The notes under the pieces are model-generated. The model was not told the DNA's origin, did no database searches, and saw only the letters and a program-made list of their open reading frames with translations. Source: Procambarus clarkii (taxonomy: Eukaryota; Arthropoda; Malacostraca; Decapoda; Cambaridae). From it: 64,000 bases of DNA. Below, in pieces: positions 1-64,000 of this stretch. The stretch is from contig NC_091195.1 of NCBI RefSeq assembly GCF_040958095.1, positions 26,370,313-26,434,312 of the forward strand, given 5' to 3'. The position numbers and the translations under genes are program-made. Position 1 is the first letter of the stretch. Each line of letters starts with the position of its first letter.

Positions 1-905
1 TCCCTTCTTCGGTGGGTCCTTCTTGTTGGCTTGGTTTACTCTCGGCTTGGTTTTCTAGTGGGGGTTGGGGGCCGTCGTCTTGCCACATACTGTCGCCTCT
101 TTTCGTGCGGCGCAGGCGGAGCCGCTTCAGCTTGCTTTCGGTCTTGGTGTTGCTTCTGCACCGTTAGTCAGCTGTCTTGTGCGTCATTTCACCTCCGGCC
201 TGTTCGTGCGCCGCTTGCACCATCCTGGTCTCTGGTCAGCGTGCTCTGTCTTCTCCTCGGTTGGTAGTGCCCCTTCGGTTCCGGTGTGTTTTTTCGTCGG
301 CTCTTTCCTTTGGGCCTTTGCCTCTGGGGGTCGGTTCGCTGTGTTTTCTTGCTCCTTCGGTTTTAGCGTTTTGGTTGTTTGATGGCAGCAGTCTCCATCT
401 TTTCTGGCGCGGGGTGGGGCTGCTGCATTCTGGAGGGGTCCAGGGTTTGTTGGTGCTTTGTTGGTCGGGCCGGGGGTGTGTCGTTTTTGTGTTCAGTGGC
501 GGCCCTCTGCTGTTGTTTGCGTGCCACGGCGTTTGGGTCCGGAGCGCGTTTTGCGTTGATCCGGTTCTGTTCTTCCCGGTTCGCGGGTGATGGTGTCCCG
601 GGTGGTCAGCCGTGTTCTTGTGGCTAAGCTGCCTGTGTTCTTCCCTCATGCCTGTGGCGTTCGTGGCTTCGCTGCTCTCGCTGCCGTCTGGGCGACGTGG
701 CCTTGCAGTCTTTCGGGCATGGATTTTTGGTGTTCGTGCAGGGGCCTTGCTGCTCGTGGTTCTCGTGTTGTTCCCGGGATTTTCGGGGCTGTGGCGCCTT
801 GGGTTGGCGTTTGCTGCCGGTTGTCTCGCCTCCTTGGGGGGTGCGTGGTGTCCGCCTCCCGGTTTTGTCCCTTTGACCTTCCTCTGTGGGTAGTTAGCTC
901 CGGGG
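1..905 (+). pseudogene. Decayed tyrosine-recombinase gene of a DIRS-like element, copy 1
   Basis: GC-rich sequence whose three + frames together show pieces of a tyrosine recombinase. These are AEPLQLAFGLGVASAP (about 117-165), a middle part (about 380-600), and a C-terminal part with FAALAAVWATW and DFWCSC (about 670-740). The same segments, in the same order, occur on the minus strand at 15.4-16.6 kb and 21.6-22.2 kb. In the family, HxxR and a W/H-to-Tyr spacing mark the catalytic C-terminus. Here the HxxR region reads HACGVRGFA, so spacing is disturbed. Many frameshifts separate the pieces and no single frame is intact. The 5' part lies beyond the window edge. Assignment to DIRS rather than another tyrosine-recombinase element is an inference, because no reverse transcriptase is seen nearby. 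Confidence 0.6.
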
Positions 906-1490
906 AGCCGACGGGGCTCCCCCCAGAAAACCAGCGTTGAATGTAATGAAACGCCATTTTCTGGGTGAGACCCGGAGGCTCCCCGGCAACCCTCCCTCCC
1001 TCCGGTCGGCGTTTTTCGCGTGTTTTGACATCCAGCCTCAGAACTGATGGGTGGATAGCCGGCGTGGGAGGTCTGGGGCTCCCCCTTCCCCCTCCCGGGG
1101 AGGGGGGAGCTGCGCAGACAGCGGCGCGGTGACGTATGACGTCATACTAGTTTCCGTGTTTTCTGTTGAAGAGTTCTATTCACTAGTTCGGCTTAGGTAG
1201 CAATTTTCACCAGAATAGGGGTTTGTTTTGGAATGCTTACCTTTCTGGATGCTTGACCCGGTCGATGGCAGACATAGAATGCTTCCAACCACACGGGGGT
1301 TTCTATAGGCCATTGCTCCCCTTGCCTCTCTGAGGGGGCCAGGTTCTGGCTCGTGGTCCCCGGTAGGCCCTAGAACTCCATACACATGACTGATGCCAAA
1401 GTCTGACATTAGCATATCAGCCGGTAAAGCTCCGGGGAGCCTCCGGGTCTCACCCAGAAAATGGCGTTTCATTACATTCAACGCTGGTTT
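905..1490. repeat. Non-coding end of DIRS-like element with inverted repeats
   Basis: About 50 bases at 936-985 (CGTTGAATGTAATGAAACGC, then CCATTTTCTGGGTGAGACCC) return as a near-perfect reverse complement at 1432-1484. They enclose about 450 bases with a G-run/C-run patch (1080-1110). The same block recurs at 14930-15360 and 20937-21480 (reversed), and its outer arm again at 22205-22410. Inverted terminal repeats are known for DIRS elements. No coding potential is seen. Confidence 0.6.
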
Positions 1491-2084
1491 TTTTCACAGT
1501 ACATTTTGGTAAATTAATTGTTTTCAGTATAGAAAATTGTAGAACATTAACATTGCTATAAAAAGAAAAAAAAACATGGTAAAGGTATTGTTACTTTAAT
1601 TTTTAAAATAATTAGTTGGCATTTATTTTAATTTTGGTAGAAATTTATCAATTGTTCCGACCCCTAATCCGTTGCATCCAACCACAGCAGGATTGTAAAA
1701 CATCCATTTCATCTCATCTTATGTTAGATGAATTGTGTTTGAGTGGAAGTCAACTGTTCAGCATGTCTAAATTGGAATGATTTCAATAGAAACATGCTGT
1801 AGATTTATTATTCTACCTGTCCTTCTAATAGCATGTCTCATCTTGATGTATACTTTACCTAAGGCCAAAAATTGTCGTACTAGAAAATGGCAGCGGCTCA
1901 CAAAATTGACGTACTGTCCGGTTTTCTGTTTTGGGTCCTCTGGCAGGTTAGGAGAGGGGGACTTTAGTATGACAGTTTCTCGACATTGGGAAACCTTATG
2001 AGGATGGGCTGTATTGTTAGGTACTTTTAATGCTTCAATGCTTTGCAATAATATTTTTCTGTGTACTGTATATTTTCCTTGCAG
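1491..2084 (+). other. Presumed PLC intron, AT-rich, no gene seen
   Basis: AT-rich sequence upstream of the first recognised PLC exon. I found no exon that would encode the preceding X-domain segment, so the upstream exon lies outside the window. A pyrimidine-rich tract and CTTGCAG at 2069-2084 form the splice acceptor of the next exon. Confidence 0.5.
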
Positions 2085-2191
2085 GTACTTTTAACAGGGT
2101 GCCGCTGTGTTGAGCTTGATTGTTGGGATGGTGATGACGGCACTCCAATGATATACCACGGTCACACTTTCACAACAAAAATCCCCTTCAG
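2085..2191 (+). CDS. Phosphoinositide phospholipase C, X-domain exon (1 of 2 seen)
   Basis: A 107-base internal exon bounded by TTTTCCTTGCAG and AG/GTAAGA, so both splice sites are canonical. Translation in phase begins [20 protein letters not shown] and continues through [14 protein letters not shown], ending two bases into an Arg codon. This is the core of the PLC X domain, part of the TIM-barrel that hydrolyses PtdIns(4,5)P2 to diacylglycerol and IP3. In the family, the E and D of the ELDCWDG motif bind Ca2+ and the His of YHG is catalytic; all are present. The next X-domain segment is found 20.5 kb downstream in matching phase. Isoform is less sure: the companion exon favours PLC-epsilon over beta, gamma, delta or eta. 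Expression cannot be judged. Confidence 0.93.
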
Positions 2192-2267
2192 GTAAGACAT
2201 TTAAAATTGAGACATGCAACCTCCTTTTACTCAGGGTTTTAATTATTTTTGCATATAGTATATAAGA

Positions 2268-2417
2268 CTGAACCTTGTACAAGGAATACACCTTGCTGAA
2301 CCTTGTACTAGGAATACACCTTGCTGAACCTTGCACTGGGAATACACCTTGCTGAACCTTGCACTGGGAATACACCTTGCTGAACCTTGCACTGGGAATA
2401 CACCTTGCTGAACCTTG
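2268..2417. repeat. 28-bp minisatellite, left segment
   Basis: About five copies of a 28-base unit containing GCACTGGGAATACACCTTGC, with a GTACTAGG variant. The array is cut by an LTR at 2418 and resumes at 3650. The short open frames across it in several phases are repeat artefacts. Confidence 0.95.
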
Positions 2418-3649
2418 TGTAACACGGGTTTGGGGCCCTCTCTCTTTACTTCTCTACCTTCTACTCCCTCTACCCGTATTCTTACTTTTTATTCTCTACC
2501 AAGGGACTCCAAAACTTTTACCAAAGCCAACTCCACGCCACGTGGTCCTAAGACGATTGACCGACTTAGGATTCTACACCCAGTATGACGTGACCTAAGC
2601 TCTGAGCAAAACCCTAGAGTCGCCTCTACGCTGCCACCACCAGACCAGTAAAAAGAAGAGCAATGATCGAGGTCTGGATCGATCACGCTAATTAATCAAC
2701 CTAGGGGCTTGATCCCCACTATATACGATGACCTTGAGTGTGGAATTAATTACACGGGAATGATTCGATGTTAGAATCGGCGCCCAATCCAACTCTGCCT
2801 CGTGTGGACCACGTGACCAGGACAAGTATACACATAACCAAATGGAAACAATAAAATGCAAATTAATAACAAATTTAATTTATTAAAAGAAAACTAAAAC
2901 AAAATCTAAATATGTTCACTCCCTATCACTTTAACACTCCCTACTTGACCTGAATGGCAAATGAGAAGACTATCCCTATAATTAGCAATAGCAACTATAC
3001 CTTGGGCGACCAGCTCTAGCTGTTGTGCTGGTCTTGGGGAGAGGTAAGATGGTTGACCTCTCCCAGCTGCTCCCGTATTCACACTGATCTGTCCTCGTCT
3101 GATCTCGCCCAGACTAGAACATTGTATTGTTCCGCATCGCTTACCCAGTTACTTTAGCAAGGTTAAGTTATAACAATTATCCTCTGTTTATACTGAATTG
3201 ATCCAGACTGGTTGAATTATTTTACTTTAATTAGATTACACAAACATCTAACGGCAAAGCTGTTCCCGATCACAAAAATGGTTATTAAAACTTTGAGAAA
3301 TATTAGACATGTCAACCCTGCTGACCTATGACCGCCGGTCACTCCGCCTTAAAAGTTAGATCTGATTCGTGACGTCACTGATGGTGACTTAAACTCAATA
3401 ATTAGAATACTCTTGATATTGTATCCAGTACTATTATACAATACAATTTTAATGCAAAATGAATAAAGGCTAATTTCTCTAAATTACTGAATACTATAGG
3501 ATGATTCATTATACGCAGCTATGAACAAAGCGTCGGTTATTTCCACCGCGAATCCCCCTGGGGGTCAGGTCACCATGCGGCTCAGCTTCCCATTCTCTTT
3601 TGTCGATAAACCACTCTGGATAATTCTTACAACAGCCTAGTTTGTTACA
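2418..3649. mobile_element. Solo LTR, 1232 bp, in the 28-bp minisatellite
   Basis: It starts TGTAACACGGG and ends TTTGTTACA, so the ends are TG...CA and form a 7-bp inverted repeat. It is flanked on both sides by the direct repeat CTTG (2414-2417 and 3650-3653) and interrupts a minisatellite that is the same on both sides. These are the marks of an LTR insertion that recombined to a single LTR. No coding frame of note. The superfamily is unknown; a 4-bp duplication is compatible with some Ty3/gypsy groups. Confidence 0.8.
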
Positions 3650-4417
3650 CTTGCACTGGGAATACACCTTGCTGAACCTTGTACTAGGAATACACCTTGC
3701 TGAACCTTGCACTGGGAATACACCTTGCTGAACCTTGTACTAGGAATACACCTTGCTGAACCTTGCACTGGGAATACACCTTGCTGAACCTTGCACTGGG
3801 AATACACCTTGCTGAACCTTGCACTGGGAATACACCTTGCTGAACCTTGCACTGGGAATACACCTTGCTGAACCTTGCACTGGGAATACACCTTGCTGAA
3901 CCTTGCACTGGGAATACACCTTGCTGAACCTTGTACTAGGAATACACCTTGCTGAACCTTGTACTAGGAATACACCTTGCTGAACCTTGCACTGGGAATA
4001 CACCTTGCTGAACCTTGCACTGGGAATACACCTTGCTGAACCTTGCACTGGGAATACACCTTGCTGAACCTTGCACTGGGAATACACCTTGCTGAACCTT
4101 GTACTAGGAATACACCTTGCTGAACCTTGCACTGGGAATACACCTTGCTGAACCTTGCACTGGGAATACACCTTGCTGACCCTTGCACTGGGAATACACC
4201 TTGCTGAACCTTGCACTGGGAATACACCTTGCTGAATCTTGCACTGGGAATACACCTTGCTGAACCTTGTACTAGGAATACACCTTGCTGAACCTTGTAC
4301 TAGGAATACACCTTGCTGAACCTTGTACTAGGAATACACCTTGCTGAACCTTGCACTGGGAATACACCTTGCTGAACCTTGCACTGGGAATACACCTTGC
4401 TGAACCTTGCACTGCAA
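3650..4417. repeat. 28-bp minisatellite, middle segment
   Basis: About 27 tandem copies of the same unit as at 2268. Two main variants, TGCACTGGG and TGTACTAGG, alternate irregularly, and single units carry GACCC or GAATC changes. The array ends inside a unit where a LINE has inserted. Confidence 0.95.
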
Positions 4418-5660
4418 GGTAGACAGTATGGTTTTCGATCTGGAAGATCCTGTGTATCGAATTTACTCAGTTTCTATGATCGAGCCACAGAGATATTACA
4501 GGAAAGAGATGGTTGGGTTGACTGCATCTATCTGGACCTAAAAAAGGCTTTCGACAGAGTTCCACATAAGAGGTTGTTCTGGAAACTGGAAAATATTGGA
4601 GGGGTGACAGGTAAGCTTCTATCATGGATGAAAAATTTTCTGACTGATAGAAAAATGAGGGCAGTAATCAGAGGCAATGTATCAGAATGGAGAAATGTCA
4701 CAAGTGGAGTACCACAGGGTTCAGTTCTTGCACCAGTGATGTTTATTGTGTACATAAATGATCTACCAGTTGGTATACAGAATTATATGAACATGTTTGC
4801 TGATGATGCTAAGATAATAGGAAGGATAAGAAATTTAGATGACTGTCATGCCCTTCAAGAAGACCTGGACAAAATAAGTATATGGAGCACCACTTGGCAA
4901 ATGGAATTTAATGTTAATAAATGTCATGTTATGGAATGTGGAATAGGAGAACATAGACCCCACACAACCTATATATTATGTGAGAAATCTTTAAAGAATT
5001 CTGATAAAGAAAGAGATCTAGGGGTGGTTCTAGATAGAAAACTATCACCTGAGGACCACATAAAGAATATTGTGCAAGGAGCCTATGCTATGCTTTCTAA
5101 CTTCAGAATTGCATTTAAATACATGGATGGCGATATACTAAAGAAATTGTTCATGACTTTTGTTAGGCCAAAGCTAGAATATGCAGCTGTTGTGTGGTGC
5201 CCATATCTTAAGAAGCACATCAACAAACTGGAAAAGGTGCAAAGACATGCTACTAAGTGGCTCCCAGAACTGAAGGGCAAGAGCTACGAGGAGAGGTTAG
5301 AGGCATTAAATATGCCAAAACTAGAAGACAGAAGAAAAAGAGGTGATATGATCACTACATACAAAATAGTTACAGGAATTGATAAAATCGACAGGGAAGA
5401 CTTCCTGAGACCTGGAATTTCAAGAACAAGAGGTCATAGATTTAAACTAGCTAAACACAGATGCCGAAGAAATATAAGAAAATTCACCTTCGCAAATAGA
5501 GTGGTAGACGGTTGGAACAAGTTAAGTGAGAAGGTGGTGGAGGCCAAGACCGTCAGTAGTTTCAAAGCGTTATATGACAAAGAGTGCTGGGAAGACGGGA
5601 CACCACGAGCGTAGCTCTCATCCTGTAACTACACTTAGGTAATTACACTTAGGTAATTAC
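4418..5660 (+). mobile_element. 5'-truncated non-LTR retrotransposon, family A
   Basis: An uninterrupted frame to the stop at 5614 encodes the reverse transcriptase from its middle motifs onward: [44 protein letters not shown], the catalytic FADDAK box, then the thumb and a C-terminal region with RPKLEYAAVVWCPY. Endonuclease and early RT motifs are missing, a typical 5' truncation. The non-coding end is two copies of ACACTTAGGTAATT. The insertion splits the 28-bp minisatellite, and up to four bases (ACTG) may be duplicated at the junctions. The open frame starts upstream in minisatellite DNA (ATG at 4379), an accidental fusion. A second copy at 14045-14578 is about 99% identical by eye, so the family moved recently. 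Confidence 0.9.
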
Positions 5661-5950
5661 TGGGAATACACCTTGCTGACCCTTGCACTGGGAATACACC
5701 TTGCTGACCCTTGCACTGGGAATACACCTTGCTGACCCTTGCACTGGGAATACACCTTGCTGACCCTTGCACTGGGAATACACCTTGCTGACCCTTGCAC
5801 TGGGAATACACCTTGCTCAACCTTGCACTGGGAATACACCTTGCTGACCCTTGCACTGGGAATACATCTTGCTGACCCTTGCACTGGGAATACACCTTGC
5901 TGAACCTTGCACTGAGAATACACCTTGCTCAAACTTGCACTGGGAATTTT
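5661..5950. repeat. 28-bp minisatellite, right segment
   Basis: About ten copies of the unit, now mainly the TGACCCTTGC variant, which is rare left of the LINE. The variant make-up therefore changes across the insertion. Confidence 0.93.
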
Positions 5951-6339
5951 AAGACTATAGAGATAAATCCCTGCATGATTTCATTAGCTATTATTTGCAA
6001 CAGCCTTTTCCAAATATAAATGCCTTTACCTTACTGTCTGAGGTACAACCTTTGTATAAGGTTTGTCCTGGAACAATCAGATATAACACGGTCTTATTGT
6101 CCTCTGCGTAGTCTTACTAATATAAGAGTCTTACATTAGTAAGTCTTACTTACTAATCCTCAAATTATGCTACAATGTACCTGTTGATAACCCTTAAATT
6201 TACTTTAACACTTTCGCTCGGCGACAACTCAGCATTCAGTCCTCCGTTAAATAAAGGGAAGTCCGGTAAGGACTCAGCATTGAGTCCTCGGCAGTAATTG
6301 GCAGGCAGCAAATTGGCAGCGGCTTTGGGAGGGGCGTGC
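5951..6339. other. Intergenic or intronic sequence, nothing identified
   Basis: AT-rich sequence with a short direct repeat of the CTCAGCATT(C/G)AGTCCTC type around 6229-6281. No gene seen. Confidence 0.5.
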
Positions 6340-7620
6340 TGCGGTTTTGGACATTATATGCATATACTCCTGTAGGGAATTTCTTTGCGAATACATTGAT
6401 ACCCAATGAAAGACCTAGGATCAGAATTGAGGTAACAAAATTGAAAAGAGTATACCCATTTTATTGCTCTATTAGCGCTCACTGGGGGTAACGCTCCGTC
6501 ACTTTCTCTGTTTGCTGTGGGTGGTACGCCGGGCTTTTGGACTTTATATTTGCATATACTCCTGCAGGGAATTCTATTGCAAACATAATGATACCAAAAT
6601 GAAAGACCTAGGACAAGAATTGAGATGTCCAAAGTGTAGAGAGAGTACGCATTTTATTGCTCTTGTGCGCTCCTAGGTAACACGCTCTCAGTTTCTTGCT
6701 GGGCTTGGGGGCTTTATATGCATTTAGTCCTGTAGAGAATTTCATTACAAATACATTGATACCAAAATTAAAAACCTAGAACCAGAATTGAGGTAACAAA
6801 GTTGAAAAAAGCATACTTATTTTATTGCTCTTTATTAACGCTCACAGGGGTAGCATTCTGTCACTTTTTGTTTGCTGTGGGTGATATGCTGGGCTTTTGG
6901 ACTTTATATTTACATATACTCTAGTAGGGAATTCTGTTTCAAACACAATGATACCAAAATGAAAGTCCTAGGATGGGCAGTGAGATGTCCAAAGTGAAGG
7001 GAGTGAAATGAAGAGAGTGTGAAGTGAAGAGAGAGCTCTTGCGTGTTCCCGGGTAAGACGCTCTCACTTTCTCGCCGGGATTTTGGGCATTATATTTATT
7101 TAGTCCTGTAGAGAATTCTATTGCGAACACATTGATATCAAATTGAAAAACCTAGGAACGAGAATTGAGATGACAAAGTTGAAAAAAGTATTCACTTTTC
7201 AGAATTACCACGCCCTCTAATGTAATGAGAGGTACCTTGGGGTGGCGCAGCGCTCTCTTTCTTGTAACTGTGGCCTGCTTTCATCACATTGGTGGGTGGA
7301 GCGTGCTGCTGTATTTTGACATTATATGCATATACTGTACTCCTGTTACGAATTCTATTGCGAACACACTGATAACAAAATGAAAGACCTAGAACGAGAA
7401 TTGAGGTGACAAAACCGAAAAATGTAAATATTTTATTGCTCTTTCGCGCTCCCGGGTAGTCCTGTAAACAATTCTATCAGGCATTTAGTCCTGTAGACAA
7501 TTCTATTGCAAACACACTGATACCAAATTGAAAAACCAAGGACGAGCATTGAGGTAACAAAGTTGAAAAGAGTATACACTTTTCAGATTTACCGTGCGCT
7601 CCCGCGGAATGCCCATACCC
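6340..7620. repeat. Degenerate ~185-bp tandem repeat
   Basis: A block with TTATATGCATATACTCCTGT, then GAATTCTATTGC, GATACCAAAATGAAAGACC and a GC-rich segment with CGCTC recurs about every 170-200 bases. Starts lie near 6350, 6540, 6710, 6895, 7085, 7315 and 7480. Copies differ by substitutions and indels, suggesting an old satellite. Short open frames here are not credible genes. Confidence 0.75.
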
Positions 7621-7624
7621 ACCC

Positions 7625-7920
7625 GGGGTAGTGCGGTGTCAAATAATAATGTCAAATTTTTATACAATGAATTTTTTATACTTAATTACAATGTATTTTG
7701 TATACTTTCTTACAATGTATTTTTTATACATTCTTATAATGTACCTGTAAACATTTCTTCAATTTTGCTAGAAATTACCTACTTAAAATTATCTGTTAGA
7801 TCAAAGACCTGCCCGAAACACTATGGATGCCAGTGGCTTTGCAAAAATGTAAAACATCAATGCTATGTACTCTCATAAACCGAATGTACCATCTTGTATA
7901 TAAATAAACAACCCGTTCTC
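7625..7920 (+). repeat. 3' end of LINE family C
   Basis: Contains short tandem copies of TTTTATAC...ACAATGTATT, then GACCTGCCCGAAACACTATG, GTGGCTTTGC, CCAATGTACC-like sequence and CTTGTATATAAATAAAC. The same tail ends the LINE at 9300-12245 and recurs at 22411-22640, and in antisense at 9800-9990, 23175-23245 and 61280-61450. Confidence 0.7.
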
Positions 7921-8326
7921 GCACTTTCTTTTAGTCAATATTGACTTATTAAATACGTGCATATGTGACATACTAAACATACTAGTTTATTTTGAAAATC
8001 TTCATAGAAAACACCGACCTTACCTAACCTTCTTAGTATGTTAAGATAAGCATCTTATTGCTTCGTAATTACAATTATTACTTAACCTATTATAGGTATA
8101 GGTTATATATACCTATATATACCTATATATACCTATTATAGGTATAGGTTAAGTAATAATTGTAATTACGAAGTAATAAGATGCTTATCTTAACATACTA
8201 AGAAGGTTAGGTAAGGTCGGTGTTTTCTATGAAGCTTTTCAAGGTAAACTAGTATGTTTACTATGTCACATATGCACGTATTTAATAAGTCAATATTGAC
8301 TGTAAGAAAGTGCGAGAACGTGTTGA
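7908..8326. mobile_element. ~420-bp palindromic (fold-back) element, copy 1
   Basis: The left half, from AACCCGTTCTCGCACTTTCT, is repeated in reverse complement in the right half, ending AGAAAGTGCGAGAACGTGTT. The arms share AAAACACCGACCTTACCTAA and GATAAGCATCTTATTGCTTC. The centre is a run of ACCTATATAT repeats. Non-coding. A second copy lies at 58027-58404, so this is a mobile fold-back or MITE family. The transposase source is unknown. Confidence 0.85.
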
Positions 8327-8930
8327 AATAAATAATAAAAACTACAATATAAATTGACAAAGGTGTTTTGAGTGGTGAAGATATGTCTTAAGTACTAATA
8401 TTGGGAATGTGGGAAGCACAAGCTTAAGTGTGAGTGTGAAGCATAAGGCAGGAAACTATGGGGAGGAAATTAGCTACTTTTTGGTTTTACTTTGGAATAA
8501 GGCATAGGTTGGACAATTTTTAATTCATCAGAGAGGGAGTTCCATAGTCTGGGTCCTTTTATTTGCATGGAGTGTTTGCACATACTGTCTCCACTCGATC
8601 ATCCGGACTATATGGGAAGGACCCCCAGCCGGATTATCACATTTTTTGGATAATGGCACTTTTTCACCTACGAGTCCAAAAGTGACCATTTCCAACTATT
8701 TTTATACTACAAACAACATAATTTGAATTGCTTTGCCACATATAATTATTAAATATTCAACTAGAAACCTCAACTTACCTTGTTGGTGTTCGTCTTCTTG
8801 AGTGATGCCACACATCTTGAAGTTGAGAATTCTTAACAATTTACGTAACCTATGCTAACACAACACTAAAATTAACATTTAAAATTACTGTACAGTTCAT
8901 TAAGCAAAGTTAGTTTTGACTGCCAGCTGC
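8327..8930. other. AT-rich sequence with possible DNA-transposon end
   Basis: No gene. At 8595-8665 ATCCGGACTATATGGG and CCGGATTATCACATTTTTTG resemble ends of pogo/Tigger-type elements. Similar TATCCGG motifs recur at 12640-12745. Weak. Confidence 0.3.
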
Positions 8931-8934
8931 TGAA

Positions 8935-9160
8935 GCCTCACTGATTAAAGGCATTTGGGTTGCCTGTGACGCCTCACTTGTTAAAGGCACTTGGCCTGCC
9001 TGTGACGCCTCACTTGTTAAAGGCACTTGGCCTGCCTGTGACGCCTCACTTGTTAAAGGCGCTTGCTTGTGCCTCACTTGTTGAAGGCGCTTGACTTGCC
9101 TGTGAAGCCTCACTTGTTGAAGGCATTTGGCTGCCTGTGACGCCTCACTGGTTGAACAAC
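8935..9160. repeat. 36-bp minisatellite
   Basis: About six copies of a 36-base unit containing GCCTCACTTGTTAAAGGCAC, with some shortened copies. The unit is a multiple of three, so a short minus-strand frame stays open (EASQAGQVPLTS repeats). I see no evidence that it is a gene. Confidence 0.85.
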
Positions 9161-9299
9161 ACGTAACTTGTCTTTAATTGCTACGACAACCTTCTTCCTC
9201 TTAACACCTCCAGAACGATTGATGCTGCTACCAGACACAGTCTTGGCCAAAAATGTTTAAAGATACTATGAAAATAAAGTTGATTAAAAATTGCTCTCA

Positions 9300-12245
9300 A
9301 GTTGACTATTTCCTTAACAGCATGAACTCCTGTATGCTAATCCCCACATCACCAAACCTACCCGAGTCACTCAAGCATCAGCCACTACCTTGGATCACAT
9401 ATGGACAAACATAACAGCTCCCCTTGTATCGGGTATAATCTGCAACAGAACAACTGACCACTATCCTACCTTTCTCACAGCGAACATGGACATAACACCA
9501 CCAAAAAGCAAGAAACTTTCATTCAGGTTACACATTGAATCAGCTTTAGGCAATCTTAGAAATACACTTCACAATATTAACTGGGATTCTGAATTCAATA
9601 ATTCCCAGGATATAAATTCATTAGCTAACCTCTTCCTCTCCAAAACTCTCAGCCTCTACAACCTTCATTGTCCCCTTCTTACCAAGCAAGTAACTGACAA
9701 AAGATAAAACAATCCATAGCTCACAAGTGGCATTCTCAACTCAATCAACAAAAAGCATGAATATGAAAAGAAATTTAGGATTGGCCTAGTTTCAAAGGAA
9801 GTAGCTAAATAAATAATAATAAATAAATAAATAAATAAATGTTTATTTAGGTAAGGTACATACAAGAATTTTTTTTACAAAGATTGGTGGACTTATAGAT
9901 GGAGCTAGTACATACAATGCCTAAAGCCACTATTACGCAAAGCGTTTCGGGCATCAAAAGGTAGGTTAAAAGGTACTCATCAATGCTTACCAGTATCATA
10001 AGAAAGGCAAAACTTTCATATTATGTGAATAGATTCAATGAAGCAAAAGGAAACATGAAAAGCACATGGAAAACAATCTAGTATCCTAGGAACTAAACAA
10101 CACTCACGTAAGCAAATAAAACACTATAAGGATAGGTATACACCGTCAACTGATTTAGAAATGGCAAATGAATTTAATAGCTTCTTTTCATCGGTTGGTG
10201 CTAATCTTGCCAGTAAAATCCCACAGACCCAGACACATATTAACACATATCTCTCAGGCAGCTATCCAAACTATCTTCTCCTTTCACCAATCAGCCCGGC
10301 AGATGTTGTGTCCATCATACACTCTCTAAAAACCAAGGCAGGGAACACCAGTGAAATTCCATCCATTGTATACAAGAGCACCTCCCATGCCCTTGCCCCA
10401 CCCATAGCTCTACTGTTCAACAAATCTATAGAGTGTCACACCTTCCCTGATATCCTTAAAAAAACAAGAGTAACGCCAGTCCATAAAGGAAGCAATCCGG
10501 CGGACATAAACAATTATAGACCAATATCAAATCTACTCATCTATCAAAAATATTTGAAAAAATTATCTACAAACAACTCTATTCCTACCTCGCAAAATTC
10601 GACATACTCAGCCCCTGCCAGTTTGGCTTCCGGTCCCAAAAGAGCACCAATGATACAATAATTAGTCTCCTTGATGTAATCTACTCAGCCCTTGACAAAA
10701 ATGAGTTTCCGATCGGACTCTTCATTGACCTAAGAAAAGCCTTTGGTACTGTTAATCACAACTACCTCTTACTTAAACTCCAGCATTATGGAATCCGAGG
10801 CTTTGCCCTTGATTACATCCGATCCTATCTTAGTGACAGACACCAATGTGTAACCATCAATGATACAACTTCTTCCACTCTACCAATTACCGTTGAAGTG
10901 CCACAGGGCAGCATCTTAGGACCTCTTCTATTTCTTATATATATCAATGATCTGCCTAATGTCTCTAATATTCTTAAACCTATGTTGTTTGCTGATGATA
11001 CTACTCTTATCTATTCAGATCCCAACCCACATACACCAAATAATGTTGTGACTAATGAATTTAAAAAAGTCTACTAATGGATGTTAACTAACAAACTAAC
11101 ATTAAACATAGAAAAGACCTACTACATCTTATTTGGAAGCAAATCATCGAATACAATTCAGCTACAGATAGACAACATTAACATCAGTAATAAAAATGAT
11201 GGCAAGTTTCTTGGCCTATTCCTAGATAAGAGACTCAACTTCAGCACCCACATTCAACACATTACTAAGAAAGTCTCTAAAACAGTTGGAATACTCTCTA
11301 AAATAAGATATTATGTTCCTAACTCTGCTCTCCTCTCACTATATTATGCACTAATCTACCCCTATCTTAATTATGGTATCTGTACATTGGGGTCTACCAC
11401 TGCAAACCACCTTAAGCCCATCATCACCCAGCAAAAATCTACTATCAGAATAATAAACTCTGCTTTCAGACTACACTCAGCTCCCTTGTTTAAATCTCTA
11501 AACTTGCTAAATATTAACTCCCTCTACACATTCTCTCGTGTCAACTACATTTACAAAACCCTGTTCTTAAATGCAAACCATGCTCTGAAACTCTCCCTGG
11601 ACAGATGTAATAGGACCCATTATCACCACACCAGAAATAAATATATCTTTGATATCCCCAGGGTCAAACTTAATCTGTGTAAACACACTATGCAAATTAA
11701 GGGACCTAGTCTATGGAACTCACTACCGAGTGAATTGAAAAGCTGTCAAACTTTTGCCTCGTTTAAAAACAAAACCAAAAAGTACCTAATTTCATCTTCG
11801 TAGTTTCCTACACTGAGCTTTAAATTTGCTCTGTATCTAATATTACCCAATCTCCCAAATCTTTATGTACTTAACCCAAACAACTTTATCATTGTGTTCA
11901 TTGCTGTCTTCTTTTATGTGCTAGCCATATGCTGTATTGTGCCTACTAATTTTTGTCAACTACCATTCAAGCTGTCATTGCAATCAATCTGAGCTACCTA
12001 TGTGCTTTAATATACCTACAATTTTCTCTCATCTTTTATTTTTTTCTCCTTGTAACTGTTATCATTTTTTATAAATTTTGCAAGTATTTACCTACCTAAA
12101 ATTTTCTTTGATTAAGAACCTGCCCGAAACAGTGCGCGTACTAGTGGCTTTACAAGATTGTAATTACACTATGCTATGTATCCTCAATCCCAATGTACCT
12201 TCTTGTATATATATATATAAATAAATAAATAAATAAATAAATAAA
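9300..12245 (+). mobile_element. Decayed LINE, family C (endonuclease to 3' tail)
   Basis: Pieces in order: the end of an endonuclease-like domain (about 9390-9710, with DHIWTNI and TTDHYPTFL), a linker and RT start (10161-10560, MANEFNSFFSSVG and NNYRPISN), RT core in another frame (about 10614-11077, FRSQKSTNDT, FIDLRKAFGTVNH, VPQGSILGPLLFLIYINDLP, FADDTTLIY), and an RT C-terminus (11081-11803, ending WNSLPSELK). The usual KAFDTV is KAFGTV here. Several frameshifts, stops and an antisense insert (9800-9990) show it is dead. The tail at 12115-12245 ends in TATATA and (AAAT)n. It belongs to the broad CR1/jockey-type group; finer placement needs a tree. Confidence 0.85.
9800..9990 (-). repeat. 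Antisense LINE 3'-end insert
   Basis: An (AAAT)n run, then GTTTATTTAGGTAAGGTACA, ACAAAGATTGGTGGACTTAT and AAAGCCACTATTACGC, AAAGCGTTTCGGGC. This is the reversed tail of a LINE related to family C. It splits the family C element. A similar antisense piece lies at 61280-61450. Confidence 0.7.
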
Positions 12246-13029
12246 GTTATTTAAAAAATATTTCACTAATGGCGCAGCACTGTGTATAACACGAGGGATG
12301 GGAGCACATGGGTTGACCAATGTTGGACGGGTCCACTTGGGGCAGCTATAGCACGTTACATAGGTCACCAGTATGAAAAAAAACACTATATTTTTGAAGG
12401 AAACTTCAGCCTGTGCACATTGCTTTTAGGAAACTTATTTATTTGCTATTACATAATTACTAGTACTTATTTCATTTGTTTTTGGCTAAGATTAATTGTT
12501 CTAAAATTAATGGTAATTCCTGTACCCAGGTGGTCCCTCCCGACGCTCCCCTGCCACCCTCCCGACAACACCCACCAACCCCACCCCTCCTCCACCATGT
12601 GTCTAGAGCTAAAGACGGGATTAATATGGTACGGCTGAATTTTTATCCGGCCAAACTAGCTTTTATCCGGTTCCTATGGCTATTTTGGCCGGATGTTGAG
12701 AATTTTATCCGGTCACGATTTTGGCCATATAAGGTTGTTTTCCGGATGTTCGAATCACAGGTAATTTATACAGTATTTAGCATAGCTTGAGGATATCAAA
12801 GAGATTTATTTCTGGTGTGGTGCTCATGGGTTCTATTACACCAATCAAGGAAAAGTTTCAGATCAAGATTAGCGTTTAGGATCAAGGTTTTTCTGTGGAG
12901 AGCCCCTTCAGCTCCTGGGAGCTATACCGGGCTTATGTGTATATATTTAGACCGTGGCAACAGTCAATTGATGGAGTTCTAGGCCTACCGGGAGCCAGAA
13001 CCTGGACCCCCCTGAATTTTAGAATACAT
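12246..13029. other. No gene identified
   Basis: Mixed sequence with several TATCCGG motifs (12640-12745) and a C-rich patch at 12535-12600. A piece near 12895-12990 (CTGTGGAGAGCCCCTTCAGC, CTCCTGGGAGC) resembles the edge of the DIRS-like repeat. Short open frames have no recognisable content. Confidence 0.4.
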
Positions 13030-14925
13030 GGAATCACAGCAACTCCATAACCCCAGACAACATGGTTTCAGAACAGGGCGCTCTTGCCTGTCGCAGTTGC
13101 TGGACCACTATGATATGGCATTAGATGCTTTGGAAGACAAAACGCTGATGTAATTTACACAGATATTGCAAAAGCTTTTGATAAATGTGACCATGGTGTT
13201 ATTGCACATAAAATGCGTTCAAAAGGAATTACCGGAAAAATAGGCAGATGGATCTACAATTTCCTGACCAACAGAACCCAATGTGTAATAGTCAACAAAA
13301 TAAAATCCAGCCCATCAACCGTGAAGAGCTCAGTCCCCCAGGGTACTGTGCTTGCTCCAGTACTTTTTCTCATCCTCATATCGGACATAGACAAGAACAC
13401 AACCTATAGCACTGTATCATCCTTTGCAGATGACACTAGGATCTTCATGAGAGTAGGCAACATAGAGGACACGGCAAACCTCCAGTCAGATGTAGATCAG
13501 GTCTTTCTATGGGCTACTGAAAATAATATGGTGTTTAACGAAGATAAGTTCCAGCTCATGCGCTATGGAAAAAATGAAAATATAAAAACGGAAACCACGT
13601 ACAAAACTCAGGCAAATCATAACATAGAACGTAAAGGCAATGTAAAGGATCTGGGTGTACTCATGTCGGAAGACCTTACCTTTAAAGAACACAATAAAGT
13701 AGCCGTCACAACTGCAAGAAAAATGACAGGTTGGATAACATGAACTTTTCACACTAGAGATGCTCTACCGATGATGATACTTTTCAAAACGCTTGTGCTC
13801 TCTAGAGTGGAGTACTGCTGCACAATGACAGCCCCTTTCAAAGCTGGAGAAATTGCTGACCTGGAGAGCATGCAGAGATCCTTTACTGCTAGAATCCACT
13901 CAGTAAAACATCTAAACTATTGGGACCGACTAAAGAGCCTAAATCTGTACTCCCTTGAGCGCAGGCGGGAGAGATACATAATAATTTACACATGGAAAAT
14001 ATTAGACGGGCTGGTCCCAAACCTGCACACAGAAACATCACATCATCACATCATACTAAAGAAATTGTTCATGACTTTTGTTAGGCCAAAGCTAGAATAT
14101 GCAGCTGTTGTGTGGTGCCCATATCTTAAGAAGCACATCAACAAACTGGAAAAGGTGCAAAGACATGCTACTAAGTGGCTCCCAGAACTGAAGGGCAAGA
14201 GCTACGAGGAGAGGTTAGAAGCATTAAATATGCCAAAACTAGAAGACAGAAGAAAAAGAGGTGATATGATCACTACATACAAAATAGTAACAGGAATTGA
14301 CAAAATCGACAGGGAAGACTTCCTGAGACCTGGAACTTCAAGAACAAGAGGTCATAGATTTAAACTAGCTAAACACAGATGCCGAAGAAATATAAGAAAA
14401 TTCACCTTCGCAAATAGAGTGGTAGACGGTTGGAACAAGTTAAGTGAGAAGGTGGTGGAGGCCAAGACCGTCAGTAGTTTCAAAGCGTTATATGACAAAG
14501 AGTGCTGGGAAGACGGGACACCACGAGCGTAGCTCTCATCCTGTAACTACACTTAGGTAATTACACTTAGGTAATTACATGAGACCAGAAGACATGGCAG
14601 GATGTGCAGAATACCCCCGTTGAAAAGCGGAGGTGCAACAGGTACTCTGAGAGAGAACTCTATCAACATCAGAGGCCCGAGACTGTTCAACACGCTTCCG
14701 CTACACATAAGGGACATAACTGGCACTCCCCTCACAGTGTTCAAGAGAGAACTGGATAAGCACCTCCAAAGGATACCTGATCAACCAGGCTGTGACTCAT
14801 ACGTCAGGCTGCGAACAGCCGCATCCAACAGCCTGGTTGATCAGTCCGGCAACCAGGAGGCCTGGTCGACGACCGGGCCGCGGGGACGCTAAGCCCCAGA
14901 AGCACCTCAAGGTAACCTTAAGGTA
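13030..14925 (+). mobile_element. 5'-truncated LINE family B with LINE A nested in it
   Basis: This begins within the RT (about 13040, ending QHGFRTGRSCLSQLL) and continues with YTDIAKAFDKCDHGVIAH, SSVPQGTVLAPVLFLILISD and SFADDTRIF, with frameshifts near 13140 and a stop at 13741. The RT C-terminus follows at 13771-14040. A family A fragment (14045-14578) then interrupts it. Family B resumes at 14579 (INIRGPRLFNTLP, VPDQPGC-like) to the stop near 14892 and a tail with CACCTCAAGGTAACC. It matches the nearly complete copy on the minus strand at 16.6-20.9 kb. Confidence 0.85.
14045..14578 (+). mobile_element. LINE family A fragment nested in family B
   Basis: Encodes the RT C-terminus from KKLFMTFVRPKLEYAAVVWC to the stop at 14530, then the ACTTAGGTAATTAC tail. 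It is nearly identical to 5131-5660, with about five differences seen. The flanks are CATCACATCAT and ACATGAGACC, so a short target duplication in the CAT/ACAT sequence is likely. Confidence 0.88.
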
Positions 14926-15362
14926 ACTCCCTCAAGAAGAGGCATGAGGAGCAATGGCATAAAGACACCCAGTGTAATTGGAAAGCAGTCTTTGTCATCT
15001 ACCAGGTCAGGCACCCAGAAAGGTAGGAATTCCAAAACAAACTACTGGTGGTCAAAAATTGCAAACAGAAAGCTGAACTAGCAAGAAGAACTCCCCAATG
15101 AAAAATGAGCAAACAAGTATGACGTCACTACAACCGCCGTGCATCCATCTGCGCAACCCCCCCCCCCCCTCCCTGAGAGGGGAACATGGGGTCCCAGACC
15201 TCCCCGCCAGCTATTCTCCTCTAGTTCAGAGGCTGATTATCAAAAATGCGAAAAAAAAACGCTGACTGGAAGGAGAGAGTGATGCCGGGGATCCTCCTGG
15301 TCTCACCCAGAAAATAATGGCATTTCATTATATTCAACGCTGGTTTACTGTCGAGAGCCCCT
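14926..15362 (-). repeat. Non-coding end of DIRS-like element, copy 2
   Basis: The reverse complement of the 905-1490 block in diverged form: GAGGAGCAATGGC, ATGAGCAAACAAGTATGACG, a C-run at 15155-15172, then CTCACCCAGAAAATAATGGC and ATTCAACGCTGG (15300-15345). No genes. Confidence 0.6.
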
Positions 15363-16600
15363 TTGGCTCCCAGGAGCTACCTAACTAAAGATAAAGAAGA
15401 AAAGGACTTACCTGGGAGGCGGCCATCACTCGCTCCTCAACTCAGTCGAAACAACTGGCTGCAACCTGTGACCCAAGGTTACACATTCCCGAGAAGGGCC
15501 AGGAACATTAACGAGGTACCATTAGGCCATGACCCTGTTCGACCTCCAAAAGCCCCATGCCTTAATGTCAGCCCAGGACATATTACCAAAAACAGCAGCC
15601 AGAGTCGCGAACTTACGAACGTCATAGGGCACAGGGATAGACCGCAGGCTGGCTGGACCGAATAATCCTGTGGACAACTTGGAAGACCTGTGCCATGGAA
15701 CAGGAACGAAGGGAAACCGGGCCCACCCAAAGCGCATCCCCTGCCACGGAGGCCATGGGGTGCAAATAACGGCGAAGAGCCGCAACCGAACACAAAACAT
15801 GATGCACCCCTGGGCTTACCAACCAAGCATCAACATCCCAAGGACTCCCTTCGGACAGCAACCGACTCATTCTTTACCAGAAAAGGAGATGGGGAGTCGG
15901 GAAGCCCTCTGATCTGACCCCCAGAGGCCAATGCAACAAGAAAAGAGGAAGAAAACCGGTCCTGATCTGAGCGGGCTACCACAAACTGAGGAGAAGACAG
16001 AAAAGAGAGTATCTGGTCCTACGACCAGGACAGCTCAGGTGGCGCATGAGCAGTCCAGAGGTGAAACAACTCCTGAGAAAGCTTGCAGAACGGAGCAGAA
16101 ATGACATCCACCCTGAATGCAAGCTGCAGCGGCTCTACCAGCGCCGCAGGATACGAGGTGACAGTATTTGGCATAAGATGACGGTCTTGAAACAACCGAG
16201 AGAGAGAGGACAAAACCTGGTCAGAAATCGAAGACAATCTACAAAGAGGCAATAAGTGCCGAAAGGACCGCCAGGAAGTTTCATACTGCCATTGAGACAA
16301 ATCTCGCAGGTGGGACACCATCAACAAAGCCACCTGATCACCATACAAGTGGTGATAAACATGAGTCAAAAAGACCAGCTGCGAAAAGTGGAGGAGAAGA
16401 TCGAACCAGTCACATACCGGAATGGACCGATCTGCTGAAAGAGGCTGAGCCGCGGGAAGACCCTCGAGTTCAGACATCGAGCAAGAAACGCTTGAAACCA
16501 GGGCTGGGCCGGCCACCATGGAGTAATCAAAAAGATTACTCTCCCCTGCAAATTTCTCCAAGCGAGCCAGGACCCGGAGCAACAACCAAATCGGTGGGAA
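15363..16600 (-). pseudogene. Tyrosine recombinase of DIRS-like element, copy 2
   Basis: The best-preserved of three copies. The 16585-16019 frame (188 aa) ends with a core-binding domain: VSHLRDLSQWQYETSWRSF, ISDQVLSSLSRLFQDRHLMP and NTVTSYPAALVEPLQLAF. After a frame change, the catalytic part lies in overlapping frames at 15870-15479, with VAALRRYL, then QPAVYPCA, YDVRKFATLAAVFGNMSW and GFWRSNRVMA. In the family, HxxR precedes a [HW] and the nucleophilic Tyr. Here the His codon position is disturbed by a frameshift (YDVR). Such recombinases integrate circular cDNA of DIRS-type retroelements. Several frameshifts make it inactive. The element abuts the LINE B tail at about 16610. Confidence 0.7.
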
Positions 16601-16665
16601 GAGGTACAGGTAACCCCTGGTTGATACCTGGTTGATACCTGGTTGATGGGGTTCTGGGAGTTCGT

Positions 16666-17697
16666 CTACTCCCCAAGCCCGGCCCGAGGCCAGGCTCGAC
16701 TTGTGAGAGTTTGGTCCACCAGGCTGTTGCTTGGAGCGGCCCGCAGGCCCACATACCCACCACAGCCCGGTTGGTCCGGCACTCCTTGGAGGAATAAATC
16801 TAGTTTCCTCTTGAAAATGTCCACGGTTGTTCCGGCAATATTTCTTATGCTTGCTGGGAGGACGTTGAACAACCGCGGACCTCTGATGTTTATACAGTGT
16901 TCTCTGATTGTGCCTATGGCACCTCTGCTCTTCATTGGTTCTATTCTACATTTTCTTCCATGTCGTTCACTCCAGTACGTTATTTTACTGTGTAGATTTG
17001 GTACTTGGCCCTCCAGTATCTTCCAGGTGTATATTATTTGATATCTCTCTCGTCTTCTTTCTAGTGAATACATTTGGAGGGCTTTGAGACGATCCCAATA
17101 ATTTAGGTGCTTTATTGCGTCTATGCGTGCCGTATATGTTCTCTGTATTCCCTCTATTTCAGCAATCTCTCCTGCTTTGAAGGGGGAAGTGAGTACTGAG
17201 CAGTACTCAAGACGGGACAACACAAGTGCCTTGAAGAGTACAACCATTGTGATGGGATCCCTGGATTTGAAAGTTCTCGTAATCCATCCTATCATTTTTC
17301 TGGCTGTTGCAATATTTGCTTGGTTATGCTCCTTAAACGTTAGGTCGTCAGACATTATTATTCCCAAATCCTTTACATGCTGTTTTCCTACTATGGGTAC
17401 ATTTGATTGTGTTTTGTACTCTGTATTATGTTTAAGGTCCTCATTTTTACCGTACCTGAGTACCTGGAATTTATCACTGTTAAACATCATGTTATTTTCT
17501 GATGCCCAGTCGAAAACTTTATTAATATCAGCTTGAAGTTTTTCAATGTCCTCAGCCGAGGTAATTTTCATACTGATTTTTGTGTCATCTGCAAAGGATG
17601 ATACGAAGCTGTGACTTGTATTTTTGTCTATATCTGATATGAGAATAAGGAAAAGCAGTGGTGCAAGGACTGTACCCTGAGGTACAGAGCTTTTCAC
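16666..17697 (-). CDS. LINE family B ORF2, second half of RT
   Basis: A 343-aa open frame continuing ORF2 after the frameshift: KSSVPQGTVLAPLLFLILIS, the catalytic SFADDTKI box, the LVLSRLEYCS thumb region and a C-terminus with CINIRGPRLFNVLP and VPDQPGCGGYVG. It is separated from the upstream part only by the frameshift. The protein is probably not made as one piece from this copy. Confidence 0.88.
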   Translation of the reverse strand: MKSSVPQGTVLAPLLFLILISDIDKNTSHSFVSSFADDTKISMKITSAEDIEKLQADINKVFDWASENNMMFNSDKFQVLRYGKNEDLKHNTEYKTQSNVPIVGKQHVKDLGIIMSDDLTFKEHNQANIATARKMIGWITRTFKSRDPITMVVLFKALVLSRLEYCSVLTSPFKAGEIAEIEGIQRTYTARIDAIKHLNYWDRLKALQMYSLERRRERYQIIYTWKILEGQVPNLHSKITYWSERHGRKCRIEPMKSRGAIGTIREHCINIRGPRLFNVLPASIRNIAGTTVDIFKRKLDLFLQGVPDQPGCGGYVGLRAAPSNSLVDQTLTSRAWPRAGLGE

Positions 17698-17729
17698 TGC
17701 ACTTGGACTAGATTTTATATGGTTGACAG

Positions 17730-19835
17730 TTACTCGCTGAGTCCTGTTGACAGAAAACTGAGTATCCAGCGTCCTACTTTACCGGTTATTCCCATTGACT
17801 TCATTTTGTGTGCTATCACGCCATGGTCACATTTATCAAAGGCCTTTGCGAAGTCCGTGTATATCACATCAGCATTCTGTTTCTCTTCTAATGCCTCAGT
17901 GACTTTGTCGTAGTGCTCAAGTAGCTGTGAGAGGCACGATCTTCCCGCTCGAAATCCATGTTGGCCTGGGTTATGAAGGTCATTGGTCTCCATGAAATTG
18001 GTGACCTGACTCCTAATCACTCTCTCAAATACTTTTATGATGTGCGATGTTAGTGCAACTGGTCTATAATTTTTTGCCAATGCTTTGCTCCCTCCCTTGT
18101 GTAGAGGGGCTATGTCTGCTACTTTAAGTGCATCTGGTATCTCCCCCGTGTCCAAGCTCTTCCTCCACACTATACTGAGTGCCTGTGCTACCGGCACTTT
18201 GCATTTCTTTATAAATATTGAATTCCATGAGTCTGGACCTGGGGCCGAGTGCATGGGCATGTTTTCAATTTCTTTTTCAAAATTTAGTGCGCTCGTGTTT
18301 ATATCAGTTATATTTACCGGGGTTTGAATATCCCGCATAAAGAAAATGTCTGGATCTTCCACCTTCATGTTGTTTATTGGAGTGCTAAACATGTCCTCAT
18401 ACTGCTTTTTTAGGATTTCACTAATTTCTTTGTCATCCTCCGTGTATGAACCTTCACTTGTACGAATAGGTCCAATACTGGCAGTGGTTTTTGCTTTTGA
18501 TTTCGCATATGAGAAAAAATATTTTGGATTTTTCTTTATTTCCTGAATTGCTTTCTGTTCTAACTGCCTTTCTTCAGTTTCATATGAGTGTTTCAATTTC
18601 CGCTCGATTTCTTCAATCTCCCTATTTAAATTATTCCTTCTTTGACGGGAAATTCGTGTCTGCATAAGCAGTTCCGTTATTTTTTTCCTGCGTTTATAGT
18701 GTCGTCTGCGTTCTCTTTCTAAGTTAGATCTCTTTCTGGCTTTCCTCAAAGGAACATGTTTCAGACAGACTTGATACGCTTCTGAAGTAAGTTTTTCTAT
18801 TCCTTCTGTAGGACTTGTATTATTTAGAACAGTTCCCCATGGAATGTTTGTAAGTTCCCTGTTTATTATCTCCCAGTCTATCCTTTTATTATTAAAATTG
18901 AATTTACTGAATAGCCCCTCTCGCTTTATCAACGTTTTAGGTCTATTCTGAGTATTGATGGTCGTTTGCACTTCAATGAGTTTGTGATCTGAGTATGTGG
19001 TATCTGATATCGTAATGTCTCTGATAATGTCTTCATTGTTCGTAAAGACCAGATCTAGAATATTTTCATTTCTCGTTGGCTCCGATATCTGCTGATTGAG
19101 TGAAAATTTGTCACAGAATCTAAGTAGTTCTCTAATCTGTGGTTGGTTAGGTCCTGATAGATTTCCTGGTATAATATTATTGTTTGCTATTTTCCACCTG
19201 AGACTAGGCAAGTTGAAGTCACCTAGGAAAATAATATCAGGTATCGGGTTCTCCAAATTATCAAGGCTATTCTCTATTTTGCTTATCTGTTCTGTGAATT
19301 CCTCAGCCGTTGCATCTGGCGGTTTGTATATTAGTATAATCACTAAATTTATTTTCTCTATTTTTAATCCCAGTACCTCTACCACCTCATTTGTAACGTT
19401 TAGGAGCTCCGAGCATATAAGGTCTTCCCTAATATACAGACCCACTCCTCCATGTGACCTAATTTTCCTATCACACCTGTATAGGTTATATCCTGGAATC
19501 CAGATCTCACTGTCCAACAATTCCCCTGCATGGGTTTCTGTGAAAGCTCCAAATACTGCATTTGACTCCGTGAGGAGGCCATTTATGAACTGTACTTTGT
19601 TGTTTGTTCTTGTTTTCAGTCCTTGTATGTTGGCAAAGATGAATGAGGTTACTCTATTAGTGATAGTTTGAATGGGAGACTTTTTCGGCACGTCCATTAA
19701 TCGTGGACATAATGAGTTTGTTCTGACCAGTACTGATTGTTGTAGGGCAGTTTTCTGTCGTAGTTGTAGTTCCCTTTCGGTGGGTAATTGTATCTGTAAT
19801 TCTGGAATGCCAGTGGATCTGGCATCCAGTTCCAT
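17730..19835 (-). CDS. LINE family B ORF2, endonuclease and first half of RT (frameshifted)
   Basis: 701 aa in one frame. The endonuclease domain has FANIQGLKTRTNN, AFTETHAGE, FLGDFNLPSLRW and YSDHKLIEV, the Mg2+-dependent nicking enzyme that starts target-primed reverse transcription. A basic linker follows, then RT motifs GPDSWNSIFIKKC, NYRPVALTS, GFRAGRSCLSQLL and YTDFAKAFDKCDHGVIAH. One base appears missing near 17750, so this frame stops at 17730 and the RT resumes in another frame at 17697. The ATG at 19835 lies inside ORF1. Translation may instead use reinitiation or frameshifting at the 139-base overlap. Confidence 0.88.
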   Translation of the reverse strand: MELDARSTGIPELQIQLPTERELQLRQKTALQQSVLVRTNSLCPRLMDVPKKSPIQTITNRVTSFIFANIQGLKTRTNNKVQFINGLLTESNAVFGAFTETHAGELLDSEIWIPGYNLYRCDRKIRSHGGVGLYIREDLICSELLNVTNEVVEVLGLKIEKINLVIILIYKPPDATAEEFTEQISKIENSLDNLENPIPDIIFLGDFNLPSLRWKIANNNIIPGNLSGPNQPQIRELLRFCDKFSLNQQISEPTRNENILDLVFTNNEDIIRDITISDTTYSDHKLIEVQTTINTQNRPKTLIKREGLFSKFNFNNKRIDWEIINRELTNIPWGTVLNNTSPTEGIEKLTSEAYQVCLKHVPLRKARKRSNLERERRRHYKRRKKITELLMQTRISRQRRNNLNREIEEIERKLKHSYETEERQLEQKAIQEIKKNPKYFFSYAKSKAKTTASIGPIRTSEGSYTEDDKEISEILKKQYEDMFSTPINNMKVEDPDIFFMRDIQTPVNITDINTSALNFEKEIENMPMHSAPGPDSWNSIFIKKCKVPVAQALSIVWRKSLDTGEIPDALKVADIAPLHKGGSKALAKNYRPVALTSHIIKVFERVIRSQVTNFMETNDLHNPGQHGFRAGRSCLSQLLEHYDKVTEALEEKQNADVIYTDFAKAFDKCDHGVIAHKMKSMGITGKVGRWILSFLSTGLSE

Positions 19836-20647
19836 ACACTCTCCATGCTGCTCCTTTTGAATTCTCTGCCGGTCTGGTATAAAAAATTTATAGAGTTTCC
19901 TCCAAATTCATTATCCTGCTTGCCACTCTTTATGTAGCGTTCCGTGCCTTTCACGTGAAAGTGTGGGCAGCTAAGGTCATAGCATTTTCTGTACTCCAGT
20001 GAGGTTTGGCACATGTCAGGATGGAAAAACCTACATATTGATCCAAATCGACACTCACCTTTCCTAAGCATATTTAAACATTTTTGGGGATGTTGGTAAC
20101 TGCATTCCAATCCTTTCTTATTACCAGCATATCTATGTCTGCATATGCCCTTTGCATAAAATTTGCATAAGTCTGTCCTTCTGTTCTGAATTGCTCTATC
20201 GAGAACCGTCGTGGTGTCTGTACCTATCGAGCTGTCAGTGCTGTCTGGTACACTTTCTAGTTTACTGTCATCTACATCCAGGCCTACTGAGTCAGAGTTT
20301 GCAACTTCCTGAGTTTCAGCCTCAGTTTCATCCCTGACTATAGCCTCCGCCCCTTGTATATTAGAATTGTTGTTCCTTTCCCACTCCTTCTGGATGGCTG
20401 GTAGGCTTCCAATGAATGATGTTTTCCGATCATGCGTCATGTTATCTAGAAGGTTTTTTAGGATATTCCAAGCTGGCAGGTCATTTTTACACACCCAGAG
20501 CAAGTGGCCATCTCTCAGTGCCGTAGTGTTACTCACTCCTGTACAAGCCGAATGGAATCTAGTCTTACAGATATAACATTCAATTCCCGTTACCTTCGTC
20601 TTTAAGAAGTTGTTACAGTGGCCACAAATTTGTTTATTTACTCCCAT
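19697..20647 (-). CDS. LINE family B ORF1, PHD-like plus CCCH zinc-finger protein
   Basis: 316 aa, intact. Residues 8-54 form a PHD-type finger (CGHC, CYIC, H-x2-C, W-x-C). Residues about 157-232 hold three CCCH-type fingers, beginning CKFYAKGICRHRYAG and ending CYDLSCPHFHVKG. The acidic stretch between them has many D, E and S residues. ORF1 proteins of such LINEs bind the element RNA and assist priming; the CCCH array fits RNA binding. The start ATG at 20647 follows an AT-rich leader. The last 139 bases overlap ORF2 in another frame. Confidence 0.85.
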   Translation of the reverse strand: MGVNKQICGHCNNFLKTKVTGIECYICKTRFHSACTGVSNTTALRDGHLLWVCKNDLPAWNILKNLLDNMTHDRKTSFIGSLPAIQKEWERNNNSNIQGAEAIVRDETEAETQEVANSDSVGLDVDDSKLESVPDSTDSSIGTDTTTVLDRAIQNRRTDLCKFYAKGICRHRYAGNKKGLECSYQHPQKCLNMLRKGECRFGSICRFFHPDMCQTSLEYRKCYDLSCPHFHVKGTERYIKSGKQDNEFGGNSINFLYQTGREFKRSSMESVWNWMPDPLAFQNYRYNYPPKGNYNYDRKLPYNNQYWSEQTHYVHD

Positions 20648-20936
20648 ATTGCCTTGTTTTGTTGTATATATCTATATATTTATAATATTATATGTATATT
20701 GTATATTTGTAACAATATATATATTTATATGTTTAATATTATAATATTATGTATATCGTATATTTGTAATATGTGTGTTATTTTGTTCAAACTTTATGGT
20801 CGATCTCGACCAGTCCAGCCAAAAGGCATTGACTTCGATGCCTTTCGGGGTCGACTGTCCATTTCGTGGAGAGGGGAATGACGTCGATAACAATGTTATA
20901 CTTAGTGCATTTTTATACTTTCTTACAATGTATTTT
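20640..20936. other. AT-rich leader and flanking sequence
   Basis: 20650-20770 is TATATA/ATATTTGTA-rich low-complexity DNA upstream of ORF1. Then GGTCGATCTCGACC (a 14-base palindrome near 20799) and a GTCGAC site. 20908-20936 is a LINE C-type 3' piece (TTTTTATACTTTCTTACAAT). No gene. Confidence 0.5.
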
Positions 20937-22410
20937 TTGGGGGAGCCCCATCGGCTCCCGGAGCTATCCAGGCTGATATGCTAATATCCGACTTTGGCAT
21001 CAGTCATGTGTATGGAGTTCTGTGGGCCTAACAGGGACCATGAGCCAGAACCTGGCCCCCCTCACAGGCACGAGGAGCAATGGCCTATAGAAACCCCTGT
21101 GTGGTTGAAAGCATTCTATGTCTGCCATTGACCGGTTAGGCACCCATAAAAGGTAAGCATCCCAAAGCAAACCCCAATTCTGTTGAAAATTGCTACAAAA
21201 TGCTGAACAAGTGGATAAACTCCCAAACAGAAATGAGCAAATGAGTATGACATTACACGTCGCTGCGCCGTCGTCTGCGCAGCTCCTCCCTCCCCGGGAG
21301 GGGGATGGGGAAGGGGAAGCCCCAGACCCTCACCCCGGCCATGCACCTCTCAGTTCTGAGGCTGGACATCAAAACACTCGTGAAAACCACCGACTAGGGG
21401 GGAGGGAGGGTTGCTGGGGGAGCCTCTGGGACTCGCCCAGAAAATGGCGTTTCATTACATTCAATGCTGGATTTCTGGGGGGAAGCCCTGTCGGCTTCCC
21501 AAAGCTACCTAACCACAGATAAAAACCATAGGAACCTACCCAGGAGGAGGTCACTGCTCACTCCTCAATGTGAAGTCGAGACAACTGGCTGCAACAGCCG
21601 ACCCAAAACGACACAGGCCCGACTAAGCCCAGGAACGTTTACCAAGTAACGCACAGCCAGCACCCTGTTCGATCTCCAAAAAAACCCGCGCCCGAATGTC
21701 AACCCAGGACATATTACCAAAAACAGCAGCAAGAGCAGCAAACTTGCTAACATTATGGGCACGGGGATAGACTGCAGGCTGGCTAGGGCGAATAACCCTG
21801 CGCACGACCTGGAAGACCCGAACCCTGGAACAGGGAAGATGGGAAACCGGATCAACCCAAAGTGCATCCCCGGTTACAGTCCGTGGCGCGCAATTAACAG
21901 CAAAGAGCCGTAACTGGACACGACACATGATGCACCCCCTGACCTGATGAACCAAGCATCAACAACCCATGGACCCCTCCGGGGAGCAGCAGTCTCATTC
22001 TTCGCCAGAAAAGGAGGAGACAGCTGCAAATGAACAAACCTACCGCCAGGACCACACGAGCAGAAACCCATGCGCTGAAGGAGAGCATGAAGCTCCGAGA
22101 CCCAACCCCAAGAGGCCAATGCCAACGAGAAGAGAGCTTTAGAGAAACAGTCCTGAACCAAAGGGGCCACTACGAACCGAGGAGAAGAGAGATAAGAGAG
22201 CACCAACTTCCAACTACACGGGGGTTTCTATAGGCCATTACTCCTCGTGCTTCTGTGAGGGGGGCCAGGTTCTGGCTTGTGGTCCCCGGTTGGCCAACAG
22301 AACTTCATACACATGATTAATGCCAAAGTCTGACATTAGCATATCAGCCTGGATAGCTCTGGGGAGCCTCCAGGACTTACCCAGAAAATGGCGTTTCATT
22401 ACATTCAATG
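20937..22410 (-). mobile_element. DIRS-like element, copy 3 (decayed)
   Basis: In reverse orientation it repeats the whole layout of copy 1: the non-coding end (20937-21480), then recombinase pieces (22206-21565) including GDALWVDPVS, QPAVYPRAHNVSKFAALAAV and FGNMSWVDI. The catalytic HxxR reads HNVS, so the Arg is lost, and a frameshift destroys the W...Tyr part. At 22205-22410 a second copy of the non-coding end follows in the opposite orientation, as expected for inverted terminal repeats. The flanks share a LINE-C derived TTTTATACTTTCTTACAATG. Confidence 0.65.
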
Positions 22411-22640
22411 CTGTTTTTTTTTTTATACTTTCTTACAATGTATTGTACCTGTAAACACTTCCCCCCCCCCCCGAGAAATTACCTTCTTAAAATTATGTTA
22501 GATTACTGACCTGCCCAAAATGCTATACGTCCTAGTGGCTTTACAAGAATGTAAAACATCAATGCTCTGTACTCTCATAAACCCAATGTACCTTCTTGTA
22601 TATAAATAAATAAATTAAATAAATAAATAAATAAATAATG
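22411..22640 (+). repeat. 3' end of LINE family C
   Basis: TTTATACTTTCTTACAATGT, a C-run at 22460-22471, CTGACCTGCCCAAAATGC, CTAGTGGCTTTACAAG, CCCAATGTACCTTCTTG and a TAAATAAAT tail. It matches the tail of the LINE at 9.3-12.2 kb. Confidence 0.75.
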
Positions 22641-22714
22641 GTGTTTAATTACAATAACTTTTATATTTAGTCTATTTCTAACCAAATAAATTGAAGTTTG
22701 TATGCCGTTTTCAG

Positions 22715-22938
22715 GAGTGTTGTGGAGACCATAAATCGCAGTGCCTTTGTCACTTCTCCTTACCCAATCATTCTCTATTGAGAATCACTGTTCACTAATT
22801 CAACAAACAAGAATGGCACAAATCTTCATGCAAGTCTTTGGGGACAAATTAGTAACCAAATTCCTATTCGAGTCAGATTTTTCTGACGATGTTCATCTTC
22901 CTAGCCCCTCGCAACTCAAGTATCGGATCTTGATCAAG
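22715..22938 (+). CDS. Phosphoinositide phospholipase C, X-domain exon (2 of 2 seen), with 2-bp deletion
   Basis: The acceptor CCGTTTTCAG and donor AAG/GTAAGA bound a 224-base exon. It continues the exon at 2085-2191 with Arg across the junction, then [20 protein letters not shown]. Two bases are missing in the CTCTCT-like stretch at 22773-22776, giving a TGA at 22779. In the shifted frame it goes on [18 protein letters not shown], then [19 protein letters not shown] and [14 protein letters not shown]. The Glu of SIENHC is the family Ca2+ ligand and is present. The stretch between FGDKL and LPSP fits PLC-epsilon best by elimination (moderate certainty). The deletion may be a sequencing or assembly error, a polymorphism, or pseudogenisation. 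The rest of the domain is so well conserved that error seems likelier. Confidence 0.92.
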
Positions 22939-23330
22939 GTAAGATGATACAATGAAAAATACCTTTCACGAAAATAAATATTTTTTATGACTGACGGTAA
23001 CAGCTAGAAGTATTGTTATTTTTTTTATCTGATTTAGAAATGTTTTAAGAGATTCAAAAAGGTTTTGTGTTTTTAACTGTTACACTGTACTTTAATTTCA
23101 GAAACCTATAAAAATCCTACATTTGTTATTTATGAATGTATAAAGTGATACAATGAGTTATGGGGGTATATATGCTGGTGGGGGAGTAGTACATTCTTGC
23201 AAAGCCACTAGCATGCATAGCATTTTGGGCAGGTCCTTTACCACTGCACTGCACATGAACGCCACAAGGCACCTAATCAAGGGTGCACAGAGCACCACAA
23301 GTCACCCGATCAATGGTGTACAGAGCACCA
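22939..23330 (+). other. Presumed PLC intron start, with antisense LINE 3' piece
   Basis: Begins GTAAGATG. 23195-23245 holds an antisense LINE-C-like tail (TTGCAAAGCCACTAGCATGC, TTTTGGGCAGGTCC). I could not find the next PLC exon here. A TTTAATTTCAG at 23091-23101 is followed by an early stop and no PLC-like sequence. Confidence 0.5.
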
Positions 23331-23570
23331 TCTTGAGATGATTTCGGGGCTTTAGTGTCCCCGCGGCCCGGTCCTCGACCAGGCCTCCACCCCCAGGAAG
23401 CAGCCCGTGACAGCCGACTAACACCCAGGTACCTATTTTACTGCTAGGTAACAGGGGCATAGGGTGAAAGAAACTCTGCCCATTGTTTCTCGCCGGCACC
23501 TGGGATCGAACCCAGGACCACAGGATCACAAGTCCAGCGTGCTGTCCGCTGGGCCGACCGGCTCCCTTGT
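23331..23570 (-). mobile_element. tRNA-derived SINE
   Basis: Reading the minus strand: a tRNA-like head with a polymerase III B box GGTTCGATCCC (near 23507-23517), then CGAGAAACAATGGGCAGAG, the AGTAAAATAGGTACCTGGGT region and a tail with GGCCTGGTCGAGGACCGGGC. Same family as 27755-27990, and with a different tRNA head at 28736-28986. Confidence 0.85.
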
Positions 23571-24340
23571 GGCAGAAACACATGCGTTTCCACATGTGTG
23601 CCATGTTGACATGGCACAAACCATATGGCAGTTTTAGGCATAGGAAGTGATTCAAAACTTTCTTCATGGGGCTCACATCCTGTGTCTCAGGACTCCAGTA
23701 AGCAGATGCCATCTTGAAAAAAAATTGTCAGCATCCATACTGGCTGTGAGAGCCTCAGTACTGAGAATGTGACCAAGGCTGGCACATGTTGCAGCAGCTC
23801 AGAGCACTGCTGTGCAGTTAGGGGCCACAGCACCACTTAGTAATGATGAATAAAATAGGTAACTGTAGTTATTTTGCATTGATGGTATTATAGATGATCC
23901 TGACTGTGATAAAGACTTTGTACAATGTTCAGATATCAGTGAATACATTCTAGTCACTTGGGCTCTAGGAGACTCGAATTGTGGACTCCATGCGTGTGTG
24001 AGGCTGAAGCTCTATTGACTGAGCTTTTAGTGAATACAATGTTAGCTACAATATTCATAGCATGAGGTAAAGACACACAGCATCCAGCCATTGTTTCCTG
24101 CATCTACACATCATGAAATTACCTCAGGTTCCTTCACAATATAACCTTATGGAAATGGATTCATATTCTGAATTTTTGTGATAGGAAAGTGGTAATAATA
24201 GCTGTTTTGTAGCTGGTCATAAGGAAATATGTAGAATTTTGGTGGCATTGTCTTGCATCACGACTGGTGGTGTCGTCTGTTTGTATCATGTGGCTCAATG
24301 CTGTGTTTTGATTTCATCACCATGCACACCAGAACTGCTT
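23571..24340. other. Mostly unassigned; tRNA-like fragment at 23955-24030 (-)
   Basis: No gene. On the minus strand, GCTCAGTCAATAGAGCTTCA and ATTCGAGTCTCCTAGAGCCC look like the A- and B-box parts of another tRNA-derived SINE head. Confidence 0.4.
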
Positions 24341-24640
24341 ATTGTTGACCAAACTACACACTAGAAAGTGAAGAGATGACGACGTTTCAGTTCATCCTGG
24401 ACCATTATCAAGTCGATTGTGAAAGAGGAGGCAGCAATGACAATAAATAGGCAAAAGAGAGGTGAGGAGAAGGAAATCTTAGAGGACGAAAAAGCAAGGC
24501 AACAGGAACGGAAGGCAAGGCATAATAAAGAGGGTAATAATAGGAATATGAAAGGGAACATAAGAGAAAACAAGATAGAAAAAAAGATAAAAGGAAGGGG
24601 TAGGCTTATATTATGTCATGTTTGTTAGATAGGTTAGAAC
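24341..24640 (+). repeat. Dispersed repeat with K/E-rich open frame
   Basis: The block TTGACCAAACTACACACTAG then GATGACGACGTTTCAGTTCA, TCCTGGACCATTATCAAGTC resembles a repeat I associate with decapod genomes (from memory). Its first part recurs at 60818. A 69-residue charged frame at 24419-24628 (MKEEAAMTINRQKRGEEKE start) lies in it. Purine bias explains the composition and I do not call it a gene. Confidence 0.45.
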
Positions 24641-24870
24641 ATTTGAGTATATACTGTGAAAAGGAAGAGTCAACAGCAACAAAGCCATGACTCAGGTTCA
24701 TGTTGGCTATGTTTTGTATCGGAGCCGATTTGACAAGACGGCGTCTGTGTAGAGTAGAGGCAGGAAAGATTATTTTGGAGGAAGACCAATCAATAGGATA
24801 ATTAGAATCCCTAACATGATAGAAGAGAGCATTGTTTGTGTCTGCAGACTTAACACTTCTTTTGTGTTCC

Positions 24871-25568
24871 TTAACCCTTAAATGGCGCCTGGCTATTTAG
24901 CATTTGTCACCCACAGGCACCTACCAAAAAAAAAAAAAAATCTTCCTAACCTGTTAAGTCGTGTTCCCTGATCACGGGAAAAATAAAAAAAAAAATCAAT
25001 TGTACTTACTGGTGACATAATTGAGCCAACAAGATGGGCGATGACATCACTATTTGCATGTTCGCTCATGCACGGTGCGTCCCGAAGGCATCGCACACGG
25101 TCTTCAAGCAGCCAGAGTTGCCACGAATTTATTTTTGCATCATTATTTACAGTGTCTAGGCCTGTATTATTTGCAATATTAGTCACTAATTGTGTTGCAC
25201 ATAATGTTACATCACAGTTATTGTCAATAAATGTTGCATACATCGAGTATACACATGCGCACACAAATGTTTTCCATTACGCCGTTATATTATGTAATCA
25301 CAATGTTCATTATTTTATATGTACACACTAGCACACACTATGTACAGGTTTTTGCACTATTATTGCACATTTAGAGTTCTTGGAGTGAGTGGTAGTCGTT
25401 GAAGCAGTCGACAGCACACAATGCAACTGCACACCCTTCACACCATGTTTGCACCATTTTACGTTTCTGTTCTCTCCGTTTTGTTGTTTACATACTAGGC
25501 ATTCACATTTGCCTATTGCACACTTTCCAGCTGGTGGCAAATTCTTTAGTCTGTGTTGCTGAAAGGCA
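24871..25568 (-). pseudogene. piggyBac-like transposase 3' end and element terminus
   Basis: On the minus strand from the gap edge: LPPAGKCAIGKCECLVCKQQ, then WCKHGV. After a frame change CVDCFNDYHSLQEL and a stop at about 25371. The C-x2-C, W-C, C-x2-CF-x2-YH pattern matches the C-terminal Cys-rich domain of piggyBac transposases. About 500 bases further, TTAA followed by CCCTTAAATGGCG (24871-24887) looks like a piggyBac terminus at its TTAA target. The catalytic core would lie in the assembly gap. The frameshift argues that it is dead or damaged. Confidence 0.55.
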
Positions 25569-26068
25569 NNNNNNNNNNNNNNNNNNNNNNNNNNNNNNNN
25601 NNNNNNNNNNNNNNNNNNNNNNNNNNNNNNNNNNNNNNNNNNNNNNNNNNNNNNNNNNNNNNNNNNNNNNNNNNNNNNNNNNNNNNNNNNNNNNNNNNNN
25701 NNNNNNNNNNNNNNNNNNNNNNNNNNNNNNNNNNNNNNNNNNNNNNNNNNNNNNNNNNNNNNNNNNNNNNNNNNNNNNNNNNNNNNNNNNNNNNNNNNNN
25801 NNNNNNNNNNNNNNNNNNNNNNNNNNNNNNNNNNNNNNNNNNNNNNNNNNNNNNNNNNNNNNNNNNNNNNNNNNNNNNNNNNNNNNNNNNNNNNNNNNNN
25901 NNNNNNNNNNNNNNNNNNNNNNNNNNNNNNNNNNNNNNNNNNNNNNNNNNNNNNNNNNNNNNNNNNNNNNNNNNNNNNNNNNNNNNNNNNNNNNNNNNNN
26001 NNNNNNNNNNNNNNNNNNNNNNNNNNNNNNNNNNNNNNNNNNNNNNNNNNNNNNNNNNNNNNNNNNNN
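25569..26068. other. Assembly gap, 500 N
   Basis: Exactly 500 unknown bases, a round number that suggests a gap of unspecified size. A piggyBac remnant lies left of it and a SINE head plus gag-derived minisatellite right of it. Confidence 0.98.
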
Positions 26069-26128
26069 GATTCGAACCCGGAACCTCAGGACAACGAATC
26101 CTGAGCGCTGCCCACTCAGCTGTCAGGC
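26069..26128 (-). repeat. tRNA-like SINE head at gap edge
   Basis: The minus strand reads AGCTGAGTGGGCAGCGCTCA, GGATTCGTTGTCC and TTCCGGGTTCGAATC, with A-box and B-box like parts. The rest is in the gap. It directly follows the stop of the gag-derived array. Confidence 0.5.
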
Positions 26129-27006
26129 CTTGATCATGGATTCTACCTCCAGCTTAAAGTCTTGGAGTGAATCAGGTGACGCCTCCGGTGGGGGTAAATG
26201 CAACACCTCAGGTACTACCTCCAGCTTAAAGTCTTGGAGTGAATCAGGTGTCGCCTCCGGTGGGGGTAAATGGAACAGCTCAGGTACTACCTCCAGCTTA
26301 AAGTCTTGGAGTGAATCAGGTGACGCCTCCGGTGGGGGTAAATGCAACACCTCAGGTACTACCTCCAGCTTAAAGTCTTGGAGTGAATCAGGTGTCGCCT
26401 CCGGTGGGGGTAAATGGAACAGTTCAGGTACTACCTCCAGCTTAAAGTCTTGGAGTGAATCAGGTGACGCCTCCGGTGGGGGTAAATGTAACAGTTCAGG
26501 TACTACCTCCAGCTTAAAGTCTTGGAGTGAATCAGGTGACGCCTCCGGTGGGGGTAAATGCAACCTCAGGTACTACCTCCAGCTTAAAGTCTTGGAGTGA
26601 ATCAGGTGACGCCTCCGGTGGGGGTAAATGGAACAGCTCAGGTACTACCTCCAGCTTAAAGTCTTGGAGTGAATCAGGTGACGCCTCCGGTGGGGGTAAA
26701 TGCAACAGTTCAGGTACTACCTCCAGCTTAAAGTCTTGGAGTGAATCAGGTGACGCCTCCGGTGGGGGTAAATGTAGCAGCTCAGGTACTACCTCCAGCT
26801 TAAAGTCTTGGAGTGAATCAGGTGACGCCTCCGGTGGGGGTAAATGTAACACCTCAGGTACTACCTCCAGCTTAAAGTCTCGGAGTGAATCAGGTGACGC
26901 CTCCGGTGGGGGTAAATGCAACACCTCAGGTACTACCTCCAGCTTAAAGTCTTGGAGTGAATCAGGTGACGCCTCCGGTGGGGTAAATGTGACACCTCAG
27001 GAACTA
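26129..27006 (-). repeat. 72-bp coding minisatellite derived from BEL/Pao gag
   Basis: About 12 copies of a 72-base unit. Read on the minus strand, each encodes 24 residues of the form LHLPPPEASPDSLQDFKLEV. The last copy ends KLEVESMIKA and a stop. The intact BEL/Pao-type Gag at 51771-53747 contains the same segment once (LHLPPPEASADSLQVFKLEV, then ESLINA). The array is therefore a tandem expansion of one piece of a related gag gene. One unit with a 2-base loss (near 26563) breaks the frame. Units alternate at few positions (GAC/GTC, CAACACC/GAACAGC), showing recent spread. Function, if any, unknown. Confidence 0.9.
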
Positions 27007-27019
27007 GGTGTCAAGTTCT

Positions 27020-27392
27020 TATGAACAAATCCACAAGGGCCGTGGCGAGGATTCGAACCTGCGTCCGGGAGCATCCCTGACACTGCCTTAATCGACTGAG
27101 CTACGACAGGGTTAAAAGGGTTGAAACCGAAGTTCTACTAAACTTACAGGATCCCGTAGCCTCTCCGAGGCACAAACCAAGATTGTACACAACCCCCCCC
27201 CCCCCCCGTTGAGGGTTGTGTAAAAGCCTGGTTTGTGCCTCGGAGAGGCTACGGGATCCAGTAAGTTCAGTAGAACTTCGGTTTCAACCCTTTTAACCCT
27301 GTCGTAGCTCAGTCGATTAAGGCAGTGTCTGGGATGATCCCGGACGAAGGTTCGAATCCTCGTCACGACCCTTGTGGATTTGTTCATTTGAT
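27020..27392. repeat. Inverted pair of tRNA-derived SINE units around a C-run
   Basis: The right arm (+, 27233-27380) has GTAGCTCAGTCGATTAAGGC (A-box like) and AAGGTTCGAATCCTCG (B box). The left arm (27024-27185) is its near-complete reverse complement. Both carry the segment ending GCCTCTCCGAGGCACAAACC. The centre is a run of 15 C in an ACAACC...GGTTGT hairpin. Transcribed whole, this ~370-base palindrome would fold on itself. Either two opposite insertions or an inverted duplication. Confidence 0.8.
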
Positions 27393-27600
27393 GCATCACG
27401 TTAGTGTGATCTCTGTGTGTGTGTCAAGTTCTTACCTCTGGATCAGCATAATTATCCTTGATGCATCACGTTAGTGTGATCTGTGTGTGTGTGTCAAGTT
27501 CTTACCTCTGGATCAGCATAATTATCCTTGATGCATCACGTTAGTGTGATCTCTGTGTGTGTGTCAAGTTCTTACCTCTGGATCAGCATAATTATCCTTG
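27391..27600. repeat. Three 70-bp tandem copies
   Basis: Unit starts at 27391, 27461 and 27531 (ATGCATCACGTTAGTGTGAT...), almost identical, each with a short GT run. It is fused to the right arm of the SINE palindrome. Confidence 0.92.
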
Positions 27601-27754
27601 CGGAGTTATACAGCGAGGTCATGGCCGTCGGCAGTTAGCCTCAGATGAGATACTACTGATTTAGCATGTAACCTACCATTACATTACGTATATTTGCTTG
27701 GTTAGATGCACACACTTTAGTGGCTTTTTCATATTTATTTAGTAGTGATGGTTA

Positions 27755-27990
27755 TGGGAGCCGAGCGGACAGCACGCTGGACTTATGATCCTGTGGTCCT
27801 GGGTTCGATCCCAGGCGCCGGCGAGAAACAATGGGCAGAGTTTCTTTCACCCTATGCCCCTGTTACCTAGCAGTAAAATAGGTACCTGGGTGTTAGCTGT
27901 CACGGGCTACTTCCTGGGGGTGGAGGCCTGGTCGAGGACCGGGCCGCGGGGACACTAAAAAGCCCCCGAAATCATCTCAAGATAAGATAA
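27755..27990 (+). mobile_element. tRNA-derived SINE
   Basis: Head GGGAGCCGAGCGGACAGCAC, B box GGTTCGATCCC at about 27802-27812, body AACAATGGGCAGAGTTTCTT, and a 3' part GGCCTGGTCGAGGACCGGGC then CGCGGGGACACTAAA and ATCTCAAGATAA repeats. The 3' part resembles the end of LINE B (14847-14925). That suggests the SINE borrows LINE B machinery. Confidence 0.88.
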
Positions 27991-28069
27991 CCAAGATATA
28001 GCAGTCAATTGTTCGCAGTGTCGTAGACCTTGAGACGGAGCCTGGAGCAGAGCTGAGAGCAGAGTGAGG

Positions 28070-28251
28070 CTAGGGGGTAGAGAGCTCCATGCGGGACGAG
28101 AGCGTGAAAGCTCGAAGCGGTCGGAGTCTGCTGTCTGCTCTTTGTCGAAGGTACAGCATCTTGAGGTCGGTAGGAACTGTCCACGTCTGTGCCACGTTCT
28201 TGAGGTCGAAGGTGTGCGGTAACTCTCCGGCGTCGGTACTGAACTGAACCA
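28070..28251 (-). CDS. Possible terminal exon of an unrecognised gene
   Basis: The minus strand shows ATAATTTCCACAG (acceptor-like), then a 60-codon frame running to TAG at 28070, starting at or near VVQFSTDAGELPHTFDL and containing WTVPTDLKMLYLRQRADSRL. Third codon positions are GC-rich while the flanks are not, which is coding-like. I do not recognise the protein. The frame remains open a little upstream (to 28306) but that part overlaps a SINE-like piece (28265-28320). It could also be part of an unrecognised transposable element. Confidence 0.3.
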
Positions 28252-28400
28252 CTGTGGAAATTATTCTGATTAATTGATGAAGATTAAGGCACCCAAGAGG
28301 TGACACGGGTAGGAGATTACTCGAGTCAAGTTGTGATAAGGTGATAATAGTTACGTTGTGTGTTTGTAGCGTTACTCATGGCCAGAAGTTCCTCTCCGAG

Positions 28401-28574
28401 GTTCCCAATCTATCTTCCCGTGATTTAGGTCCCCCATGATTAGGAATGTGTGTCCGAAGTTCCCAATCTATCTTCCTGTGATTTAGCTCCCCCATAATTA
28501 GGAATGTGCGTCCGAGGTTCCCAATCTATTTTCCTGTGATTTAGCTCCCCCATGAGTAGGAATGTTGCTCTAAA
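28401..28574. repeat. Three 58-bp tandem copies
   Basis: Unit starts at 28401, 28459 and 28517 (GTTCCCAATCTATCTTCC..., then TGATTTAG and CCCCCAT). The last copy is slightly diverged. Confidence 0.88.
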
Positions 28575-28735
28575 TCCGTGAGCTGCTGTCTGCGTTTCTG
28601 CTTCACGGGACTTGCTGGTGTCTTTGTATTCCTGTTTGTTCGTCTGCTGATTTTCCCATCTGCTGTGTGTGTCTTGTCTGTGTTTCCGTTGACACGTTTG
28701 GTGATCCTGTTGATGTGTTTGTTGCTCATTTTGAT

Positions 28736-28986
28736 GTTATCTTGAGGTTATCTTGAGATGATTTCGGGGCTTTAGTGTCCCCGCGGCCCGGTCCTCGACC
28801 AGGCCTCCACCCCCAGGAAGCAGCCCGTGACAGCTGACTAACTCCCAGGTACCTGTTTACTGCTAGGTAACAGGGGCATTCAGGGTGAAAGAAACTTTGC
28901 CCATTTGTTTCTGCCTCGTGCGGGAATCGAACCCGCGCCACAGAATTACGAGTCCTGCGCGCTATCCACCAGGCTACGAGGCCCCA
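28736..28986 (-). mobile_element. SINE with a different tRNA-like head
   Basis: Body and tail match the SINEs at 23331 and 27755, but the minus-strand head reads GGGGCCTCGTAGCCTGGTGG then GCGGGTTCGATTCCCGCACG, a different tRNA. A duplicated TTATCTTGAG stands at the tail (28737-28756). Heads swap while bodies stay, as known for mosaic SINE families. Confidence 0.85.
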
Positions 28987-29009
28987 TGTTCGGTCCTTCT
29001 CTTGAAGTT

Positions 29010-29490
29010 AGAGATACTAACATAGGACAAAGTTAGAGAAGATTCAGAGGCATGCCAACAGACTAGTCCCAGAACTGAGAGGTATGAGCTACGAGGAAAG
29101 CTTGAGGAAGATGAACCTCACGTCCCTGGAAGACACAGTAAGGGGAGACATGATCACTACCTACAAAATTCTCAGGGGAATTGACAGTGGACAAAGACAA
29201 ACTGTTTAACACTGGTGGGACACGAACAAGGGGACACAGGTGGAAACTGAGTACCCACATGAGCCACAGAGACGTTAGAAAGAACTTTTTCAGTGTGGGA
29301 GTAGTTAACAGGTGGAATACATTAGGCAGTGATGTGGTGGAGGCTGACTCCATACACAGTTTCAAGTGTAGATATGATAGTGCCCAATAGGCTCAGGAAC
29401 CTGTACACCAGTTGATAGACAGTTGAGAGGCGGGACCAAAGAGCCAGAGCTCAACCCCCGCAAGCACAACTAGGTGAGTACATATACATA
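29010..29490 (+). mobile_element. LINE family E 3' fragment
   Basis: RT C-terminal coding in two frames: EKIQRHANRLVPELRGMSYE-like start, then TRTRGHRWKLSTHMSHRDVR and FFSVGVVNRWNTLGSDVVEA, with stop TAG near 29389. The tail is GGGACCAAAGAGCCAGAGCT, then CACAACTAGGTGAGTACATA. The same end occurs at 37735-38005. Confidence 0.85.
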
Positions 29491-29893
29491 TACAGTCCCC
29501 CATGTGTTCGTGACCAAGCAGGCTGTGACTCGCGCAGAGTACGTTCCACACCGTCAAACAGGCGCAGCTGACCACACCCTCAACTCGGAGACCTGACCAG
29601 AGACCGGGCCTACGACACATTGATCCATGGACCCACAACGAGATAAATATACATCTATACATATAATTCTCCTTACCATGAAAAAAAATACATATTCGAA
29701 CAGACCATGTATATGACTCGAATGTTTTGAGAAGAGGCGGGGGGGGGGTGAGAGAGGGGGGGGGGACGGGGAATGGAGAGAGGGAGGGGGTACGGGGGGG
29801 TTAGGGGAAGGAGGAAGGAGGGGGGGAGGGGGCGTTGTACCATCGAGGACCAAAATTCGCCACTTGGCATCTCTCAGCGGCCCGCCCGGCTGG
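29491..29893. other. No gene; purine-rich G-run tract at 29738-29835
   Basis: 29738-29835 is almost all G with scattered A and T (runs of 7-10 G), a candidate quadruplex-forming sequence on the + strand. The rest shows nothing recognisable. Confidence 0.7.
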
Positions 29894-30001
29894 TGACGTC
29901 ATGGTCAGTTACATGACGTCATCACCAGGCGCGTGACGTCATCACCAGCCGCGTGACGTCATCACCAGGCGCGTGACGTCATCACCAGCCGCGTGACGTC
30001 A
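29894..30001. repeat. Six TGACGTCA palindromes at 20-bp spacing
   Basis: TGACGTCA starts at 29894, 29914, 29934, 29954, 29974 and 29994. Spacers alternate between CCAGGCGCG and CCAGCCGCG types. TGACGTCA is the full cAMP-response element (CREB/ATF site). It is a 20-base tandem repeat, so the sites may be coincidental. The 31-bp minisatellite begins just after. Confidence 0.9.
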
Positions 30002-30039
30002 GTGTTTACCCAGCAGAAAGAAAGCCCTTTCTTCCTGCA

Positions 30040-32945
30040 GCTGGTGGCCAGCAGACATGGCCCCCACCAGCTGTGTGGCCCGCAGACATGGTTCCCACCA
30101 GCTGTGTGGCCCGCAGACATGGCCCCCACCAGCTGTGTGGCCCGTAGACATGGCCCCCACCAGCTGTGTGGCCCGCAGACATGGCCCCCACCAGCTGTGT
30201 GGCCCGCAGACATGGTCCCCACCAGCTGTGTGGCCCGCAGACATGGCCCCCACCAGCTGTGTGGCCCGCAGACATGGCCCCACCAGCTGTGTGGGCCGCA
30301 TACATGGCTCCACCAGCTGTGTGGCCCGCAGACATGGTCCCACCAGCTGGTGGCCCGCAGACATGGCCCACCAACTGTGTGGCTCGCAGACACGGCCCCC
30401 ACCAGCTGTGTGGCCCGCAGACATGGCCTCCACCAGCTGTGTGGCCCGCAGACATGGTTCCACCAGCTGTGTGGCCCGCAGACATGGCTCCACCAGCTGT
30501 GTGGCCCGCAAACATAATCCCCACCAGCTGTGTGGCCCGCAGACATGGCCCCCACTAGCTGTGTGGCCCGCAGACATGGCCCCACTAGCTGTGTGGCCCG
30601 CAGACATGGCCCCACCAGCTGTGTGGCCGGCAGACATGGCACCCCACCAGCTGTGTGGCCCGCAGACACGGTCCCACCAGCTGTGTGGCCCGCAGACATG
30701 GTCCCACCAGCTGTGTGGCCCGCAGACAAGGCCTCCACCAGCTGTGTGGCCCGCAGGAACATGGCCTCCACCAGGTTGTGTGACCCGCAGACATGGCCCC
30801 CACCAGCTGTGTAGTCCGCAGGACATGGTCCCCACCAGCTGTGTGGGCCCCCCACCAGCTGTGTGGGCCCCCACCAGTTGTGTGGCCCGCAGACATGGCC
30901 TCCACCAGCTGTGTGGCCCGCAGAACATGGTCCCCACCAGAATGTGTGGCCCCCACCAGTTGTGTGGCCCGCAGACATGGCCTCCACCAGCTGTGTGGCC
31001 CGCAGACATGGTCCCCACCAGCTGTGTGCCCGCAGACATGGCCTCCACCAGTTGTGTGGCCCGCAGACATGGCCTCCACCAGCTGTGTGGGCCGCAGACA
31101 TGGCCCTCCACCAGCTGTGTGGCCGGCAGACATGGTCCCCACCAGCTGTGTGGCCCGCAGACACGGTCCCACCAGCTGTGTGGCCCGCAGACATGGTCCC
31201 ACCAGCTGTGTGGCCCGCAGACATGGCCTCCATCAGCTGTGTGGCCCGCAGACATGGCCTCCACCAGTTGTGTGACCGCAGACATGGCCCCCACCAGCTG
31301 TGTAGTCCGCAGACATGGTCCCCACCAGCTGTGTGGGCCCCCACCAGTTGTGTGGCCCGCAGACATGGCCTCCACCAGCTGTGTGGCCCGCAGACATGGT
31401 CCCCACCAGATGTGTGGCCCCCACCAGTTGTGTGGCCCGCAGACATGGCCTCCACCAGCTGTGTGGCCCGCAGACATGGTCCCCACCAGCTGTGTGGCCC
31501 GCAGACATGGCCTCCACCAGTTGTGTGGCCCGCAGACATGGCCTCCACCAGCTGTGTGGACGCAGACATGGCCTCCACCAGCTGTGTGGGCCGCAGACAT
31601 GGCCTCCACCAGCTGTGTGGCCCGCAGACATGGCTCACCAGCTGTGTGGCCCTCAGACATGGCCCCCACCAGCTGTGTGGCCCGCAGACATGGTCTCCAC
31701 CAGCAGTGTGGCCCGCAGACATGGCCTCCACCAGCTGTGTTTCCCGCAGACATGGTCCCCACCAGCTGTGTGGCCCGCAGACATGGTCCCTACCAGCTGT
31801 GTGGCCCGGAGACATGGTCCCACCAGCTGTGTGGCCCGCAGACATGGTCCCCACCAGCTGTGTGGCCCGCAGACATGGTCCCACCAGCTGTGTGGCCCTC
31901 AGACATGGTCCTACCAGCTGTGTGGCCCGCAGACATGGCCCCCACCAGCTGTGTGGCCCGCAGACATGGCCTCCACCAGCTGTGTGGCCCGCAGACATGG
32001 TCCCCACCAGCTGTGTGGCCCGCAGACATGGTCCCCACCAGCTGTGTGGCCCGCAGACATGGTCCCACCAGCTGTGTGGCCCGCAGACATGGCCTCCGCC
32101 AGCTGTGTGTCCCGCAGACATGGCTCACCAGCTGTGTGGCCCTCAGACATGGCCCCCACCAGCTGTGTGGCCCACAGACATGATCCCACCAGCTGTGTGG
32201 CCCGCAGACATGGCCTCCACCAGCTGTGTGACCCGCAGACATGGCCCCCACCAGCTGTGTGGGCCCGCAGACATGGTCTCCACCAGCAGGGTGGCCCGCA
32301 GACATGGCCTCCACCAGCTGTGTGGCCCGCAGACATGGCCTCCACCAGGTGTGTGGCCCGCAGACATGATCCCACCAGCTGTGTGGCCCGCATACATGGT
32401 CCCCGCCAGCTGTGTGGCCCGCAGACATGGCCCCGCCAGCTGTGTGGCCCGCAGACATGGTCCCCACCAGCTGTGTGGCCCGCAGACATGGTCCCCGCCA
32501 ACTGTGTGGCCCGCAGACATGGCCCCACCAGCTGTGTGGCCCGCAGACATGGTCCCTACCAGCTGTGTGGCCCGCAGACATGGTCCCCACCAGCTGTGTG
32601 GCCCGCAGACATGGTCCCTACCAGCTGTGTGGCCCGCAGACATGGTCCCCACCAGCTGTGTGGCCCGCAGACATGGTCCCCACCAGCTGTGTGTGGCCCG
32701 CAGACATGGTCCCTACCAGCTGTGTGGCCCGCAGACATGGTCCCCACCAGCTGTGTGGCCCGCAGACATGGTCCCGACCAGCTGTGTGGCCCGCAGACAT
32801 GGTCCCACCAGCTGTGTGGCCCGCAGACATGGTCCCCACCAGCTGTGTGGCCCGCAGACATGGTCCCCACCAGCTGTGTGGCCCGCAGACATGGTCCCCA
32901 CCAGCTGTGTGGCCCGCAGACATGGCCCCCACCAGCTGTGTGGCC
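30040..32945. repeat. 31-bp minisatellite, ~2.9 kb
   Basis: About 95 copies of a unit with CAGCTGTGTGGCCCGCAGAC then ATGG and a C-run whose length varies (3-5 C). The unit contains an E-box (CAGCTG). Stops are nearly absent, so frames of 500-700 codons stay open on both strands. They are products of the repeat, since changes in the C-run shift the frame freely. Confidence 0.95.
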
Positions 32946-32977
32946 GAGAGAGGAGAGAGACAGAGAGACAGACAGAC

Positions 32978-33052
<75 letters not shown>

Positions 33053-33053
33053 A
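32946..33053. repeat. GACA microsatellite
   Basis: GAGA/GACAGAGA followed by about 18 units of GACA, directly joined to the end of the 31-bp array. Confidence 0.95.
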
Positions 33054-33165
33054 TATAGAACCGTCCCACATTTAGAGAGAGAATTAGACCAACAAAATAC
33101 TGATGGAATGCTAAACAACTTGTAAAGAAAGTTAGGATTACAAACATGTCCTGGGAAGCGAGGCA

Positions 33166-34212
33166 TAAGGGGTATAAGGGTATGAGGGTATAAGGGTATG
33201 AGGGTATGAGGGTATGAGGGTATGAGGGTATAAGGGTATAAGGGTATAAGGGTATGAGGGTATAAGGGTATGAGGGTATGAGGGTATGAGGGTATAAGGG
33301 TATGAGGGTATAAGGGTATAAGGGTATAAGGGTATGAGGGTATGAGGGTATAAGGGTATGAGGGTATGAGGGTATGAGGGTATAAGGGTATGAGGGTATA
33401 AGGGTATGAGGGTATGAGGGTATGAGGGTATAAGGGTATAAGGGTATAAGGGTATAAGGGTATAAGGGTATGAGGGTATGAGGGTATGAGGGTATAAGGG
33501 TATGAGGGTATAAGGGTATGAGGGTATGAGGGTATGAGGGTATGAGGGTATAAGGGTATGAGGGTATGAGGGTATGAGGGTATAAGGGTATGAGGGTATG
33601 AGGGTATGAGGGTATAAGGGTATGAGGGTATAAGGGTATAAGGGTATAAGGGTATGAGGGTATAAGGGTATGAGGGTATGAGGGTATGAGGGTATAAGGG
33701 TATGAGGGTATAAGGGTATGAGGGTATAAGGGTATGAGGGTATAAGGGTATGAGGGTATAAGGGTATTAGGGTATAAGGGTATGAGGGTATAAGGGTGTG
33801 AGGGTATAAGGGTATGAGGGTATAAGGGTATGAGGGTATAAGGGTATGAGGGTATAAGGGTATGAGGGTATAAGGGTATGAGGGTATAAGGGTATGAGGG
33901 TATAAGGGTATGAGGGTATAAGGGTATGAGGGTATAAGGGTATGAGGGTATAAGGGTATGAGGGTATAAGGGTATGAGGGTATAAGGGTATGAGGGTATA
34001 AGGGGTATAAGGGTATGAGGGTATAAGGGTATAAGGGTATAAGGGTATAAGGGTATGAGGGTATGAGGGTATGAGGGTATAAGGGTATGAGGGTATAAGG
34101 GTATGAGGGTATAAGGGTATGAGGGTATAAGGGTATGAGGGTATAAGGGGTATAAGGGTATGAGGGTATAAGGGTATGAGGGTATAAGGGTATGAGGGTA
34201 TGAGGGTATAAG
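33166..34212. repeat. 8-bp minisatellite GGTATRAG, ~130 copies
   Basis: About 1,050 bases of GGTATAAG and GGTATGAG units. From about 33700 to 34000 the two forms alternate strictly, giving a 16-bp higher-order unit. Rare forms (TATTAG, GTGTGAG, AAGGGG) occur once or twice. The 370-codon minus-strand frame is a repeat artefact. Confidence 0.95.
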
Positions 34213-34215
34213 GAG

Positions 34216-34757
34216 TTTTTTTTATTATCATTATTATTATTTTCTACCACAGACGTGGCCGGACATTTACAATGCTAACCAGCATATATACATTTTCTTC
34301 TGTCCTCCATGGACAGGGTTAGAGAAGTGTTAAACATATAGTTCAAGGGTTTATTGAACAATCAACCACAGAAGGTGATTGTAGTGCTTTTAAAATGCTA
34401 AGCTAACCTACATATGTAAATACATAGATACACAGATCTACGTATGTCCTACATAAAGTATTAGATGTGTCTTTTACATAGTGTCATTAATGTACATTCA
34501 CAAAGGTGAAATGTAATTCTGATCAGCTTCCATATATACTTTATACCCATACATATACATACACACACACACATATACATACATATATGCACACACATGC
34601 ATTCACGTACATTTGTCTCATTTACTCTGACAGGGTGAGATAGCTGATAAAGAAACTAGTGTGCAATTAAGCACTTAATCACTGAAGGTGATGAAGGTGC
34701 TTTTACAAGCTCAGGTTATATAGTTACATCATATATATACATTGTATAATTGATACA
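34216..34757 (-). repeat. Presumed 3' region of LINE family F
   Basis: Follows the stop of the LINE F remnant on the minus strand. Two related blocks (CAACCACAGAAGGTGATTGT at 34362 and ATCACTGAAGGTGATGAAGG at 34678, each with GTGCTTTTA) suggest internal duplication. An ATT-rich run at 34225-34240 may be the oligo-A tail. Short CA and TATA runs at 34555-34600. Confidence 0.5.
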
Positions 34758-35460
34758 TTACATGGTCAATCTTGGATACAAGTCCAATATATCATCAAGT
34801 GTTCCAGTACTCGTATAGTAACTACAGAGTTCAGCATACCTTAGCCCAGGAGGGCGAAAGTCAGACAATATGGGACATTCTACAATATAATGTTCAAGAG
34901 AGTGCATGTTTTCTCTTTCACAAAGTTGACACATTGTGTACTCGACACTTTCACAAAGTTGACACATTGTGTACTCGACACTTTCACAAAGTTGACACAT
35001 TGTGTACTCGACACTTTCACAAAGTTGACACATTGTGTACTCGACACTTTCACAAAGTTGACACATTGTGTACTCGACACTTTCACAAAGTTGACACATT
35101 GTGTACTCGACATTTGGGTTTTGAGAAAGCTGCCAGATACGTCTATATCCCAGGCGTATTCTGGCCACTATAACATCACATTGCCGGGTTCTTGTTCTAT
35201 TAGTCCCATATGTGAATGTCTCCTTACGATATCTATCATAATATTTAATGCTACAACTTTCAAGTCTTTGTGAATTTGTTAGGTCGGTGAGATCTTCATT
35301 AGATATTTGTTTAAGTATTCTCTTTGTCACTGCTAATGAAACACCCATATCAATTTCTACCACTGGTTTTCTGCAGGCTGACTTAGCAAGCATATCAACA
35401 GTGTCATGCCTTGAGATGCCAACATGTGATGGTATCCATAGGAATTTAATCTCAAATCTG
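34758..35460 (-). pseudogene. LINE family F: RNase H end and expanded zinc-binding C-terminus
   Basis: The minus strand encodes FLWIPSHVGISRHDTVDMLAK, the end of a LINE RNase H domain, then CRKPVVEIDMGVSL, a linker with TRQCDVIVARIRLGYRR and a C-terminus with CQLCE and HSLEHYIVECP. C-x2-C with H...C is the typical zinc-binding end of such proteins. The CQLCE part is repeated six times in frame. A related C-terminus on + at 60353-60519 has the ordinary single form. A SINE at 35520-35690 cuts the upstream side, so the element is incomplete. Confidence 0.75.
34917..35112 (-). repeat. 33-bp in-frame array inside LINE F
   Basis: Six near-identical 33-base units. On the minus strand each encodes 11 residues, VEYTMCQLCES. 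The unit is a multiple of three and keeps the frame. It multiplies one half (C-x2-C) of a zinc-binding motif. Confidence 0.92.
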
Positions 35461-35519
35461 GAGTATAAGGGTATAAGCCGATTGGCTTATGCCCTAAATC
35501 TTGGCTATAGAAGCTAGAC

Positions 35520-35690
35520 AGACAAGCACAAAAACATCTGGGAGGATAAAAAAGAATGTTTACACATCCCACCAACTCCCAGTAGACAGGATATTTGGGA
35601 TGAGACGGGGGGAAGGAATGGTGCCCAACCACTTGGACGGTCGGGGATTGAACGCCGACCTGTATGACGCCAGACCGTCGCTCTACCGTC
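35520..35690 (-). mobile_element. tRNA-derived SINE, second family
   Basis: Minus-strand head GGACGGTAGAGCGACGGTCT and GGCGTTCAATCCCCGACCGT (A and B boxes), then GTTGGGCACCATTCCTTCC and CTCCCAGATGTTTTTGTGCT. It differs from the 27755 family. Its head touches the MITE at 35692. Confidence 0.7.
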
Positions 35691-35691
35691 C

Positions 35692-35941
35692 AGGGGCCAG
35701 ATTCACGAAAGCACTTACGAACCTGTACATCTTCTCTCAATCTTTGGCGGCTTTGTTTCCAATTATTAAACAGTTAATGAGCTCTGAAGCACCAGGAGGC
35801 TGTTTATAACAATAACAACAGTCAAATGGGACGTTTTCATGCTTGTAAACTATTTAGTAAATGTAACCAAAGCCGTCAGAGATTGAGGAAAGATGTAAAT
35901 GTTCGTAAGGGCTTGCGTAAGTGCTTTCGTGAATCAGTTCC
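35692..35941. mobile_element. MITE with ~80-bp terminal inverted repeats
   Basis: The left end GGGCCAGATTCACGAAAGCA then CTTACG...CATCTT...CTCAATCTTTGGCGGCTTTG is mirrored at the right end (...CAAAGCCGTCAGAGATTGAG, AAGTGCTTTCGTGAATCAGT). No coding. Similar termini occur at 59736 and 62212. Target duplication not clear. Confidence 0.8.
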
Positions 35942-36016
35942 CAGCCCATGTGATTGGGCTGCTAGGATGGAATACATATATACGAACACACACATTCAGG
36001 TTTAGGACGAACCTGG

Positions 36017-36356
36017 GTGACAATATGGATGACACAGGCAGGACAAGACGGGTGACACAGGCAGGACAAGACGGGTGACACAGGCAGGACAAGACGGGTG
36101 ACACAGGCAGGACAAGATGGGTGACACAGGCAGGACAAGACGGGTGACACAGGCAGGACAAGACGGGTGACACAGGCAGGACAAGACGGGTGACACAGGC
36201 AGGACAAGACGGGTGACACAGGCAGGACAAGATGGGTGACACAGGCAGGACAAGACGGGTGACACAGGCAGGACAAGACGGGTGACACAGCCAGGACAAG
36301 ACGGGTGACACAGGCAGGACAAGACGGGTGACACAGGCAGGACAAGATGGGTGACA
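36017..36356. repeat. 23-bp minisatellite
   Basis: About 15 copies of a unit containing GGCAGGACAAGACGGGTGAC. Variants are GATGGG and one CCAGG. Frames on the minus strand stay open but shift each unit. Confidence 0.95.
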
Positions 36357-36905
36357 TAGATTGTGAGAGACAGAGATTATGAGAGCCATAGATTATGAGA
36401 GCCATAGATTATGAGAGCCATAGATTATGAGAGCCATAGATTATGAGAGACAGAGATTATGAGAGCCATAGATTATGAGAGCCATAGATTATGAGAGCCA
36501 TAGATTATGAGAGCCATAGATTATGAGAGACAGAGATTATGAGAGCCATAGATTATGAGAGACAGAGATTATGAGAGCCATAGATTATGAGAGCCATAGA
36601 TTATGAGAGCCATAGATTATGAGAGCCATAGATTATGAGAGCCATAGATTATGAGAGACAGAGATTATGAGAGCCATAGATTATGAGAGCCATAGATTAT
36701 GAGAGCCATAGATTATGAGAGCCATAGATTATGAGAGACAGAGATTATGAGAGCCATAGATTATGAGAGCCATAGATTATGAGAGCCATAGATTATGAGA
36801 GCCATAGATTATGAGAGACAGAGATTATGAGAGCCATAGATTATGAGAGCCATAGATTATGAGAGCCATAGATTATGAGAGACAGAGATTATGAGAGACA
36901 GAGAA
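36357..36905. repeat. 16-bp minisatellite
   Basis: About 34 copies of AGAGCCATAGATTATG or the AGAGACAGAGATTATG variant. The variant recurs several times after four or five normal units (82-bp higher-order spacing in part). Confidence 0.95.
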
Positions 36906-36929
36906 GGGAGGTAAACACAGCCATCAACC

Positions 36930-37125
36930 AATCACATCAACCAAAACAAACAAAGCCGTCCCGAGCCTAAACAAGAAGCCAGACCAAAACAACCAAAGCC
37001 GTCCCGAGCCTAAACAAGAAGCCAGACCAAAACAACCAAAGCCGTCCCGAGCCTAAACAAGAAGCCAGACCAAAACAAACAAAGCCGTCCCGAGCCTAAA
37101 CAAGAAGCCAGACCAAAACAAAGAA
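36930..37125. repeat. 43-bp minisatellite
   Basis: Just over four copies of a unit with AAAGCCGTCCCGAGCCTAAA and CAAGAAGCCAGACC. Adjacent to the 16-bp array. Confidence 0.93.
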
Positions 37126-37632
37126 CTTGCTAGGGACCCTTAATATAAACTCTCCCTTTTGTTGACATTCTTTCAGCCCCGGACGATCGCTCCTGAAGTT
37201 GGAAACACATCTTCTGTTGAGCTAATAATTACCACAAACCATTTCACGTTAGCTGGTTTTAACAAGTAGTTTTTTTTAGGGTTTGTAATAGGGTGAAATA
37301 TTTGTGATATAGTGGTTTATTTTTAGTACATTTTGGTGTGGTGGGTGTAAGACACTGTTGGCTAATGGCCACTTGGCTGGCGTCTCCCCTATAATACTCC
37401 ACCACCTCCCCCCCCCTCACAGGCGTCAGAATGTCCATCACCCAACCCCCCAAGCCCCCCCCCTTTTAATGGTCAGGGTATGCATCTTGATTAATATCTA
37501 TATCTACCCGAGAAACAATCAGGGACCTCTTGATTATTGACCTCCAAGAAACTCCTAATTGGCCCAAAATAGAATAGTTAATAAACAGAATCAATCACCA
37601 TGCTAAATAATTTTGTTTGAAGCTCATGGTCT
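37126..37632. other. No gene identified
   Basis: AT-rich with C-runs at 37399-37406 and 37448-37470. Nothing recognisable. Confidence 0.5.
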
Positions 37633-37727
<95 letters not shown>

Positions 37728-37728
37728 C
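37633..37728. repeat. CA dinucleotide microsatellite
   Basis: GCGCGCGCG followed by about 42 CA units. Confidence 0.97.
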
Positions 37729-37734
37729 TATTCA

Positions 37735-38005
37735 ACACTACTGGGACGCGAACAAGGGGAAACTGAGTACCCACATGAGCCACAGAGACGTTAGAAGGAA
37801 CTTTTTCAGTGTGGGAGTAGTTAACAGGTGGAGTGCATTAGGCAGTGATGTGGTGGAGGCTGACTCCATACACAGTTTCAAGTGTAGATATGATAGAGCC
37901 CAATAGGCTCAGGAACCTGTACACCAGTTGATTGACAGTTGAGAGACGGGACCAAAGAGCCAGAGCTCAACCCGCGCAAGCACAAATAGGTGAGTACACA
38001 CACAC
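37735..38005 (+). mobile_element. LINE family E 3' fragment
   Basis: Encodes KLSTHMSHRDVRRNFFSVGV to the stop near 37905 and ends with GGGACCAAAGAGCCAGAGCT and CAAATAGGTGAGTACACACA. Nearly identical to 29200-29480. The CA run in its 5' flank may have replaced part of the coding region. Confidence 0.85.
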
Positions 38006-38009
38006 ACAC

Positions 38010-39775
38010 TCTGAACGACTCCGACATAAGGGAGCTTTCGGTTTCGCGGCCCCGGTAGGAATGAGCGACCACAGTGTACTGACGTTGGAGTACCTGGTTG
38101 AAGAAGGGAAGGAGGGGAACTGATAACAAGGGAAAGGATAACAAGGGAACAAACTGATAACATTCTGAAAGGGAAACTATGAGGAGATAAGGAAATTCTT
38201 AACAGGTATATCATGGGAAACAGAGCTCAGGGAAAAGACGGCCCAAAACATGATGGACTACATCACGCAGAAGTGCGAGGAGGCAGCAGACACGTTTGTC
38301 CCGGTCCAAAAGGAAAACAACGAAATGCAGATGAGAAACCCATGGTTTAACCAGAGATGTAGGCTAGCTAAGCAGCAAAGTAAAGGGGCATGGAGAAACT
38401 ATAGGAATAACAGGACACTGGAGAGCAGAGAAAGATACCAGAATGCCAGGAATGAATATGTTAGGATGAGAAGAGAGGCAGAAAGACAATACGAAAATGA
38501 CATCGCAAGCAAGGCAAAGACTCAGCCTAAATTGCTGCATAGCCACATCAGGAGAAAAACAACAGTAAAGGAACAGGTTATGAAACTGAGGATAGGGGCA
38601 GACAGATTCACTACAAACGACAAGAAAGTGTGCGAGGAACTGAATAAGAAATTCCAGGAGGTCTTCACATTAGAGCAAAGGGAAGTTCTAGAGATAAGAG
38701 AGGGAATAGTTAACCAGGCACCACTAGAAGAGTTTGAGATTACCAGTGGGGATGTAAGGAAGCTCTTGCTAGAGTTGGATGTGACAAAGGCTATAGGACC
38801 AGATGGAATCTTCCCTTGGATACTAAAGGAAGGAGCAGAAGCACTGTGCCTGCCACTCTCCATAATGTATAACAAATCACTGGCAACAGGGGAATTGCCA
38901 AAAATTTGGAAGAATGCTAATGTAGTCCCGATATACAAGAAAGGGGATAGACAGGAGGCACTGAACTACAGGCCAGTGTCCCTAACCTGCATACCATGCA
39001 AGCTGATGGAGAAGATTGTGCGAAGAAAGCTAGTGGAGCACCTGGAGCGAAAGAACTTTGTAACACAGCATCAACATGGGTTCAGGGATGGCAGGTCCTG
39101 CCTCACAGGGTTACTTGAATTCTACGACCAGGCAACAAAAATAAGGCAAGAAAGAGAGGGGTGGTCAGACTGCATATTTTTGGATAGCCAGAAAGCCTTT
39201 GACACCACACAAGAGGCTAGTGAAAAAGCTGGAGATGCAGGCTGGAGTGAAAGGGAAGGTACTCCACTGGATAAAGGAGTACCTAAGCAACAGGAGACAA
39301 CGAGTCAGTGTGGGGGGTGAGGTCTCAGACTGGCGTGACGTCACAAGTGGAGTCCCGCAAGGGTCAGTCCTTGGACCTATACTGTTTCTGATATATGTAA
39401 ATGATCTCCCAGAGGGTATAGAATCGTTCCTTTCATTGTTCGCTGATGATGCACAAATTATAAGGAGGATTAAAACAGAGGATGATAGTAAGAGGCGACA
39501 TAGGACCTAGACAGACTGACTAAATGGCCCAACAAATGGCTACTAAAGTTCAACCCAAGTAAATGCAAGGTCGTGAAACTAAGGCAGTGGAAACAGGAGG
39601 CCAGACACAGGATACCGAATGGGAAATGAAGTACTTCATGAAACGGACAGAGAGAAAGATCTAGGAGTTGATATCACACCAAACCTGTCTCCTGAAGCCC
39701 ACATAAAGAGAATAACATCAGCGGCGTATGCGAGGCTGGCTAACATCAGAACAGCATTTAGGGAGGAACAACCTC
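38010..39775 (+). mobile_element. LINE family E, endonuclease end to RT, broken by minisatellite
   Basis: Starts in the endonuclease end (PVGMSDHSVLTLEYLVEEG, about 38060-38110). A 356-codon frame (38250-39320) carries the linker and RT motifs KAIGPDGIFPWILKEGA, NYRPVSLTCIPCKLMEKIV, HQHGFRDGRSC and [13 protein letters not shown] frameshift near 39208 moves the RT to 39199-39510 with [20 protein letters not shown] and LFADDAQII. Another shift leads to 39619-39775 (DREKDLGVDITPNLSPEAHI). The thumb region is then cut where the 28-bp array starts. It is dead, but conserved enough to be recent. It is the same family as the 3' fragments at 29010 and 37735. Confidence 0.88.
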
Positions 39776-41825
39776 CCTTGGTGGATGACAACATGGTCAC
39801 CCTCCCCTGGTGGATGACACTGTGGTCACCCCCCCTGGTGGATGACACTGTGGTCACCTCTCCTGGTGGATGACACAGTGGTCACCTCCCCTGGTGGATG
39901 ACACTGTGGTCACCTCTCCTGGTGGATGACACAGTGGTCACCTCCCCTGGTGGATGACACAGTGGTCACCTCCCCTGGTGGATGATACAGTGGTCACCTC
40001 TCCTGGTGGATGACACTGTGGTCACCTTCCCTGGTGGATGACACAGTGGTCACCTCTCCTGGTGGATGACACAGTGGTCACCTCCCCTGGTGGATGACAC
40101 TGTGGTCACCCCCCCTGGTGGATGACACTGTGGTCACCTCCCCTGGTGGATGACACTGTGGTCACCTCCCCTGGTGAATGACACAGTGGTCACCTCTCCT
40201 GGTGGATGACACAGTGGTCACCTCCCCTGGAGGATGATACAGTGGTCACCTCCCCTGGTGGATGACACTGTGGTCACCTCCCCTGGTGGATGACACTGTG
40301 GTCACCTCCCCTGGTGAATGACACAGTGGTCACCTCTCCTGGTGGATGACACAGTGGTCACCTCCCCTGGAGGATGATACAGTGGTCACCTCCCCTGGTG
40401 GATGACACTGTGGTCACCTCCCCTGGTGGATGACACAGTGGTCACCTCCCCTGGTGGATGACACAGTGGTCACCTCCCCTGGAGGATGACACAGTGGTCA
40501 CCTCCCCTGGTGGATGACACTGTGGTCACCTCCCCTGGTGGATGACACAGTGGTCACCTCCCCTGGTGGATGACACAGTGGTCACCTCCCCTGGTGGATG
40601 ACACAGTGGTCACCTCCCCTGGTGGATGACACAGTGGTCACCTCCCCTGGTGGATGACACAGTGGTCACCTCCCCTGGTGGATGACACAGTGGTCACCTC
40701 TCCTGGTGGATGACACAGTGGTCACCTCCCCTGGTGGATGACACTGTGGTCACCCCCCCTGGTGGATGACACTGTGGTCACCTCCCCTGGTGGATGACAC
40801 TGTGGTCACCTCCCCTGGTGAATGACACAGTGGTCACCTCTCCTGGTGGATGACACAGTGGTCACCTCCCCTGGAGGATGATACAGTGGTCACCTCCCCT
40901 GGTGGATGACACTGTGGTCACCTCCCCTGGTGGATGACACAGTGGTCACCTCCCCTGGTGGATGACACAGTGGTCACCTCCCCTGGAGGATGACACAGTG
41001 GTCACCTCCCCTGGTGGATGACACTGTGGTCACCTCCCCTGGTGGATGACACAGTGGTCACCTCCCCTGGTGGATGACACAGTGGTCACCTCCCCTGGTG
41101 GATGACACAGTGGTCACCTCCCCTGGTGGATGACACAGTGGTCACCTCCCCTGGTGGATGACACAGTGGTCACCTCCCCTGATGGATGACACAGTGGTCA
41201 CCTCCCCTGGTGGATGACACTGTGGTCACCTCCCCTGGTGGATGACACAGTGGTCACCTCCCCTGGTGGATGACACAGTGGTCACCTCCCCTGGAGGATG
41301 ATACAGTGGTCACCTCCCCTGGTGGATGACACTGGTCACCCTCCCCTGGTGGATGACACAGTGGTCACCTCCCCTGGTGGATGACACAGTGGTCACCCTC
41401 CCCTGGTGGATGACACAGTGGTCACCTCCCCTGGTGAATGACACAGTGGTCACCTCCCCTGGTGGATGACACAGTGGTCACCTCCCCTGGTGGATGACAC
41501 AGTGGTCACCTCCCCTGGTGGATGACACAGTGGTCACCTCCCCTGGTGGATGACACAGTGGTCACCTCCCCTGGTGAATGACACAGTGGTCACCTCCCCT
41601 GGTGGATGACACTGTGGTCACCCTCCCCTGGTGGATGACACAGTGGTCACCTCCCCTGGTGGATGATACTGTGGTCACCCTCCCCTGGTGGATGACACTG
41701 TGGTCACCTCCCCTGGTGGATGACACTGTGGTCACCCTCCCCTGGTGGATGACACAGTGGTCACCTCCCCTGGTGGATGACACTGTGGTCACCCTCCCCT
41801 GGTGGATGACACAGTGGTCACCTCC
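39776..41825. repeat. 28-bp minisatellite B, segment 1
   Basis: Unit contains TGGTGGATGACACAGTGGTC and CCTCCCC, with CACTG/CACAG, GATAC and GAATG variants. A block of 23 units (644 bases) is repeated: the same variant series begins near 40081 and 40725. Starts inside LINE E and is cut by an LTR at 41826. Confidence 0.96.
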
Positions 41826-42809
41826 TGTTACGACCCTGGGTTCTCCAGTGGAAACCAGAGGTCAAAATTGAGCTATTAAACTTCCTGGTAGCACAGTTGG
41901 GCATCTAGAATGTCAATTGTTTGTATCTTCCCTGCCAGACGTAAGACTTTTTGTTTCTCAAAGAGCATTTAAAGACTGAGCTGGGGTTGATTATTAAATA
42001 ATAACATAGGCACCAAACTTTGCTTACTAATACTTTCTAATCATTCATAAAGTAACAATACGTTGCATAGGGGAAGATCTTTAATGTGCTTAGCTGCACG
42101 ATCAATTAGGCTCCTCCCGGCACCACGAGATGAGGGAGGCAGCTGGTGGCTAGCTCGCTCTTCTCTCTGGCTGGTGTGTGCGGATAAGACCTACTCTGTG
42201 GCTGTATCCCTACTCTCCTTCCTTCTCCTCTTACTTATTTCCCTTACCTGAAGTTCCTGTATCCTTAAGCTAAGTACGGGGCATCAGTAAGTGTACCTAC
42301 TCTGGTAGTAACTATTGGTGAGACCTGGGGTTAGTATTTGCCAGTGTTTTGTTTACCCTGAGTGTTGTGTTTTGTATTAGGGTACCACATGGTCTCACTA
42401 CCCTAAGCTGCATCCAGCTTCAGTGCTTATCCAGTAGTACTTTACCCTAGCTTGTTATTAGTGTAAACCTTGTATCCTGTCTATGTGGACCAAGGCTTTT
42501 AACGTAAGATAGTGTGGTAAAGTTATTATTATTATTGTTATTGGTGTGAGTGTATATGGGGGGGTTGTTAAGGGGTAAATAAATAAGTACATGAATTACA
42601 GAGTATCTCTTCTTCCTATGTGGGAGCGCATTGATCAACCCTTAGACTAACATATATGGTCTTGTAGCAAGTTATTACTACTGTGGATAGTTTATTTTAG
42701 GGGCCGGGCCTTTTAGCTCTCCCATATTTGATACTCTTGTCTTCTAACTACCTTTACCCCTTAATAGTACCAGTACCCCATACAAGCCCCACTCATATCA
42801 GTTGTAACA
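41826..42809. mobile_element. Solo LTR, 984 bp, in minisatellite B
   Basis: Starts TGTTACGACCC and ends CAGTTGTAACA (TG...CA, 6-bp inverted ends). Flanked by the 5-bp duplication CCTCC (41821-41825 and 42810-42814). Inside are AATAAATAAG near 42576 and an ATT run. No coding. A 5-bp duplication fits Ty3/gypsy or BEL; it is not similar to the BEL-type LTR at 49648. Confidence 0.88.
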
Positions 42810-45800
42810 CCTCCCCTGGTGGATGACACTGTGGTCACCCTCCCCTGGTGGATGACACTGTGGTCACCCTCCCCTGGTGGATGACACTGTCGTCACCTCT
42901 CCTGGTGGATGACACTGTGGTCACCTCCCCTGGTGGATGATACAGTAGTCACCTCTCCTGGTGGATGACACTGTGGTCACCCTCCCCTGGTGGATGACAC
43001 TGTGGTCACCCTCCCCTGGTGGATGACACAGTGGTCACCTCCCTTGGTGGATGACACTGTGGTCACCCTCCCCTGGTGGATGACACTGTGGTCACCCTCC
43101 CCTGGTGGATGACACTGTCGTCACCCTCCCCTGGTGGATGACACAGTGGTCACCTCCCCTGGTGGATGACACTGTGGTCACCCTCCCCTGGTGGATGACA
43201 CAGTGGTCACCCCCCCCTGGTGGATGACACAGTGGTCACCTCCCCTGGTGGATGACACAATGGTCACCTCTCCTGGTGGATGACACTGTGGTCACCCTCC
43301 CTGGTGGATGACACTGTGGTCACCTCTCCTGTTGGATGACTCTGTGGTCACCTCCCCTGGTGGATGATACAGTAGTCACCTCTCCTGGTGGATGACACTG
43401 TGGTCACCCCCCTGGTGGATGACACTGTGGTCACCCCCCTAGTGGATGACACTGTGGTCACCTCTCCTGGTGGATGACACTGTGGTCACCCCCCCTGGTG
43501 GATGACACTGTGGTCACCCCCCTGGTGGATGACACTGGTCACCTCTCCTGGTGGATGACACTGTGGTCACCCTCCCTGGTGGATGACACTCTGGTCACCC
43601 TCCCCTGGTGGATGACACAGTGGTCACCTCCCTGGTGGATGACACAGTGGTCACCTCCCCTGGTGGATGACACTGTGGTCACCTCCCCTGGTGGATGACA
43701 CAGTGGTCACCCTCCCCTGGTGGATGACACTGTGGTCACCTCCCCTGGTGGATGACACAGTGGTCACCCTCCCCTAGTGGATGACACTGTGGTCACCCTC
43801 CCTGGTGGATGACACTGTGGTCACCTCCTCTGGTGGATGACACAGTGGTCACCTCCCCTGGTGGATGACACTGTGGTCACCTCCCCTGGTGGATGACACT
43901 GTGGTCACCTCCCCTGGTGGATGACACAGTGGTCACCCTCCCCTGGTGGATAACACAGTGGTCACCTCCCCTGGTGGATGACACTGTGGTCACCCTCCCC
44001 TGGTGGATGACACTGTAGTCACCTCTCCTGGTGGATGACACTGTGGTCACCTCCCCTGGTGGATGACACAGTAGTCACCCTCCTGGTGGATGACACTGTG
44101 GTCACCCCCCTGGTGGATGACACTGTGGTCACCTCTCCTGGTGGATGACACAGTGGTCACCTCTCCTGCTGGATGACACTGTGGTCACCCTCCCTGGTGG
44201 ATGACACTGTGGTCACCTCTCCTGGTGGATGACACTGTGGTCACCTCTCCTGGTGGATGACACTGTGGTCACCTCCCCTGGTGGATGACACAGTAGTCTC
44301 CTCTCCTGGTGGATGACACTGTGGTCAACCCCCCTGGTGGATGACACTGTGGTCACCTCTCCTGGTGGATGACACTGTGGTCACCCTCCCTGGTGGATGA
44401 CACAGTGGTCACCCTCCCCCTGGTGGATGACACAGGGGTCACCCTCCCCTGGTGGATGACACTGTGGTCACCTCCCCTGGTGGATGACACAGTGGTCACC
44501 TCTCCTGGTGGATGACACTGTGGTCACCCCCCTGGTGGATGACACTGTGGTCACCTCTCCTGGTGGATGACACTGTGGTCACCCTCCCTGGTGGATGACA
44601 CAGTGGTCACCTCCCCTGGTGGATGACACTGTGGTCACCTCCCCCTGGTGGATGACACAGTAGTCACCTCCCCTGGTGGATGACACGGTGGTCACCCCCC
44701 TGGTGGATGACACAGTGGTCACCTCTCCTGGTGGATGACACTGTGGTCACCCTCCCTGGTGGATGACACTGTAGTCACCTCTCCTGGTGGATGACACTGT
44801 GGTCACCTCCCCTGGTGGATGACACAGTAGTCACCTCTCCTGGTGGATGACACTGTGGTCACCCCCCTGGTGGATGACACTGTGGTCACCTCTCCTGGTG
44901 GATGACACAGTGGTCACCTCTCCTGCTGGATGACACTGTGGTCACCCTCCCTGGTGGATGACACTGTGGTCTCCTCTCCTGGTGGATGACACTGTGGTCA
45001 CCTCTCCTGGTGGATGACACTGTGGTCACCTCCCCTGGTGGATGACACAGTAGTCACCTCTCCTGGTGGATGACACTGTGGTCACCCCCCCCTGGTGGAT
45101 GACACTGTAGTCACCTCTCCTGATGGATGACACTGTGGTCACCCTCCCTGGTGGATGACACAGTGGTCACCCTCCCCCTGGTGGATGACACAGTGGTCAC
45201 CCTCCCCTGGTGGATGACACTGTGGTCACCTCCCCTGGTGGATGACACAGTGGTCACCTCTCCTGGTGGATGACACTGTGGTCACCTCCCCTGGTGGATG
45301 ACACAGTTGTCACCTCCCCTGGTGGATGACACTGTGGTCACCTCCCCTGGTGGATGACACAGTGGTCACCCTCCCCTGGTGGATGACACTGTGGTCACCC
45401 TCCCCTGGTGGATGACACATTGGTCACCTCTCCTGGTGGATGACACTGTGGTCACCCCCCTGGTGGATGACACTGTGGTCACCTCTCCTGGTGGATGACA
45501 CTGTGGTCACCCTCCCTGGTGGATGACACTGTGGTCACCCTCCCCTGGTGGATGACACAGTGGTCACCTCCCCTGGTGGATGACACAGTGGTCACCTCCC
45601 CTGGTGGATGACACTGTGGTCACCTCCCCTGGTGGATGACACAGTGGTCACCCTCCCCTGGTGGATGACACTGTGGTCACCTCCCCTGGTGGATGACACT
45701 GTGGTCACCCTCCCCTAGTGGATGACACTGTGGTCACCCTCCCTGGTGGATGACACTGTGGTCACCTCCTCTGGTGGATGACACAGTGGTCACCTCCCCT

Positions 45801-48800
45801 GGTGGATGACACTGTGGTTACCCTTCCCTGGTGGATGATACTGTGGTCACCCTCCCCTAGTGGATGACACTGTGGTCACCCTCCCTGGTGGATGACACAG
45901 TGGTCACCTCCCCTGGTGGATGACACTGTGGTCACCTCCCCTGGTGGATGACACTGTGGTCACCTCCCCTGGTGGATGACACAGTGGTCACCCTCCCCTG
46001 GTGGATGACACAGTGGTCACCTCCCCTGGTGGATGACACTGTGGTCACCCTTCCCTGGTGGATGACACTGTGGTCACCTTCGCTGGTGGATGACACTGTG
46101 GTCACCCTCCCCTGGTGGATGGCACTGTGGTCACCCCCCCTGGTGGATGACACTGTGGTCACCCGCCCATGGTGGATGACACTGTGGTCACCCCCCTGGT
46201 GGATGACACAGTGGTCACCTCCCCTGGTGGATGACACAGTGGTCACATCCCCTGGTGGATGACACAGTGGTCACATCCCCTGGTGGATGACACTGTGGTC
46301 ACCCCCCCTGGTGGATGACACTGTGGTCACCCCCCCTGGTGGATGACACTGTGGTCACACTCCCCTGGTGGATGACACTGTGGTCACCCCCCTGGTGGAT
46401 GACACAGTGGTCACCTCCCCTGGTGGATGACACAGTGGTCACCTCCCCTGGTGGATGACACTGTGGTCACCCTCCCTGGTGGATGACACTGTGGTCACCT
46501 CCCCTGGTGGATGACACTGTGGTCACCCTCCCTGGTGGATGATACAGTGGTCACCTCTCCTGGTGGATGACACTGTGGTCACCTCCCCTGGTGGATGACA
46601 CTGTGGTGACCCCCCCTGGTGGATGACACAGTGGTCACCCTCCCTGGTGGATGACACTGTGGTCACCCTCCCCTGGTGGATGACACTGTGGTCACCCTCC
46701 CTGGTGGATGACACTGTGGTCACCCCCCTGGTGGATGACACAGTGGTCACCCCCCTGGTGGATGACACAGTGGTCACCTCCCCTGGTGGATGACACTGTA
46801 GTCACCCCCTTGGTGGATGACACTGTGGTCACCCTCCCTGGTGGATGATACAGTGGTCACCCTCCCTGGTGGATGACACTGTGGTCACCCTCCCCTGGTG
46901 GATGACACTGTGGTCACTTCTCCTGGTGGATGACACTGTGGTCACCTCCCCTGGTGGATGACACTGTGGTCACCTCCCCTGGTGAATGACAAAGTGGTCA
47001 CCTCCCCTGGTGGATGACACTGTGGTCACCCTCCCTGGTGGATGACACTGTGGTCACCCTCCCCTGGTGGATGACACAGTGGTCACCCTCCCTGGTGGAT
47101 GACACTGTGGTCACCCTCCCCTGGTGGATGACACTGTGGTCACCTCTCCTGGTGGATGACACTGTGGTCACCTCCCCCTGGTGGATGACACTGTGGTCAC
47201 CCCCCCTCGTGAATGACACAGTGGTCACCTCCCCTGGTGGATGACACTGTGGTCACCCTCCCTGGTGGATGACACTGTGGTCACCCTCCCCTGGTGGATG
47301 ACACAGTGGTCACCCTCCCCTGGTGGATGATACAGTGGTCACCCTCCCCTGGTGGATGATACAGTGGTCACCTCCCTGGTGGATGATACAGTGGTCACCT
47401 CCCCTGGTGGATGACACAGTAGTCACCTCCCCTGGTGGATGACACTGTGGTCACCCCCCTGGTGGATGACACTGTGGTCACCCCCCCTGGTGGATGACAC
47501 AGTGGTCACCTCCCCTGGTGGATGACACTGTGGTCACCTCCCCTGGTGGATGATACAGTGGTCACCTCCCCTGGTGGATGATACAGTGGTCACCTCCCCT
47601 GGTGGATGACACTGTGGTCACCCCCCCTGGTGGATGACACTGTGGTCACCCCCCCTGGTGGATGACACTGTGGTCACCTCCCCTGGTGGATGACACTGTG
47701 GTCACCTCCCCTGGTGGATGATACAGTGGTCACCTCCCCTGGTGGATGATACAGTGGTCACCTCCCCTGGTGGATGACACTGTGGTCACCTCTCCTGGTG
47801 GATGACACTGTGGTCACCTCCCCTGGTGGATGACACTGTGGTCACCCTTCCCTAATGGATGACACTGTGGTCACCTCCCCTGGTGGATGACACTGTGGTC
47901 ACCCTCCCCTGGTGGATGGCACTGTGGTCACCCCCCCTGGTGGATGACACTGTGGTCACCCGCCCATGGTGGATGACACTGTAGTCACCCCCCTGGTGGA
48001 TGACACAGTGGTCACCTCCCCTGGTGGATGACACAGTGGTCACATCCCCTGGTGGATGACACAGTGGTCACATCCCCTGGTGGATGACACTGTGGTCACC
48101 CCCCCCCCCTGGTGGATGACACTGTGGTCACCCCCCCTGGTGGATGACACAGTGGTCACCCTCCCTGGTGGATGACACTGTGGTCACCCTCCCCTGGTGG
48201 ATGACGGTGTGATCACCCTCCCTGGTGGATGACACTGTGGTCACCCCCCTGGTGGATGACACAGTGGTCACCCCCCTGGTGGATGACACAGTGGTCACCT
48301 CCCCTGGTGGATGACACTGTGGTCACCCCCCCTGGTGGATGACACTGTGGTCACCTCCCCTGGTGGATGACACTGTGGTCACCTCCCCTGGTGGATGATA
48401 CAGTGGTCACCTCCCCTGGTGGATGATACAGTGGTCACCTCCCCTGGTGGATGACACTGTGGTCACCTCTCCTGGTGGATGACACTGTGGTCACCTCCCC
48501 TGGTGGATGACACTGTGGTCACCCTTCCCTGGTGGATGACACTGTGGTCACCTCCCCTGGTGGATGACACTGTGGTCACCCTCCCCTGGTGGATGGCACT
48601 GTGGTCACCCCCCCTGGTGGATGACACTGTGGTCACCCGCCCATGGTGGATGACACTGTAGTCACCCCCCTGGTGGATGACACAGTGGTCACCTCCCCTG
48701 GTGGATGACACAGTGGTCACATCCCCTGGTGGATGACACAGTGGTCACATCCCCTGGTGGATGACACTGTGGTCACCCCCCCTGGTGGATGACACTGTGG

Positions 48801-49647
48801 TCACCCCCCCTGGTGGATGACACAGTGGTCACCCTCCCTGGTGGATGACACTGTGGTCACCCTCCCCTGGTGGATGACACTGTGATCACCCTCCCTGGTG
48901 GATGACACTGTGGTCACCCCCCTGGTGGATGACACAGTGGTCACCCCCCTGGTGGATGACACAGTGGTCACCTCCCCTGGTGGATGACACTGTAGTCACC
49001 CCCTTGGTGGATGACACTGTGGTCACCCTCCCTGGTGGATGATACAGTGGTCACCCTCCCTGGTGGATGACACTGTGGTCACCCTCCCCTGGTGGATGAC
49101 ACTGTGGTCACCTCCCCTGGTGGATGACACTGTGGTCACCTCCCCTGGTGAATGACACAGTGGTCACCTCCCCTGGTGGATGACATTGTGGTCACCCTCC
49201 CTGGTGGATGACACTGTGGTCACCCTCCCCTGGTGGATGACACAGTGGTCACCCTCCCTGGTGGATGACACTGTGGTCACCCTCCCCTGGTGGATGACAC
49301 TGTGGTCACCTCTCCTGGTGGATGACACTGTGGTCACCTCCCCCTGGTGGATGACACTGTGGTCACCCCCCCTCGTGAATGACACAGTGGTCACCTCCCC
49401 TGGTGGATGACACTGTGGTCACCCTCCCTGGTGGATGACACTGTGGTCACCCTCCCCTGGTGGATGACACAGTGGTCACCCTCCCCTGGTGGATGATACA
49501 GTGGTCACCCTCCCCTGGTGGATGATACAGTGGTCACCTCCCTGGTGGATGATACAGTGGTCACCTCCCCTGGTGGATGACACAGTAGTCACCTCCCCTG
49601 GTGGATGACACTGGTCACCCCCCCCCCCTGGTGGATGACACTGTGGT
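42810..49647. repeat. 28-bp minisatellite B, segment 2 (6.8 kb)
   Basis: About 240 units, with more 27- and 29-base units than segment 1 because the C-run varies. A module with GGATGGCAC and CCGCCCATGG occurs near 46117, 47914 and 48591 (677 apart). A block with CCTCGTGAATGAC near 47207 is duplicated at 49373 (2166 apart). Thus block duplications are superimposed on the basic array. Open frames on both strands are artefacts. Confidence 0.96.
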
Positions 49648-50748
49648 TGTCGGAAAATCCGACACCATTTAATAATAATATCATACAGACAGATAAGAGC
49701 TGTGTTGTATAAACAAGTTACCCATAGAAAACGTAACTTGTAGTGGAATTACCATCTAAAGAAAACGGGATATCATCACCACATACTATTATAATTCACC
49801 ACCTATTATGGTGGGAATTATTCTTAAATACATTAGTCTTTGGACTTTACCATCATAAAACATCTTATATAAATTAACTTAATTATCAATATTAAAGTAG
49901 AGTAACTGTGACCCTTCTATCACTTTCTGAAATCTGGACAAAGTAGGCCAGGCGTCAGTGGGGAAGGAGGTCAGCCATTGTAGTGTCACCTCCGAGACGT
50001 GTGGAGCAAATTCGGCTCCTATCATTCTGGACAATGTCGGCCAGTAACGTCAATTGTATGGAGTGTTAAACAGCCATTGTTGTTATACGAGACCAGAGGC
50101 TCACACGGGAGCAAATTCGGCTCCTGTTAATTTTACTTGGACGTAGTGTTATGGATACCAAAGGTGTACCATCTGTCAACACGCTGTCAACAAATCAAGT
50201 TAAGTGTTCTTTCCGAAACCCATTATTTATCATTAGTGGCCATTAATGTCATTATATAGGGTGACCCGGTTAGATCACATGGAAGCCTCAAACTAAAGGT
50301 AATTAAGCCAGGTCTTCATGTTCCATGTACTGTTTTCTCTGATATACTTGTCATATATAGGATTCTGGCTTCACAGCTAGCACACTTTTGACAGGTCAAG
50401 ACGAGGATGCAAGATTTTGTGCACCAGTTACTGGGTGATATGGAAGCTACCTCAAAGAGGATAATTTGGTGTCTACACCCTAGTTATACCTGGTGGACTA
50501 GCCTGCTGTACTATAAGATAAGGAACCTCTTCAATGTATGTAGTTAATTCTGTAGTTTGATTGGCTGCATATATATTAATTTAATAACCCCCCCTAATGT
50601 GTAGAGGATCGATTTGTGAGATTATGAGATTATTGCAGAAATACAGTCCACTTAACATTATACAAATTGCTATCGAAGTATATAAATTAACGTAAATATA
50701 AATTCATATAAATTAAATAAATATAAATCTCACAGGTCGGTTCCCACA
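49648..50748 (+). repeat. 5' LTR of BEL/Pao-type element
   Basis: Starts TGTCGGAAAATCCGACACC (which contains the perfect inverted repeat GTCGGA...TCCGAC) and ends CAGGTCGGTTCCCACA. It is AT-rich towards the 3' end (TATAAATTAA repeats). A promoter is expected in it but I cannot place the start site. Confidence 0.93.
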
Positions 50749-51770
50749 TTATTTGGTCCTTCGAAACCGAATTATTTGGACCTTCGGAACCGGAATATTT
50801 GATCCTATGAACCCATATTTGGTCATCTTCGAACCGGATGACGGATTATTTGATCCTTTGAACCCACATTTGGTCATCTTAGTACCGGATGAACCAGTTA
50901 ACCAGTGGATTCATTAAATATCTAGTGCAGTGTTATTTAAACAAAGCCAGTCAAAGACAGCGGCGAAGCCTCGTGGGAGCTCAGGAGCTTCCCTCAGCCC
51001 AGTTCAGCTTCGTCAGCGGTTTCATGCACACCCACAGATATTTGGTGGCGTGTTATTTCGTGAAATGACAGCGCTAATATTGAAGCCAGCCTAATTAGTG
51101 ACTGTGTCTTCGCGAGATTGTTCACGGATTTCGTGGTGTTACATTTCGCGAGAGATTATCTACGAATTTTGTGGAGTTTATTTCGCGAGGTCACTAATAA
51201 TATTTAATACTTCTAGATAATATTAGAAGTTTCATAGAGGCTAATTAAGAGGCTATTATCAATAATTGTGTATATTATTTCTCCAAAATAGAGAATCATT
51301 TAATATAAATTGCACTAGTGATCACAGTATAATATTTACTAATTGCCAACCCACAACAGGGTAGGATATTAACCATTGACTAGTTGAACTATTATCGTTC
51401 ATCCTAGTCCCATTATTACCATAGTCAGTTGTACTATATTCAACAACTTAGCACCATTAATGAATGGTGCAGACCCTATTTTGGGTGTAATTATTATCAA
51501 CTCGAATTGAGTTGTATATATAATAATTTACTTATGGTCATTACACCTTTGAGTGATTAATTAGTGTCTCTACCATCCTGGGGTGATATAGAAGAGCTAA
51601 CCTAAAGGTACTTCCAGTGACACTGGTTTATCACTCAAATCATTAGTGTGTATGATTGTATATATATATAATGTGTATTAATTTTAAGTGCTAACCTCTA
51701 GTAGAGGTAGGATTATTGCCTAGTGAGTTCAGAATTTACCCTAGGCTACCATTAGAGCTTGTTCAGTATT
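50749..51770 (+). promoter_or_regulatory. Primer-site region and leader with repeated PBS-like motifs
   Basis: Directly after the LTR, ATTTGGTCCTTCGAAACCG and five or so variants (ATTTGGACCTTCGGAACCGG, ATTTGGTCATCTTCGAACCGG-like) follow to about 50900. TGG right after the LTR is expected for a tRNA primer-binding site; which copy is used is unknown. The remainder to the start codon shows no gene. Confidence 0.55.
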
Positions 51771-53747
51771 ATGAGCAGCCCAAGTACAAGCCCCACAAGG
51801 CTTCACCAACTAGCCAGTATGGATAATGCAGGGAGAATGAAAAGAACCCTTGCAGGTCTTAAAGGCCACTTAACAAGACAGATCAAGAAATGTGAAGATT
51901 TGTCACAACAATCAACAGTTGATTATGCTGACCTGGAAAGCTATTATCAAGCAGCTGCAGGTAAATTTGAGCAAATCAAATGTCAAATAGCAACATATGT
52001 GGCTGAACTTGCCAACACCAATTTATCAGAAACAGAAATAGACGACATTATGGTTGATCTTGCGAATTATGAAGATCACACTCAGGCCACGTTACAGCCT
52101 TATGTCAAATTAATTGCCCAGAACAAGGCAACAGCAACAACAACAACAGTTGCATCTAATACGAGTCAAGCAGAAGCTCGACTCCCTCCAATTAATTTAC
52201 CCACTTTCTCAGGAAAAGATGAGGAAGATTGGGATGAATTTTGGAACAAATTCGTTGACCTTGTAGACTCAAAACAATCTTTACCAAAGAGTAGTAAATT
52301 CTCTTATTTGCAAGGCCAATTATCAGGTGAGGCTAAAACAGTAGTATCCCATCTGAGATTAACTAATGACGGCTATGATCTGGCAGTAAAACTCCTCAAG
52401 GATAATTATGCTGATCCAGAAGTAAGAACATCACATTTAGTTCATGAGCTGTTGCATTTACCCCCACCGGAGGCTTCAGCTGATTCACTCCAAGTCTTCA
52501 AGCTGGAGGTAGAATCATTGATCAATGCCCTCAGCCTGACAGCAGATACAAACGGGGCTGAGTGGGTCTTGAAAATAATTGTCCAGGAGAAAATACCTAG
52601 GGACATATTGAGACAAATGAGTGCTCATTACAATAAAAGCATCTTATCCATGAATGAAATATCTGAAGGTTTAAAGTCAGTAGTTCATCAATTACGAACA
52701 CATGACAAATTAAAACCACCAAGTAAACCCTCAGAAACCAATAATAGTAAACCACAGAGTACCAAAGGTACTCCAAATCAATCTAGACAATATAATTCAA
52801 CACCAAAGTGGAACAGTGGCAGTGTGGGCGTATATGCAGTGGGACCCTCCAAGCCTATAGTTACTGTGTCACCCAAGAACGTCACACCAAAGGGTACTGG
52901 AAACTATGGAACATGTTTGTTCTGCAATGAGAAACATTCAATGTACCACTGCCCTAATTTTCCTGATAGTGACGCCCGTGTTGAGCGACTCAAAGATTTG
53001 CAACATTGCACGAGGTGCCTCAGGAAACATAACATCAAGGATTGTGATACCCAATTACACACCTGTAATAGGTGTAACAAAGGTCAACACCATGCAGCAT
53101 TGTGCAGAGACACCAAAACAACGTCTCCAAACCCCAAGGTGGAAGATAGCATTCCCACCACAGTACAGTACTGCAAGGTGCAACAAACAAAGAGTGTCCA
53201 ATCAGCAAAGTCTAAAGGTAATACGACTTTGCCTACTGCCCAAATTACCATCCTGAATAAGAGGGCCAAGGTCCATACCCGTGGGTTGTTTGACCAAGGA
53301 TCCCAGAGAACATATATCACTAAAAAGCTGGCAGATGAATTACAATTAAGGCCTGTAGCCCAGATGTCATTCAACATCTCAGGGTTTGTAACAGATGCAG
53401 GACCTCAAGTCTACCAGGTGGTACAACCATCAGTACGTTTAGGCAGGTACGTCTGTCGAGTACAAGCCATTGTGGTGGACAAAATACCAGTAGACCTACA
53501 AGTTCAAGGTCTGAGAGCAACAGCCAAATTCCTGAGAAATAGAGGAATAAAATTGGCAGATAATATTAAGTCTGATCACCTCACCGACTTCGGTCTCCTT
53601 GTAGGGACAGACTATTGTCATCGATTCATCGGTAGCCCTACTAAATATCAGGGTATAACCATGTTAAACTCTGCAGGAGGTAAATTACTCTCAGGCCCAG
53701 TATCAAGCCTGAGGAGACCTATGCCTGCAGATAAACAATACCAGTAG
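51771..53747 (+). CDS. BEL/Pao-type Gag-protease polyprotein
   Basis: About 658 residues from ATG 51771 (an upstream TTG start is less likely), intact. Order: helical N-terminus, DUF1759-like Gag from about residue 138 (LPPINLPTFSGKDEEDWDEF...), the segment LHLPPPEASADSLQVFKLEV that is expanded at 26.1-27.0 kb, then zinc knuckles from about residue 382 (CLFCNEKHSMYHC, CTRCLRKHNIKDC, CNRCNKGQHHAALC), and a DUF1758-like protease with catalytic FDQGSQ near residue 508. It stops at 53747 before any RT. Full elements continue into RT, RNase H and integrase, so this is a truncated polyprotein. Gag forms the particle and the protease matures it. Confidence 0.92.
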   Translation: MSSPSTSPTRLHQLASMDNAGRMKRTLAGLKGHLTRQIKKCEDLSQQSTVDYADLESYYQAAAGKFEQIKCQIATYVAELANTNLSETEIDDIMVDLANYEDHTQATLQPYVKLIAQNKATATTTTVASNTSQAEARLPPINLPTFSGKDEEDWDEFWNKFVDLVDSKQSLPKSSKFSYLQGQLSGEAKTVVSHLRLTNDGYDLAVKLLKDNYADPEVRTSHLVHELLHLPPPEASADSLQVFKLEVESLINALSLTADTNGAEWVLKIIVQEKIPRDILRQMSAHYNKSILSMNEISEGLKSVVHQLRTHDKLKPPSKPSETNNSKPQSTKGTPNQSRQYNSTPKWNSGSVGVYAVGPSKPIVTVSPKNVTPKGTGNYGTCLFCNEKHSMYHCPNFPDSDARVERLKDLQHCTRCLRKHNIKDCDTQLHTCNRCNKGQHHAALCRDTKTTSPNPKVEDSIPTTVQYCKVQQTKSVQSAKSKGNTTLPTAQITILNKRAKVHTRGLFDQGSQRTYITKKLADELQLRPVAQMSFNISGFVTDAGPQVYQVVQPSVRLGRYVCRVQAIVVDKIPVDLQVQGLRATAKFLRNRGIKLADNIKSDHLTDFGLLVGTDYCHRFIGSPTKYQGITMLNSAGGKLLSGPVSSLRRPMPADKQYQ

Positions 53748-54444
53748 AGATCTAAATTTGTCAGCTGATTATATTTCTCCAGTAGCATTATACTAAGGAG
53801 ATTACAGCTGACTATACCAACAGAGGTTGATGTTAGTATCATCATTTAAAGCTGAAGATGAGTTCATGAGGCCTCAGTGGCAAATCAGTGAACAGTAGCC
53901 TAAAACAGCTACAAGTCACTGCGACCAATGTCACTGAACCCACTGCAGTCTCAGAACCATAATTTACTTTAATGATGAGCTATTCAATCTTCTGAATCAA
54001 TTAACTAAATTAAACCCCAATAAATCTGATGACTGATTTGATACATTTATTATTTAATCAAGATGTATTCCATGGGCCTCAGTGTTTATATATCAGTGAC
54101 CAGTTACCTGAAGAAACTTCAAGTTATATCTAATGTCACTGATCTCACTGCAGTCCCTGAATCATACTTGACTGTAGTACTTGATCACATTCAGTCTTCT
54201 GGGTTAAATAATATGTAATAAGGCTTGAATATTAGCCTTTCAAGAGTTGACAGGGAAATGAAATCGCATTAGACTTCTAACCCCTGCAACTCTAGTACGG
54301 GACATCCGTCCTGTACGAACAGACACACAAATGTGTGATTACTAACTACTAACATCAAATTAATGTAATAATTCGATGGAGGAGTATCGGTGTTCGTCTG
54401 TTCTAACTAGGACTTCGACCCGTGAGCAGCCCCCTGGGGAATTA
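53748..54444 (+). other. Non-coding interior of BEL/Pao-type element
   Basis: Stops in all + frames. Two related blocks (near 53860-53960 and 54075-54190) both contain GGCCTCAGTG, ATCAGTGA and CACTGCAGTC, showing an internal ~220-base duplication. CCCCTGGGGAATTA precedes the 3' LTR where a polypurine tract is expected. The pol genes appear to have been lost here. Confidence 0.7.
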
Positions 54445-55545
54445 TGTCGGAAAATCCGACACCATTTAATAATAATATCATACAGACAGATAAGAGCTGT
54501 GTTGTATAAACAAGTTACCCATAGAAAACGTAACTTGTAGTGGAATTACCATCTAAAGAAAACGGGATATCATCACCACATACTATTATAATTCACCACC
54601 TATTATGGTGGGAATTATTCTTAAATACATTAGTCTTTGGACTTTACCATCATAAAACATCTTATATAAATTAACTTAATTATCAATATTAAAGTAGAGT
54701 AACTGTGACCCTTCTATCACTTTCTGAAATCTGGACAAAGTAGGCCAGGCGTCAGTGGGGAAGGAGGTCAGCCATTGTAGTGTCACCTCCGAGACGTGTG
54801 GAGCAAATTCGGCTCCTATCATTCTGGACAATGTCGGCCAGTAACGTCAATTGTATGGAGTGTTAAACAGCCATTGTTGTTATACGAGACCAGAGGCTCA
54901 CACGGGAGCAAATTCGGCTCCTGTTAATTTTACTTGGACGTAGTGTTATGGATACCAAAGGTGTACCATCTGTCAACACGCTGTCAACAAATCAAGTTAA
55001 GTGTTCTTTCCGAAACCCATTATTTATCATTAGTGGCCATTAATGTCATTATATAGGGTGACCCGGTTAGATCACATGGAAGCCTCAAACTAAAGGTAAT
55101 TAAGCCAGGTCTTCATGTTCCATGTACTGTTTTCTCTGATATACTTGTCATATATAGGATTCTGGCTTCACAGCTAGCACACTTTTGACAGGTCAAGACG
55201 AGGATGCAAGATTTTGTGCACCAGTTACTGGGTGATATGGAAGCTACCTCAAAGAGGATAATTTGGTGTCTACACCCTAGTTATACCTGGTGGACTAGCC
55301 TGCTGTACTATAAGATAAGGAACCTCTTCAATGTATGTAGTTAATTCTGTAGTTTGATTGGCTGCATATATATTAATTTAATAACCCCCCCTAATGTGTA
55401 GAGGATCGATTTGTGAGATTATGATATTATTGCAGAAATACAGTCCACTTAACATTATACAAATTGCTATCGAAGTATATAAATTAACGTAAATATAAAT
55501 TCATATAAATTAAATAAATATAAATCTCACAGGTCGGTTCCCACA
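54445..55545 (+). repeat. 3' LTR of BEL/Pao-type element
   Basis: Same 1101 bases as the 5' LTR with one difference noticed (55425). Followed by GTGGT, the duplicated target. Confidence 0.93.
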
Positions 55546-56826
55546 GTGGTCACCCCCCCCTGGTGGATGACACTTTGGTCACCTCCCCTGGTGGATGACA
55601 CTGTGGTCACCTCCCCTGGTGGATGATACAGTGGTCACCTCCCCTGGTGGATGATACAGTGGTCACCTCCCCTGGTGGATGACACTGTGGTCACCTCTCC
55701 TGGTGGATGACACTGTGGTCACCTCTCCTGGTGGATGACACTGTGGTCACCTCCCCTGGTGGATGACACTGTGGTCACCCCCCCTGGTGGATGACACAGT
55801 GGTCACCTCCCCTGGTGGATGATACTATTGTCACCCTCCCTGGTGGATGACACTGTGGTCACCCTCCCCTGGTGGATGACACAGTGGTCACCCTCCCCTG
55901 GTGGATGATACAGTGGTCACCCTCCCCTGGTGGATGATACAGTGGTCACCTCCCCTGGTGGATGATACAGTGGTCACCTCCCCTGGTGGATGACACAGTA
56001 GTCACCTCCCCTGGTGGATGACACTGTGGTCACCCCCCCCGGTGGAGGACACTGTGGTCACCCCCCCCCTGGTGGATGACACTGTGGTCACCTCCCCTGG
56101 TGGATGATACAGTGGTCACCTCCCCTGGTGGATGATACAGTGGTCACCTCCCCTGGTGGATGACACAGTAGTCACCTCCCCTGGTGGATGACACTGTGGT
56201 CACCCCCCCCGGTGGAGGACACTGTGGTCAACCCCCCCCCCCTGGTGGATGACACTGTGGTCACCTCCCCTGGTGGATGACACTGTGGTCACCTCCCCTG
56301 GTGGATGATACAGTGGTCACCTCCCCTGGTGGATGATACAGTGGTCACCTCTCCTGGTGGATGACACTGTGGTCACCTCTCCTGGTGGATGACACTGTGG
56401 TCACCCTCCCCTGGTGGATGACACAGTGGTCGCCCTCCCCTGGTGGATGACACTGTGGTCACCCCCCCTGGTGGATGACACAGTGGTCACCCTCCCCTGG
56501 TGGATGACACTGTGGTCACCCTCCCCTGGTGGATGACACTGTGGTCACCCCCCTGGTGGATGATACAGTGGTCACCCTCCAGTGGTGGATGACACAGTGG
56601 TCACCCTCCCCTGGTGGATGACACAGTGGTCACCTCTCCTGGTGGATGACACAGTGGTCACCTCCCCTGGTGGATGACACAGTGGTCACCTCTCCTGGTG
56701 GATGACACTGTGGTCACCTCTCCTGGTGGATGACACTGTGGTCACCCCCCCTGGTGGATGAGACACTGGTCATCCCCCCTGGTGGATGATACAGTGGTCA
56801 CCTCTCCTGGTGGATGAGACAGTGTA
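55546..56826. repeat. 28-bp minisatellite B, segment 3
   Basis: About 45 units with frequent CCCCCCC and GATAC variants. A block of about 125 bases (near 55995-56050 and 56160-56230) with the rare CCCGGTGGAGGACAC variant is duplicated. The last units degrade into GATGAGACAGTG. Confidence 0.95.
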
Positions 56827-57046
56827 AGTGTTCTAGCCTCCTGTTCTTGACCAGTCACCAGACACTAAGGCACAACCGTCTCTGATCCTTCCCGCCACTC
56901 AAGTGACGTCCAGACCAATCACAGACCTCCACTGCTGGCTACGTCACAGCCCAGCCTCTCCTCATTGGCTGCTGATGACATCATCCTTGCCCTTCCCGCC
57001 ATTTTTTGTAAATATTCCAGACAGCATTCATGAACACAGTGTCCTT
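56827..57046. promoter_or_regulatory. Promoter-like cluster (E2F, CCAAT, CRE-type motifs)
   Basis: Within 115 bases: TTCCCGCC (56889 and 56993), CCAAT (56915), inverted CCAAT as ATTGG (56964), TGACGTCC (56904), TACGTCAC (56940) and TGACATCA (56976). A third TTCCCGCC is at 57484. This combination is typical of promoters, but no downstream gene is recognised. It could belong to an unrecognised mobile element. Confidence 0.4.
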
Positions 57047-57058
57047 AACTCTTAAAGT

Positions 57059-57440
57059 GCGCATCACGTCATATGACGTGTTGGACGTTGTTCCAGTCAA
57101 CTGCGCATCACGTCATATGACGTGTTGGACGTTGTTCCAGTCAGCTGCGTATCACGTCATATGACGTGTTGGACTTTGTTCCAGTCAACTGCGCATCACG
57201 TCATATGACGTGTTGGACGTTGTTCCAGTCAACTGCGCATCACGTCATATGACGTGTTGGACGTTGTTCCAGTCAACTGCGCATCACGTCATATGACGTG
57301 TTGGACGTTGTTCCGGTCAACTGCGCATCACGTCATATGACGTGTTGGACGTTGTTCCAGTCAACTGCGCATCACGTCATATGACGTGTTGGACGTTGTT
57401 CCAGTCAACTGCGCATCACGTCATATGACGTGGTGGAGTA
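57059..57440. repeat. 44-bp minisatellite with a 16-bp perfect palindrome per unit
   Basis: Nine unit starts, 57059 to 57411, each with CACGTCATATGACGTG, which is its own reverse complement, then TTGGACGTTGTTCCAGTC. Each unit has two TGACGTG half-sites (bZIP-type ACGT core). Copies are nearly identical, with a few single changes. Confidence 0.93.
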
Positions 57441-57604
57441 CTACGCAAGATTTAAAGTATTGACCCTGGCACAACTACCTAACTTCCCGCCCAGAGGAGG
57501 TCACAGTTAAATAGTTCTCACGTATGTGAGGTAAAACAAGTAAGGAACTGGTTGGGCTCAGAGTCGGGGTCACCTCTGGCAATGTTGACCTTCGCGGGAT
57601 TGAC
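57441..57604. other. No gene identified
   Basis: Short unassigned sequence with TTCCCGCC at 57484 and CTCACGTATGTGAG, a 14-base palindrome, at about 57517. Confidence 0.4.
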
Positions 57605-57915
57605 TGTGGGGAACCGACCTGTGAGATTTATATTTATTTAATTTATATGATTTATATAGAATTTATATTTACGTTAATTTATATATTTCGATTGCAAATC
57701 TTTTGATGTTTAATGGACTGTATTTCTGTAAAGTCTCACAAATCGATCTTACACATTAGGGGGGGCGGGGTGTAGTCAATCAGAATTGATTGACTAACAT
57801 ACACTACAGTATTAGACTACATATATTAGTAATTAACACTGGGAGGCCTTATTGTCTGGTAGGCCTGGTCCACCAGGTGTAAACAGGGATGATCACACCA
57901 AATAATTTTACGGGT
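57605..57915 (-). repeat. Partial, diverged BEL-type LTR, antisense
   Basis: Reversed, it matches the last ~300 bases of the LTR at 49648-50748: GGAACCGACCTGTGAGATTT, ATTTATATTTACGTTAATTT, GGACTGTATTTCTG, CACATTAGGGGGGG, and GTCCACCAGGTGTAAAC. It is diverged by many changes, so it is an older relative. Confidence 0.8.
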
Positions 57916-57985
57916 TCACCATAGCCCGTGCTACTTGGACACTTCGTTCTGAGTAGCTAAATCTGAAACAACAACAACAACAACC
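57916..57985. repeat. SINE-like fragment with CAA run
   Basis: TTCACCATAGCCCGTGCTAC, TTGGACACTTCGTTCTGAGT and an (ACA)n run. It resembles a common decapod repeat from memory. Confidence 0.4.
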
Positions 57986-58026
57986 AAATAATCCTGGTGG
58001 TTGAGGCTAGCATCAACATCATGTAC

Positions 58027-58404
58027 GTAAGCAACCCGTTCTCGCAAATTTAATAAGTCAATATTGACTTATTAAATATGTGCATAGGTGACATACTTAG
58101 CAAAATAGATACCCTTAAAAAGATTCATAGAAAACACCGACCTTACCTAACCTACTTAGTATGTTAAGATAAGCATCTTATTGCTTCGTAATTACAATTA
58201 TTACCTAACCTATAATAGGTACAGGTTAAGTAATAATTGTAATTACGAAGCAATAAGATGCTTATCTTAAGATACTAACAAGGTTAGGTAAGGTCGGTGT
58301 TTTCTATGAATCTTTTTAAGGGTATCTATTATGCTAAGTATGTCACCTATGCACTTATTTAATAAGTCAATATTGACTTATTAAATTTGCGAGAACGGGT
58401 TGAC
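58027..58404. mobile_element. Palindromic (fold-back) element, copy 2
   Basis: Arms begin AACCCGTTCTCGCAAATTTA and end TAAATTTGCGAGAACGGGTT, a perfect mirror. Inside are AAAACACCGACCTTACCTAA and ATAAGCATCTTATTGCTTCG with their complements. It is the same family as 7908-8326, with a shorter centre. Confidence 0.87.
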
Positions 58405-58407
58405 GTA

Positions 58408-58703
58408 AGAACATAAGACCATAAGAACAAAGGTAACTGCAGAAGGCCTATTGGCCCATACGAGGCAGCTCCTATTGGCCCATACGAGGCAGCTCCTATT
58501 TATAACCCCCCAATCCCACTCATATACATGTCCAACCCGCGCTTGAAACAATCCAGGGACCCCACCTCCACCACGTTACGCGGCAATTGGTTCCACAAAT
58601 CAACAACCCTGTTACTGAACCAGTATTTACCCAAGTCTTTCCTAAATTTAAACTTATCCAGTTTATATCCATTGTTTCGTGGTCTCATGTACTGGTGTAC
58701 CAA
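58408..58703 (-). mobile_element. LINE family D 3' fragment
   Basis: Minus-strand coding end YMRPRNNGYKLDKFKFRKDL, YWFSNRVVDLWNQLPRNVVE, then the stop at 58500 and a tail with GGAGCTGCCTCGTATGGGCC (repeated) and TTATGGTCTTATGTTC. Typical C-terminus of a CR1-type LINE. Confidence 0.75.
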
Positions 58704-58744
58704 GTAACTGTACTGCTTCCTCTTCAGTTGTACCTGTCAAAGGG

Positions 58745-58920
58745 CACTTGCAATAATAAGATGGATGAAGATTAAGTCACCCAAAAGGTGGCACGGGCAT
58801 GAATAGCCCGTAAGTGGTGGCCCTTTTGAGCCATTACCAGTGTCAATAGATGATACTGGAGATCTGTGGAGGTGCGACTGCCCCCTGCGTGACGGGAGAT
58901 GTCTCCCGTGCTTGCAATGA
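58745..58920 (+). repeat. Dispersed SINE-like repeat
   Basis: GATGAAGATTAAGTCACCCA, GGTGGCACGGGCATGAATAG, GTGTCAATAGATGATACTGG and GTGACGGGAGATGTCTCCCG. The first part recurs at 28270-28315. The last contains the hairpin GGGAGATGTCTCCC. Confidence 0.6.
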
Positions 58921-59116
58921 TAGTAGTAATCCTATATATATATAATATATATATATAATATTCTACCCACCTCAAGACTCCGCTCCAATATAGAAGCATC
59001 AAGAAATATGGACCAATAGGCTTTCTACAATCACTTCTATTCAATACCCATTGTTTCGTGTTCTGTCTTGTGTTGATGAAATTAATACCCTATTAATGCC
59101 ACCTCACCCCATCCAC

Positions 59117-59125
<9 letters not shown>

Positions 59126-59199
<74 letters not shown>
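59126..59199. repeat. TA dinucleotide microsatellite
   Basis: About 37 TA units. A shorter interrupted TATA tract lies at 58933-58963. Confidence 0.97.
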
Positions 59200-59201
<2 letters not shown>

Positions 59202-59424
59202 CAGCTATAAGAGAGGAAATATTGTCAATTTCAATAAAGAACTGAGATATTACTCACTCTGGGTTCACTTTAATTCGCGTGCCAATCAGTAAATAATCCT
59301 TCCTAACATTACTGGTCAGGAATGACGAGATAAGATTTCGCATAGGCACTTGCCTTGTTTACATGCTGACTGTGTGTTGATGGTCGCACTAATTTAGTCT
59401 TCGTAACACTTCGTCCAAGAGAGA

Positions 59425-59530
59425 GTTATTGGAGCTGTTTCCAGGGGGGGTAGACATAGCCTAAGCTACTCTATCCCTTTGAGATGTATTTATTGCTTAT
59501 CTCAATAAACATACTTGAACTTGAACTCCA
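59425..59530 (+). repeat. LINE-type 3' end
   Basis: GGGGGGGTAGACATAGCCTA, AGCTACTCTATCCCTTTGAG, CTTATCTCAATAAACATACT and TGAACTTGAA. Contains AATAAA. Resembles a frequent decapod LINE tail from memory. No coding part is adjacent. Confidence 0.5.
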
Positions 59531-60193
59531 GCGACTCAAGTGGTAGAAAGGTCACATTTACTCTATTTTGGTACTAATAATTAAGCTGATTCAAGTGAGA
59601 TTTTTTTTTATGATGTTAACAGTCAAAAAACTGCTGTATTAAGAATAATTCCCAGCAGAATAGCTGGTGCATTTAATAGCGACATGGCAATGATATCTCC
59701 GTTTTCTATGAGAGGAAAATTTCCACTGTGCCAGGACCTAGATTCAGGAAGCTCTGTGTATTTCTTCGTAAGTGGGTTTGCTACGAAGGTTCCTAAGTGC
59801 GCCCTAAGAAGATGCTTAGGTGCGATTCACGTACGTCCACTTAGGAAGATATTTGTTGGTTCACCTGCGTGCCGATAGAGGTCACTACTGTGTTTCGTTT
59901 GGCCAATCAGAGAGCAGCAACATTCTTCATATTGAAGATTTAGCGCTGGCTTATCGCAGCTCTACTGCCTCCTATTTACGTCGAATTTTCTTATAAAATT
60001 AGTATATTTCGAAGTAAAACAATGTTTTTTCAACTTCTACAGCCAGCACCGACATTGTGGTAAACAAATATGTTACATTTGTTGTTTACCTACGTAATTC
60101 TAAGAGATACTGTGTAGCTGTCCTTGTTGCTCGGAAGATGCGCTGACAATTATTGTATATATTTACTGAATTTACCCAAGGGCCACTAACTAT

Positions 60194-60352
60194 CTAGTGA
60201 CCTCGACGAGGACAGAAAGCCGGCGGCTTGTTAAAGGGCCCGCCAATTATCCTAATGAAATTTTCCAACTGGATTTTGGCATTTACGGCTTCAGCGGGTA
60301 GGCTGTTCCATGGGTTTATAGCCCTCTTGTTGAAAAAACATCTGTTTTCAGT
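60194..60352 (-). pseudogene. LINE family G, C-terminal fragment
   Basis: The minus strand encodes TENRCFFNKRAINPWNSLPA then EAVNAKIQLENFIRIIGGPF to TAG at 60194. This N-RAINPWNSLP pattern is the usual end of LINE RT proteins. It lies head-to-head with a LINE F piece. Confidence 0.75.
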
Positions 60353-60710
60353 CCTACTTGAAAGAACATACTCTCCAACACTATATCTGTGATTGTCCTG
60401 TTATCAGTGACTTCATACCAAATGGTATGAGGTATTTTGAGCTCTGTAATTACTTCATACACTCAGGAATATTGGAAGATATTCTTGTGCTGCACCCAGA
60501 TTTTGCCAGTGGAGGCTAATAGATCAGCATTAAGTATTTTGTTCTCTCCTAATTCCATGTATGACTGGCCATCCTGTGAGGTGAGGATGTTGGATGAGCT
60601 TGTAGCTGGTTTTTGATCTACACTGTGTGGTCCTTTACACAGAATAGGGAAGCAGCACATTGCTCTGTGTACCTAAGCTTCTTAATAAAAAAATCAGTAA
60701 AAATTTTTTT
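60353..60710 (+). pseudogene. LINE family F, C-terminal fragment
   Basis: The + strand encodes LKEHTLQHYICDCPVISDF then GMRYFELCNYFIHSGILEDI to TAA at about 60517. It matches the end of the LINE F protein at 34758 (HSLEHYIVECPILSDF, TLDDILDLYP). The 3' region ends TTCTTAATAAAAAAATCAG, with an AATAAA signal at about 60682. Confidence 0.75.
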
Positions 60711-61279
60711 AAATTATAGCTTGTATTATTATTATTACTAGTATTATCCTTATTAAATCATAAATGTTAACCAATGATCATTAAGATCTCATATTGATAT
60801 ATAATGTTAGTAATGTTGACCAAACTACACACTAAAAGATAAAAAAAGATGACAATGTTAATAATATTTCTTTTGAATAATTAAATTGTGCATTATTTCT
60901 CAACTTTTTACTTCTTTGGATGTACAGTAGAAAAAATATGATAACCCACAAATATTTGTTTCATTATATTATTTATTTAAATAACTGAATTTAATATTTT
61001 TACAGCTGACAGGATTTGTTTTACTCACAGGTGCATTTATTGGTTAAAAAAACAGAACAATTAGGTTTTAACTATGTAACTATTAACTATGTAACACCAT
61101 TGTGTTACACACAATGGTGTTACACAGCCTTCCTGGCTTGGTGCTTTCTTTTGATAATTAATTATTGTTACACACAGCCAAATTGTGTAACAGGAAGAGG
61201 TCTGGGACACAGATTTGTTCCATGCTAAATGTAGAGGAATCAGCTGAGTATTCCTCAAATATAATAAGCTGCCTCAGCT
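60711..61279. other. AT-rich, no gene; hairpin at 61091-61123
   Basis: GTAACACCATTGTGT is followed after three bases by its exact reverse complement ACACAATGGTGTTAC. GTTGACCAAACTACACACTA (60816) is a fragment of the repeat at 24341. Confidence 0.6.
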
Positions 61280-61450
61280 TATAAGGTAAATACAATACAA
61301 TACAATTTTATTTAGGTAAGGTACATACATACAATAAATTTTTACAAGGATTGGTAGACTTATAGGTAGACTAAAATACAATAAGCATTCCTCCAAAAAG
61401 TAGCTGCCTCACCAAATGGTGATAAATTGTTTGGATCCGTGTACAGCAAC
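61280..61450 (-). repeat. Antisense LINE 3' end
   Basis: ACAATACAATACAATTTTAT, TTAGGTAAGGTACATACATA and TTTTTACAAGGATTGGTAGA, as in the insert at 9800-9990. Confidence 0.6.
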
Positions 61451-62599
61451 GCTATATTGGTAATCTAGAAAAATAAAGCAAAATTTTAATACAGCCTGTA
61501 TGATGAACTATCTTGCTATTCCCTGCTTTCCCCTCCCATTTTTAATAGGCCATAATAGTCCATATAATCATAATTATAGCTTTAAGTATTCAATGAATAA
61601 AGTTTTTGAAGTTTTTACCCTTCTCTTTACCTAACATCATTTGTGCAGCATATTTTCTCTTTTATGCCTCACCCAGATATAATTTCAAAATAAAACCAAA
61701 CAAAATAAATTAAAAATGGGTATGTATAGCTAAGGTACACCACCTAGTTATACTTATTGCCAGGTGAACAGGGGCATTTGGTGATAGTAAATGCTCCCAC
61801 CAGCCTGGGCTCATCACCTTCTCTCATATTTCATGTTGACCAGTGTTTATTTACTTAATAACTACTGATATAATATCTTGCTATTATAATACTAATTCTA
61901 ATATCACAAAAGACATATTTTCTGCAAGTTTCAAGCAGTGAATGCATATATAGCTAACACGAAGGACTCTTTGATGAGACTCGCTAGCAAAAATTTTTGT
62001 TTATAATAAAATCGATCCTCCAGTTTGTGTAGTAGAGAAAAATTGAGTTATATCGAGTTTATATAAAGCTACGAGTTGTCGAGAGTGCTCTTAGCGCGAC
62101 GGTGTTTACTTAAGAAGATTTTCCTTCCTAAATGCCTACCTGAATACCGACGTAGTCGCTAAGAAGAAAAACGTTTGTAAGTACGTACGTAACTGCTTCG
62201 TGAAATTGGCCCCAGAGATTGGTAGGCAGGAAGTCGTGCCCTCAGTGTCCAGGACCAAGCTGGTGTAAACAGTCCCTGCTGGACTACCTCCCAGACATTG
62301 CAGGATGTCCTACGCTGCTTGAGCCACCCCAATGTCTTATAGTAACTGCCTAATTAGAAAGCATTAAACAGCCACCAATCTCTTGCATATTAATCGTACA
62401 TATGATATAACTTTTTAGCTGCATTTTTTTTCGTTAATAAAACTTCTTACAATCTTCTATTAAGCAAATTAGAAGCCTACATAATGGTATACGGCCATAC
62501 GGTTGACAGTATTTCGCCTTAACCGGCCCTCGATACCTATGTTTGGCATAGCCCTGTGTTCCTCCATCACTTAGGCCCACCTGAGTCATAACACCATCG
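61451..62599. other. No gene identified
   Basis: AT-rich. 61760-61800 (AACAGGGGCATTTGGTGATA) resembles a decayed SINE body. 62090-62212 is the MITE-like right end described separately. 62213-62599 shows nothing recognisable. Confidence 0.45.
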
Positions 62600-64000
62600 T
62601 GTATGATGGCTCTCCCCTCACCTGTGATAGCTCCCATGGCTCCCCCCTCACCTGTGATAGCTCCCATGGCTCCCCCTCACCTGTGATGGCTCCCATGGCT
62701 CCCCCCTCACCTGTGATAGCTCCCATGGCTCCCCCCTCACCTGTGATAGCTCCCATGGCTCCCCCCTCACCTGTGATAGCTCCCATGGCTCCCCCTCACC
62801 TGTGATGGCTCCCATGGCTCCCCCCTCACCTGTGATAGCTCCCATGGCTCTCCCCTCACCTGTGATAGCTCCCATGGCTCCCCCCTCACCTGTGATAGCT
62901 CCCATGGCTCCCCCCTCACCTGTGATGGCTCCCATGGCTCCCCCCTCACCTGTGATAGCTCCCATGGCTCCCTCCCCTCACCTGTGATGGCTCCCATGGC
63001 TCCCCCCTCACCTGTGATAGCTCCCATGGCTCCCCCCTCACCTGTGATGGCTCCCATGGCTCCCCCCTCACCTGTGATAGCTCCCATGGCTCCCTCCCCT
63101 CACCTGTGATGGCTCCCATGGCTCCCCCCTCACCTGTGATAGCTCCCATGGCTCCCTCCCCTCACCTGTGATGGCTCCCATGGCTCCCCCCTCACCTGTG
63201 ATAGCTCCCATGGCTCCCCCCTCACCTGTGATGGCTTCCATGGCTCCCCCCCCTCATCTGTGATGGCTCCCATGGCTCCCCCCTCACCTGTGATGGCTCC
63301 CATGGCTCTCCCCTCACCTGTGATGGTTCACCTGGCTCCCTCCTCTCACCTGTAATGGCTCACCTGGCTCCCTCCCCTCACCTGTGATGGCTCCCATGGC
63401 TCCCCCTCACCTGTGATGGCTCACCTGGCTCCCCCCTCACCTGTGATGGCTCACCTGGCTCCCTCCCCTCACCTGTGATGGCTCCCATGGCTCCCTCCCC
63501 TCACCTGTGACAGCTCCCATGGCTCCCCTCCTCACCTGTGATGGCTCTCATGGCTCCCCCCTCACCTGTGATAGCTCCCATGGCTCCCCTCCTCACCTGT
63601 GATGGCTCCCATGGCTCCCCCCTCACCTGTGATGGCTCCCATGGCTCCCCCCTCACCTGTGATGGCTCCCATGGCTCCCCCCTCACCTGTGATGGCTCCC
63701 ATGGCTCCCCCCTCACCTGTGATGGCTCCCATGGCTCCCCCCTCACCTGTGATGGCTCCCATGGCTCCCCCCTCACCTGTGATGGCTCCCATGGCTCCCC
63801 CCTCACCTGTGATAGCTCCCATGGCTCCCCCCTCACCTGTGATGGCTCCCATGGCTCCCCCCCTCACCTGTGATGGCTCCCATGGCTCCCCCCTCACCTG
63901 TGATGGCTCCCATGGCTCCCCCCTCACCTGTGATGGCTCCCATGGCTCCCCCCTCACCTGTGATGGCTCCCATGGCTCCCCCTCACCTGTGATGGCTCCC
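62600..64000. repeat. 30-bp minisatellite, runs off the window end
   Basis: About 46 copies of a unit with CCCATGGCTCCCCCCTCACC and TGTGAT(A/G)GCT. GATAGCT and GATGGCT forms are interspersed at first and GATGGCT dominates after 63600, where units are nearly identical. 63320-63480 has a CACCTGGCT variant block. Long frames on both strands are artefacts of a unit length divisible by three. Confidence 0.96.

Follow-up and report, generated by a model that had tools for sequence, protein, structure and literature searches.

Minisatellites derived from transposable elements (TEs) in the human genome are reportedly the subject of a study by Ahmed and Liang in 2012. In the part of PMC3389668 on which we draw, human TE-derived repeats form arrays inside single TE insertions, the number of units rising with the age of the TE; edges marked by short direct repeats, as in the model of Haber and Louis, are given for 300 of 7,276 human cases, slipped-strand mispairing is credited to Taylor and Breden, and most of the repeats match neither model. 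TEs, gag and pol stretches included, give rise to tandem repeats according to the relevant sections of two reviews (PMC12628747, PMC9659126), and the portion consulted of a 2026 paper on crayfish satellitomes describes these as dominated by units shorter than 100 bp (PMC13130569). TE-derived minisatellites, those from gag included, are already known; four of them within one gag copy, as we describe here, are an unusually clean case. They lie in the crayfish Procambarus clarkii (genome of 4.03 Gb), where the window, that is the whole stretch of 64,000 nucleotides analysed, is G000:C46:26370313-26434312; coordinates without a prefix refer to it.

The 72-bp array and its gag surroundings

Tandem Repeats Finder reported 12.0 copies of a 72-bp unit (95% matches, score 1553), for which the minus strand is the reading strand (VPELLHLPPPEASPDSLQDFKLEV; Table 1). 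All 12 units match nucleotides 668-742 of a BEL/Pao-type gag, 75 nt long in its single-copy form, at 85.6-90.7% (E 1e-22 to 9e-31). The unit consists of gag sequence throughout and gag continues at both edges of the array, so that its origin from gag is established. The array is a minisatellite or VNTR, with head-to-tail units in the range of about 10-100 bp, and it varies in copy number, with 12 versus 8 in the two versions of the locus described below, be they alleles or paralogues.

A sequence-only reading of this DNA had proposed a coding minisatellite made of a 24-residue piece of BEL/Pao Gag. The array and its match to gag are real, but the strand, the single frame, the origin of the stop and the parent element had to be corrected. 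About 12 in-frame copies had been claimed; the 12 copies are there, but two of them are shortened, one by 2 bp and the 5'-most by 1 bp, which puts frameshifts in 2 of 12; the one listed minus-strand frame of at least 150 aa (154 aa, 26532-26996) spans about half of the array. The copies had also been said to end in the normal downstream residues and a stop, and gag does go on for 17 nt to 26126, but the TGA that forms the next codon past it (26123-26125) is part of a SINE head and not of gag. As for coding, a search with 7988 candidates scored no protein related to the array frame, and the Pfam matches of this frame proved to be noise, with no stretch passing alone. Among the 20 units in the arrays of both versions, 18 are full length, and these carry few codon variants, 3 synonymous and 5 non-synonymous (17.7 versus 54.3 sites). 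Nothing points to a coding repeat that works, and we reject a functional one because the frame is broken, stops and frameshifts occur in the nearby gag remains and no protein relative was scored. In the window units, 4 of 6 variable sites fall within 7 bp (unit positions 10-16), a weak clustering (about 0.018 by simulation).

On its 3' side the array gives way to an insertion with a tRNA-like head, which we take as a sign of SINE identity; its body recurs many times across the genome (5936 first-look candidates). On the 5' side lies a palindromic insertion, also SINE-like, and a 13-bp target-site duplication in gag flanks it. The SINE label is based on sequence appearance and, for the tRNA-like insertion, also on its genomic repetition; Rfam gave no tRNA match in either of the two (the one tRNA match is at 28912-28982), and its miRNA matches on the palindromic insertion, far under the gathering scores, were discarded. 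Past the palindromic insertion follows a 70-bp array, in part gag, which the sequence-only reading had not mentioned. Whatever the locus has left of 26069 is in an N gap or lost, and of the four arrays only those of 72 and 70 bp are inside the window, the 45- and 105-bp arrays lying outside; the complete SINE insertion, with the gag past it, is visible in the second version.

Table 1. Positions of the arrays, gag remains, insertions and element parts; "reg" coordinates are counted from C46:28650001
Feature	Position	Strand	Remarks
tRNA-like SINE head, inserted in gag copy	26069-26125	minus	runs into N gap 25569-26068
gag remnant 3' of 72-bp array	26126-26142	minus	gag nt 743-759 (17 nt)
72-bp minisatellite, 12 copies	26143-27006	minus	each unit gag nt 668-742 (24 residues)
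gag remnant 5' of 72-bp array	27007-27021	minus	gag nt 653-667 (15 nt); holds target-site duplication of palindromic insertion
Palindromic SINE-like insertion, 367 bp	27021-27387	.	91% self reverse complement, central C-run
70-bp array, 3 copies	27388-27600	minus	unit 40 bp gag (nt 626-665) + 30 bp insertion end
Further gag remnant	27601-27665	minus	match to gag nt 562-665 spans 27562-27665
33-bp array, 6 copies	34915-35112	minus	11 aa, around CxxC motif; inside RNase H frame
5' LTR	49648-50748	plus	1 mismatch in 1101 versus 3' LTR
Open gag-protease frame, young BEL/Pao-type element	51771-53747	plus	DUF1759, DUF1758
Single-copy homologue of 72-bp unit	52438-52512	plus	in young BEL/Pao-type gag
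3' LTR	54445-55545	plus	pairs with 5' LTR
70-bp array, 4.0 copies	second version	minus	gag nt 626-665 + 30 bp insertion
72-bp array, 8.0 copies	second version	minus	gag nt 668-742
45-bp array, 24.0 copies	second version	minus	gag nt 1084-1128
105-bp array, 34.1 copies	second version	minus	gag nt 1635-1739
120-bp array, 6 copies	reg 20729-21447 (C46:28670729-28671447)		unit single-copy at window 16637-16755, 97%

The gag segment had been said to occur once, at 52.4 kb, and it is single-copy there. Among proteins, the best relatives of the window's gag are from Procambarus clarkii. The young element that holds it has DUF1759 (E 2.8e-25) and DUF1758 (E 2.5e-7) in Pfam, domains which we take as markers of BEL/Pao, together with paired LTRs and a 5-bp target-site duplication, GTGGT, on both sides of 49648-55545. 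Target-site duplications of BEL/Pao elements measure 4-6 bp. Its description as intact fits the LTRs and the open gag-protease frame but not pol: no frame of at least 150 aa lies between 53747 and 54445. It is a non-autonomous BEL/Pao-type member that carries gag-protease only. The second version of the locus lacks the element, and the 28-bp satellite that hosts it in the window is one unbroken array there. The element had also been implied as the source of the 72-bp array, a role that we rule out: it is a separate young copy, and the parent is the older, dead gag copy that surrounds the array.

The second version of the locus and the dead gag copy

A genome search located a second 72-bp array, 97% identical, 2.28 Mb off on the same contig (C46:28680503-28681080), and we analysed the 60 kb around it. 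The window from 26069 rightwards (26069-64000) corresponds to C46:28680429-28710000, a stretch of 30-38 kb, with 95 substitutions in 8480 aligned bases taken from seven blocks (1.1%). The alignment indicates that the two places are versions of one locus, and because homology starts exactly at the edge of the 500-N gap (26069), they may be two haplotypes of that locus that were both placed on the contig, alleles rather than paralogues. The label "satellite" does not survive this result, since as far as searched the 72-bp array occupies this single locus and shows neither the many loci nor the long arrays of a satellite DNA family.

The second version has no N gap at its left, and one minus-strand gag copy can be traced in it colinearly over gag nt 562-1971, interrupted by the tRNA-like SINE, the 367-bp palindromic insertion and the four tandem arrays. 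The non-repeated pieces of this copy are 79-90% like the young window gag (about 18% diverged in the longest piece) and contain 7 gaps, 6 of them frame-shifting, and 2 stops. Its 586-bp middle piece is 82-83% like the nearest relatives among the 40 of 1679 candidates that were scored.

Copy number is unlike in 12 of the 13 arrays that can be compared between the two versions (units of at least 8 bp with at least 2.5 copies in both; minimum scores of 50 for the window and 60 for the second region; a 30-bp array that runs off the window was omitted). Given as window/second version, the copies are 12/8 for 72 bp, 3/4 for 70 bp, 2.9/9.5 for 58 bp, 6/11 for 33 bp, 14.7/9.7 for 23 bp, 33.9/21.9 for 16 bp, 8.6/4.6 for 44 bp, about 94/105 for 31 bp, 130/253 for 8 bp, 351+45/155 for 28 bp, 4.4/3.4 for 20 bp and 4.3/4.0 for 43 bp (0.3 unit apart), the 18-bp array being unchanged at 3.4/3.4.

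Two further arrays nearby are comparable. The 33-bp array lies in an RNase H frame that probably belongs to a LINE; the repeat has one copy in all three of its protein relatives (Pfam PF00075), and in the second version its 11 copies (reg 41106-41468) are in a frame with stops. The 120-bp array of the second region came from a list of arrays with units of at least 18 bp and at least 2.5 copies. Its single-copy counterpart in the window spans the end of the minus-strand frame 16666-17778, which looks like a putative LINE reverse transcriptase.

Distribution of the arrays among gag copies and in the genome

The sequence-only reading had suggested a search for a source with one copy, and single copies are what the genome holds: of the 40 matches to the 72-bp segment that were scored (78 candidates), two are tandem, one at each version of the locus, and the other 38 are single matches of up to 78 bp that are 88-93% identical. 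Likewise, the 105-bp array is present only at the second version, with 39 other matches single (40 of 209 candidates scored), and the 45-bp array only at the second version, with 35 other matches single (36 of 36 candidates scored). Some of the 45-bp matches are 98% identical to the array unit, hinting at closer relatives. These did not materialize in the 6 of the 35 others inspected, where gag pieces of at least 100 bp were never more than 92% like the dead copy. An array carried along by a mobile subfamily was also rejected, as no examined relative has the array.

As controls we used 41 other distinct gag loci, made up of 35 (36 rows, with L004 and L027 being the same locus) and 6 more. None of the 41 has an array inside gag with a unit of at least 10 bp and at least 2.5 copies. 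This count leaves out a run of 3-bp units in L041 and the repeats of about 24 bp that L047 and L077 carry in two copies. It also leaves out arrays of L077, L080 and L081 that lie beyond the gag match; that of L080 has a 32-bp unit, lies 56 bp from the gag match and is without gag similarity. The two-copy duplications in L047 (1360-1409) and L077 (1402-1449), both at gag nt ~1004-1025, may show how an array begins. That one gag copy has four arrays and the 41 others have none is not the outcome of a uniform process, and it counts against the reading given below. The comparison is confounded with age in that the control loci are mostly young (94-99% to the window gag); six older ones (L003, L020, L021, L077, L079 and L080, 76-91%) have no array in gag either.

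One gag locus, L016, was considered as a sister copy with the same SINE, but it has a separate insertion of a related SINE, and its gag copy is 93-94% identical. The two related SINEs were inserted independently near gag nt ~757 (L016 ~1700-1960; reg 30240-30490), which hints at a site preference.

Tandem arrays are common in this genome. In a sample of 20 stretches of 3 kb at fixed round coordinates (period 10-200, score of at least 100), from which two that were all N were dropped and in which L053 supplied only 521 bases, 8 of 18 stretches contained arrays, which made up 21% of 51,488 bases. The share of arrays is 32% in the window and 49% in the second region. The region is array-rich but not out of place in this genome, the sample being too small for enrichment to be assessed.

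Origin of the arrays and comparison with known systems

We consider it very probable that the arrays are the result of ordinary minisatellite birth in a dead BEL/Pao-type gag copy, all four arising from that one copy. According to this reading, an old copy died in place and would have received at least two SINE-like insertions; short stretches of its gag would then have been duplicated in tandem, in situ, between direct repeats of a few base pairs (3 bp at the 72-bp unit), and the duplicates would have grown and shrunk by unequal exchange or replication slippage to become minisatellites. Compared with the young gag, the unit edges show microhomology of TCAAG for the 105-bp unit, TAG for 72 bp and CAA for 70 bp. 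Such stretches of 3-5 bp at three of the four units are in keeping with a duplication across very short direct repeats and a later expansion, as far as can be read from the edges. The 45-bp unit has no microhomology, and this counts against the reading, as does the fact that in most of the searches a part of the candidates was scored. The actual events (slippage, break repair or unequal crossing-over) and their coming after the insertions are inferred, apart from the order for the 70-bp unit, which arose after the palindromic insertion because it contains the end of it.

The units that lie wholly in gag, of 72, 45 and 105 bp, are all multiples of three, which has a chance of 1 in 27 and speaks against an origin after the death of the element. 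We weighed the alternative that the first duplications arose in a still-translated element, where in-frame units were tolerated or useful in Gag, the locus being the last relic of a subfamily and the expansion having come later. We judge this unlikely, though it is the strongest of the rivals. With the 33-bp unit of the RNase H frame added, four units are multiples of three (chance 1/81), the two other gag copies with two-copy duplications of about 24 bp could be counted in its favor, and so could the distance of the dead copy from its nearest relatives over the 586-bp stretch. Against these points, none of the four arrays occurs in any relative examined, the 70-bp unit has a length not divisible by three and is younger than an insertion, and four units from only two elements are too few to build on. 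In its general form, to which we likewise assign a low probability, arrays in TE frames would be seeded while the frame is translated, with selection filtering duplications to multiples of three, and would explode only after death; this rests on four units wholly within a TE frame being multiples of three and the junction-spanning 70-bp unit not being one. If it were true, dead gag copies would preserve, like fossils, the in-frame duplications that occurred in living elements.

The other explanations fare worse. Mis-assembly could have produced the array or the second version, given that homology between the two begins precisely where the N gap ends and that the second version, on the same contig and with so few substitutions, may be a haplotype placed twice. 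However, the array is in both versions with unlike copy number and with unit variants in common, and gag-edged units in both would not be expected from such an error; the doubt touches paralogue versus allele and not the array itself, and we regard an artefact as very unlikely. Still less probable is a selected coding or regulatory product of the repeats at this locus: the many full-length units of both arrays would suit it, but 2 of the 12 window units are frameshifted, insertions lie on both sides, the stop is insertion-derived, no protein relative was scored and the codon variants are too few to show selection. Least credible of all is the reverse direction, in which gag acquired a piece of an existing satellite. 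We found no point in support of it, the segment lies inside DUF1759 (residues 146-288 of the searched frame) and occurs once in each of the 38 other scored matches, and four different stretches of gag are tandem here.

The birth of a minisatellite is usually hidden, with the single-copy ancestor lost. For the minisatellites born in the dead gag copy, many single-copy gag relatives of the ancestor are still present, there are four births in one 2-kb gene with unit edges that can be read to the base, and array length differs between two versions of the locus that are about 1% apart in unique sequence. Because of these single-copy relatives, base-resolved edges, four births and two locus versions, the seeding step and its microhomology are directly measurable.

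In our literature search, where subscription literature was thinly covered and sources were represented in part, we found neither the present BEL case nor any account of multiple arrays that stem from a single gag copy. Units shorter than 100 bp are a feature that the 72-bp array has in common with crayfish satellitomes; the word gag is absent from the text of PMC13130569 as consulted, and we met no statement on TE origin in it. The Ogre LTR-retrotransposons of Lathyrus are, in the portion of PMC7004042 used, likewise a case of LTR-retrotransposon sequence turned into tandem arrays, but their repeats are in the 3' UTR downstream of gag-pol, are family-wide and in some cases form long satellites, whereas those of the crayfish are in gag and at one locus. 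The gag-related tandem repeats of rye and Aegilops, as presented in the part of PMC9659126 drawn upon, have the gag frame as their source, as in the crayfish, but come from plant LTR-elements and differ in the kinds and scales of their arrays. With the human TE-derived minisatellites, as far as the material used on them extends, the crayfish locus shares arrays within single TE insertions and, in a subset, direct repeats at the edges; the human set is mostly Alu and LTR12 with many two-unit arrays, whereas the crayfish locus has four arrays of 4-34 units from the gag frame of one copy.
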